Shown here: one piece after another, positions 1 to 38,992 of the stretch
Position numbering within the stretch: position 1 is the first letter of the stretch
Layout of the letters: each line of letters opens with the position of its first letter
DNA from: an uncultured Maribacter sp.
GTDB taxonomy: Bacteria; Bacteroidota; Bacteroidia; Flavobacteriales; Flavobacteriaceae
Assembly (NCBI GenBank): GCA_937125035.1
Contig: CAKZLG010000168.1
Coordinates: 1-38,992, forward strand
DNA length: 38,992 nt
Direction: 5' to 3'
The notes under the pieces: model-generated
The model's input: the letters and a program-made list of their open reading frames with translations, nothing else
Databases searched by the model: none
Told to the model about the DNA's origin: nothing
Position numbers and translations under genes: made by a program

Positions 1-113
1 ACCTTACCGGTGATGTTTATGGTTTCTGATTGTTGTCCGGGAGTTCCTCCGGGTCGTTGGGCTTGTGTTGAAAAAAGGGATAGGAGGGGGAGTAGGAGGA
101 ACAGTTGTTTCAT
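1..113 (-). CDS. N-terminus of a probable TonB-dependent outer-membrane receptor (cut by window edge)
   Basis: An ATG at 113-111 opens a minus-strand frame that stays open to the window edge (37 codons plus two bases). The peptide starts MKQLFLLLPLLSLFSTQAQ, a clear signal peptide. It is followed by a Gly/Gln/Pro-rich stretch and then an ITGKV segment, as at the start of the carboxypeptidase-regulatory-like plug extension of Bacteroidota TonB receptors. It begins 5 bp after the stop of the 166-aa gene upstream, so the two are probably co-transcribed. The product type is inferred from only 37 residues; another large secreted protein is possible. Confidence 0.6.
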   Translation of the reverse strand, partial: MKQLFLLLPLLSLFSTQAQRPGGTPGQQSETINITGK

Positions 114-118
114 TCAAT

Positions 119-619
119 CTAGGATTTATTTTTCTTCTTTTTTTTCTTTTTCTTCTCTTTCAGGGTTTTGGAAACCCCTTTTTTCTGAAGTTCCAGGAAA
201 GCATCGTACTTCTCAGGAGGTAGCCCAGTTTTAAGCTCCTCATCCTGTCTTTTATTTATGCTCTCGTACACTTCCTTCATTTTATCAGGGGGCAACTTCA
301 ATATTTGCGCCTCTATGCGTTCTTGTACATATTTTTTCAATATTGAGCTCATCACCGCGGTTTCAAAATCATTGAGTTCCAAGGCTTGGGTAATGGAGGG
401 CATTTCGGCATCCACCATTTCTCCGGCCGTCTTGGGCTGTTCTTTTTCCGGGGCGATATCGGCTTGTGGAATGGCACTTCGCTGCCGGCCGTTCATCATG
501 CCCTGCCTGCCGTTCATCATACCCTGCCTTCCAAATTGGGCATTGGCATGATAAAAGAATAAGGTAAATGCAAGTAGTATAAAGAATCTCAATGGTGCGG
601 GCGCTCTTAGTGATTTCAT
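119..619 (-). CDS. small secreted protein with GRQGMMN repeats and a poly-lysine tail
   Basis: A 166-aa protein I cannot assign to a named family. Residues 1-28 are a signal peptide ending in NAQ. Residues 30-46 hold two exact GRQGMMN heptads and a third partial copy. Residues 70-150 look helical and charged, with a pattern reminiscent of small periplasmic Spy/CpxP-like helical proteins, but I see no diagnostic motif. The C-terminus has eight consecutive lysines (156-163) followed by NKS. It lies 5 bp upstream of the receptor-like gene and probably shares its transcript, so a role alongside that outer-membrane protein is a reasonable guess. Some 95 bases of AT-rich intergenic DNA precede the start; I see no convincing promoter there. 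Confidence 0.75.
   Translation of the reverse strand: MKSLRAPAPLRFFILLAFTLFFYHANAQFGRQGMMNGRQGMMNGRQRSAIPQADIAPEKEQPKTAGEMVDAEMPSITQALELNDFETAVMSSILKKYVQERIEAQILKLPPDKMKEVYESINKRQDEELKTGLPPEKYDAFLELQKKGVSKTLKEKKKKKKKKNKS
491..532 (-). repeat. two 21-bp direct repeats encoding GRQGMMN
   Basis: Positions 491-511 and 512-532 are adjacent in-frame copies that match at 19 of 21 bases. Each encodes the heptad GRQGMMN just after the signal peptide of the 166-aa protein. This looks like a recent duplication by slippage. Confidence 0.8.
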
Positions 620-713
620 TTCTTTGGACTTTAAAATTAGACTTTGGTTTAACCAATGAGGGTTAATACTCTGTTAATATGTTTAAAAATTAAGAAAAAA
701 TCTTCAACAAAAA

Positions 714-1055
714 TTATAAGATGGAATGGATCTCACTGCTGGGCCTGCCAATTACGGCCTTCTCATTGTGCACTACCACAGGCCTTTCCATAAGTTTTGG
801 ATGTCTTACCATGGCTTCTATGATCGCGGACTCAGACAAGGGTCGCCCCTTGTATTTTTCTTTCCAAATGGCTTCATTCTTCCGAACGAGGTCCAGCGGT
901 GAAATAGCCAATTTTTCTAGGATCTGTTCCAAGGTGTCCTTTGTAAGACCTTCCTCCAAATACTTTACGATTGCAAATTCCTTGCCAGAGTCTTCCAATA
1001 CGGACAGTCCCTCCCTTGATTTTCTACATCTGGGATTGTGGTATATGGTAATCAT
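714..1055 (-). CDS. ArsC-family (arsenate reductase/Spx-like) thioredoxin-fold protein
   Basis: A 113-aa protein, the usual size for glutaredoxin-linked ArsC-like proteins. Cys10 sits in the loop NPRCRKSRE, matching the single catalytic cysteine of plasmid R773 ArsC. Arg58, Arg91 and Arg104 fall where that enzyme has its three oxyanion-binding arginines. Full arsenate reductase activity is therefore plausible. However, no other arsenic gene is nearby, and flavobacterial relatives are usually stand-alone, so the natural substrate is uncertain. It lies 37 bp downstream of prfB on the same strand and may be read through from it; a short GGGC/GCCC hairpin sits between them. Confidence 0.85.
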   Translation of the reverse strand: MITIYHNPRCRKSREGLSVLEDSGKEFAIVKYLEEGLTKDTLEQILEKLAISPLDLVRKNEAIWKEKYKGRPLSESAIIEAMVRHPKLMERPVVVHNEKAVIGRPSSEIHSIL

Positions 1056-1092
1056 TATCTCTTTGTTTTTATGGGCATGCGCCCGTTTAAGC

Positions 1093-2197
1093 TCAGTTCA
1101 CCTCGTCTTTTTGCCCCATCATCATTAAAAAAGCCTTGAGAAACTTATTGATGTCCCCATCCATGACGGCATCTACATTGCCCGTTTCCTCACCGGTCCT
1201 CACATCCTTCACCAATTTGTAGGGATGCATAACATAGTTGCGAATCTGTGAGCCCCACTCAATCTTCATTTTAGAGGATTCAATTTCCTGCCTAGCCTCC
1301 ATTTTCTTGCGCAGCTCTATTTCGTACAATTGCGATTTCAACATTTTCATGGCCGTGGCCCTATTGTCATGCTGACTACGGGAATCCGAGCAGGATATCT
1401 GTATCCCGGTGGGGTGGTGCACTAATTGCACCTTGGTTTCCACTTTGTTCACGTTTTGGCCGCCTGCACCGCTGGATCGGGCCGTGGTAATGGTAATATC
1501 GGCCGGGTTTACATCAATCTCTATGCTGTCATCCACCAAAGGATATACATACACTGATACGAAAGAGGTATGTCTTTTCGCATTACTGTCAAATGGGGAA
1601 ATACGTACCAAGCGGTGAACACCATTTTCCCCCTTCAGCCAACCAAAGGCATAGTCGCCATCCAATTCCAAGGTCACCGTTTTGATACCGGCGACGTCTC
1701 CTTCTTGGTAATTGAGTTCCTTTATCTTAACACCGTTCTTTTCCGCCCACATCATGTACATGCGCATGAGCATGGCCGCCCAATCACAGCTTTCCGTGCC
1801 CCCAGCGCCTGCGGTGATCTGCAGTACGGCAGGGAGTTCGTCCCCTTCTTCAGAGAGCATGTTCTTGAATTCCATTTTTTCAATGGCCTCCAAAGCCCGC
1901 TGGTATTGGGCACTGACCTCTTCCTCAGAGACTTCGCCCTCCTGTTGAAATTCCAAGAGCACTTCCAGATCGGCCGTAAGGGTTTGGGCCGCATCATAGT
2001 CATCTACCCATTGCTTTTTGGATTGGATGAATTTCATGTGTGCCTGTGCCTCTTGCGGATTGTCCCAAAAATCGGGCGCCAAGGTCTTTTCCTGTTCGTT
2101 TTCTATTTCAATTAATTTGGCATCTATGTCAAAGATACCTCCTTAACGCACCAAGGCGATCCATAAGACCTTTATAGTGGTCTGATGCTATGTTCAT
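1093..2197 (-). CDS. prfB: peptide chain release factor 2, expressed through a programmed +1 frameshift
   Basis: Release factor 2 recognises UGA and UAA stop codons and triggers peptide release on the ribosome. The main frame (2130-1093) carries the GGQ motif in the context [11 protein letters not shown] and the SPF codon-recognition motif (RISPFDS). A 22-codon leader frame starts at ATG 2197 and ends at the in-frame TGA 2131-2129. A +1 slip on CTT TGA C joins the two into a 367-aa protein, with SPF near residue 200 and GGQ near 245, very close to the E. coli geometry (365 aa). A second in-frame ATG is at 2164. The slip makes synthesis depend on RF2 level (autoregulation). This is not a pseudogene. 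Confidence 0.95.
2128..2144 (-). promoter_or_regulatory. programmed +1 ribosomal frameshift site of prfB
   Basis: Read on the minus strand, the site is AGGAGG TAT CTT TGA C: an internal Shine-Dalgarno-like sequence three bases before the slippery CTT, then the TGA stop followed by C. This matches the classical bacterial prfB site. After slippage the frame continues as L-D-I-D-A-K, the sequence expected of RF2. The internal SD is notable because the surrounding genes do not use strong SD sites. Confidence 0.93.
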
Positions 2198-2262
2198 ATC
2201 TCAAAATTTTGGTAAAAATACTATTCTTTTTTTGTCCGGGACAAGGAAGTGTTCCTTGATCT

Positions 2263-3114
2263 TCATTGTTGACTGTGCACACTTACAGAATGGGTGGTGG
2301 TATTTTCCCCTTGCCCAAATAGTATGCCTTTTAAAGGGGCACAGTCCGTATAATCCTTGCCATGGCATACTTTTACGTGATTGGCATTGGCCAGGATGTT
2401 GTTGGTAGGGTCAAAACCTTTCCATCCCACCCCCGGAATATGGGCCTCTGCCCAAGCGTGCATCTGTGTATCGCCGAAAAACCCTCCGTCTTGATTCAAA
2501 TATCCTGAGACATATCTTGCTGGCACACCATGGTCTTTGGCAATGGCACAGAATAAATGGGTAAAATCTTGACAGACCCCTTTTCTCATATCCAGGACCT
2601 CCTTTAACGTGGTATGGACATCGGTTGCCCCGGGCGTATAATATATTTGGTCAAAGATCCAGCCGTTCAGTGCCAAGAGATTGTCAAAAATAGACTGCTC
2701 CCCATCAAAAGTGAACAAGGATGCTGCCGGTGATGGCAAGTGCGTTAAGTTGGTTCGTTTCAGGAACTGGTCAAAATCCACTTTATGGGTGAGTTGTGCC
2801 AATTGTTCGTATTCCCAAGAAATGGAGGCATTGGGAACAAAGCTGAACGGGTTGTCCTCCATTTTTAGAAAAGAAAACTTGGCCTTGAAAGTGATTTCCT
2901 TGAAAGGGTCCACGGAGTGGCACCTTAGTGTGCGAAACCCATAACCGTTATGGGAGAATTCCATTGGAAAGTGCATGGAGTTTTCAAAAGCTACCTGAAC
3001 GTTTTTTTGGGAATTATCTTCCCAAGGTATGACCATGAATTGCCAATACGCCTTATCCACCCAATGTTCATAGGTGTTCTGGGCCGTATAGGTAATTTGG
3101 TATTCGTTGTACAT
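2263..3114 (-). CDS. transglutaminase-like cysteine protease-fold protein
   Basis: A 283-aa cytoplasmic-looking protein. The first 100 residues fit the beta-rich N-terminal domain typical of bacterial transglutaminase-like proteins. The catalytic triad is visible: Cys181 in KGVCQDFTH, His219 in MHAWAE and Asp235 in FDPTNN. These proteins act on amide or peptide bonds. It is the last gene of a set with alpha-E and circularly permuted ATP-grasp genes (30 bp after alpha-E), a linkage known across bacteria and proposed to make or remove a peptide-like modification. The substrate is unknown. Confidence 0.9.
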   Translation of the reverse strand: MYNEYQITYTAQNTYEHWVDKAYWQFMVIPWEDNSQKNVQVAFENSMHFPMEFSHNGYGFRTLRCHSVDPFKEITFKAKFSFLKMEDNPFSFVPNASISWEYEQLAQLTHKVDFDQFLKRTNLTHLPSPAASLFTFDGEQSIFDNLLALNGWIFDQIYYTPGATDVHTTLKEVLDMRKGVCQDFTHLFCAIAKDHGVPARYVSGYLNQDGGFFGDTQMHAWAEAHIPGVGWKGFDPTNNILANANHVKVCHGKDYTDCAPLKGILFGQGENTTTHSVSVHSQQ

Positions 3115-3144
3115 GTGTGGCGCTAAGGTAGGGTATTTACACTG

Positions 3145-4092
3145 TTAATATTCAAAGAATTCTTCTTCAACCTTATTGCTGATTTCCGTAAGACTTCGCA
3201 AAATGTTGTCTATAAAGGATTTGATGTCCTGTTCTATCTCCTCAATATACTTAAATTCATATTCAGCGCGCACCCGGCCGATCAAGAAGGCGGTGGATTC
3301 TTTATTGTACCTTCTTTCCGGATTTATGATTTTTACGTGTTTATAGACCTGGTTCAAAGAATTCATCACCGATCTGGGGCAGTTGGGGTTGAGTATCAAA
3401 AACTCCAAGGTGGAAATACTAGTGGGCGTTTTTTTATAATAACGCCGCATCATATCATAGGATTCCGCACATTTTAGGAGGGTGGTCCACTCAAAGCTCT
3501 TGCTGAATTTGGACTCATAACTGCCTTGCGCCTTTAGGGCATCATTGTATTTAGCATTGATCATTCTGGTAATCTGCGTGGCGCGCTCAATATTCACTCC
3601 CATGAGAATGATGGCGTAAACGGCATCATGTAACAAGGTTCCGCGTATCTTTCCCCTTAGAATGGCGCTCATTTCCGTAACGTTCACGGTAAAATCATGG
3701 AGGCCATTTTTAACGAAGACCTCTTTGGGATAGGTGACCACGTAATGGTAAAACTTATTGATGGACTCGTAAAGTTCCGTTGAGATAAGATCTCTGGCAC
3801 TATTGGCATTTTCCCGAGCCATCTTTACATTGTTAAGAATGGAAGAAGGGAATTCTGGATCAAGCCCTATGGAATAGAGCACGGATTCTTCGTCCACTCT
3901 CTTTTCGTCGTTCGTTTCCGGGGCGCCCACCATAAAGAGCATGGAGCGCAAGACAAATTGTCTGTCCTGCGAAGCCAGGTTGGGCGCATCCAACGAGGAA
4001 AAATAATTTACGTTCATATAGCGCGCTATATGTTCGGAACGTTCTATGTACCTGCCCATCCAGAACAGGTTATTGGCAACTCTTGCTAGCAT
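3145..4092 (-). CDS. alpha-E domain protein (DUF403)
   Basis: A 315-aa all-alpha protein beginning MLARVANNLFWMGRYIERSEH, the signature start of the alpha-E family. The rest is helical with many conserved Arg/Glu pairs and no signal peptide or membrane segment. The biochemical role is not established. It is almost always encoded beside a circularly permuted ATP-grasp ligase and a transglutaminase-like protein. Here it begins 6 bp after the ATP-grasp stop, consistent with one transcript and a shared complex. Confidence 0.9.
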   Translation of the reverse strand: MLARVANNLFWMGRYIERSEHIARYMNVNYFSSLDAPNLASQDRQFVLRSMLFMVGAPETNDEKRVDEESVLYSIGLDPEFPSSILNNVKMARENANSARDLISTELYESINKFYHYVVTYPKEVFVKNGLHDFTVNVTEMSAILRGKIRGTLLHDAVYAIILMGVNIERATQITRMINAKYNDALKAQGSYESKFSKSFEWTTLLKCAESYDMMRRYYKKTPTSISTLEFLILNPNCPRSVMNSLNQVYKHVKIINPERRYNKESTAFLIGRVRAEYEFKYIEEIEQDIKSFIDNILRSLTEISNKVEEEFFEY

Positions 4093-4098
4093 ATGATG

Positions 4099-5562
4099 TT
4101 ATATTTTAAGTACCCAAGTATCTTTTGAACCTCCCCCTTGGGAGGAATTTACGATTAGGTTGCCCTTTTTTAGGGCCACCCTGGTGAGGCCTCCTTTTAG
4201 CACAAACTGCTTGTCCCTGCCTAACACGGTAAAGGTGCGCAGGTCTACGTGGCGCTGCTCAAAGGATTGGGTTTCGTCTATATAGGTGGGGTGTACGGAG
4301 AGGGACATAATGGGCTGGGCCACATATTTTCTTGGGTTCTGGCGTACTTCCTTCCGCACGGCATCCACTTGTTCATCCGTTAGTTTATTCCCTATGGAGA
4401 TGCCGTAGCCCCCTGCTTCATCTACCGGTTTTATGACCAAGGTCCGGATATTTTCCAAAACGTACTCCAGTTCTTTGGGCCTACTGCAATGATAGGTATG
4501 CACATTGTTTAATATCGGTTCTTCCTTTAAGTAGTACTTAATGATCTCTGGCATATAGGTGTAAACCGCTTTATCGTCCGCCACCCCGGTGCCCGGAGCA
4601 TTGGCCAAGGTCACATTGCCTTTTTTGTAGGCTGAGAATAGCCCGGGTACACCCAAAGAGGAATCCGCCTTGAATTCCAAGGGATCTAGAAAGAGGTCAT
4701 CCACGCGCCTATAGATCACATCCACACGTTCCGGACCTTTGATTGTTTTCATGTAAACAAAATCATTTTCCACGAAAAGATCGCGCCCTTCCACCAGTTC
4801 CACACCCATGGTCTTGGCCAAATAGGAATGTTCATAGAATGCGGAATTGAACATGCCCGGGGTGATGACCACACAGGTGGGGACATCCACTCCCTTGGGC
4901 TTTGTGGATTCCAAAAGTTCCAAGAGGTTCTCCGCATAATCGGTGACGGTAAAGGTCTTGTAATGGTTGAAAACGCCAAAAAGCGCCCGCTTCAAGGCCG
5001 TTCTGTTGCAAATGACGTAACTCACCCCAGAGGGGCAGCGTATGTTGTCTTCCAGAACATAATACTGTCCGTCCGTGTGTTTAATGACATCGGTTCCGGA
5101 TATATGGTTATAGATACCACCGGGCGGATCCACGCCCACCATTTGGTCCAGATAATTGGCAGAGGTGCTTATGAGGTCCAATGGCACTATGCCCTCTTTT
5201 AAGATGCGCTTGTCATGGTAAATGTCCCATAGGAAAAGGTTGAGTGCCCTACTGCGCTGTAAGGAGCCTTTTTCAATGACCTCCCATTCTTGGGGATCGA
5301 TGATTCTGGGGAACAGGTCAAAGGGAAAGATCTTTTCCTGTACGGTATTGTCGCCATAAACCTGAAATGTGATGCCCTGGTTGAAAAAAGAGGCTTTGGC
5401 CTTGTTGTTGAGGTTCACATAATCCTGTATGCTATGCTGGCCGTAGAGTTCAAAAAGTGTTTGATAGACTTTTTTTATGCTTCCATCCTTCTCATGGAGT
5501 TCGTCCAAAAGTTGTGGGTTCCGCTGGTAGGAGGAAAAAATTTGACTCTCAATATTTTCCAT
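4099..5562 (-). CDS. circularly permuted type-2 ATP-grasp protein
   Basis: A 487-aa predicted carbon-nitrogen ligase. The segment YVLEDNIRCPSGVSYV (near residues 170-185) and the later VIKPVDEAGGYGISIG segment (near 375-390) carry the acidic metal-binding and Lys/Gly ATP-binding residues of the permuted ATP-grasp (DUF404/DUF407) family. Such enzymes are predicted to join amino acids or peptides through an acyl-phosphate. It is the first gene of a three-gene operon (gaps of 6 and 30 bp) with alpha-E and transglutaminase-like proteins. The upstream 198-bp divergent region probably holds its promoter, though no clean TAnnTTTG is visible. The Anbu proteasome-like gene seen in some such clusters is absent here. 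Confidence 0.92.
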   Translation of the reverse strand: MENIESQIFSSYQRNPQLLDELHEKDGSIKKVYQTLFELYGQHSIQDYVNLNNKAKASFFNQGITFQVYGDNTVQEKIFPFDLFPRIIDPQEWEVIEKGSLQRSRALNLFLWDIYHDKRILKEGIVPLDLISTSANYLDQMVGVDPPGGIYNHISGTDVIKHTDGQYYVLEDNIRCPSGVSYVICNRTALKRALFGVFNHYKTFTVTDYAENLLELLESTKPKGVDVPTCVVITPGMFNSAFYEHSYLAKTMGVELVEGRDLFVENDFVYMKTIKGPERVDVIYRRVDDLFLDPLEFKADSSLGVPGLFSAYKKGNVTLANAPGTGVADDKAVYTYMPEIIKYYLKEEPILNNVHTYHCSRPKELEYVLENIRTLVIKPVDEAGGYGISIGNKLTDEQVDAVRKEVRQNPRKYVAQPIMSLSVHPTYIDETQSFEQRHVDLRTFTVLGRDKQFVLKGGLTRVALKKGNLIVNSSQGGGSKDTWVLKI

Positions 5563-5760
5563 TTGGATAGTTTTTTAAAAGATACGGCGATCTTACTGAA
5601 AAGGAGGTGGAAAAATCATAGAAATGGCCCCTTTTCATTGAAGTTCCCAAAAAAAACACGGATTATTTTTGAGAATCCAATAGGGTAAATAAAAGGACCT
5701 GCTTGGGCACCATTTAGGCTATTTTACCTAATTTTAACGCTGAACCAAACTCAAAAAAAA

Positions 5761-8160
5761 ATGAAGTACCTGATCTTAACATGCCTTGCGCTCTGCTTGG
5801 TGAATCCTCTTGCCGCACAGTTTTCCGAAAAAAAGGGAGATTACCAAAAATTTGAAGGACTATATACCTTTTACCATGACCAAGAGGAAGGTAAAATGTA
5901 TCTGGAAGTAGGGGAGCTAGAGAAGGAGTTTCTGTATGTCTACTCCTTGAGCAGCGGTATTGGCAGCAATGACATTGGCTTGGACAGGGGGCAATTGGGC
6001 AACGAACAGGTGGTCTATTTTCGTAAGGCCGACAATAAGTTGCTATTGGTACAGCCCAATTTGAAATACCGGGCCTTGACGGACAATGCACTGGAGGCCA
6101 AATCTGTGGAGCAGGCTTTTGCCAAGTCCATTTTGGGCGGATTTAAGATCGTGGAGGAAAAGAACGGGTCCTATATCATAGACATTACCCCGTTTTTAAT
6201 GCGCGATGCACACGGTGTCTCCAATAGGCTGAGTCGCGCCGAACAAGGGAAATACAGTGTAGATGCGGAGAAAAGCGCTTTTGCACTGGAACGCACCAAG
6301 GCCTTTCCAAAAAACATAGAATTTGATGTTACCCTAACATTTAAAGGGAGTCCTACGGGCCAATATATCCGATCGGTAACACCAGAGCCCTCTTTGATTA
6401 CGGTGGCCCAGCACCATTCCTTTATAGAACTGCCCGATGACGGTTACGAAAAAAGGGTGTTCGACCCCAGAAGTGGTTCATATCCGTTCTCTTATTACGA
6501 TTATGCCACGCCTGTGGAGGAGTCTTTGATAAAACGCTACATTACCCGCCACAGGTTGGAAAAGAAAGACCCTGGAGCGGCCGTCAGTGAAGCTGTGGAA
6601 CCTATTGTTTATTATTTGGACAATGGCACTCCAGAGCCCGTTAGATCGGCACTTTTGGAGGGCGGCAGATGGTGGAACCAGGCCTTTGAGGCCATTGGTT
6701 ATAAGAATGCCTTTCAATTGAAGATGCTGCCCGATGATGCCGATCCGTTGGATGTGCGCTACAATGTCATTCAATGGGTGCACCGTTCCACGAGGGGATG
6801 GAGCTATGGAAGCAGCATCACGGACCCTAGAACGGGAGAGATCATCAAGGGCCATGTGAGTTTGGGCAGCCTTAGGATACGACAGGATTTTTTAATCGCC
6901 CAGGCCTTGATGAACAAACCCTTTGCTCAGAGTGATGCCAACAACAAGCCTATGTTGGATATGGCCTTGGCCCGCATCCGGCAACTGTCCGCCCATGAAA
7001 TTGGGCATACCTTGGGCTTTTCGCACAACTTTGCGGCCAGTACCAATGGCAGGGCTTCCGTAATGGATTATCCACATCCGCAGTTCACCCTCAACAATGG
7101 GGAAATTGATTTTAGCAACGCGTATGACACGGGCATTGGGGAATGGGACAAGGTCACCGTGGCCTACTCCTATGCCGATTTCCCTGAGGATGAAGATGAA
7201 CGTGAGGCGCTGAACCGTATTTTGGTAGGTGCACAAGATGCAGGGCTGCGGTATATTTCCGATCAAGATGCGAGGCCTCAGGGCGGTGCCCATGCCTTGG
7301 CCCATTTGTGGGACAATGGCAAGACCGTGAGCGATGAACTTCTGCATATGTTGGAAATGCGTAAGGTGGCCATTCAGAACTTTTCCATGGACAATATCCG
7401 CACCAATGAGCCCAATGCTGTCTTGGAAGATGTGTTCGCCCCCTTGTATTTTTTCCATCGGTACCAGACCGAAGCCACCACCAAAGTGGTAGGCGGTCTG
7501 GATTATAACTATGCCGTAAAAGGAGATGGACAGGTCACTGTAAAGGAAATTGATCGAGGTACACAGGAAAAGGCTTTGCAGGCCACGTTGACCACGCTGG
7601 ATGCCGCCACCTTGGCCATACCCAAAGACAAATTGCCCCTTTTTCCACCAAGGGCCATTGGATATGGTAAGACCCGTGAATCCATAAACGGTAAAACTGG
7701 GGTGGCCTTTGATCCCCTGGCTGCTGCGGAAACAGCCGCCGATATGACCTTGGGCCTATTGCTCCATCCAGAACGCGCCTCTCGTTTGGTGGTTCAAAAA
7801 GCGTTGCATCCCAAGAACCTGAGCCTTGACGAAGTATTGCAAGGCTTGCTCAAGGCCACATTGTACAATGACCATAAGGATGCCTATATTCAAGAGGTTC
7901 AACAAACCGTAAACTTCAGGGTCCTGTTGCATATGATGCACTTGGCGCAGCACAAAGAGGTGCACCCCCAAGTGAATGCCGCGGCCCACAACGTACTGCA
8001 GCAGACCAAGACACAATTGCTCACGGGCGGAAAAAACCCCATTGCTGCGGAAATGGTACGGCGAATAGATCAATTCTTTGAAGAGCCCATGGATTTTGAG
8101 GTGGTTCCATCGCCCAAGATTCCAGATGGCTCGCCCATAGGCATGGATTGTTTCCATTAA
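5761..8160 (+). CDS. secreted zinc-dependent metalloprotease
   Basis: A 799-aa protein with a signal peptide (residues 1-19, ending LAAQ). The zinc site His412-Glu413-x-x-His416 extends to HEIGHTLGFSH, the metzincin-type HExxHxxGxxH with His422 as third ligand. SVMDYP (Met435) follows as the Met-turn. The architecture (a long beta-rich N-terminal domain, then the metzincin core, then about 350 C-terminal residues) fits the large Bacteroidota family annotated as zinc-dependent metalloprotease with DUF5117/DUF4953 domains. It is probably exported and degrades peptides or proteins in the periplasm or outside the cell. There is no recognisable T9SS sorting domain. It is followed 45 bp later by threonine aldolase. 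Confidence 0.9.
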   Translation: MKYLILTCLALCLVNPLAAQFSEKKGDYQKFEGLYTFYHDQEEGKMYLEVGELEKEFLYVYSLSSGIGSNDIGLDRGQLGNEQVVYFRKADNKLLLVQPNLKYRALTDNALEAKSVEQAFAKSILGGFKIVEEKNGSYIIDITPFLMRDAHGVSNRLSRAEQGKYSVDAEKSAFALERTKAFPKNIEFDVTLTFKGSPTGQYIRSVTPEPSLITVAQHHSFIELPDDGYEKRVFDPRSGSYPFSYYDYATPVEESLIKRYITRHRLEKKDPGAAVSEAVEPIVYYLDNGTPEPVRSALLEGGRWWNQAFEAIGYKNAFQLKMLPDDADPLDVRYNVIQWVHRSTRGWSYGSSITDPRTGEIIKGHVSLGSLRIRQDFLIAQALMNKPFAQSDANNKPMLDMALARIRQLSAHEIGHTLGFSHNFAASTNGRASVMDYPHPQFTLNNGEIDFSNAYDTGIGEWDKVTVAYSYADFPEDEDEREALNRILVGAQDAGLRYISDQDARPQGGAHALAHLWDNGKTVSDELLHMLEMRKVAIQNFSMDNIRTNEPNAVLEDVFAPLYFFHRYQTEATTKVVGGLDYNYAVKGDGQVTVKEIDRGTQEKALQATLTTLDAATLAIPKDKLPLFPPRAIGYGKTRESINGKTGVAFDPLAAAETAADMTLGLLLHPERASRLVVQKALHPKNLSLDEVLQGLLKATLYNDHKDAYIQEVQQTVNFRVLLHMMHLAQHKEVHPQVNAAAHNVLQQTKTQLLTGGKNPIAAEMVRRIDQFFEEPMDFEVVPSPKIPDGSPIGMDCFH

Positions 8161-8205
8161 ATGCAAGACCATAATAGTAACCCTTATCGTTAGTCCTAAA
8201 GAACC

Positions 8206-9228
8206 GTGAAGATAAATTTGATCAGTGATACAGTGACCCGGCCCACCCCGGGCATGTTGGAGGCCATGATGTCCGCCAAAGTTGGCGATGATGTCTTTAA
8301 GGAAGACCCCACGGTAAATGCTTTGGAACATAAAGTGGCCCAACTTTTCAATAAGGAGGCGGCCTTATTTTTCCCCAGCGGTACCATGACCAACCAAACG
8401 GCCATTAAACTGCACACCCAGCCCGGGGAGCAGCTTATATGTGACAAATATGCGCACATTTATAATTATGAAGGCGGAGGGGTGAGTTTCAATAGTGGCG
8501 TTTCCTGCCGTTTGGTGGATGGGCACAGGGGTATGATGACGGCTTCCCAAGTAGAGGCGGCCATCAATCCGCCCGATTTTTACCATAGTCCGCTCACCAG
8601 TTTGGTCTGTATTGAGAATACAGCGAATAAAGGCGGGGGCTCTTGTTGGGACATGGCCGAGATCAAGAAGATCAAAGCGGTGTGTGAAAAACACCAATTG
8701 GGTTACCATTTGGATGGTGCACGGTTATGGAATGCCATGGTGGCAAAAGATGAAAGACCAGCGGATTACGGTGCCCTTTTTGATACGATCAGTGTTTGCC
8801 TCAGTAAAGGACTGGGCTGTCCAGTGGGGTCCTTGCTGGTAGGGTCAGAAGAAATGATGCAGCAGGCGCTCCGCATTCGCAAGGTGCTGGGCGGGGGCAT
8901 GCGCCAAGCCGGCTATTTAGCTGCTGCGGGCATCTACGCCTTGGACCATCATGTGGAACGTTTGGCAGAAGACCATAGAAGGGCCAGGGAAATTGGTGCC
9001 TTGCTGGAGAAACTTTCCTTCGTAAAAAAGGTAGAGCCCATTGACACGAACATCATTATTTTTGAAATTGATCAAGCGTATATGACAGACCCTGTGTTTG
9101 TCGAGAAACTCAGGGCCCAAGAGGTGTACCTTATCGGTATGGGACAGGGGAAATTAAGAATGGTGACCCATTTGGACTATACGGAAGATATGCACAAAGC
9201 GCTTTTTACCCTTTTGAAAAAGTTATAG
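8206..9228 (+). CDS. ltaE: low-specificity threonine aldolase
   Basis: A 340-aa PLP enzyme of the threonine aldolase/beta-eliminating lyase family, which cleaves threonine or allo-threonine to glycine and acetaldehyde. The family start SDTVTRPTPGM is present, and PLP lysine Lys201 lies in CLSKGLGCPVGS. LDGARLWNA supplies the cofactor-binding aspartate. The start codon is GTG at 8206; the next in-frame Met would remove the conserved SDT start. It overlaps the convergent YegP-like gene by 6 bp at its 3' end. Confidence 0.92.
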   Translation: MKINLISDTVTRPTPGMLEAMMSAKVGDDVFKEDPTVNALEHKVAQLFNKEAALFFPSGTMTNQTAIKLHTQPGEQLICDKYAHIYNYEGGGVSFNSGVSCRLVDGHRGMMTASQVEAAINPPDFYHSPLTSLVCIENTANKGGGSCWDMAEIKKIKAVCEKHQLGYHLDGARLWNAMVAKDERPADYGALFDTISVCLSKGLGCPVGSLLVGSEEMMQQALRIRKVLGGGMRQAGYLAAAGIYALDHHVERLAEDHRRAREIGALLEKLSFVKKVEPIDTNIIIFEIDQAYMTDPVFVEKLRAQEVYLIGMGQGKLRMVTHLDYTEDMHKALFTLLKKL

Positions 9229-9543
9229 CTGTGGCAAATCCTTGACCTGTGCCAAACTGCCCTGAAAGTTTTTAATACCGTTTTCCATACCGGCTTCGGA
9301 ACCATAGAGCCCACTCTGGCCAATGGTCTTGCCTGCTGTATCCTTAAGGTCAAAAAGGAACTTACCGTCAAAATTAGTGCGCCGTTCAATTTTCTGTGCT
9401 TCCGGCTGGCTCTCGCAGAGATGTTTCAAAGTGTCCTGAATCTCCTTTTTACTGGTAAAGGGAATGCTGTGCAATAACTCCCTTCCCGTCTTGGACTGTA
9501 CCACAAAGATGTATTCGTCCTCATTTTTCTTAACCCGTATCAT
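9223..9543 (-). CDS. DUF1508 (YegP-like) tandem-repeat protein
   Basis: 106 aa, starting at ATG 9543. A longer frame reaches 9672 but would run far into the YbaB gene, and its extra residues are not family-like. Two YegP units are visible: one around KNEDEYIFVVQSKTGREL (residues 4-40) and one around FDGKFLFDLKDTAGKTIG (58-95). This small alpha/beta fold is usually tandem. Its function is unknown. It lies 55 bp downstream of the YbaB-like gene on the same strand, and its stop overlaps the threonine aldolase stop from the opposite direction. Confidence 0.85.
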   Translation of the reverse strand: MIRVKKNEDEYIFVVQSKTGRELLHSIPFTSKKEIQDTLKHLCESQPEAQKIERRTNFDGKFLFDLKDTAGKTIGQSGLYGSEAGMENGIKNFQGSLAQVKDLPQL

Positions 9544-9598
9544 AGCCCCGTTTTTCCCTAAAGTTAGGAAATTTATTGGTGGTGCGCACGGAAGCCGG

Positions 9599-9925
9599 TC
9601 ATTTAAAAAGTCCGTCCATTCCAGGGATGTTGGGCATACCCTCCTTGGCCACTGCGGCAAGCTCTGCCTCATTGACCTCGGTGGCTTTCTTTATGGCCTT
9701 GTTCAAGGTCATTATTAAAAAATCCTCCAATTGTTCCTTATCTTCCAAAAGCGCATCGGCAATGGCTATTTTTTTGATTTCCCTGTTGGCCGTGATTTCA
9801 ACGGCGACCAATTCATCGGCTGATTTTTCGGAGAGGATCACCGTATCCATACGTTTTTTGGTCTCCTCCACTTTTTTTTGGGTTTCCTTCAATTTGCCCA
9901 TCATGCCCATCATATCACCAAACAT
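9599..9925 (-). CDS. YbaB/EbfC-family nucleoid-associated protein
   Basis: 108 aa, the normal size for the family. It has a Met/Gly-rich start ([21 protein letters not shown]), a long N-terminal helix, a central beta strand region ([18 protein letters not shown]) and a C-terminal helix ending in GMPNIPGM. This matches dimeric DNA-binding YbaB/EbfC proteins. The usual neighbours dnaX and recR are absent. It is transcribed divergently from the S9 peptidase gene. Confidence 0.9.
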
Positions 9926-9996
9926 ACTTTTTGTTTTAAAAGATTATACGGGGTAAAAGTACTAAATTGTGCGATCATGAAATTAAGCAAAGCCAT

Positions 9997-12123
9997 ATGG
10001 GGAAATACGGAATTTTCTTTTTAGGATGTCTTATTTTTGCAGGCTCTTGCCAAACCAAGAAGACTGATATGAGTAAGCCAATGGCACCAAAGGCCAAAAA
10101 AATACGAAAAGAGCTTCCAAAGCATGATGATGTTCGTGTTGATGATTATTATTGGATGAACGATAGGGAAGATCCAGAAGTGATCGCACATTTAGAGGCT
10201 GAAAATGTTTATTATGCGCAAATGACCGCGCATACCGATGCATTTAAGCATTCGCTCTTTGAGGAAATGAAAGCCAGGATAAAGGAAGATGATGCTTCCG
10301 TTCCCTATAAACAAAATGGCTACTGGTACATAACCAAGTATGAAACAGGCAAGGAATATCCCATATATTCCAGAAAAAAAGATACGTTGGATGCCGAGGA
10401 GGAAATCTTATTTGATTGTAATGAAATGGCCCAAGGGCATGAATTTTTCAAATTGTCCAGTTTCTCCATTAGTCCGGACAACACCATGGCCGCTTTCTCT
10501 GTGGATACCGTATCTCGCCGAAAATATACCTTACAGATCAAAAACCTGAAAACGGGAGCAATATTGGCGGATAAGGTGGACAATACCGCCGGTAATGCCG
10601 TATGGGCAGATGATAACAAGACCCTTTTTTACAGCAAGCAGGATGATGTCACCTTAAGGTCTGATAAAATCTTCAGGCACACCTTGGGCCAGTTGACAGA
10701 TGATGTCCTGGTCTTCCATGAAACCGATGAAACCTTTGGTACCGGGGTCTATAAATCAAAATCAAAAAAATACATCATCATTGTCTCCTATAGTACGCTT
10801 ACCACGGAATATCAAATACTAAGGGCGAATGATCCAGAAGGAGCTTTCAAGGTGTTTCACCCCAGAACTAGGGGGCTGGAATATTCAATATCACATTACG
10901 GTCAGGATTTTTATGTGTTGACCAATAAGGATGGCGCCACCAATTTTAAATTAATGAAAGTATCCGAAGAGAACACCCACGCGGATCATTGGCAGGAGTT
11001 CATCCCCCATAGGGAAGATGTGCTACTGGAGGGAATTGATATTTTTAAAAATTTCTATGTCCTATCTGAACGGAAAAATGGACTGAATGAACTGAAAATC
11101 GTCCGGTGGGATGGTTCAGATAGCTATTATCTGCCCTTCAATAGCGAAACCTATACCGCCAACACAAGTACCAATCCTGATTTTGACACCCCTATTTTAC
11201 GGTATACCTACAATTCCCTGACCACACCCAGTTCTGTGATTGATTATAATATGGAGACGAAGGAGTGGGAAGTGAAAAAGGAACAGGAGGTGCTGGGGGG
11301 TGTATTTGATAAGGCCAATTACAGGGAAAAACGAATTTGGGCCACTGCCAGAGATGGGGTCAAAGTGCCCATGTCGCTGGCGTACCACAAGGATACGGAG
11401 CTCAATGCCACCACGCCCATACTGCAATACGGGTATGGTTCCTACGGACTTACCTTAGATCCTTACTTTTCTACAGTGCGGCTAAGTCTGTTGGACAGAG
11501 GTTTTGTATATGCTATTGCCCACGTACGGGGAAGTGAATATATGGGCCGCACATGGTATGAAAACGGTAAGCTGCTGCATAAGCGAAATACCTTTACAGA
11601 TTTCATAGACTGTTCAAAACACCTCATTGCCAAGAATTACACAAGTCCTGAGCATTTATATGCCATGGGTGGTTCTGCTGGCGGACTGCTAATGGGCGCC
11701 ATCATCAACATGGCGCCTGAGCTGTACCATGGTATTGTGGCCGCTGTTCCTTTTGTGGATGTCGTTACCACCATGTTAGATGAATCCATACCGCTTACCA
11801 CGGGCGAGTATGACGAGTGGGGCAACCCTGGGGAAAGGGAGTATTATGACTACATAAAGAGCTACTCCCCCTATGACAATGTGGTTGCTGGGCCGTATCC
11901 CAATATGTTGGTGACCACCGGCCTGCATGACTCACAAGTACAATATTTTGAGCCAGCAAAATGGGTTGCAAAATTGCGGGAACTAAAAACCGATGATAAC
12001 CTATTGCTGATGGATGTTAACATGGAGGCAGGCCACGGTGGGGCTTCCGGTCGTTTTGAGGCGCTCAAGGAGACCGCCAGGGAGTATGCGTTTTTATTGG
12101 ATTTGGAATCCAAAGCCCAATAA
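9997..12123 (+). CDS. S9 prolyl oligopeptidase/oligopeptidase B-type peptidase, lipoprotein
   Basis: 708 aa from ATG 9997. A longer reading from TTG 9967 lacks support and would bury the signal peptide. The start MGKYGIFFLGCLIFAGSC is a lipoprotein signal with lipobox FAGSC. A seven-bladed beta-propeller region is followed by an alpha/beta hydrolase domain with Ser560 (GGSAGG), Asp645 (GLHDSQ) and His680 (AGHGG). The YYWMNDREDPEV segment near the N-terminus is typical of oligopeptidase B relatives. It probably cleaves short peptides at the cell envelope. Confidence 0.92.
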   Translation: MGKYGIFFLGCLIFAGSCQTKKTDMSKPMAPKAKKIRKELPKHDDVRVDDYYWMNDREDPEVIAHLEAENVYYAQMTAHTDAFKHSLFEEMKARIKEDDASVPYKQNGYWYITKYETGKEYPIYSRKKDTLDAEEEILFDCNEMAQGHEFFKLSSFSISPDNTMAAFSVDTVSRRKYTLQIKNLKTGAILADKVDNTAGNAVWADDNKTLFYSKQDDVTLRSDKIFRHTLGQLTDDVLVFHETDETFGTGVYKSKSKKYIIIVSYSTLTTEYQILRANDPEGAFKVFHPRTRGLEYSISHYGQDFYVLTNKDGATNFKLMKVSEENTHADHWQEFIPHREDVLLEGIDIFKNFYVLSERKNGLNELKIVRWDGSDSYYLPFNSETYTANTSTNPDFDTPILRYTYNSLTTPSSVIDYNMETKEWEVKKEQEVLGGVFDKANYREKRIWATARDGVKVPMSLAYHKDTELNATTPILQYGYGSYGLTLDPYFSTVRLSLLDRGFVYAIAHVRGSEYMGRTWYENGKLLHKRNTFTDFIDCSKHLIAKNYTSPEHLYAMGGSAGGLLMGAIINMAPELYHGIVAAVPFVDVVTTMLDESIPLTTGEYDEWGNPGEREYYDYIKSYSPYDNVVAGPYPNMLVTTGLHDSQVQYFEPAKWVAKLRELKTDDNLLLMDVNMEAGHGGASGRFEALKETAREYAFLLDLESKAQ

Positions 12124-12135
12124 TAAAAAAAATAG

Positions 12136-12143
12136 TAGCTTTG
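12136..12143 (+). promoter_or_regulatory. Bacteroidota -7 element (TAGCTTTG)
   Basis: An exact TAnnTTTG match lies 59 bp before the cysteine synthase homologue, just after the S9 peptidase stop. No clear -33 TTG lies at the expected distance, so only the -7 half is supported. Confidence 0.45.
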
Positions 12144-12201
12144 TAGCAAATTTTCAATAGTACCGTAGAAGTGTTGAAAACCTAAATTGAGTATTCCGCT
12201 T

Positions 12202-13242
12202 ATGGAAAATAAAATCAAAGCTTACAACAACCTCTTGGAACTTGTGGGCAACACCCCGTTGGTTAAACTCAACCGAATCACCAAAGAATTTACCGGAAAT
12301 TTCTATGCCAAGTTAGAGGCCTTTAATCCAGGGCATTCCGCTAAGGACAGGATTGCCTTGCATATCATTGAGGAGGCGGAAAGAAAAGGCCTATTGACCC
12401 CAGGTAGCACCATAATAGAGACCACCTCTGGCAATACGGGCTTTAGCATAGCCATGGCCAGTATCATTAAGGGCTATGAATGCATATTGGCGGTGAGTTC
12501 AAAATCATCCAAAGATAAAATAGACATGTTGCGCTCCATGGGCGCCAAGGTATATGTTTGTCCGGCTCACGTGAGTGCGGACGATCCCCGTTCCTATTAT
12601 GAGGTGGCCAAACGTCTGCATCAAGAGTTGGACGGGTCTATCTACATCAACCAATATTTCAACGAACTTAATATCGCGGCCCATTACAGATCCACCGGTC
12701 CGGAGATCTGGGAACAGACGGGTGGGCAGATCACCCATTTGGTGGCATGTAGCGGTACAGGGGGCACAATATCCGGCACGGCACGGTTTCTAAAGGAACA
12801 AAACCCCAACATTAAAGTCATAGGGGTGGATGCCTATGGGTCCGTGCTCAAAAAATACCATGAGACGCGAAAATTTGATGCCAATGAGATCTATCCTTAT
12901 CGTATTGAGGGTCTAGGCAAAAACCTGATTCCCGGTGCCACCGATTTTGATAGCATAGATGAATACATCAAGGTGACCGATTCGGAAAGTGCGCACATGG
13001 CCCGGGAAATCTCCAAAACAGAAGGTATTTTTGTAGGCTACACCAGTGGTGCGGCCACCCAGGCTCTAAAGCAATTGAACGAGCGTCATGTTTTTGACGA
13101 AAACAGTAACGTAGTGGTCATTTACCCTGATCATGGGTCTAGGTACATGAGCAAAATCTACAGTGATGCATGGATGGAAGACCAAGGTTTTCTCAACACA
13201 AATACGGTGGAAGAAACCCATGAAATTCAGTTCATAAAATAA
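12202..13242 (+). CDS. PLP-dependent cysteine synthase / cystathionine beta-synthase family protein
   Basis: 346 aa from ATG 12202; an upstream TTG at 12187 would add five residues. PLP lysine Lys48 sits in PGHSAKDR, the SGNTG substrate loop follows, and the phosphate-binding [10 protein letters not shown] and a GYTSGAA segment are present: the fold-type II cysteine synthase pattern. The expected reaction is O-acetylserine sulfhydrylation, or the related beta-replacement that forms cystathionine. It lacks a CBS regulatory domain. It has its own candidate promoter and ends at a strong terminator, so it is probably monocistronic. Confidence 0.88.
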
Positions 13243-13265
13243 GATTACTTTCCTCAAAATAAACA

Positions 13266-13292
13266 TAGTGGGCCTTGAGCCCACTTTTTTTT
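13266..13292 (+). terminator. intrinsic terminator after the cysteine synthase homologue
   Basis: A perfect 7-bp stem, AGTGGGC (13267-13273) with GCCCACT (13279-13285) around a CTTGA loop, is followed by a run of eight T. Confidence 0.92.
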
Positions 13293-13330
13293 GTCGCCAA
13301 ATAAAGTTATGAATCCTACCTAAAAATATT

Positions 13331-13338
13331 TACTTTTG
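13331..13338 (+). promoter_or_regulatory. Bacteroidota -7 element (TACTTTTG)
   Basis: An exact TAnnTTTG match lies 21 bp before the ATG of the serine-palmitoyltransferase-like gene and downstream of the preceding terminator. It would give a leader of about 15-18 bases. No convincing -33 element is visible. Confidence 0.5.
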
Positions 13339-13359
13339 CACCTAGAACCAAAGTAGTTT

Positions 13360-14619
13360 ATGAGAGATTTATTTGAAAGGATTATTGAGAATAAGGGTCC
13401 ATTGGGCAAGTGGGCTTCACAAGCGGAAGGCTATTTTGTATTCCCTAAATTGGAAGGTCCCATTTCCAACAGAATGCAATTTCAAGGCAAGGATGTGATC
13501 ACGTGGAGCATTAATGACTACTTGGGCCTGGCCAATTTGCCAGAAATCAAAAAGGTAGATGCGGAAGCAGCTGCAGAGCATGGTGCGGCCTTCCCCATGG
13601 GGGCCAGGATGATGAGCGGCCATACGGATTTTCATGAGCAGTTGGAAAGGGAACTCGCCACATTTGTGAACAAAGAGGCGGCCTATCTTCTTAATTTTGG
13701 TTACCAAGGCATAATGTCTGCCATAGACGCCCTAGTGGCCAAAGATGATATCATTGTGTATGATGTGGATTCCCATGCTTGTATTATAGATGGGGTGCGT
13801 TTGCATATGGGCAAGCGCTTTACCTTTAAGCACAATGATGTGGAAAGTCTGGAAAAGAACCTGGAGCGTGCCACGAAAATGGCCGAACAGACCGGAGGTG
13901 GTATTTTGGTCATCTCAGAAGGTGTTTTCGGCATGCGGGGGGAACAGGGTAAATTGAAGGAGATCGTAGCGCTAAAGAAGAAATATAATTTCCGTTTGCT
14001 TGTTGACGATGCCCATGGTTTTGGAACATTGGGCAAAACAGGAGCCGGGGCAGGAGAGGAGCAGGGCGTGCAAGATGACATTGATGTCTATTTTGCCACC
14101 TTTGCTAAATCCATGGCCAGTATTGGGGCCTTTTTGGCGGCGGATAAGGAAATCATAGATTACCTGAAATACAACTTGCGCTCGCAGATGTTCGCCAAGT
14201 CGCTGCCCATGATCTACGTAAAGGGTGCCTTAAAGCGTTTGGATATGTTGCGCACGCAGCCAGAGCTAAAGGCAAAGCTCTGGGAAAATGTAAATGCCCT
14301 ACAAAATGGACTTAAGGAAAATGGGTTTGATATTGGCACGACCACTAGTTGCGTCACCCCTGTCTATTTGAACGGAAGCATACCAGAGGCCATGGCCTTG
14401 GTAAAGGATCTACGTGAAAACTACGGTATATTCTGTTCTATTGTGGTGTACCCGGTAATCCCCAAGGGTTTGATTCTCTTGCGTATGATTCCTACCGCCA
14501 CCCATACCCTGCAGGATATTGAAGAGACCCTGGCCGCTTTCTCGGCCATTAGGGAACGTTTACAGAATGGAACGTATAAGCGGTTGTCCGCTGCTGTTGC
14601 TGCCGCAATGGGAGAGTAA
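13360..14619 (+). CDS. alpha-oxoamine synthase, probable serine palmitoyltransferase
   Basis: A 419-aa PLP enzyme that condenses an amino acid with an acyl-thioester. Lys250 in FAKSMASIG is the Schiff-base lysine, and VDDAHGFGTLG supplies the PLP-binding Asp/His. The SRMMSGH-like segment (GARMMSGHTDFHEQLE) is typical of the 7-keto-8-aminopelargonate synthase / 2-amino-3-ketobutyrate ligase / serine palmitoyltransferase group. The long N-terminus and C-terminal extension, and the absence of other biotin genes, favour serine palmitoyltransferase, the first step of Bacteroidota sphingolipid synthesis. That specificity is inferred. A shared terminator separates it from the convergent GNAT protein, itself a candidate for the same pathway. 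Confidence 0.82.
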   Translation: MRDLFERIIENKGPLGKWASQAEGYFVFPKLEGPISNRMQFQGKDVITWSINDYLGLANLPEIKKVDAEAAAEHGAAFPMGARMMSGHTDFHEQLERELATFVNKEAAYLLNFGYQGIMSAIDALVAKDDIIVYDVDSHACIIDGVRLHMGKRFTFKHNDVESLEKNLERATKMAEQTGGGILVISEGVFGMRGEQGKLKEIVALKKKYNFRLLVDDAHGFGTLGKTGAGAGEEQGVQDDIDVYFATFAKSMASIGAFLAADKEIIDYLKYNLRSQMFAKSLPMIYVKGALKRLDMLRTQPELKAKLWENVNALQNGLKENGFDIGTTTSCVTPVYLNGSIPEAMALVKDLRENYGIFCSIVVYPVIPKGLILLRMIPTATHTLQDIEETLAAFSAIRERLQNGTYKRLSAAVAAAMGE

Positions 14620-14640
14620 CCACGGCCTAAATTGGATAAA

Positions 14641-14677
14641 AAAAAACCCAGACCATAACAAGGTTTGGGTTTTTTCT
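14641..14677. terminator. bidirectional intrinsic terminator
   Basis: AAACCCAGACC (14644-14654) pairs with GGTTTGGGTTT (14662-14672) with one G-T wobble around a short loop. An A run lies on one side and a T run on the other, so it can serve both the serine-palmitoyltransferase-like gene and the convergent GNAT gene, whose stop at 14677 it abuts. Confidence 0.88.
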
Positions 14678-15795
14678 TAAAGGTCCTTTGTATAGGTCCT
14701 TCTGCGCTTGTAGACCACCGGATCAAAGTGCTTCCACATTTGTTTAATGGCCACATTTTCCTCAAGTTCTGGGGTTCTGTAGCACATCTCTATGCCTTTT
14801 TCGGTGAACGTTTTATAGTACTCATTGAAAATAATGGCGGTGACCCCTTTGTTCTGGTATTCCGGTTGAATACCGATCAAATAAAAAATGACATCCTTAC
14901 TCTCTTTTTTGGCCTTCATCAAATGATAGATGCCCCAAGGAAAAAGTTTGCCCTTGGCCTTTTGCAAAGCCTTTGAAAACGCGGGCATGACAATGGCAAA
15001 AGCAATGAGCTTATCATTTTTGTCCTTGATGAACTTAATGTATTCCGGATTGATGAAACTAATGTATTTTTTCTTGAAATAGGCCTTTTGCACAGGGGTG
15101 ATCGGCACAAAGGAAGACAGCTTGGCATAGGTGTTGTTGAAGAGGTCGAACATTTCATCTGCCAAGGGCAATACCTCTTTGGTTTTTGTGAAGTTCACCT
15201 CCCTAAGACCATAGCGCCTCTTTACGAGGTCATTGAGTTTTGTGAAAAGGGCGGGGTCTGCATTCTTCGCCGGAAATTTATTTTCCATGTATTCCTTTTC
15301 CTTCACAAAGCCCAAGCGTTCGTAGTGCGCGGCATAATAGGGATGGTTGTACCATGTAACCATGGTGCCTATGTGGTCAAAACCCTCCACGAGCACGCCC
15401 ACTTTGTCTAAATTGGAAAAACCAACCGGGCCTTCCATATAAGCCAGTTGGTTGGCCACGCCTATTTCCGCCACCTTGTTCAAAAGTGCTTCGGAGACCG
15501 CGGGGTCGTCTATAAAATCAAACCAGCCGAAACGCATCTTTGGGATGTGCTGCTGTCTTACCTCCAACCAGTTGATGATCGCGGCTACTCGGCCCACGAC
15601 CTTTTGCTCCTTGTAGGCTAGGAAAAAATGGGCCTCGGCATCTTTGAACACCGGGTTTTTAGAAGTATCGAAACTTTCCAGTTCATCATTTATAATAGGG
15701 GGCACCCAATAGGGAGAGTCCTTATACAGACCAAAAGGAAAGGTGACGAATTGCTTCAGTCCCTTTTTGGAGCTGACCTCTTGTATGGTGATCAT
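14677..15795 (-). CDS. GNAT-fold acyltransferase-like protein (YghO-like), possible sphingolipid enzyme
   Basis: A 372-aa soluble protein. The C-terminal region has the acyl-CoA-binding GNAT motif pattern (PEYQNKGVTAII, Q-x-x-G-x-x-A). The N-terminal part begins with a segment on Lys/Phe/Pro and PPIINDE and reads like a second degenerate GNAT half. Homologues are sometimes mislabelled GTP cyclohydrolase. The gene converges on a serine-palmitoyltransferase-like gene across a 37-bp shared terminator. Because a GNAT-fold ceramide synthase (bCerS) has been described in Caulobacter sphingolipid synthesis, an N-acyl transfer role in the same pathway is a reasonable inference, but it is unproven here. 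Confidence 0.7.
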   Translation of the reverse strand: MITIQEVSSKKGLKQFVTFPFGLYKDSPYWVPPIINDELESFDTSKNPVFKDAEAHFFLAYKEQKVVGRVAAIINWLEVRQQHIPKMRFGWFDFIDDPAVSEALLNKVAEIGVANQLAYMEGPVGFSNLDKVGVLVEGFDHIGTMVTWYNHPYYAAHYERLGFVKEKEYMENKFPAKNADPALFTKLNDLVKRRYGLREVNFTKTKEVLPLADEMFDLFNNTYAKLSSFVPITPVQKAYFKKKYISFINPEYIKFIKDKNDKLIAFAIVMPAFSKALQKAKGKLFPWGIYHLMKAKKESKDVIFYLIGIQPEYQNKGVTAIIFNEYYKTFTEKGIEMCYRTPELEENVAIKQMWKHFDPVVYKRRRTYTKDL

Positions 15796-15878
15796 TGACG
15801 TTCTTTAAGACCTCAATATTAGCTATATTATTCTATACTTGAAAGGGACATGAAATAATTGGCGGTATTGGATCCACT

Positions 15879-16964
15879 TTAGAACTCAATTTCGGAACTA
15901 TTGGATTTCTTTTTGTTCTTTTGGGCTTTTTTCAACTTGCGCAATTGTTTTTTTGATGGTCCCAAGTCTATATCCTCAGCGCCGTTGCCCCGATTCCTAT
16001 CCTTACGTTGTTTCTTCATGGCCTTCTTATCAATGTTGCCACCGTTCTCACCGGCATTTTGGTCCTCAATGGGGACCAGTTTGTCCTTATGGAAGTCAAA
16101 GCGGTAAGAGCCTCCCAAATTGACGAACAACCGGGCAGGGGTGTTTTTGAAACTAGCGCCCATGTTCATGTCCACCTGTATGTTGTCATCCAGTAAATGG
16201 GCAATGCCCCCACGTAAAAGCAGATCGGAGTAACGCTCACTATCTATGCCTTGGTGCTCCAAAAAGAAACTCCATTTAGGATTCCGAAAGGCGTGGGATA
16301 AGGAGATGAGATAGCTCAGTTCCGGGTCCTCCGTTCCAATCCGGTCATAGGCCACATTGGTGATCAGGACAAAACGGGGAGTAAGCCTACTCTGGGTGGC
16401 CAACATGCCCCTTGGGGAAATGGTAGGGTCTCCCACATAGTAGGGATTGTCCCCAAGTACAAAATTGGCACCGCCGTACAGTGATATGGCCGGTAGGAGG
16501 TTTTTTATCTGAAATTTATTATTGGCCCGCCAGCTATATAGATTGGGCTTGTTCCGTTCCGGGTTCTTGTAGGGGTCGTATATCAAAAACTTCAATCCCA
16601 ACCGATTTCTGGAAAAGTCGCGCCGTTTGGCCTCAATATCGAAATTATTGAAAAGAATATCCTGGTCTTGAAAGGAGACCTCGTAGTTGACCTCCAATTG
16701 TTCAAAGAGCAGGCCATAGCGTAGGGAGAGGTCAGTACCCCATAGGTCGGACTGTGAATTGAGCAGGTTGTGGTCCCTTTGTTCATAAAATAGACCAAAT
16801 TCTGCCTGCACCACATTTTTGCCCACCGCGTAGGCGCTGACGGACAATCCCGGCCTGTTGCTATTGATGACATCCGTATACTGCGAAGCGGCCTGGAAAG
16901 GGAGCAGTGCGGCGCAGCTAATGAGGAGAATGGTTATATGATTCAATGTGAAGACCTTGGTCAT
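15879..16964 (-). CDS. outer-membrane transporter-like beta-barrel protein with basic C-terminal tail
   Basis: 361 aa. A signal peptide ends near ASQ (residue 28), followed by about 270 residues of alternating hydrophobic/polar beta strands with aromatic girdles, starting with the TDVINSNRPGLS segment. This resembles the flavobacterial transporter family related to the MetA-pathway phenol-degradation barrels. The last 65 residues are a highly charged Lys/Arg/Asn-rich tail with several KK and RK clusters, unusual for a barrel end. No substrate can be assigned. It is divergent from DUF4834 across an 85-bp gap. Confidence 0.72.
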   Translation of the reverse strand: MTKVFTLNHITILLISCAALLPFQAASQYTDVINSNRPGLSVSAYAVGKNVVQAEFGLFYEQRDHNLLNSQSDLWGTDLSLRYGLLFEQLEVNYEVSFQDQDILFNNFDIEAKRRDFSRNRLGLKFLIYDPYKNPERNKPNLYSWRANNKFQIKNLLPAISLYGGANFVLGDNPYYVGDPTISPRGMLATQSRLTPRFVLITNVAYDRIGTEDPELSYLISLSHAFRNPKWSFFLEHQGIDSERYSDLLLRGGIAHLLDDNIQVDMNMGASFKNTPARLFVNLGGSYRFDFHKDKLVPIEDQNAGENGGNIDKKAMKKQRKDRNRGNGAEDIDLGPSKKQLRKLKKAQKNKKKSNSSEIEF

Positions 16965-17023
16965 GAAGACTACTTTATAATTATTTTAATACTTTCAACC
17001 CACTAATACAACGTGAGAATTGT

Positions 17024-17031
17024 ATTTTTGA
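17024..17031 (+). promoter_or_regulatory. Bacteroidota -7 element (TATTTTTG)
   Basis: A TAnnTTTG match lies 18 bp before the DUF4834 start, in the divergent region after the barrel gene. No -33 TTG is seen at 17-23 bp. Confidence 0.45.
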
Positions 17032-17049
17032 TATACAGGACTTTAATAA

Positions 17050-17313
17050 ATGACTTTTTTAAAAACAATCCTCTTTATCCTATTGGGATACTATCTACTA
17101 AAGATATTGGCCCGATTTTTTGCGCCTAAAATACTCAGTTACGCCGCAAAGCGCACAGAGGCCCACTTTCGGGAGACCTTTGCTGGTTTTGAACAGAGCG
17201 AAGGCAAGGATGAGCAGCAGGTAGGGGACGTCATCATAGAAAAAAAGACCATAGCTAAAAAATCCCATTCTGAAAAAGTAGGGGAATATGTGGATTTTGA
17301 AGAAATAGACTAG
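17050..17313 (+). CDS. DUF4834 small membrane-anchored protein
   Basis: 87 aa with one N-terminal membrane helix (about residues 4-24) followed by a charged cytoplasmic tail ending GEYVDFEEID, the pattern of the flavobacterial DUF4834 family. Its function is unknown. It lies 33 bp upstream of yfhO, and its stop is almost adjacent to a -7 promoter element for that gene. Confidence 0.82.
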   Translation: MTFLKTILFILLGYYLLKILARFFAPKILSYAAKRTEAHFRETFAGFEQSEGKDEQQVGDVIIEKKTIAKKSHSEKVGEYVDFEEID

Positions 17314-17314
17314 T

Positions 17315-17322
17315 TATCTTTG
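17315..17322 (+). promoter_or_regulatory. Bacteroidota -7 element (TATCTTTG) for yfhO
   Basis: An exact TAnnTTTG begins 2 bp after the DUF4834 stop. It places the transcription start near 17327-17330, which rules out TTG 17320 as the yfhO start and supports ATG 17347. A TTTG at 17296-17299 lies 15 bp upstream, slightly short for a -33 element. Confidence 0.5.
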
Positions 17323-17346
17323 CGTAGCGCAACCAGATACTATTCC

Positions 17347-19785
17347 ATGAAAAAAGGACTTCCTCTTCTTTTTAGAAACTTTTTTGTCATCGTTTTCTTT
17401 TTGGTGGTAGCACTGGTCTATTTTCATCCGGTATTGCAGGGAAAGGTCATCTTTCAACAGGATATTGCCCAATATACGGGCATGGCCAAGGAACAAAATG
17501 ATTTCAGGAAACGGACGGACACGGAACCGTACTGGACCAATCGTGCCTTTGGAGGCATGCCCACATACCAATTGGGAGCCAATTATCCCCATGATTATAT
17601 AAAGCAATTAGACCGTTACCTTCGTTTTCTACCGCGGCCCGCAGACTATCTTTTTCTTTATTTTATTGGTTTCTACATTCTTTTATGCTGTCTTAAGGTA
17701 GACTACAGATTGGCCATTGTTGGAGCGCTGGCCTATGGTTTTTCCACCTACCTTATCATTATCATCGGCGCCGGGCATAATGCCAAGGCCCATGCGCTGG
17801 CCTATTTGCCCTTGGTACTGGGGGGCATTATCTTGGTCTTTCGTAAAAAATACCTTTGGGGCTTTATTTTAACAGCGTTCGCCATGGCCTTGGAGATTGT
17901 GGCGAACCACTACCAGATGACCTATTATTTTATGCTGTTGGTCTTGGTGCTGGGCACTGTCTTTCTGGTGGATGCCATCCGCAAAAAATACCTGAAACAT
18001 TTCTTTACCTCTGTAGGACTCTTGCTCTTGGCCGTTACTCTGGGTATTGCGGTGAACGCCACCAGTCTCATGGCCACCAAGGAATATGCGGACTGGAGCA
18101 CGCGGGGCAAGAGCGACCTGACCATTGCACCAGATGGTTCCCCAAAAGAAACGACCGAAGGGCTGAACAAGGCGTATATCACCCAATGGAGCTATGGCAT
18201 TGCAGAATCCCTTAACCTTTTTGTCCCCCGGCTTTTTGGAGGGGCCAGTCAGGAAAATTTAGGAGAGGATTCAAAATCCTTCCAATATTTGGTGGATAAG
18301 GGACTGCCCAGAAGCAGTGCGCTGGATTTTGTAAGTGGCCTGCCCCTGTATTGGGGAGACCAGCCAGGGACCTCAGGACCCGCCTATCTTGGTGCGGTCA
18401 TCTTTTTTCTGTTCCTTTTGGGCCTTTTCCTCGTCAAGGGCAAACACAAGTGGTGGTTGTTATTTGGAACAGTACTCTCCTTGGTGCTGTCTTGGGGCAA
18501 GAACTTCAGTGTGCTTACAGATTTTATGATCGATTATTTTCCGCTCTATGATAAATTCAGGGCGGTCTCTTCCGTTCAGGTCATCTTGGAGCTTTGTGTG
18601 CCAATTTTGGCCATGCTAGCGGTAAAGAAGCTCTTCAGTTCAAAAGTACCTGAAAAAGATAAGTACATGGCATTGAAATATGCCACCGGCTCTATTGTGG
18701 TCTTGGGCGTGGGCCTTTTCCTTTTAAAGGGTACTTTTAGTTTTATAGGGGCGGCAGATGAACGCTTACGCATGACGGGCCTAGAGGAATTGCCCGCCAT
18801 GTTGCGGTTGGATAGGAAAGCCGTGTACACCAGTGACCTATTGCGTTCCCTTGTATTTTCCTTACTGGCCGCTGCACTTCTTTGGCTGTATTTGAAGAAG
18901 AAGCTCAAGACCAATATGATCATTCTGGTGCTGGGGGTGCTGGTCGTTTGGGATTTGGTGGGCGTAGACCGCCGTTATGTGAACCAAGACGATTTTGTGG
19001 CGAAAAGAGCCATGTTGGAGCCCTTTCAGCCCACGTCTGCGGACAAGTCCATCTTACAAGATGAAGGTGTTTTTAGGGTCTTTGACCAAACTGATGGTTT
19101 CGACTCTGCCAAGACGGCCTATTTCCACCAGAGCATTACAGGGTACCATGCGGCCAAACCCGCTCGGATGCAGGATCTTTTTGATTTTCACGTGTATAAA
19201 GGCAACTTGGCTGTCTTCAACATGCTCAATGTAAAATATGTGGTTCAGCAAGACAATGAAGGCAATCCCATACCCTTGGAAAACCCCAATGCCAACGGCA
19301 ATGCTTGGTTTGTGCAGAAATTGTTGGAAGTAGATACCGCCAATGATGAGATAATGGCGCTTGACACCTTGGAGACCGCTACCACGGCCGTGGTGAATAG
19401 CCGCGAGTTCAAGAATATAAACAGGTTTGACTATCAACTGGACTCCACAGCGGTAATCGCCCTTACGGATTATGCCCCAAATGAATTGAGGTATGTGTCC
19501 AAGAACCCCAATGCGGGGGTGGCCGTGTTTTCCGAGATGTACTATCCCCAAGGATGGAATGCCTATATTGATGATAGCCCAACACCCCATTTCCGGGTGA
19601 ATTATGTATTGCGCGCCTTAAAGATACCTGCTGGGGACCATACGATCGTCTTCAAGTTTGAGCCCACCGTGGTAGCACAGGGCAGTGCCATTGCTTTGGG
19701 AAGTTCAATCTTATTGGTGCTGATCATACTTGGGGGCGTGGGCTACACGTTCATGGCATCCAGAAAAGAGGAGCGCCCGTCATGA
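17347..19785 (+). CDS. YfhO-family integral membrane glycosyltransferase-like protein
   Basis: 812 aa from ATG 17347. After one N-terminal membrane helix comes a periplasmic loop with QQDIAQYTG (near residue 45) and YWTNRAFGGMPTYQ, the conserved GT-C-like first-loop region of YfhO proteins. About a dozen membrane helices follow to residue 560, then a soluble beta-rich C-terminal domain and a final helix. The family is linked to glycosylation of cell-wall or surface polymers using lipid-linked sugars. It overlaps the GT4 gene by 4 bp (ATGA), so the two are translationally coupled. Confidence 0.88.
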   Translation: MKKGLPLLFRNFFVIVFFLVVALVYFHPVLQGKVIFQQDIAQYTGMAKEQNDFRKRTDTEPYWTNRAFGGMPTYQLGANYPHDYIKQLDRYLRFLPRPADYLFLYFIGFYILLCCLKVDYRLAIVGALAYGFSTYLIIIIGAGHNAKAHALAYLPLVLGGIILVFRKKYLWGFILTAFAMALEIVANHYQMTYYFMLLVLVLGTVFLVDAIRKKYLKHFFTSVGLLLLAVTLGIAVNATSLMATKEYADWSTRGKSDLTIAPDGSPKETTEGLNKAYITQWSYGIAESLNLFVPRLFGGASQENLGEDSKSFQYLVDKGLPRSSALDFVSGLPLYWGDQPGTSGPAYLGAVIFFLFLLGLFLVKGKHKWWLLFGTVLSLVLSWGKNFSVLTDFMIDYFPLYDKFRAVSSVQVILELCVPILAMLAVKKLFSSKVPEKDKYMALKYATGSIVVLGVGLFLLKGTFSFIGAADERLRMTGLEELPAMLRLDRKAVYTSDLLRSLVFSLLAAALLWLYLKKKLKTNMIILVLGVLVVWDLVGVDRRYVNQDDFVAKRAMLEPFQPTSADKSILQDEGVFRVFDQTDGFDSAKTAYFHQSITGYHAAKPARMQDLFDFHVYKGNLAVFNMLNVKYVVQQDNEGNPIPLENPNANGNAWFVQKLLEVDTANDEIMALDTLETATTAVVNSREFKNINRFDYQLDSTAVIALTDYAPNELRYVSKNPNAGVAVFSEMYYPQGWNAYIDDSPTPHFRVNYVLRALKIPAGDHTIVFKFEPTVVAQGSAIALGSSILLVLIILGGVGYTFMASRKEERPS

Positions 19786-21059
19786 GAAAGGTTTTGGTCA
19801 TTGCCTACTATTGGCCTCCTGCTGGAGGTCCTGGAGTACAACGATGGCTGAAATTCCTAACCTATCTGCCCGCACATGGCATAACGCCCATACTCTATCT
19901 ACCTGAAAATCCGCACTACCCCATAACCGATCCCACGCTGCTGAAGGAGGTGCCCACGGATTTGAAGATTTATCGTTTGCCCATTGCGGAGCCCTATGGG
20001 CTGGCCCGTCTTTTTTCTAAAAAGAAAACGGCGCGTATCAGTTCGGGGATCATCCAAAAAGAGCGGAAACAATCCGTATTGGAGAAGTTTTTTCTTTGGG
20101 TAAGGGGCAACTTTTTTATTCCGGATGCGCGAAGATCATGGATCAAACCTTCCATAGCCCATCTAAAGGACATCATTGCCATGGAACAGGTGGATACCCT
20201 GATTTCCACAGGGCCACCGCACAGTTTGCACCTCATTGCACTGGGGCTCAAAGAGCAACTGGGGCTCCGGTGGATCGCTGATTTCAGGGATCCGTGGACC
20301 ACTATTGGCTATCATGGGAAATTAAGGCTCACCCAGGCCGCACAGCAAAAACATGAAGCTTTGGAAAAGAAGGTCCTTCAAGGGGCCAGTCACATTGTAG
20401 TGACCAGCTATACCACGCAAAAGGAGTTTCAAAAGAAGACGGACGTGCCCATTACGGTAATCACCAATGGGCATGATGTGGAACCTACAAATGAAAAGGT
20501 ACGCTTAGATGATGCGTTCACACTATCGCACATAGGCTCCCTGCTCAGTGGCCGTAATCCGAGGACTTTATGGCAGGTCCTGTCTGAACTGAACAGGGAG
20601 GTGGAAGGATTTCAAGAGGATTTTGAACTACAACTTGCCGGTGTGGTGAGTGAAGAGGTGATGGAAGACCTGGAAGACTACGGGCTTAGGCCCCAGACGA
20701 AGGTCATGGGCTATGTAGATCACGGCCACGCGCTGCGCTTACAACAGCAAAGCCAACTCTTGCTATTGGTGGAAATCGATTCCGAGGAGACCCAAGGCAT
20801 CATTCCCGGGAAGCTCTTTGAATACCTCGCCTCAAAAAGGCCCATCATTGCCATAGGGCCCAAGAAATGGGATGCCGAGCGTATTATTCTGGACAGTGGG
20901 GCTGGTACCATACACCGCTACGAGGATCATAATGCATTAAAAAACCTATTTTTAGCATATTATTCAGCATACAAAAAGGGCCAGTTGACGTTGCGGCCCT
21001 CAGATCCACAGCGGTTTTCAAGACAGAGACTGACCAAGGAATTAGCAGAGATCATCTAA
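19782..21059 (+). CDS. glycosyltransferase family 4-type (GT-B fold) protein
   Basis: A 425-aa cytoplasmic GT-B enzyme. The N-terminal half starts with the nucleotide-independent acceptor-domain signature AYYWPPAGGPGVQRWLK. STGPPHS and IADFRDPW segments follow. The C-terminal half contains SHIGSLLSGRNP and the sugar-nucleotide-binding E-x7-E-like segment GIIPGKLFEYLASKRPI. It presumably adds a sugar to a lipid-linked glycan. It is coupled at both ends: a 4-bp overlap with yfhO and a TAATG one-base overlap with the flippase. Confidence 0.88.
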   Translation: MRKVLVIAYYWPPAGGPGVQRWLKFLTYLPAHGITPILYLPENPHYPITDPTLLKEVPTDLKIYRLPIAEPYGLARLFSKKKTARISSGIIQKERKQSVLEKFFLWVRGNFFIPDARRSWIKPSIAHLKDIIAMEQVDTLISTGPPHSLHLIALGLKEQLGLRWIADFRDPWTTIGYHGKLRLTQAAQQKHEALEKKVLQGASHIVVTSYTTQKEFQKKTDVPITVITNGHDVEPTNEKVRLDDAFTLSHIGSLLSGRNPRTLWQVLSELNREVEGFQEDFELQLAGVVSEEVMEDLEDYGLRPQTKVMGYVDHGHALRLQQQSQLLLLVEIDSEETQGIIPGKLFEYLASKRPIIAIGPKKWDAERIILDSGAGTIHRYEDHNALKNLFLAYYSAYKKGQLTLRPSDPQRFSRQRLTKELAEII

Positions 21060-22510
21060 TGGGCATTGTATTCAAACAATCATTACAGAACACTGTGGTC
21101 ACCTATTTTGGGTTTGTCATTGGGGCCATTAATACCTTGGTCCTCTATACCCGCTTTATGAAGGACGCGGATTATGGACTTGTTCAGGTAGTCCTATCGG
21201 TATCTGCCGTACTTATGCCCCTGCTTTCCTTTGGTGTCCCCAATGCCTTGGTGAAGTTCTATTCTGGTTTTGATCGTTCGGAACAGGGTCATTTTCTCAA
21301 CCTCATGTTGGTGCTGCCCCTTTTGTTCATCTTGCCCATTGCTTTACTGAGTTTTTTGGCCAATGAGGCCATAGGCAATCTATTGGCTAGGGAGAACCCC
21401 GTGGTGCGCCATTACGTTTGGCATATCTTTCTAATAGGGATGGCCATGGCCTATTTTGAGGTTTTTTATGCTTGGGCACGGGTCTACCTCCGTTCCGTGT
21501 TCGGTAATTTCATGAAAGAGATCTTCTGTAGGGTAGGGCAGTCCGTGCTCTTGGTGTTGCTGGTGGTTGAGGCCATAGATGTGCCCATGTTCCTTAGGGC
21601 TTTAGTGGGGCTTTACCTGCTCAGGACCTTGGTCATGAAATTATATGCCTTTAAAATAAGACCTCCGGTACTTTCTTTAGCACTTCCTGAAAATACAAGG
21701 GCCATCCTTACCTACAGTCTTCTGATCATTCTTGGTGGTTCCACGGCCATGGTCTTGTTGGAGGTGGATAAAGTGATGCTCAATAATTATTTGAAAATTG
21801 AAAACGTTGCGTATTACGGGGTAGCCGGTTTTATTGCCATGACCATAGCGGTTCCCTCGCGCGCCATGCACCAGATTACCTACCCCCTTACGGCCGAATA
21901 CCTGAACCGTAAGGACCTGGTTTCACTGGAAAACCTTTACCACCGTAGTTCATTAACACTTTTCAGCATCTCTGGGTGGTTGTTTTTGTTGATCATATTG
22001 AATTTGGAGGATATGTACCAATTATTGCCCAAAGGCTATGGCGAAGGGGTTTTCATTGTCTTTTGGCTGGGACTCGCAAAATTGTTCGATGCGCTTTTAG
22101 GCAATAACAATTCCATTTTATATAACTCCAATTATTACCGCAGTATTTTGATCTTAGGGGTCTTGTTGGCCTTCATGGCCATTGCGTTCAATATGTGGCT
22201 TATTCCCCATTGGGGCCTCAATGGGGCGGCCCTCGCCAGTTTTTCGGCCTTTTTCATCTATAATACACTTAAAATTGGATATGTGAGGGCCAAGTTCAAC
22301 ATGGTTCCCTTCGGGAAGGGGACCACGAAAATTGTGGCTTTACTCTTATTGTTGGGGGCTCTGTTTTATTTTGTGCGCTTCCCATTTCATCCCATCTTGA
22401 ACATGGTCCTAAAGGGTTCCTTGATCACCTTGGCCTATTTTGGATTGATGTACCGCTTTAAAATATCCGAAGACCTGTACCTACTACTGGCCAAGTACCT
22501 TAAGAACTAA
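21059..22510 (+). CDS. Wzx-type oligosaccharide flippase / polysaccharide biosynthesis membrane protein
   Basis: A 483-aa protein with about 14 predicted membrane helices and no soluble domain, fitting the MOP-superfamily lipopolysaccharide/O-antigen flippases. The start FKQSLQNTVVTYFGFVIGAINTL is typical of flavobacterial members. It probably moves a lipid-linked oligosaccharide made with the help of the upstream GT4. It ends an operon of three coupled genes. The 196 bp downstream contain only the terminator of the opposite-strand gene; none is obvious for this transcript. Confidence 0.88.
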   Translation: MGIVFKQSLQNTVVTYFGFVIGAINTLVLYTRFMKDADYGLVQVVLSVSAVLMPLLSFGVPNALVKFYSGFDRSEQGHFLNLMLVLPLLFILPIALLSFLANEAIGNLLARENPVVRHYVWHIFLIGMAMAYFEVFYAWARVYLRSVFGNFMKEIFCRVGQSVLLVLLVVEAIDVPMFLRALVGLYLLRTLVMKLYAFKIRPPVLSLALPENTRAILTYSLLIILGGSTAMVLLEVDKVMLNNYLKIENVAYYGVAGFIAMTIAVPSRAMHQITYPLTAEYLNRKDLVSLENLYHRSSLTLFSISGWLFLLIILNLEDMYQLLPKGYGEGVFIVFWLGLAKLFDALLGNNNSILYNSNYYRSILILGVLLAFMAIAFNMWLIPHWGLNGAALASFSAFFIYNTLKIGYVRAKFNMVPFGKGTTKIVALLLLLGALFYFVRFPFHPILNMVLKGSLITLAYFGLMYRFKISEDLYLLLAKYLKN

Positions 22511-22607
22511 ATCAGCTACCATTCAAAAGCATCATTCCCTTAAGACATAAGGATATGTTGGTGCCCATACACATTGGCTGTGGTACCGCCGAGCATTTGA
22601 TATGCGC

Positions 22608-22645
22608 AAAAAAAAGCCCCGTAGTGGACGAATCCACCACGGGGC
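22608..22645 (-). terminator. intrinsic terminator of the basic secreted protein gene
   Basis: A 13-bp stem, 22616-22628 with 22633-22645 around a CGAA loop and one mismatch, is followed on the minus strand by eight T (22615-22608). It lies about 60 bp after the stop at 22707. Confidence 0.92.
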
Positions 22646-22706
22646 TAAACAACTAACCAACCTAAAAACTATCTTTCATTGTCCAAAAAAGGACATATGG
22701 TACGAT

Positions 22707-23891
22707 CTACTGTCTGTTACGACTCCGTGCAGTGGCCGAACGGGAAGTACTATTGCTCCTGGGGGCCGCTTTGTTTACCGATCTACTCCTTGTAGTACTA
22801 CTAACCGTTGATCTAGACCTGCTAGGAGCCTTGACCGCATTTCTACGGACGTTGTTCTGTGTCCGTTTTTGTGCCACGCTTCTGGTTGCGCTATTTTGCG
22901 CTTTGCGGACGGAAGAACTTCTGTCCACCGGTCTTTTGTACGTTGTGGTACTCCGGGTTACAGTCGTACTTCTTGGGGTACGGGTCACTTCCCTTTTTGT
23001 TACGCTTCTGTTGGCATTGCCCCTAACGGAGGCATTGCTTCTCTTCACCGAGGCCGTACTTCTTTGGTTTACCGCACTCCTGCTTCTGTTGGCATTGCCA
23101 TTGGAGCGTAGGGCCTTTCCATTTTCCGTACGTCCTCTGGACGCTACGGTATTTCTGCTGTTGGCCGTATTGCGGTTAGACCTTACCCTGTTGTCCCTAA
23201 GGGCCACACGCTTATCGTTTCTATAGATGGTGGCACGTTCCCTGCGCACATTGTTGAACCTGTGTTCTCTGCCAATTTGGGCATATGCTCTTCTTATATT
23301 GTTTCTATAAGGCCTGTACCAAGTATACCTAAAGGGCGTATAGAACCTTCTATAAGGCGTGTTCCAAACGTTGTGGAACCCAAGGACCGGTCTGGCAAAC
23401 CACCTATGAAAGGGGCTGAACACATACCGTCTGTTATAGATATTGATGAAACCGGTATGATGGCTAAAAACCCCACCGTTGTAAAAGATATTGAGGCCGC
23501 CCAACCTACGGACCAATCCGTTGTTATAGGATACGTTGATATTGCCTATCTGTGCCACCCTACCAAAGTGGTCGTAAAAGACAGGTACGTTCTCTACTTG
23601 GATCACAGCACCAAAATCATCGAACTGTACAAAGGGGTTATAATCGAAACCTGAATTGAAGGTGATACCGACGTTCCCCATACGGGCGCCGACACCTACA
23701 TTAACACGGTTATCAATGTAAAAATCGAACTCCCCGTCTGGAAATACGGAAAATGTGATGCCATCCTCTACAAAGATGAAGGCGTTTCCGTTGTTAAAGT
23801 TGACGGTTGCAACCTTATCCTCAGCTATTGCGGCATTGACCATCACTGTGCCAAAAAGTACCGCTGTCATAATGAGTGCTAACTTTTTCAT
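22707..23891 (-). CDS. secreted protein with beta-repeat N-domain and long Arg/Ser/Asn-rich basic tail
   Basis: A 394-aa protein I cannot assign to a characterised family. A signal peptide (1-23, ending AIA) is followed by residues 25-160 with a loose 16-20-residue repeat of the form v-x-Y-x-x-G-x-v-x-x-x-G-x-x-x-i (for example around FYDHFGRVAQIGNIN, VSYNNGLVRRLGGLN and FYNGGVFSHHTGFIN). A Tyr/Arg/Pro-rich stretch (165-205) comes next. The last 180 residues are low-complexity Arg/Ser/Thr/Asn/Ala with very few acidic residues and no hydrophobic core. A 15-bp-spaced TTTG/TATACTTG pair (23980-23954, minus strand) could be the promoter, and a short GC hairpin lies in the leader. The tail could bind polyanions such as DNA or acidic polysaccharide (inference). 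Confidence 0.7.
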   Translation of the reverse strand: MKKLALIMTAVLFGTVMVNAAIAEDKVATVNFNNGNAFIFVEDGITFSVFPDGEFDFYIDNRVNVGVGARMGNVGITFNSGFDYNPFVQFDDFGAVIQVENVPVFYDHFGRVAQIGNINVSYNNGLVRRLGGLNIFYNGGVFSHHTGFINIYNRRYVFSPFHRWFARPVLGFHNVWNTPYRRFYTPFRYTWYRPYRNNIRRAYAQIGREHRFNNVRRERATIYRNDKRVALRDNRVRSNRNTANSRNTVASRGRTENGKALRSNGNANRSRSAVNQRSTASVKRSNASVRGNANRSVTKREVTRTPRSTTVTRSTTTYKRPVDRSSSVRKAQNSATRSVAQKRTQNNVRRNAVKAPSRSRSTVSSTTRSRSVNKAAPRSNSTSRSATARSRNRQ

Positions 23892-23906
23892 GATATAAGG
23901 TTTTAA

Positions 23907-23925
23907 ACCTGCCCAAGGACAGGTG
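23907..23925 (-). other. short hairpin in the 5' leader of the basic protein gene
   Basis: ACCTG and CAGGT arms with CC/GG inside form a 7-bp stem 15 bp before the start codon of the 394-aa gene. It could influence translation or mRNA stability. The rest of the 264-bp gap (23892-24155) is AT-rich and shows no gene. Confidence 0.4.
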
Positions 23926-24155
23926 GGTTATGAATGCAATTATTCGCATTCCCCAAGTATATTACAAACAGCGTGCCAAAAAAGATTAATATTATGTAAT
24001 ATCATGAAAATCATATAGTTGCATTTAAAATTTAAGAAGGAAAGGACATGGTGAATCGCAAAATTCTCCTTAAATCTGGGAGGTATGTTCTTTTTTTACC
24101 CTATTTACAAGGTAGGGCCATTGCGCATAGCAAAAGTCAGTGAGGGTGCCGTGGG

Positions 24156-26945
24156 TCAGGGTAGTTTGGCCATTAAGTAAGCCGCCGTAAAAGATTCCTT
24201 ATGCTTTGCCACCTCTTCAGGCGTACCACTGGCCATGAGCTGACCACCCTTTTCGCCCCCATCGGGCCCTAGGTCTATGATATGGTCCGCACATTTAATA
24301 AGGTCTATATTGTGCTCAATGACCACGATGGAATGCCCTTTTTTAATGAGGGCACTGAACGATTTCAACAACTTCTTGATGTCGTGAAAGTGAAGGCCCG
24401 TAGTGGGCTCATCAAAGATAAAGAGGGCCTTGTCCTTCGTAGTACCTTTTACCAGAAAAGAGGCCAGTTTAATGCGTTGGGCCTCCCCACCGGAAAGGGT
24501 AGAGGAAGACTGCCCAAGGGTCACATACCCCAAGCCCACATCTTGTAATGGTCTCAGTTTGGAGACGATTTTGGCTTCACCGCCCTCACCAAAGAAATGT
24601 ATGGCATCATCTATGGTCATGTTAAGGACGTCATCTATGTTCTTATGGTTAAAGGTGACCTCCAGCACATCTTTCTTAAAGCGCTTGCCGTGACAGGTGT
24701 CACATTCCAAATGCACGTCTGCCATAAACTGCATCTCAACGGTGATTTCACCCTCGCCCTTGCATTTTTCGCATCGGCCGCCGTCCACATTAAAGGAAAA
24801 GTGCTTGGCTTGGTAGTTCCTGATCTTGCTCAATTTTTGACCGGCGTACAGATTACGGATATCATCATAGGCCTTTATATAGGTGACCGGGTTGGAGCGG
24901 GAAGATCGCCCAATGGGATTTTGGTCCACGAACTCCACATGTTTTATATGCTTATAATTGCCCGTTACACTGGTATATTGGCCGGCTTTCTCACCATATC
25001 CGCCCGTTTCCTTAAGTAATATGGGGTAGAGTAATTTGCTCACCAAGGTACTCTTGCCACTGCCCGATACACCGGTGACCACCGTAAGGACATCCAAGGG
25101 AAATGTGATGTCGATATTTTTCAGATTGTTCTCCCTGGCACCCTTAATGGTGATGCTGTGCTTTGACGTGCTACGTTCTTTGGGTACCGCAATCTCCATA
25201 GTGCCATTTAGGTAACTGGCGGTAAGCGATGTGGAGTTCAGGACCGCGGATAAGGTGCCTTGGGCCACCACTTGCCCACCATGGGTGCCCGCCTCAGGAC
25301 CTATGTCAATGACCTCATCTGCCGCTTTCATGATATCCTCATCATGTTCCACAACAATGACCGTATTGCCCAGATCCCGCAGGGAGAGCAGTACTTCTAT
25401 AAGGTTTTCCGTGTCTTTTGGGTGAAGGCCAATACTGGGTTCATCTAAAATGTACATGGAACCCACAAGGCTGCTTCCCAAGGAAGTGGCCAGATTGATA
25501 CGCTGGCTCTCCCCTCCGGACAGCGTGTTGGATTTTCTGTTGAGCGTCAAATACCCCAGGCCCACTTTATGGAGAAAGCCCAATCTTGTTTTTATCTCAT
25601 GTAAGAGTCGCTTTGCAATGTGCAGCTCGTTATCCGTTAGTTCCATGGCATCGAAAAAAGCAATGAGCTTTTCTATGGACATCCCCACCAAGGTGGTTAT
25701 AGGGGTGCCGCCCACCTTTACATAATCGGTTTCGGGCCGTAACCTTTTCCCCTTGCACACACTGCAACGGGTCTTTCCACGGTACCGGGAGAGCATGACC
25801 CTGTTCTGTATTTTATAGCTTTTTTCCTCTAGGGTATCAAAAAATTTGTGCAATCCTATAAAATGGTCGTTGCCCTCCCATACCAATTGTTTTTGTTCCT
25901 CGGAGAGTTCAAACCAAGGTTTGTGAATGGGAAAATCAAACAGATAGGCGGAATTCACCAGTTGGTCCCTGTACCAGCCCATACTTTCACCGCGCCAAGG
26001 GAAAACAGCGTTCTCATAAACGGACAGACCGGTGTTAGGAATGACGAGGTCCTCATCAATACCAATGACATCGCCATAACCCTCGCATTTGGGGCAGGCC
26101 CCATAAGGATTATTGAAACTGAAAAGGTGCACGTTGGGTTCCAGGAATGACATACCATCCAATTCAAACTTATTGCTGAACGGGGTTTTTAGGGCGTCCT
26201 CTATCGTTTCAACAACACAGGTGCCCTTGCCCTCAAAAAAAGCGGTGTCAACGGCATTGGCCAAGCGGTTTCTAAAATCCTCATCATCTTGGGCAATGAT
26301 GCGGTCCACGACCAAGTGAAAAGTACGGCCCATAGTCTCTGGGGCCTGTTCAATACGGTAGACCTTACCTTCATATTGCAGACGTGCATAACCTTGTTTT
26401 AAAAAAAGCTGCAGTGATTTTCGCACATCCCTGTCCTCCCGTATGGTCACTGGGGCCAGTAGCAATAGTTTTTTCCCGGTGGCAAAAGAAGCCACAAAAT
26501 CAACCACATCGGTAACGGTATGTTTTTTTACCTCCTGCCCGGAAATGGGTGAAAATGTTCGGCCGATACGGGCATATAGTAATTTTATGTAATCATAGAT
26601 TTCCGTAGTGGTGCCCACGGTAGAACGTGGGTTGGTGGAGTTCACCTTTTGCTCTATGGCAATGGCGGGTGCTATGCCTTTTATATAGTCCACCTTGGGT
26701 TTGTCCAATTTGCCCAAAAATTGGCGTGCATAAGAAGAAAGGCTTTCCACATACCGTCTTTGACCCTCTGCATAGAGCGTGTCAAAGGCCAAACTCGATT
26801 TTCCAGATCCCGAAAGCCCAGTGATCACCACCAGTTTATTTCTGGGAATGACGACATCAATATTCTTAAGGTTGTGCAGTTTTGCCCCCTTTATGATAAT
26901 GTTTTTCTTGGGATCGATCTCTGTAAGCTGTGGCATAATCGTCAT
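24156..26945 (-). CDS. uvrA: excinuclease ABC subunit A
   Basis: A 929-aa UvrA, the damage-recognition ATPase of nucleotide excision repair. Two ABC modules are visible: Walker [10 protein letters not shown] near the N-terminus with signature LSGGESQR, and GVSGSGKST with LSGGEAQR in the second half. Zinc-binding CxxC pairs are present (ACPKCEG with CSVCKG, and CEKCKGEG with CDTCHGKR). The start is not certain. A TATCTTTG -7 element at 26960-26953 would place transcription initiation near 26947, so TTG 26966 and ATG 26963 would be untranscribed; ATG 26945 or 26936 fits. I chose 26945, a nearly leaderless start. Confidence 0.95.
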
Positions 26946-26952
26946 TGGAGCG

Positions 26953-26960
26953 CAAAGATA
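26953..26960 (-). promoter_or_regulatory. Bacteroidota -7 element (TATCTTTG) of uvrA
   Basis: An exact TAnnTTTG on the minus strand lies 8 bp before ATG 26945. It is inside the longest possible uvrA frame and therefore decides the start. The -33 region is not a clear match. Confidence 0.5.
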
Positions 26961-27031
26961 CATCAAGCTTTATGATCCACCATGAAAACCTTGACCGGCC
27001 CAGTGGTTCATCGAATAAATTTCACATTTCT

Positions 27032-27060
27032 TTTGGATTGTTTATTTTTTTCTATCTTTG
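27032..27060 (+). promoter_or_regulatory. promoter of the first sigma-factor gene (TTTG-N17-TATCTTTG)
   Basis: TTTG at 27032-27035, a 17-bp spacer and TATCTTTG at 27053-27060 form the best full Bacteroidota-type promoter in the window. The predicted leader to the ATG at 27177 is about 110 bases. Confidence 0.65.
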
Positions 27061-27176
27061 ACTCCATTCAAAACGACGTATAGCCTATAGCACACTTTTA
27101 CTTTTAATGTTAGTATAATTCTCCAAAACCCCTTCTTGTTTTCAATGGGGGTTGATACAACGAAAAAAGTGAAGCT

Positions 27177-27758
27177 ATGGAACTACAGATCAAAGATTCC
27201 CAACTTGTAAGGCAATATATCAACGGTGATGAGCGTGCTATAGAAATGCTCATACATAGGCATAATGCCAGGCTTACCGGTTTCATCTATTCCAAGGTAG
27301 GCGATAGGGAGCTGACCGAGGATATTTTCCAAGATACTTTTATGAAAGTGATCCGTACCTTAAAAAGGGGTGCCTATAATGAAGAGGGCAAATTTTTACC
27401 ATGGGTAATGCGCATAGCCCACAACCTGATCATAGACCATTTTAGAAAGAACAACAGAATGCCCATGTATGACGGGATGGAAAGCAACCATGTCTTTTCC
27501 TTAATGGGTGATGAGCAACTCAACGCAGAAAAGCAGTTGATCAAGGAGCAGATAGACCATGATCTGGCACGGATGATCAAGCAGTTGCCAGAGGACCAGC
27601 AAGAAGTCCTGCAGATGCGCCTTTATAAGGATATGAGCTTTAAGGAAATTTCCAATAATACAGGGGTAAGCATCAACACCGCCTTGGGACGTATGCGCTA
27701 TGCCCTGATCAACCTCAGAAAATTGGTGGAGGCCAATAGTATTGTTTTAACGAATTAA
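27177..27758 (+). CDS. ECF-like sigma-70 family RNA polymerase sigma factor (copy 1)
   Basis: 193 aa with only sigma regions 2 and 4, the ECF architecture. Region 2 includes DIFQDTFMKVIRTL and the WVMRIAHNLIIDHFRK segment that contacts the -10 region and core enzyme. Region 4 is the helix-turn-helix around LPEDQQEVLQMRLYKDMSFKEIS with SINTALGRMRYAL. By hand count it matches the second sigma gene at about 140 of 193 aligned residues without gaps. No anti-sigma membrane gene is adjacent. A 47-aa ORF follows after 72 bp and a terminator closes the unit. Confidence 0.93.
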   Translation: MELQIKDSQLVRQYINGDERAIEMLIHRHNARLTGFIYSKVGDRELTEDIFQDTFMKVIRTLKRGAYNEEGKFLPWVMRIAHNLIIDHFRKNNRMPMYDGMESNHVFSLMGDEQLNAEKQLIKEQIDHDLARMIKQLPEDQQEVLQMRLYKDMSFKEISNNTGVSINTALGRMRYALINLRKLVEANSIVLTN

Positions 27759-27830
27759 TTTGTCGTAGGTCGAACGAATCCATTATCTTGATGCTCTTGT
27801 CGTTCTTTTAAAGAATGAAAATCAAAAACT

Positions 27831-27974
27831 ATGGAGCATCTTTACACTAAAAACGACCAAGAAAAAAAACAACTTAAGACGAGTCCGGATAAGATACGGT
27901 TCTTATTGAACTACTCAAAGTCACTACATATCACCAAAACAGGTGAAATGACGTTCGAGGGCCATCTCAACTAG
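27831..27974 (+). CDS. 47-aa microprotein paired with sigma copy 1
   Basis: ATG 27831 to TAG 27974, reading MEHLYTKNDQEKKQ then PDKIRFLLNYSKSL and ending FEGHLN. The family is unknown. Support for translation: it is exactly the same length as the ORF after the second sigma gene and aligns with it without gaps (14 of 47 identical, plus many conservative changes, with shared P-x-x-I-x-F-L, S-x-x-L and F-E-x-x-L-N positions). It also lies exactly 72 bp after its sigma gene, as does the other copy. It is small, soluble and basic. A role in tuning the partner sigma is a guess. Confidence 0.72.
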   Translation: MEHLYTKNDQEKKQLKTSPDKIRFLLNYSKSLHITKTGEMTFEGHLN

Positions 27975-27996
27975 CACCCAAAAGATACCTAATCAA

Positions 27997-28026
27997 AACC
28001 CCTGGCGAAAAGCCAGGGGTTTTTTT
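27997..28026 (+). terminator. intrinsic terminator of sigma/microprotein unit 1
   Basis: A perfect 8-bp stem, CCCCTGGC (27999-28006) with GCCAGGGG (28012-28019) around GAAAA, is followed by seven T. The remaining 244 bp to the second sigma gene contain no gene I can support and no clean TAnnTTTG promoter. Confidence 0.95.
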
Positions 28027-28270
28027 GTGCACTGTGTCCAAGGGAATGAATGGCCGTTTGGGCCTGCCCTGGCCGTACCCTGTGCATCCCCGCTTTTTGG
28101 GGTCTAAGGTGTGGAAAAATACAATTTTGGCGTTTCACATCAGAATATGCTGCTTTTACAACATACTTTTTTGCACGGCTTGCCTTTTCTCTAGTTTTAT
28201 ATCAGAATTAAAAACAAAAACAGATTTTAGAACGGAGATTCCCCAATCTTTCAAGCAAATAAAAACCGAT

Positions 28271-28852
28271 ATGGAATTAAGGACGAACGACTCAGAATTG
28301 GTAAGGGATTACATCAGTGGAGATGAAAAGGCCCTTGAAATCTTGATCAACAGGCACAACCAACGCATTACAAGTTTCATATATTCCAAGGTGCTGGATA
28401 AGGACGTAACGGAAGATATTTTCCAAGACACCTTTATTAAGGTCATAAAGACTCTAAAGAAAGGGAATTATAGTGAGGAAGGTAAATTTTTACCTTGGGT
28501 GATGCGCATTGCCCATAATTTGATCATTGATTATTTTAGGAAGAACAAGCGGATGCCCAAGTTTGAAGGCAACGATGACTTCAATATCTTTTCTGTTATT
28601 GGGGATGAAAAGCTAAATGCGGAGAAACAGTTGATCAAAGATCAGATAGATACCGATCTGCGTTACTTGATAGAAGAGCTGCCAGAAGACCAAAAGGAGG
28701 TGCTATTGATGCGCATCTACAAAGACATGAGCTTCAAGGAGATTTCCGAAAACACGGGTGTGAGCATCAACACCGCTTTGGGAAGAATGCGTTACGCCCT
28801 CATCAATCTTAGAAAAATTATAGAAAAGCACAACATAGTCCTCACCAGTTAA
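28271..28852 (+). CDS. ECF-like sigma-70 family RNA polymerase sigma factor (copy 2)
   Basis: 193 aa starting at ATG 28271 (MELRTNDSELV), collinear with the first copy. The frame stays open upstream to 28025 but that part is not conserved and crosses the leader. Region 2 (DIFQDTFIKVIKTL, WVMRIAHNLIIDYFRK) and region 4 (LPEDQKEVLLMRIYKDMSFKEIS, SINTALGRMRYAL) are intact. The region 4 recognition helix is nearly identical to copy 1, so overlapping target promoters are likely. The least conserved block is the linker near residues 100-110. A 47-aa ORF follows at exactly 72 bp. Confidence 0.93.
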   Translation: MELRTNDSELVRDYISGDEKALEILINRHNQRITSFIYSKVLDKDVTEDIFQDTFIKVIKTLKKGNYSEEGKFLPWVMRIAHNLIIDYFRKNKRMPKFEGNDDFNIFSVIGDEKLNAEKQLIKDQIDTDLRYLIEELPEDQKEVLLMRIYKDMSFKEISENTGVSINTALGRMRYALINLRKIIEKHNIVLTS

Positions 28853-28877
28853 ACAAGGGGTCAAAACTTAAAGCACA

Positions 28878-28926
28878 ATATTTCCATTTACGTTGCGTTA
28901 TTTTAATGTAACAATATTGGAAATAT
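28878..28926 (+). other. inverted repeat that could fold over the start of microprotein 2
   Basis: ATATTTCCA (28878-28886) is complementary to TGGAAATAT (28918-28926), whose end overlaps the ATG at 28925. Inside it, TTACGTT pairs with AATGTAA with one G-T wobble. Together they form a long imperfect hairpin that would hide the initiation codon. A shorter 7-bp hairpin occurs in the matching gap of unit 1. Confidence 0.5.
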
Positions 28927-29068
28927 GGAAAAAATTTACTCTGAACACCAAAAACAAATTGGTTTTGACAAAGTTTGTCCAAAGACCATCAACTTTTTAA
29001 TCAGCTTTTCCCAGGCCCTTTATGAGATAAAGCATAAGGACCTGAGGTTCGAGACCTTTTTAAATTAA
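28925..29068 (+). CDS. 47-aa microprotein paired with sigma copy 2
   Basis: ATG 28925 to TAA 29068, reading MEKIYSEHQKQIGF then PKTINFLISFSQAL and ending FETFLN. It is paralogous to the 47-aa ORF after sigma copy 1: same length, ungapped, 14 identities. It begins at the same 72-bp distance from its sigma gene. It has one cysteine (residue 18) that the other lacks. No family is recognised. A strong terminator follows within 10 bp, so the ORF fills the space up to transcript end. Because its start lies in an inverted repeat, translation may be conditional. Confidence 0.72.
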   Translation: MEKIYSEHQKQIGFDKVCPKTINFLISFSQALYEIKHKDLRFETFLN

Positions 29069-29071
29069 TAG

Positions 29072-29096
29072 AAACCCGCTACTTGCGGGTTTTTTT
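29072..29096 (+). terminator. intrinsic terminator of sigma/microprotein unit 2
   Basis: AAACCCGC (29072-29079) pairs with GCGGGTTT (29085-29092) around TACTT and is followed by T-rich sequence. It overlaps the last codons of the convergent nth-like gene, whose stop is at 29079, and may also act for that transcript. Confidence 0.88.
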
Positions 29097-29744
29097 GGTT
29101 TTATGGTAATCCTGAAGTACTGTTTTTCTACCTATGGTCTTTGTAATGACATCCTTGTCCAAGTCCCAGCCCCTGGCCGGTGAGTACTCCCTTCCGTACC
29201 AGATGATCTGTAGATGAAGGTCATTCCACAAAGCTTTGGGAAATAAACGTTTGGCATCCCTTTCCGTCTGAACCACATTTTTACCGTTACTGAAACCCCA
29301 GCGGTACATGAGCCTATGTATGTGGGTGTCTACTGGAAACGCTGGGATACCAAAAGCTTGTGAAACCACTACGCTGGCTGTTTTGTGCCCTACACTGGGC
29401 AGTTCTTCCAATAGGTGGATCTCTTGGGGCACCTTACCCTCATACTTTGCTATCAATATTTCAGAGAGCCCATGGATTCCTTTCGCCTTCATGGGTGAGA
29501 GTCCCACTGGTTTTATGATCTCCCGTATTTCAGCAACGGAGAGCTTCACCATATCCCATGGGTTATCTGCCCGCTCAAATAACAGAGGGGTGATCAGGTT
29601 TACCCGTACATCCGTACTTTGGGCTGATAATAGCACCGCTATGAGGAGGGTATAGGGATCCTTGTGGTCAAGGGGTATGGGTATAACAGGATAAAGTTCC
29701 TGTAATTTTGAAATGGTGAAGGCAACCTTTTCCGCTTTTGTCAT
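29079..29744 (-). CDS. nth: endonuclease III homologue lacking the iron-sulfur cluster
   Basis: 221 aa. The helix-hairpin-helix LPSVGHKTASVV carries Lys121 and the catalytic Asp139 lies in VDTHIHR, the same spacing as Lys120/Asp138 of E. coli endonuclease III. The enzyme should excise oxidised pyrimidines and nick abasic sites in base excision repair. The C-terminal region that normally carries C-x6-C-x2-C-x5-C for a [4Fe-4S] cluster instead reads YGREYSPARGWDLDKD. I find no cysteine anywhere in the protein, so the cluster cannot form. It is divergent from bcp across 52 bp. Confidence 0.9.
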   Translation of the reverse strand: MTKAEKVAFTISKLQELYPVIPIPLDHKDPYTLLIAVLLSAQSTDVRVNLITPLLFERADNPWDMVKLSVAEIREIIKPVGLSPMKAKGIHGLSEILIAKYEGKVPQEIHLLEELPSVGHKTASVVVSQAFGIPAFPVDTHIHRLMYRWGFSNGKNVVQTERDAKRLFPKALWNDLHLQIIWYGREYSPARGWDLDKDVITKTIGRKTVLQDYHKTKKTRK

Positions 29745-29752
29745 TTATTGTT

Positions 29753-29760
29753 TAACTTTG
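29753..29760 (+). promoter_or_regulatory. Bacteroidota -7 element (TAACTTTG) of bcp
   Basis: An exact TAnnTTTG lies 36 bp before the bcp ATG in the nth/bcp divergent region. A TTTG at 29737-29740 lies only 12 bp upstream, too close for a standard -33. Confidence 0.45.
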
Positions 29761-29796
29761 AAATGAAAATAATGAACAATATAACGCTTTACTACT

Positions 29797-30249
29797 ATGA
29801 ATACATTGAAAGTTGGGGACAAAGTTCCTTCATTTTCCGCAAAGGACCAAGACGGTAATACCGTAACGTTATCTGATTACAGTGGGAAAAAATGGGTGGT
29901 CTTCTTTTATCCCAAGGCCAATACACCCGGTTGTACGGCTGAGGCGTGCAATTTGCGCGATAATTATGAGGCCTTACAGGAACAAGGCTATGAGCTATTG
30001 GGGGTGAGTGCGGATTCTGAAAAGAAACAGGCCAATTTTAAGGAGAAATATGATTTCCCCTTTCCTTTGTTGGCGGATGTAGATCATGAGGTCATTTCCA
30101 CTTTTGGGGTTTGGGGCCCTAAAAAATTTATGGGCAGGGCTTATGACGGTATTCATAGAAAGACCTTTGTGATCAATGAAGAAGGTGTGGTAAGCAAAGT
30201 GATCGATAAGGTGAAGACCAAAGACCATGCGGCACAACTGCTGGACTAA
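29797..30249 (+). CDS. bcp: thioredoxin-dependent peroxiredoxin, BCP/PrxQ type
   Basis: A 150-aa cytosolic thiol peroxidase that reduces hydrogen peroxide and organic peroxides. The peroxidatic Cys46 lies in ANTPGCTAEAC and the resolving Cys51 is five residues on, the helix-2 arrangement of BCP/PrxQ enzymes. The length is standard. It probably uses thioredoxin as reductant. The head-to-head arrangement with an endonuclease III gene suggests a shared oxidative-damage context. About 155 bp of non-coding DNA follow, with one weak GGCGCC/GGCGCT hairpin lacking a T run. Confidence 0.93.
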   Translation: MNTLKVGDKVPSFSAKDQDGNTVTLSDYSGKKWVVFFYPKANTPGCTAEACNLRDNYEALQEQGYELLGVSADSEKKQANFKEKYDFPFPLLADVDHEVISTFGVWGPKKFMGRAYDGIHRKTFVINEEGVVSKVIDKVKTKDHAAQLLD

Positions 30250-30405
30250 ACCGATTACATTGGGCGCCTAGCAAGGCGCTCCTTCTGTCCATTCAAGCGG
30301 AGTCGGGAACGTAAAGGCATCCGGCCCATACATCCCGCTTCCGCTGAATGTGACCATTTGGATGGAATAGGACTTTTTAGGATACCCTTTAAAATCAAAT
30401 CAAGA

Positions 30406-31863
30406 CTATACCTTTTCTTTGGTCTTTTCCTCTTTGCGGGTAAACAGCTTTTTCTTTTTTATGATTTCCGCAATTCCCTCTGGTAGCATCTCTTCCCAGC
30501 CGTCCTCATTGTGCATGATTTTCTTCAGTACATCCCTAGAGAAGATGTGCATTATTTCGGGCTCATAATCAATGATGTCCATGACCTTGCCGTTGTATTT
30601 GAAAAACTTGTACAGTTCCTTCATACGCGGGTGTACCTTTACGTTGTTGCTGGTCATGATTTGCCCGGTATCCGGGTTTTTCATCGGGTAAAGATAGACC
30701 AGTAGGTCTTTGAAGAACAGCTTGCCAAAGGCCTCCAAAATACCCCCACTTAGATGTCTGTAGTATTTCTCATCAAAAATGTCCACCAAGTTGTTCACTC
30801 CCATGGTAAGGCCTATCCTGTTCTTGGTATAGTTGTTGAAATATTCCACCAGCTTGTAGTACTCCTGAAATTTAGAGATCATAACGGAGTGGCCTAGGGA
30901 GCACAAGAGTTCCGCCCGGTCCATGAAGTCCTGCTCATCAATCTCACCGGAAGCCTTTAAATTGCTCAAGGTGATCTCAAAGATGACGATGGTATTGTCC
31001 TGGACCACTTGGGGGTCCCTTACAAAGATGTCATATGATTTCTGAAACATGTCCATATTCACCTTGGTGACCGGCCTAAAACTACCCCTTAGTGCCAAAA
31101 TGTTCTTCTTGTAGAGCACGGCCGCGGGCAAGAGGTTGTTACCATCCGGACCAAACATCACCGCATCCGTCATATCATTTTTAATGAGCTGTAAACTCAT
31201 CAACCTATTGTCCACATCCTTAAAATTGGGCCCGGAGAAGTTGATCATGTCAATTTCCAGAGTATCCTTATCTATATGGTCATACAGATATTTCAACATT
31301 TTTTTGGGCTTGTGGTATTTATAAAAGGCGCCATAAATAAGGTTGACCCCTAAAATACCCAAGGTCTCCTGTTGTAGACGCGCCTCATTTTGTTTGAATC
31401 GTACGTGCAGTACTATTTCGTTGAGCTCTTTCTGTTTCGGGTCCAATTGGTATTTGATGCCGATCCACCCATGACCTTTATACCGCTTAGAGAAATCTAT
31501 GGTGGCCACGGTATTGGCGTAGGAAAAAAACAGGCGCTCTGGATGCTTTTTTCTACTGATGCGCTCCCCCATGAGCTCCATTTCATAGGCCAACATGGTC
31601 TTTAACCGTGCTTGCGTAACGTAACGGCCGTCTTCCTCCACCCCGTAAATGGCATCACTGAAATCCTTATCATAGGCACTCATGGCCTTGGCAATGGTAC
31701 CCGAAGCACCACCAGATCGAAAAAAATGCCGCGCTGTCTCTTGTCCAGCGCCTATTTCCGCAAACGTACCGTAGATGTCTGGATTGAGGTTGATCCTAAG
31801 GGTTTTTGCCTTGATGGAGGGAATATTTTCAAAGGCGGTCTCTCGCTTTAAAACTGAAGCCAT
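30406..31863 (-). CDS. conserved 485-aa cytosolic protein of unknown function
   Basis: I recognise this as a family well conserved in Bacteroidota but without a proven role. Homologues sometimes carry unreliable labels such as TonB-dependent receptor or nucleotide adenylyltransferase. This copy has no signal peptide, no beta-barrel pattern and no HxGH nucleotidyltransferase motif. Notable segments: FAEIGAGQETARHFFRSGGASGTIAKAMSAYDKDFSDAIYG near the N-terminus (glycine loop and acidic cluster), a central LRGSFRPVTKVNMDM, and GVNNLVDIFDEKYYRHLSGGILEAFGKLF near residue 350. The C-terminus is Lys-rich. A TAACTTTG -7 element lies 22 bp upstream. Confidence 0.8.
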   Translation of the reverse strand: MASVLKRETAFENIPSIKAKTLRINLNPDIYGTFAEIGAGQETARHFFRSGGASGTIAKAMSAYDKDFSDAIYGVEEDGRYVTQARLKTMLAYEMELMGERISRKKHPERLFFSYANTVATIDFSKRYKGHGWIGIKYQLDPKQKELNEIVLHVRFKQNEARLQQETLGILGVNLIYGAFYKYHKPKKMLKYLYDHIDKDTLEIDMINFSGPNFKDVDNRLMSLQLIKNDMTDAVMFGPDGNNLLPAAVLYKKNILALRGSFRPVTKVNMDMFQKSYDIFVRDPQVVQDNTIVIFEITLSNLKASGEIDEQDFMDRAELLCSLGHSVMISKFQEYYKLVEYFNNYTKNRIGLTMGVNNLVDIFDEKYYRHLSGGILEAFGKLFFKDLLVYLYPMKNPDTGQIMTSNNVKVHPRMKELYKFFKYNGKVMDIIDYEPEIMHIFSRDVLKKIMHNEDGWEEMLPEGIAEIIKKKKLFTRKEEKTKEKV

Positions 31864-31884
31864 TCGTTGTGGATTTGCTTTTCA

Positions 31885-31892
31885 CAAAGTTA
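31885..31892 (-). promoter_or_regulatory. Bacteroidota -7 element (TAACTTTG) of the 485-aa gene
   Basis: An exact TAnnTTTG on the minus strand lies 22 bp before the ATG at 31863. The 176-bp divergent region also holds two plus-strand matches for the next gene. Confidence 0.45.
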
Positions 31893-32025
31893 TGAATATA
31901 CAAGTATCCACGGGCCATAGAATTGAAAAAATATAACGCATTGTGGCTGTGGCGTTAAGTTTGTGCCTTGTGCAAAAAGTGTGAAATAGCAATGGCACCC
32001 ACTATGGGTTCTGCCAAATTAGGGT

Positions 32026-32033
32026 TAACTTTG
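32026..32033 (+). promoter_or_regulatory. Bacteroidota -7 element (TAACTTTG) just before the PhnP-like gene
   Basis: An exact TAnnTTTG ends 6 bp before the ATG at 32040, so this transcript would be essentially leaderless. A second match, TAAGTTTG at 31956-31963, could give a longer leader. Confidence 0.45.
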
Positions 32034-32039
32034 TAGGAC

Positions 32040-32816
32040 ATGCACAGCGCGTTCAAAATCACTTTTTTGGGTACGGGCACCTCACAGGGTGTACCGGTCA
32101 TTGGCAGTGATCACCCCGTGTGCCATAGCAAGGACCCGAGAGACAAGCGGCTCCGGGTGTCCATTATGATACAGTGGGACGGATTTACCTATGTGGTGGA
32201 TTGCGGACCGGATTTTCGGCAACAGATGCTCAACCATCCCATAAAGCGGTTAGACGGTATTCTCTTTACCCATGAACACGCGGACCATACGGCGGGCATA
32301 GATGATATCCGGCCGTTTTTCTTCCGGCAGGGGGACATCCCCATATACGCCCACGATCGTGTGGTCAAGGAACTGCAGCACCGTTTTGGCTATATTTTCA
32401 ATGATAAGGACAGATATCCAGGAGCTCCCTCTGTGGCCATAAACCGCGTGGATAAGGACTCCGTTTTTATGTTGAAGAACCAACCTGTTATTCCCATTGA
32501 GGCCTCCCACAACAGAATAAAGGTATTGGGATACCGCTTGGATGATTTCACTTATTTGACCGATGTGAAGACCATGGCCCATGAGGAATTGGAGAAGGTG
32601 AGGGGCACGCGGGTCTTGGTCATCAATGCCCTTCGTAGGGAACCCCACCATAGTCACTTCAATTTGGAGGAAGCTTTGCAATTCGTGGCCACTATTCAAC
32701 CGGAAAGGGCTTATTTTACGCACATCAGCCATTTAATGGGCTTCCACGAAGAAGTAGAGGCCACCTTGCCCAAAAATGTTTTTTTGGCATACGACAATTT
32801 AACCATAACCCTTTGA
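32040..32816 (+). CDS. PhnP-like metallo-beta-lactamase-fold phosphodiesterase
   Basis: 258 aa. The first strand FLGTGTSQGVPVIGSDH and the metal motif THEHADHTAGID (His78-x-His80-x-Asp82-His83) are characteristic of the PhnP/tRNase Z branch of the fold, with further His ligands in ASHN and THISH. PhnP hydrolyses phosphoribosyl cyclic phosphate in phosphonate breakdown. No phosphonate genes are present here, so a different cyclic phosphodiester substrate is likely. The 164-aa membrane-anchored protein starts 1 bp after its stop, indicating one transcript. Confidence 0.87.
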   Translation: MHSAFKITFLGTGTSQGVPVIGSDHPVCHSKDPRDKRLRVSIMIQWDGFTYVVDCGPDFRQQMLNHPIKRLDGILFTHEHADHTAGIDDIRPFFFRQGDIPIYAHDRVVKELQHRFGYIFNDKDRYPGAPSVAINRVDKDSVFMLKNQPVIPIEASHNRIKVLGYRLDDFTYLTDVKTMAHEELEKVRGTRVLVINALRREPHHSHFNLEEALQFVATIQPERAYFTHISHLMGFHEEVEATLPKNVFLAYDNLTITL

Positions 32817-32817
32817 T

Positions 32818-33312
32818 ATGAAAAAGAACTTATTCTTATACCTCTTTGTCTTTGCGGGGCTCATAGCCCTATACCTCTTTGTGAGCAGCGGTAAATTGGC
32901 GGAGGCCAGTAATGACCGCATCAATGCTTTGCAAAAGCAGTTGGATGCGTCCCAACTGGCGCTGCAACAGGCACAGGTAAGCAATTTGGAACTTCAATAT
33001 TTTTCCTTGGAAAACAATGATGATGCCCTTGCCTATTATGAGGAATATGAACTGGAAGATCCTGCACGGTATATTGCGGACAAACTTTTGGAGACCAATG
33101 AACGCAAGGGAGACAATCCTTTGGTTCCTTATGAGGGCATGCAGAACGACTTTAAGATCAATAAGATCAAGGTGCTGAACCACAAATGGATACTGGCCGA
33201 TTTTTCGGATGGTAAATACTGGGGGGAACTCTTGTTACAGTACGAGCTCAAAGAAGATTTGGGGGTGGATTTCACCCTTATGGACCATCTTTTATACACC
33301 CGGGGCAGCTAA
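32818..33312 (+). CDS. small membrane-anchored protein with coiled coil, unknown function
   Basis: A 164-aa protein with one N-terminal membrane helix (about residues 5-22), a heptad-like Gln/Leu/Ala coiled coil (30-55) and a compact acidic C-terminal domain containing NHKWILADFSDGKYWGEL. It has no lipobox. It is probably anchored in the inner membrane facing the periplasm. It starts 1 bp after the PhnP-like gene and overlaps the convergent esterase gene by 4 bp. I recognise no named family. Confidence 0.75.
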   Translation: MKKNLFLYLFVFAGLIALYLFVSSGKLAEASNDRINALQKQLDASQLALQQAQVSNLELQYFSLENNDDALAYYEEYELEDPARYIADKLLETNERKGDNPLVPYEGMQNDFKINKIKVLNHKWILADFSDGKYWGELLLQYELKEDLGVDFTLMDHLLYTRGS

Positions 33313-33968
33313 AGTCGCCCTATCAACCAATTTTTGAAGGCGTGGAAATTTTGGGGCACGACTCCATGACCGGCAGGAAATTCCTCGTAGACATGTTCAA
33401 TGTTGAGCCGTTCCAAAAGCACTGGCGCGCGTTGGGCCCACGCCACGGGAATCACTTGGTCCACTTGGCCATGGGAGGCGTAAATGCCGAGACCTGAAAA
33501 ATCATGTTCTTCGTAACCTTCTTTTAGAATACCCTCGTTGATGTACCCACTAAGGGCAATGACATTTTTCACCAAGGTGGGGTAGGAGAGGGCCAGCGCA
33601 TAGCTCAATATCGTACCTTGGCTGAACCCCAGCAAGGTCACTTGGTCCTGGTCCAAACCATAGGTGCTGCACGCTTCCAGAATAAAATGGCGCAGCAGGT
33701 CCCTGGAACGGATGGCCTGCCCATCATCACTCCATTTTGTATTGTCCGCTTCAAAATGTATGGCGTACCACGCATGGCCATAGGGTTGCAGCGGATAGGG
33801 TGCCCGTACCGAAATGATGCACAATTCTTGGGGCAGCTCTTGGGCAAAGGAAAACAGGTCGTCCTCATTACTGCCATAGCCATGCAACATAAAGAGTACC
33901 GGTGGCTTGTTGTTGGATGGGGCGGCGGGCCTGATAATATGTTCCAAGGAGAGCGGGGCAGTCGTCAT
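33309..33968 (-). CDS. alpha/beta-hydrolase, phospholipase/carboxylesterase family
   Basis: 219 aa. The nucleophile Ser116 lies in GFSQG, Asp170 in SHGQVDQVIP and His201 in AGHGV, the triad spacing of carboxylesterase/acyl-protein thioesterase-like enzymes. MLHGYGSNEDDLF supplies the oxyanion region. No signal peptide is present, so it is cytosolic and probably acts on short acyl esters or lysophospholipids. It is the last gene of a minus-strand run, 3 bp after the Tic20-like gene. Confidence 0.88.
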   Translation of the reverse strand: MTTAPLSLEHIIRPAAPSNNKPPVLFMLHGYGSNEDDLFSFAQELPQELCIISVRAPYPLQPYGHAWYAIHFEADNTKWSDDGQAIRSRDLLRHFILEACSTYGLDQDQVTLLGFSQGTILSYALALSYPTLVKNVIALSGYINEGILKEGYEEHDFSGLGIYASHGQVDQVIPVAWAQRAPVLLERLNIEHVYEEFPAGHGVVPQNFHAFKNWLIGRL

Positions 33969-33971
33969 AGA

Positions 33972-34298
33972 TTAATTTATAAAGGTAAACCACTTTTGAA
34001 AATAAGAGCCTACTAATGGCACTTCCTGTTTTTTTCCGTTGAGGGCGCCCATAAAACCATAGATCCAAAGTATGAAATACGCCAGATAGAGTCCGGCAAA
34101 ACCAAAGGCATTGAACCATAGATTATTAAGGATGGCAAAGGCATGAAAGAGCAAGTGTATGCCAAAAGCCTGGCGTATATGAAACCGGGCAAAGGCATGT
34201 TTGGGCTCCATGTTCATGGTAATGGCGATCAGGGCCCCAACAATGGTGATGTAGGCCACAATGCCCGTGGTTCTCCCTTTAGGGGGTTGTGCTTCCAT
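33972..34298 (-). CDS. DUF4870/Tic20-like small membrane protein
   Basis: 108 aa with three to four hydrophobic helices and the segment PKHAFARFHIRQAFGIHL, the RxHxxQA motif seen in Tic20-like/DUF4870 proteins. It ends near QKWFTFIN. It is an inner-membrane protein of unknown role. It lies between the dihydroorotase homologue (6 bp) and the esterase (3 bp), so it is co-transcribed with both. Confidence 0.82.
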   Translation of the reverse strand: MEAQPPKGRTTGIVAYITIVGALIAITMNMEPKHAFARFHIRQAFGIHLLFHAFAILNNLWFNAFGFAGLYLAYFILWIYGFMGALNGKKQEVPLVGSYFQKWFTFIN

Positions 34299-34304
34299 AG
34301 TACA

Positions 34305-35564
34305 TCAGAAATTTAACATGGCTTGGTGGTTGTTCAAGGTGCCCAGTACTTTCCCCTTTAGTCCACTGCCCAAGTATAAGCTGTTCTCGTTGGCACTGTG
34401 CACATGCTCGGCACCAAAATCATATTCGGAGTGTGGATCGAACAAGGTGAGACATGCCGGTTGCCCTTCTTGCAGGACCGGGGTGGGAAGGCCAAAGAGG
34501 TCCCTTCCTTTGGTGAGCAGGGCAATGGCTTCTTCCATGCCCATGAGGGCATTCAAGGCGCCAAAGGCACTTTCAAGTCCTATGGTACCATATTCAGCAT
34601 GGTCAAACTCCACTTGCTTCAATTCTATGTTCAAGGGGGTATGGTCTGTGGTCACCACGTCAATGGTGCCATTGGCCAACCCTTTCCTTAAGGCCTTCCT
34701 ATCCTTTTCATTGCGCAAGGGGGGCATGACCTTAAAATGGGTGTCGAAATTTTGTAGGGCACTGTCCGTGGACCAAAGGTGGTGCAGGGCCACACTACAG
34801 GTTACGTGCAGTCCTTTCTTTTTGGCACTGGCAATGAGCTTTACCGAGTTTTCCGTGGATACGGTGGGGATGTGCAAGCGCCCTCCGGTATATTCCAGCA
34901 CAAATAGATCCCGAGCCACCATGATCTCTTCGGCCAGGGCAGGTATGCCCTTAAGCCCCAAAAGGATGCTGGTCTCTCCTTCGTTCACCACCCCTTTTCC
35001 TGCAATATCCACATCCATGGGAAAAGAAAAAACGAGGCCTTCAAAACCTTGGGCATACTGCAGTGCGATTTTTAGGAGATTGGCATTGGCAATGGGTGTT
35101 TTATAATCGTAGAACCCAATGGCCCCTGCGTTCTTCATATCATAGAGCTCTGCCAGGGCGCCGCCGTTGCCCCCCACCGTCAAATTGGCCAAGGGATACA
35201 GGTTGGTAAGGTGGTGCCGGGCGGCATTTTTTAGAAAAATAATGTCTGAGCTGCTGTCTGGCCGCGGGTGGCTGGTAGGGTTCAAAAAAACATCGGTAAA
35301 TCCACTTTTGGCCGCCGTTCGTAGCCCATTTTCAATGGTTTCGCGCTCCTCATAACCGGGTTCTCCAATGCAGATGCCCGTATCCATCCATCCCAGGGAA
35401 ACATGCAGGTTCTTGTGGTCCACCACTTGGGCCCCTTCCGGGGTGGGGATATGTGTTGCTATTTGGGTGATGTTGCCCTCCCGTACCCAAATATCGCGCT
35501 TTTTCAAGTGAAGGTCCTTGCTCTGGGCATTTACGATCGTAGCGGATTTTAGGAGTATGTTCAT
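34305..35564 (-). CDS. dihydroorotase homologue without metal-binding residues (probable pseudoenzyme)
   Basis: 419 aa from ATG 35564; a TTG 9 codons earlier overlaps the BatA stop and is less likely. The overall type I dihydroorotase layout is clear: GEPGYEERETIENGLRTAAKSGFT, the VTCSVALHHL strand and the TTDHTP loop with Asp307. However, the zinc-binding DxHxH start is replaced by D-T-G-I-C (Gly63 and Cys65), and the HVST histidine is Thr234. Without these ligands the pyrimidine-ring closure should fail. Inactive dihydroorotase-like proteins can act as structural partners of aspartate transcarbamoylase; this is a possible role. It is encoded between BatA-like and Tic20-like genes. Confidence 0.83.
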   Translation of the reverse strand: MNILLKSATIVNAQSKDLHLKKRDIWVREGNITQIATHIPTPEGAQVVDHKNLHVSLGWMDTGICIGEPGYEERETIENGLRTAAKSGFTDVFLNPTSHPRPDSSSDIIFLKNAARHHLTNLYPLANLTVGGNGGALAELYDMKNAGAIGFYDYKTPIANANLLKIALQYAQGFEGLVFSFPMDVDIAGKGVVNEGETSILLGLKGIPALAEEIMVARDLFVLEYTGGRLHIPTVSTENSVKLIASAKKKGLHVTCSVALHHLWSTDSALQNFDTHFKVMPPLRNEKDRKALRKGLANGTIDVVTTDHTPLNIELKQVEFDHAEYGTIGLESAFGALNALMGMEEAIALLTKGRDLFGLPTPVLQEGQPACLTLFDPHSEYDFGAEHVHSANENSLYLGSGLKGKVLGTLNNHQAMLNF

Positions 35565-35587
35565 GTTCTTAGCGGTTGTGCAATGGG

Positions 35588-37516
35588 TCAATGATCTAAA
35601 AATCTATGAAGTGCCGTTTCCAGCAGGACAAAAACCAAGGCTAAAATAACAAACCATTTCCAAAACTCGTTTATGGTGTTGTTTTTTTGGACTTCCTCAA
35701 AAAAGCCAGTAAGGTTGTTATGTTGTTGGGCTTTCGTATATGGGGATAGGTCCGTATAATTGGGATTACTCTCCTTACGGTCATAATTGAAGCTGATCGC
35801 CCTCAAGGGCTCACCTCTATTGTCTATGGTATAGATGCCGTCCTTTTCCGGTAGTTCCCCAAAGAGCAACCTCACTTTTTTGGGCAATACCTCTTGCTGC
35901 GGAATAAAGCCTTCCCCACTTTTGGTGACCTTTAATATATCATCTTGAGACAGGCTAATGGGTACTTCCACCATAAATGGGCTGCCCAGGGTGGCATACA
36001 AAGGGGGCAGGTCCAAACTCAGTTTGCCCATATTATAGAACGTGGGAACGATAAGGGGCGAGTTTTTGAAATTGGTATTGTCCATGGAAAGCGCCGTCGT
36101 AAATACATAAAGCTGGTCATTGCCCAGTAAAAAAGGCGTTTGGTTCTGAAGTCCCAAGGCCACGGGCAGTTGGGACCGCACCTTAAAATAGGCCTTTACC
36201 GTGGGATATTGAAAATTGACCACATTACCCTCAAACACATTCTTGAACAGCGGATGGGCCGTGTTGACCGTGCTTATGGGCACCTCTTGTTTCACCAGGC
36301 TATCCCATTGGGTGTTGGCCATAGGGGCAAGGAAGGCATTGTAGGAGGCAACTTCCATATCCGTAGGGGGCACCACGGCCACAGCGCCGCCATTGGTCAA
36401 AAATTCCTGTAGGGCCATGGTCAGGGCCGTAGGCAATTTTTGAAGTTCGTTGAGGACCACTAGGTTCTGTTCGGGCAGGGTACTATAATTCAATTGGGAA
36501 AGCGAGGTTTGCATAAGCACAAACTCGGCTGGCGTAAAGATACGGCTCAGAAATGCACTCTCTGCCCCGTTGATGGCCAATACGCGAATGGGGTCCGTGG
36601 CATCCAGATTAAAATGGAACTGGTTGTCATATTCCAGGCCATTGTCCGTGATGACCACCCTACCATTGATGGCTCCGGTATCTGGAAGGGTAAACCGCAC
36701 CACCGCCCTTTGGTTTTGGAACTGCGCCGCTGTCTTGGCCATTAGGTCATTACCATTGTAAAGGGAAACAGGTAGATTTTCCGAGGTACCCCATGTTGAC
36801 AATTGCACCACGAGCTCCCCCTTTCCCATCGCTGTGTTTTCCAGGTAGACGCTGTCTATCGCCCTATTTAGGGATGCCTCCGCCACAAGTTGTACCAAAT
36901 GTACCTCATGGTCCACCATGGCCTCCAACGAGGGGACATCCATGTTCAGTTGCTGTTGAAAGTCAGAAATCAGGACCATGTGCCGCTGTGCGTCCTGCTG
37001 GTCACCGAACAGGGTTTGCCCTTTCAGGAGCACCTCCGTAAACGACAATTGCTTGGCTGTGTAGGGTGTCTGTAAGAGCTCATTCTTAATATCCGCTAGC
37101 TGTACGTCCCTATACGTGGCGGTATTGGTAAAAAAGCTGAATGTTTCATTTTCGGGAATGTTCTGGGCAAAGTCCTGCAGGGCCTGCTGCAAGAGGGGAC
37201 CATTGCCCGTCTTGGCCTGCATGCTGAAGGAATTGTCCAGATAAAATACATAGTGTTTTGGTTTTAGAGCGATGTCCTTCGCTGTAAAGGGCTGCGCAAA
37301 AGCAAGCACCAAAAAGGCAATGAGCCCCATACGGGCCAATAAGAGCAACCATTTTTTAAGGGTACTGCTCTTTCTTGAGGCGCTGACCACCTTTTTAAGG
37401 AGCTTAACGTTGGTAAAGGGGGTCTTTTGAAACCGGCGTAACTGAAAAAGATGGATGAATATGGGAATGAGGAGAAGTAAAAGGGCCCAAAGAATTTCCG
37501 GATGTTTAAACTGCAT
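35588..37516 (-). CDS. BatA-like double-transmembrane vWA-domain protein
   Basis: 642 aa from ATG 37516; upstream Met codons at 37567 would put 17 extra residues before the conserved start MQFKHPEILWALLLLLIPI. Two N-terminal membrane helices (6-22 and 54-75) flank an HLFQLRRFQKTPFTNVKLL linker, the BatA N-terminal domain. A von Willebrand type A domain follows with MIDAS residues DNSFS (94-98). Residues 250-600 are beta-rich and periplasmic, and a final helix anchors the C-terminus. The role is unproven; the family is linked to aerotolerance/envelope stress. The dihydroorotase homologue follows after 23 bp. Confidence 0.88.
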   Translation of the reverse strand: MQFKHPEILWALLLLLIPIFIHLFQLRRFQKTPFTNVKLLKKVVSASRKSSTLKKWLLLLARMGLIAFLVLAFAQPFTAKDIALKPKHYVFYLDNSFSMQAKTGNGPLLQQALQDFAQNIPENETFSFFTNTATYRDVQLADIKNELLQTPYTAKQLSFTEVLLKGQTLFGDQQDAQRHMVLISDFQQQLNMDVPSLEAMVDHEVHLVQLVAEASLNRAIDSVYLENTAMGKGELVVQLSTWGTSENLPVSLYNGNDLMAKTAAQFQNQRAVVRFTLPDTGAINGRVVITDNGLEYDNQFHFNLDATDPIRVLAINGAESAFLSRIFTPAEFVLMQTSLSQLNYSTLPEQNLVVLNELQKLPTALTMALQEFLTNGGAVAVVPPTDMEVASYNAFLAPMANTQWDSLVKQEVPISTVNTAHPLFKNVFEGNVVNFQYPTVKAYFKVRSQLPVALGLQNQTPFLLGNDQLYVFTTALSMDNTNFKNSPLIVPTFYNMGKLSLDLPPLYATLGSPFMVEVPISLSQDDILKVTKSGEGFIPQQEVLPKKVRLLFGELPEKDGIYTIDNRGEPLRAISFNYDRKESNPNYTDLSPYTKAQQHNNLTGFFEEVQKNNTINEFWKWFVILALVFVLLETALHRFLDH

Positions 37517-37588
37517 TCCTAAAATTGATTGCACAAAGATAGGCAAAAGCACCTGAGGCCACATCATCTAAGGACAAAATCAATAGGT

Positions 37589-37623
37589 CCCCATGGAAGG
37601 TTATGGCTCAGAACGCCATGGGG
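37589..37623 (-). terminator. hairpin after the GT2 gene, possible terminator
   Basis: A perfect 8-bp inverted repeat, CCCCATGG (37589-37596) and CCATGGGG (37616-37623), lies 5 bp after the GT2 stop with a 19-base loop. Downstream sequence on the minus strand is only mildly T-rich, so termination is less sure than structure. Confidence 0.5.
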
Positions 37624-37627
37624 TCCG

Positions 37628-38635
37628 TCAGCAGAAGAAGAAATAGTCGTGCATGGCCCGTTTGCCCCGCTTTTTAAAGTACTCCTTTATTTGCTGTTGG
37701 GCCTTTTCATTGGCCACCGTAATAAGGCTTTGGGCCTTTTGCACACCGGAAAGATGGGAAAAGGCCAACATCTCCTGACCATAGATCTTCTTCCCTATTT
37801 TCTTGGGATTATCGCACACCCAGGAAAAGGCAATCCCCTTTTTTAAAAGCGCTTTGGCAATGGACTTACCTTTATAGCCAGCGCCCCAGACCACCAAGGG
37901 GCGCGCTGGGTCGTGGTCCAATTGCAAGAAGTAGTGCAGTTTAATGTCCAAGAAATAATTTTGGGCGTAGTGCTCGCTGGTACGGGAGGTACGGGTATCA
38001 TAATCGCGCCAGAGGTGGAGCACCTCGGCGCACGGAATACAGGTGAAACCAGCGGCATAGCACCTAAAGGTAAGGTCATAATCCTCTGGGTACCTATAGG
38101 GGGCAAAGGCACCAATACGTTCCAGGTCTTGCCGGTAGAGCAACCAGCACGGGGAGGGGATCACACATTCCTTATATATTTCGGTATAATTGGTGCCCCG
38201 CTGCGTTAGGGCGTTGAGCCATGATTCATAGCGTGCATAGCCATTGCTGATGCCCCGGTGCGAGAAATATTGTACCTGCCCCACGGCCACGTGGCCCGGT
38301 CCATTTTGGTTCAGTGCCTTGACCATGGTTTCCAATTTATGGGGTTTCATAATATCATCGGAATCCATACGGGTAATGAAGCTGCCCGTGCTATGGGCAT
38401 AAGCCAATCTTAGGGCAGCAATGATGCCCTGCCCCGTATTTCTGTGCATAAGGATGCGGGAATCCCTTTCGGCAAAACTGCGCACAACGGATTCGCTTTC
38501 ATCGGTAGAATGGTCGTTGATGGCCAATACCTCCCAAGGGGTATGCGTTTGTTCCAAAATGGATTGCAGGCATTCCCGGAGGTAGGGGGCCGTATTTTTA
38601 TAGGGGATGAGGATACTCACCAAGGTTTTTTTCAT
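37628..38635 (-). CDS. GT2 glycosyltransferase with C-terminal Rossmann-like domain
   Basis: 335 aa. Residues 1-235 are a GT-A fold: VSILIPYKNTAPYLRECL at the start, donor/metal motif Asp91-Ser-Asp93-Asp94 in RMDSDDI and the acidic YPEDYDLTFR acceptor-side motif near 182. Residues 247-335 begin VVWGAGYKGKSIAKAL, with a Gly-x-Gly-x-x-Gly loop and then VCDNPKKIGKKIYG, resembling the small Rossmann domain found in nucleotide-sugar modifying proteins. No membrane helix is present. It probably transfers a sugar to a surface glycan. No polysaccharide gene is directly adjacent. Confidence 0.88.
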   Translation of the reverse strand: MKKTLVSILIPYKNTAPYLRECLQSILEQTHTPWEVLAINDHSTDESESVVRSFAERDSRILMHRNTGQGIIAALRLAYAHSTGSFITRMDSDDIMKPHKLETMVKALNQNGPGHVAVGQVQYFSHRGISNGYARYESWLNALTQRGTNYTEIYKECVIPSPCWLLYRQDLERIGAFAPYRYPEDYDLTFRCYAAGFTCIPCAEVLHLWRDYDTRTSRTSEHYAQNYFLDIKLHYFLQLDHDPARPLVVWGAGYKGKSIAKALLKKGIAFSWVCDNPKKIGKKIYGQEMLAFSHLSGVQKAQSLITVANEKAQQQIKEYFKKRGKRAMHDYFFFC

Positions 38636-38739
38636 ACCATTGCCATGCTACTGGTGCAAAAATGGCCATTTTAAGCAGAAATACCCCATTTGGGCCTTTA
38701 ATTTATGGCAGTGGGGGTTTGAATTTAATTAATAAAAGC

Positions 38740-38771
38740 TTGTATCAAGTAAAAAAAGCTTTCTATATTTG
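38740..38771 (+). promoter_or_regulatory. promoter of the tRNA-Ser transcript (TTG-N21-TATATTTG)
   Basis: TTG at 38740-38742, 21 bp, then TATATTTG at 38764-38771 gives a full Bacteroidota-type promoter. Transcription would start near 38776, about 125 bases before the tRNA. Confidence 0.62.
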
Positions 38772-38774
38772 CAC

Positions 38775-38888
38775 CCCCCCTATGCAGCCTATGGCTGCTT
38801 CGGGGGGCTGGCCCGCCAACCTTTTCGGGCAGTGGTGGCTGCGATGGGTAGGCCCATTAAAATAGGCTAAAGGTCCAAAGGACTTTAG
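38775..38888 (+). ncRNA. highly structured leader before tRNA-Ser, candidate non-coding RNA or leader-peptide region
   Basis: Four nested or consecutive hairpins fit this stretch. CCCCCC (38775-38780)/GGGGGG (38802-38807) encloses GCAGCC/GGCTGC. GCCCG (38811-38815) pairs with CGGGC (38826-38830). ATGGG (38844-38848) pairs with CCCAT (38853-38857). CTAAAG-TCC (38867-38876) pairs with GGA-CTTTAG (38880-38888) with one bulge. AGCCTAT (38786-38792) can also pair with ATAGGCT (38862-38868), which would disrupt the first hairpin. A 27-codon ORF (38782-38865) with four Trp codons lies within. I do not match it to a known RNA family. Confidence 0.35.
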
Positions 38889-38900
38889 AGACATACGACT

Positions 38901-38985
38901 GGAGGAATGGCAGAGTGGTCGAATGCGGCAGTCTTGAAAACTGTTGAGGGTCACACCTCCGGGGGTTCGAATCCCTCTTCCTCCG
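38901..38985 (+). tRNA. tRNA-Ser (anticodon UGA)
   Basis: An 85-base class II tRNA. The acceptor GGAGGAA (38901-38907) pairs with TTCCTCC (38978-38984), with discriminator G38985. The anticodon loop CTTGAAA carries TGA. A variable arm GAGG/CCTC is typical of serine tRNAs. The T arm GGGGG/CCCTC encloses TTCGAAT. The CCA end is not encoded. It decodes UCN-type serine codons, mainly UCA. Confidence 0.95.
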
Positions 38986-38992
38986 CAAAAAA

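Follow-up and report, generated by a model that had tools for sequence, protein, structure and literature searches.

Tandem ECF sigma factor units in a Maribacter genome and a family of 47-residue proteins that may act as minimal anti-sigma factors

Two tandem sigma factor units

The window analysed here is a whole stretch of 38,992 nucleotides from an uncultured Maribacter sp., in which two units, A and B, follow one another on the forward strand, each made of a sigma factor gene and a small open reading frame. The features of the two units are the following:

27083..27180, + strand: structured leader RNA of unit A, indicated by folding and by an arm-swapping test on 79 leaders
27177..27758, + strand: sigma A (upstream copy), a SigP-like ECF sigma factor of 193 aa, with Sigma70_r2 and r4 above the Pfam cut-offs
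27831..27974, + strand: microprotein A, 47 aa, proposed minimal anti-sigma factor, 15 of 47 residues identical to microprotein B
27995..28023, + strand: intrinsic terminator of unit A, a hairpin (-22.4 kcal/mol, z -3.85) with a T run behind it
28133..28163, + strand: direct repeat TTTCACATCA-N11-TTTTACAACA upstream of unit B, of the CATC-N17-CAAC type found in 45 of 45 downstream copies
28271..28852, + strand: sigma B (downstream copy), ECF sigma factor of 193 aa, identified by its Pfam domains
28925..29068, + strand: microprotein B, 47 aa, proposed minimal anti-sigma factor, predicted by AF2 to form a helix (19-31) and two strands
29070..29094, + strand: intrinsic terminator of unit B, found by the terminator scan (fold z -4.67)

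This arrangement agrees in its coordinates with an earlier note on the same DNA, made from the sequence alone, which described two 582-bp ECF sigma genes, each with a 144-bp ORF 72 bp past the sigma stop. Membership of the ECF group was established by PF04542, PF08281 and PF04545, all above cut-off in both sigma A and sigma B and covering sigma regions 2 and 4. The two sigma copies align without gaps, and our count of 140 identical residues out of 193 bears out the claimed 73% or so. The microproteins are in the same gap-free register, as had been claimed, but a recount corrects their identity from 14 to 15 of 47 residues. Their ungapped BLOSUM62 score is 71, the best of 10,000 shuffles reaching 21. 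The terminator claimed to close each unit was recovered in both; a simple terminator scan reported the unit B hairpin only, and the unit A hairpin came from folding. Between the units the ORF list holds short overlapping frames and no further plausible gene. The neighbours are uvrA (minus strand) before the units and, after them, genes for an endonuclease III-like protein (minus strand, slightly below the family cut-off) and for a thiol peroxidase. Rfam models detected a tRNA alone at gathering score in the window, weak matches near the unit lying far under cut-off, and nothing at gathering score in eight loci.

Conservation, transcription and control of the units

In order to follow the small ORF beyond the window, we assembled 110 loci, namely the best 80 of at least 581 relatives, the best 29 of a second genome collection and the window itself. 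They contain 161 sigma units; the two collections overlap in species, and 147 of the small proteins are distinct. A small ORF was recognised by motif behind 154 of the 161 sigma units and behind the remaining seven with a profile built from those 154, the profile scores ranging from 44 to 93 bits over all units. Homologues thus follow the orthologous sigma genes throughout this set, as the earlier note had anticipated for genuine genes. All 161 microproteins start with ATG, are 45-50 aa long and end in Asn. They have in common the core E-T-[IV]-x-F-L-L-x-[YF]-S-K-[SA]-L and the tail F-E-x-x-L-N, the latter as well conserved as the helix among these near relatives. The equal 72-bp gap holds in the window but is not a conserved trait, since the distance varies from 51 to 115 nt across the 161 units. 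Among the loci examined, the closest relative of microprotein A has 26 of its 47 residues in common with it and that of microprotein B 38 of 47; the match of microprotein A to profile A1 arises by construction, because A1 includes its row. Sigma B is up to 92% identical to relatives' sigma factors among the matches listed. No family matching the microprotein was found in Pfam or NCBIfam.

Selection on the small ORF was estimated from 309 equal-length pairs with at least 70% DNA identity, of which 148 had dS between 0.1 and 1.5. The median dN/dS was 0.21 in these 148 pairs and 0.15 in 44 non-overlapping pairs, 43 of which were below 0.5 and none at or above 1, far from the value of 1 that the earlier note had set against a real gene. 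In the 21 of the same 44 pairs with a defined value, the sigma gene had a median of 0.019, by which only "much lower" is meant because dS was saturated in some pairs (up to 4.9). The start codon of the small ORF lies in an A-rich context, with 53-68% A at positions -2, -3, -6, -11, -14 and -17 in 148 distinct units compared with 30% A in the earlier part of the gap. The small ORF is thus a real gene family under purifying selection.

With a threshold of E 1e-50, the sigma was detected in 282 of the 299 Flavobacteriaceae genomes searched. The microprotein, for which the threshold was E 1e-3 and the profile had 47 rows, several of them sharing a species, was detected in 267 of the 299. Both genes were present in 266 of the 282 sigma-bearing genomes, a count of co-presence and not of adjacency in each genome. 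Genome G067 gave a marginal microprotein match (E 6e-4) and no sigma. Re-examination of the 16 remaining sigma loci revealed a diverged form in 12, by eye or by a weak profile match (e.g. PR..VIKRILAFSKSY), six of which have lost the final Asn, and no recognisable microprotein behind the sigma in the other four (L191, L194, L195, L196). Three genomes whose sigma is diverged likewise showed no microprotein. Counted by hand, two sigma matches occur in 41 of the 299 genomes and one in most, so that the module also exists without tandem duplication. In a quick tree of 155 sigma rows, in which many forks are weak, a single supported clade (SH-aLRT 98) unites 33 of the 45 upstream copies, sigma A among them, and the rows closest to sigma A come from Maribacter; downstream copies group with single-copy genes. 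Judging by this tree, the duplicate is derived and belongs to a portion of the family that includes Maribacter, possibly with a single origin.

Of 148 distinct units, 125 have a terminator-like hairpin no more than 90 nt past the microprotein. None was found in the shorter gap between sigma and microprotein (0/148), nor in shuffled stretches (0/148). These positions suggest that sigma and microprotein are probably carried by one transcript that ends past the microprotein.

The regions preceding the two sigma genes were compared in the same way. The motif GCCTATA precedes sigma in 44 of the 45 upstream copies and in 36 of the 58 single copies; none of the 45 downstream copies has it. The fold predicted for the leader of unit A has two stems, one between GCCTATAGC (27083-27091) and GCTATGG at the sigma start codon, the other, with one G-U pair, between TTTACTTTT (starting at 27097) and AAAAGTGAA (starting at 27165). 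Similar folds were obtained for the 79 distinct leaders containing CCTATA. One stem joins the segment around CTATAGC to the sequence at the start codon and leaves that codon mostly paired in 68 leaders; the second, between ATTACTTT and AAAGTAAT, forms in 73. We challenged this pairing with an alignment-free test in which arms were swapped between leaders, restricted to these 79. Native arms gave a mean of -13.1 kcal/mol and swapped arms -10.5 (sd 0.2), and 0 of 5000 swaps equalled the native value, a result that relatedness can inflate; it holds within upstream copies and within single copies. Run on a MAFFT alignment of the leaders (A5, 71 rows), RNAalifold returned no pairs, the variable inner part having probably disrupted that alignment. 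The folds thus point to a conserved leader RNA predicted to pair with the sigma start codon. Across the genomes of 21 relatives, the leader motif gave no more matches than its reversed-pattern control. The same search gave zero in the genome from which the window comes, where the leader deviates from the motif in one base. A transcriptome study of F. psychrophilum tabulates 64 structured 5' regions (PMC9723704), among which this sigma leader may be found.

Downstream copies carry instead a common direct repeat like TTTCACATCA-N11-TTTGACAACA; the general form CATC-N17-CAAC occurs in 9 of 58 single copies and 2 of 45 upstream copies. With the leader on unit A and the direct repeat on unit B, the control regions of the two units differ.

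Longer and shorter relatives in other Bacteroidota

That no classical anti-sigma gene lies nearby, as the earlier note remarked, is correct within the window but does not hold for outgroup loci, where a longer anti-sigma-like protein occupies the position behind the sigma. We inspected 40 loci outside Flavobacteriaceae, two from the same order, 30 from the same class and eight from the phylum. In all eight phylum-level loci a longer ORF of about 170-290 aa lies directly behind the sigma, five of these starting like CIRYLMKEMDPSEELLMERAMMEDEDLLIEVESMRQTLKKLDQLPEVEPP and three less closely. Their N-terminal part is followed by a hydrophobic stretch with a mean hydropathy of 1.0-2.3 over 19 residues, exceeding 1.6 in only four of the eight, and the single longer form scanned matched the NCBIfam "anti-sigma factor" model with E 5.5e-12, under its cut-off. 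The longer outgroup protein is probably membrane-bound.

At the class level, 15 of 30 loci have a short ORF of 39-74 aa. More of the domain of the long form survives in those of 58-60 aa and in a single 74-aa form; those of 39-47 aa and 63-66 aa have mainly the end in common (e.g. EPSSQTVLNILSYSQS). No short ORF was recognised in the other 15 class-level loci, one of which has a transposase-like frame in that spot. Both order-level loci carry 44-aa forms. Ten further order-level genomes yielded nine sigma loci, the tenth genome having no such sigma; seven of these loci have forms of 44-50 aa, one (L202) has none, and one (L201) encodes a 90-aa protein that looks like a complete domain of the long kind and ends in LVLN, resembling the 47-aa family in this ending. 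Placed side by side, these loci suggest a graded series running from a long, probably membrane-bound anti-sigma factor through soluble forms of 58-90 aa to forms of 39-50 aa with little beyond the last helix.

Relationships along the series were assessed by profile comparison with hhalign. Profile A2 comprised 14 of the 15 class-level short ORFs, picked by eye with L139 excluded, two rows being begun at a later Met and some starting with GTG or TTG; profile A3 comprised the first 103-115 residues of the eight longer forms. The 47-aa family matched the 14 short forms (probability 91.5%, E 8.5e-7, score 30.8), the short forms matched the longer ones (87%, E 4e-6, score 34.6), and so did L201 (94%, E 1.2e-7, score 43.1). 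Against 150 column-shuffled targets the best controls scored 14.2, 14.1 and 17.0, respectively, and none of the 150 reached any of the three links. Compared directly, the 47-aa family gave no match to the longer outgroup forms, 3 of 150 shuffles doing equally well, and L201 gave no match to the 47-aa family. Homology therefore runs by chain and position, and descent of the microprotein from an anti-sigma domain is suggested by way of short forms chosen by eye. Searched against PDB chains, the microprotein had a best E of 0.92, with nothing linking it to CnrY. RskA came up as the top PDB match of the outgroup profile with E 0.67 and was discounted as evidence.

For microprotein B alone (47 rows), AF2 gave one confident helix at residues 19-31 (mean pLDDT 87 over residues 21-30), strands at 32-37 and 40-45 and a weaker helix at 2-11, with a mean pLDDT of 72.5 and a pTM of 0.37. 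Unit A was modelled as one chain (39 rows) in which sigma runs through the in-frame 72-bp gap into the microprotein. Here too, the microprotein folded as a helix and two strands (block means 72, 82, 72 and 64), the pTM was 0.46, and there was no readable interface. Fold comparison of this model retrieved sigma chains, several from sigma/anti-sigma complexes, with only the sigma part matched. The earlier note had suggested that each microprotein could be specific to one sigma; mutual information between sigma and microprotein over the 161 units (effective number 67) gave top pairs that resemble clade markers, with no region favoured.

Class I anti-sigma factors (RseA, RskA, RsiW, ChrR) are, as here, encoded behind an ECF sigma; the longer outgroup forms resemble them in having a hydrophobic stretch after a helical domain. 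In this comparison the part retained in the microprotein is the last helix after a Pro-containing turn. The class I domain averages 101 aa, whereas the window proteins have 47, and its helix 4 binds sigma2 and probably blocks core polymerase, according to the part of the domain survey that we used (PMC7406223). On the hhalign alignments, the microproteins therefore seem to keep that helix. Unlike class I factors, they have no three-helix bundle in the AF2 models, no membrane segment and no sensor domain. Set against the ASDI definition, the 47-aa protein does not show four helices with three in a bundle (AF2), and its gene lies beside an ECF sigma gene in all 161 near units. Because the four-helix domain is absent, we did not file it as a class I or class II member, although it may work like either. 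CnrY, of class II, is membrane-anchored. It has a short two-helix sigma-binding region with the last helix on sigma2 (PMC7406223), and the PDB chain search revealed no sequence relation between it and the microprotein. The EcfO-Reo pair of Bacteroides was considered as a model and dropped, Reo being described as spanning both membranes (PMC13114119).

Sigma identity and the role of the microprotein

The ECF sigma SigP (PGN_0274) of Porphyromonas gingivalis, 193 aa long, is reported to bind PorX and to drive the genes of type IX secretion (PMC4800418). It has a single homologue in F. johnsoniae (PMC10951265), and homologues have been gathered from many Bacteroidetes (PMC7323717). Possible anti-sigma genes are named for four other P. 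gingivalis ECFs, and none for SigP, in the relevant part of one account (PMC7712824). Among the literature matches listed, we found none on a small anti-sigma factor for this sigma. The window sigma factors are likewise ECFs of 193 aa.

We searched for the PglZ domain of PorX and for GldL, a protein of the secretion motor, in 35 genomes: 17 lacking the sigma, 17 sigma-bearing ones chosen small, and the window's own. A laxer sigma search reassigned three of the 17 "lacking" genomes as sigma-bearing; these sigmas are 43-50% identical, so their orthology is less sure, and all three genomes carry PglZ. After reassignment, all 21 sigma-bearing genomes had the PglZ domain, as against 4 of the 14 without the sigma (p 5e-6). 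GldL showed no clear difference, with 20 of 21 (five of the 20 below the family cut-off) as against 11 of 14 (p 0.28). Both p values are too good owing to shared ancestry. The 25 PglZ matches, scored by that domain alone, lie in open frames of 515-581 aa, a PorX-like length. Completeness is 66-90% in the four genomes that have PglZ and lack the sigma; among six sigma-lacking genomes at least 95% complete, from four genera, PglZ was found in none and GldL in five. This co-occurrence with PorX suggests that the sigma is probably the SigP orthologue.

We propose that each 47-aa protein acts as a soluble, minimised anti-sigma factor on the SigP-type ECF sigma of the preceding gene, a role that we consider fairly probable. 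The "compact regulator" of the earlier note is thus upheld as the likeliest role, and we infer binding and inhibition, together with descent through the chain, release by PorX and orthology to SigP. The microprotein would descend from an ordinary anti-sigma factor by loss of the sensor part and the first helices, retaining the last helix of the anti-sigma domain and a short C-terminal hairpin, Asn-ended in near relatives. As in known complexes, the last helix would cover sigma region 2, and it should thereby keep the sigma from RNA polymerase. If sigma and microprotein lie on one transcript, new sigma would arise together with its brake. Release could come from the response regulator PorX, an idea modelled on NepR, a small soluble stand-alone anti-sigma factor of an ECF sigma that is freed by the response regulator PhyR; NepR/PhyR belong to a different phylum, and PorX has a PglZ domain and not a sigma-like domain. 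We counted the gene family, its selection, the terminator position, the positional series, the profile links and the PorX co-occurrence in favour of the anti-sigma proposal, and the failed direct profile step, the loci without the ORF, the hydropathy exceeding 1.6 in only 4/8 and the pTM of 0.46 against it.

A former anti-sigma domain that had lost its inhibitory part could also serve as a positive cofactor, stabilising the sigma or delivering it to RNA polymerase or PorX. We judge this unlikely but deserving of attention: little remains past the last helix, so that the contact with sigma4 may be lost, some sigma orthologues lack the small ORF, and P. gingivalis SigP is described as barely detectable in a PorX-less mutant (PMC4800418); set against these points, helix 4 is described as a competitor of core polymerase for sigma2, and CnrY as a short two-helix anti-sigma domain (PMC7406223). 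It is rather improbable that the microprotein acts as an adaptor or sensor, for example in sigma proteolysis with the Asn tail as recognition signal, and not as a direct inhibitor. Asn is indeed last in all 161 near relatives and the F-E-x-x-L-N tail is conserved as well as the helix, but the Asn is gone in half of the 12 diverged members, and most outgroup forms have the helix, not the tail, in common with the microprotein. A decaying remnant or untranslated 3' element retained by chance is highly improbable in the face of purifying selection, retention in all 161 near units and 266 of 282 genomes, and an ATG start with 45-50 codons in all 161, even if the ORF resembles the shrunken end of a longer gene.

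Returning to the anti-sigma proposal, we also considered a wider reading drawn by analogy, possible but on balance doubtful, in which type IX secretion of flavobacteria would be controlled through this protein, to our knowledge the smallest stand-alone anti-sigma factor at 47 aa, with release by PorX resembling that of NepR by PhyR. The leader that pairs with the start codon would add a translational switch on the same unit, and the tandem copies of the window would be parallel brakes under separate control regions.

The unit of sigma and microprotein is real and family-wide. A survey of class I domains, as far as consulted, recognised them beside only 6% of Bacteroidetes ECFs and removed domains below 50 aa (PMC7406223), a blind spot in which this family sits while accompanying an ECF sigma found in 282 of 299 Flavobacteriaceae genomes. 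The series of loci would be a rare stepwise record of an anti-sigma factor shrinking to barely more than one helix. Should the sigma prove to be SigP, the small ORF would be a candidate for the gene behind the as yet unnamed inhibitor of this regulator of type IX secretion. The microprotein may be a previously missed brake acting on a protein secretion regulator.

Upstream regions of the two sigma genes

The two sigma copies of the window are preceded by different elements:

27053-27180, before the sigma gene of unit A (the upstream copy): sigma-A-like box TATCTTTG and leader RNA
28133-28163, 5' of the sigma gene of unit B (the downstream copy): direct repeat with a 21-nt period

The sigma-A-like box lies at 27053. 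In relatives, a conserved leader RNA likewise precedes upstream or single sigma genes, with the start codon base-paired in the predicted fold; this leader had no match in Rfam. The direct repeat was kept in 45 of the 45 downstream copies examined and is perhaps an activator site.

Genes around the sigma unit

Six class-level loci (L140, L141, L143, L149, L153 and L158) carry, after the sigma gene and the short ORF, an ORF that by eye is endonuclease III-like. Such a gene also adjoins the sigma unit in the window, but on the opposite strand. Elsewhere in the window lies another ORF, strongly enriched in Arg, Ser, Asn and Thr in its C-terminal half:

22707-23891, minus strand: 394-aa ORF

Loci with no microprotein seen, or with a longer form

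No microprotein was seen in three Flavobacteriaceae with a diverged sigma (L178, L179 and L180; 43-50% identical), all of which encode a PglZ protein, the marker used for PorX. At the class-level locus L138, a transposase-like frame, identified by eye, occupies the small-ORF position 3' of the sigma gene. The order-level locus L201 carries a longer form:

L201:1159-1431, minus strand: 90-aa ORF

Its product has a full anti-sigma-like domain but finishes in LN, as the 47-aa family does, and is possibly a missing link.
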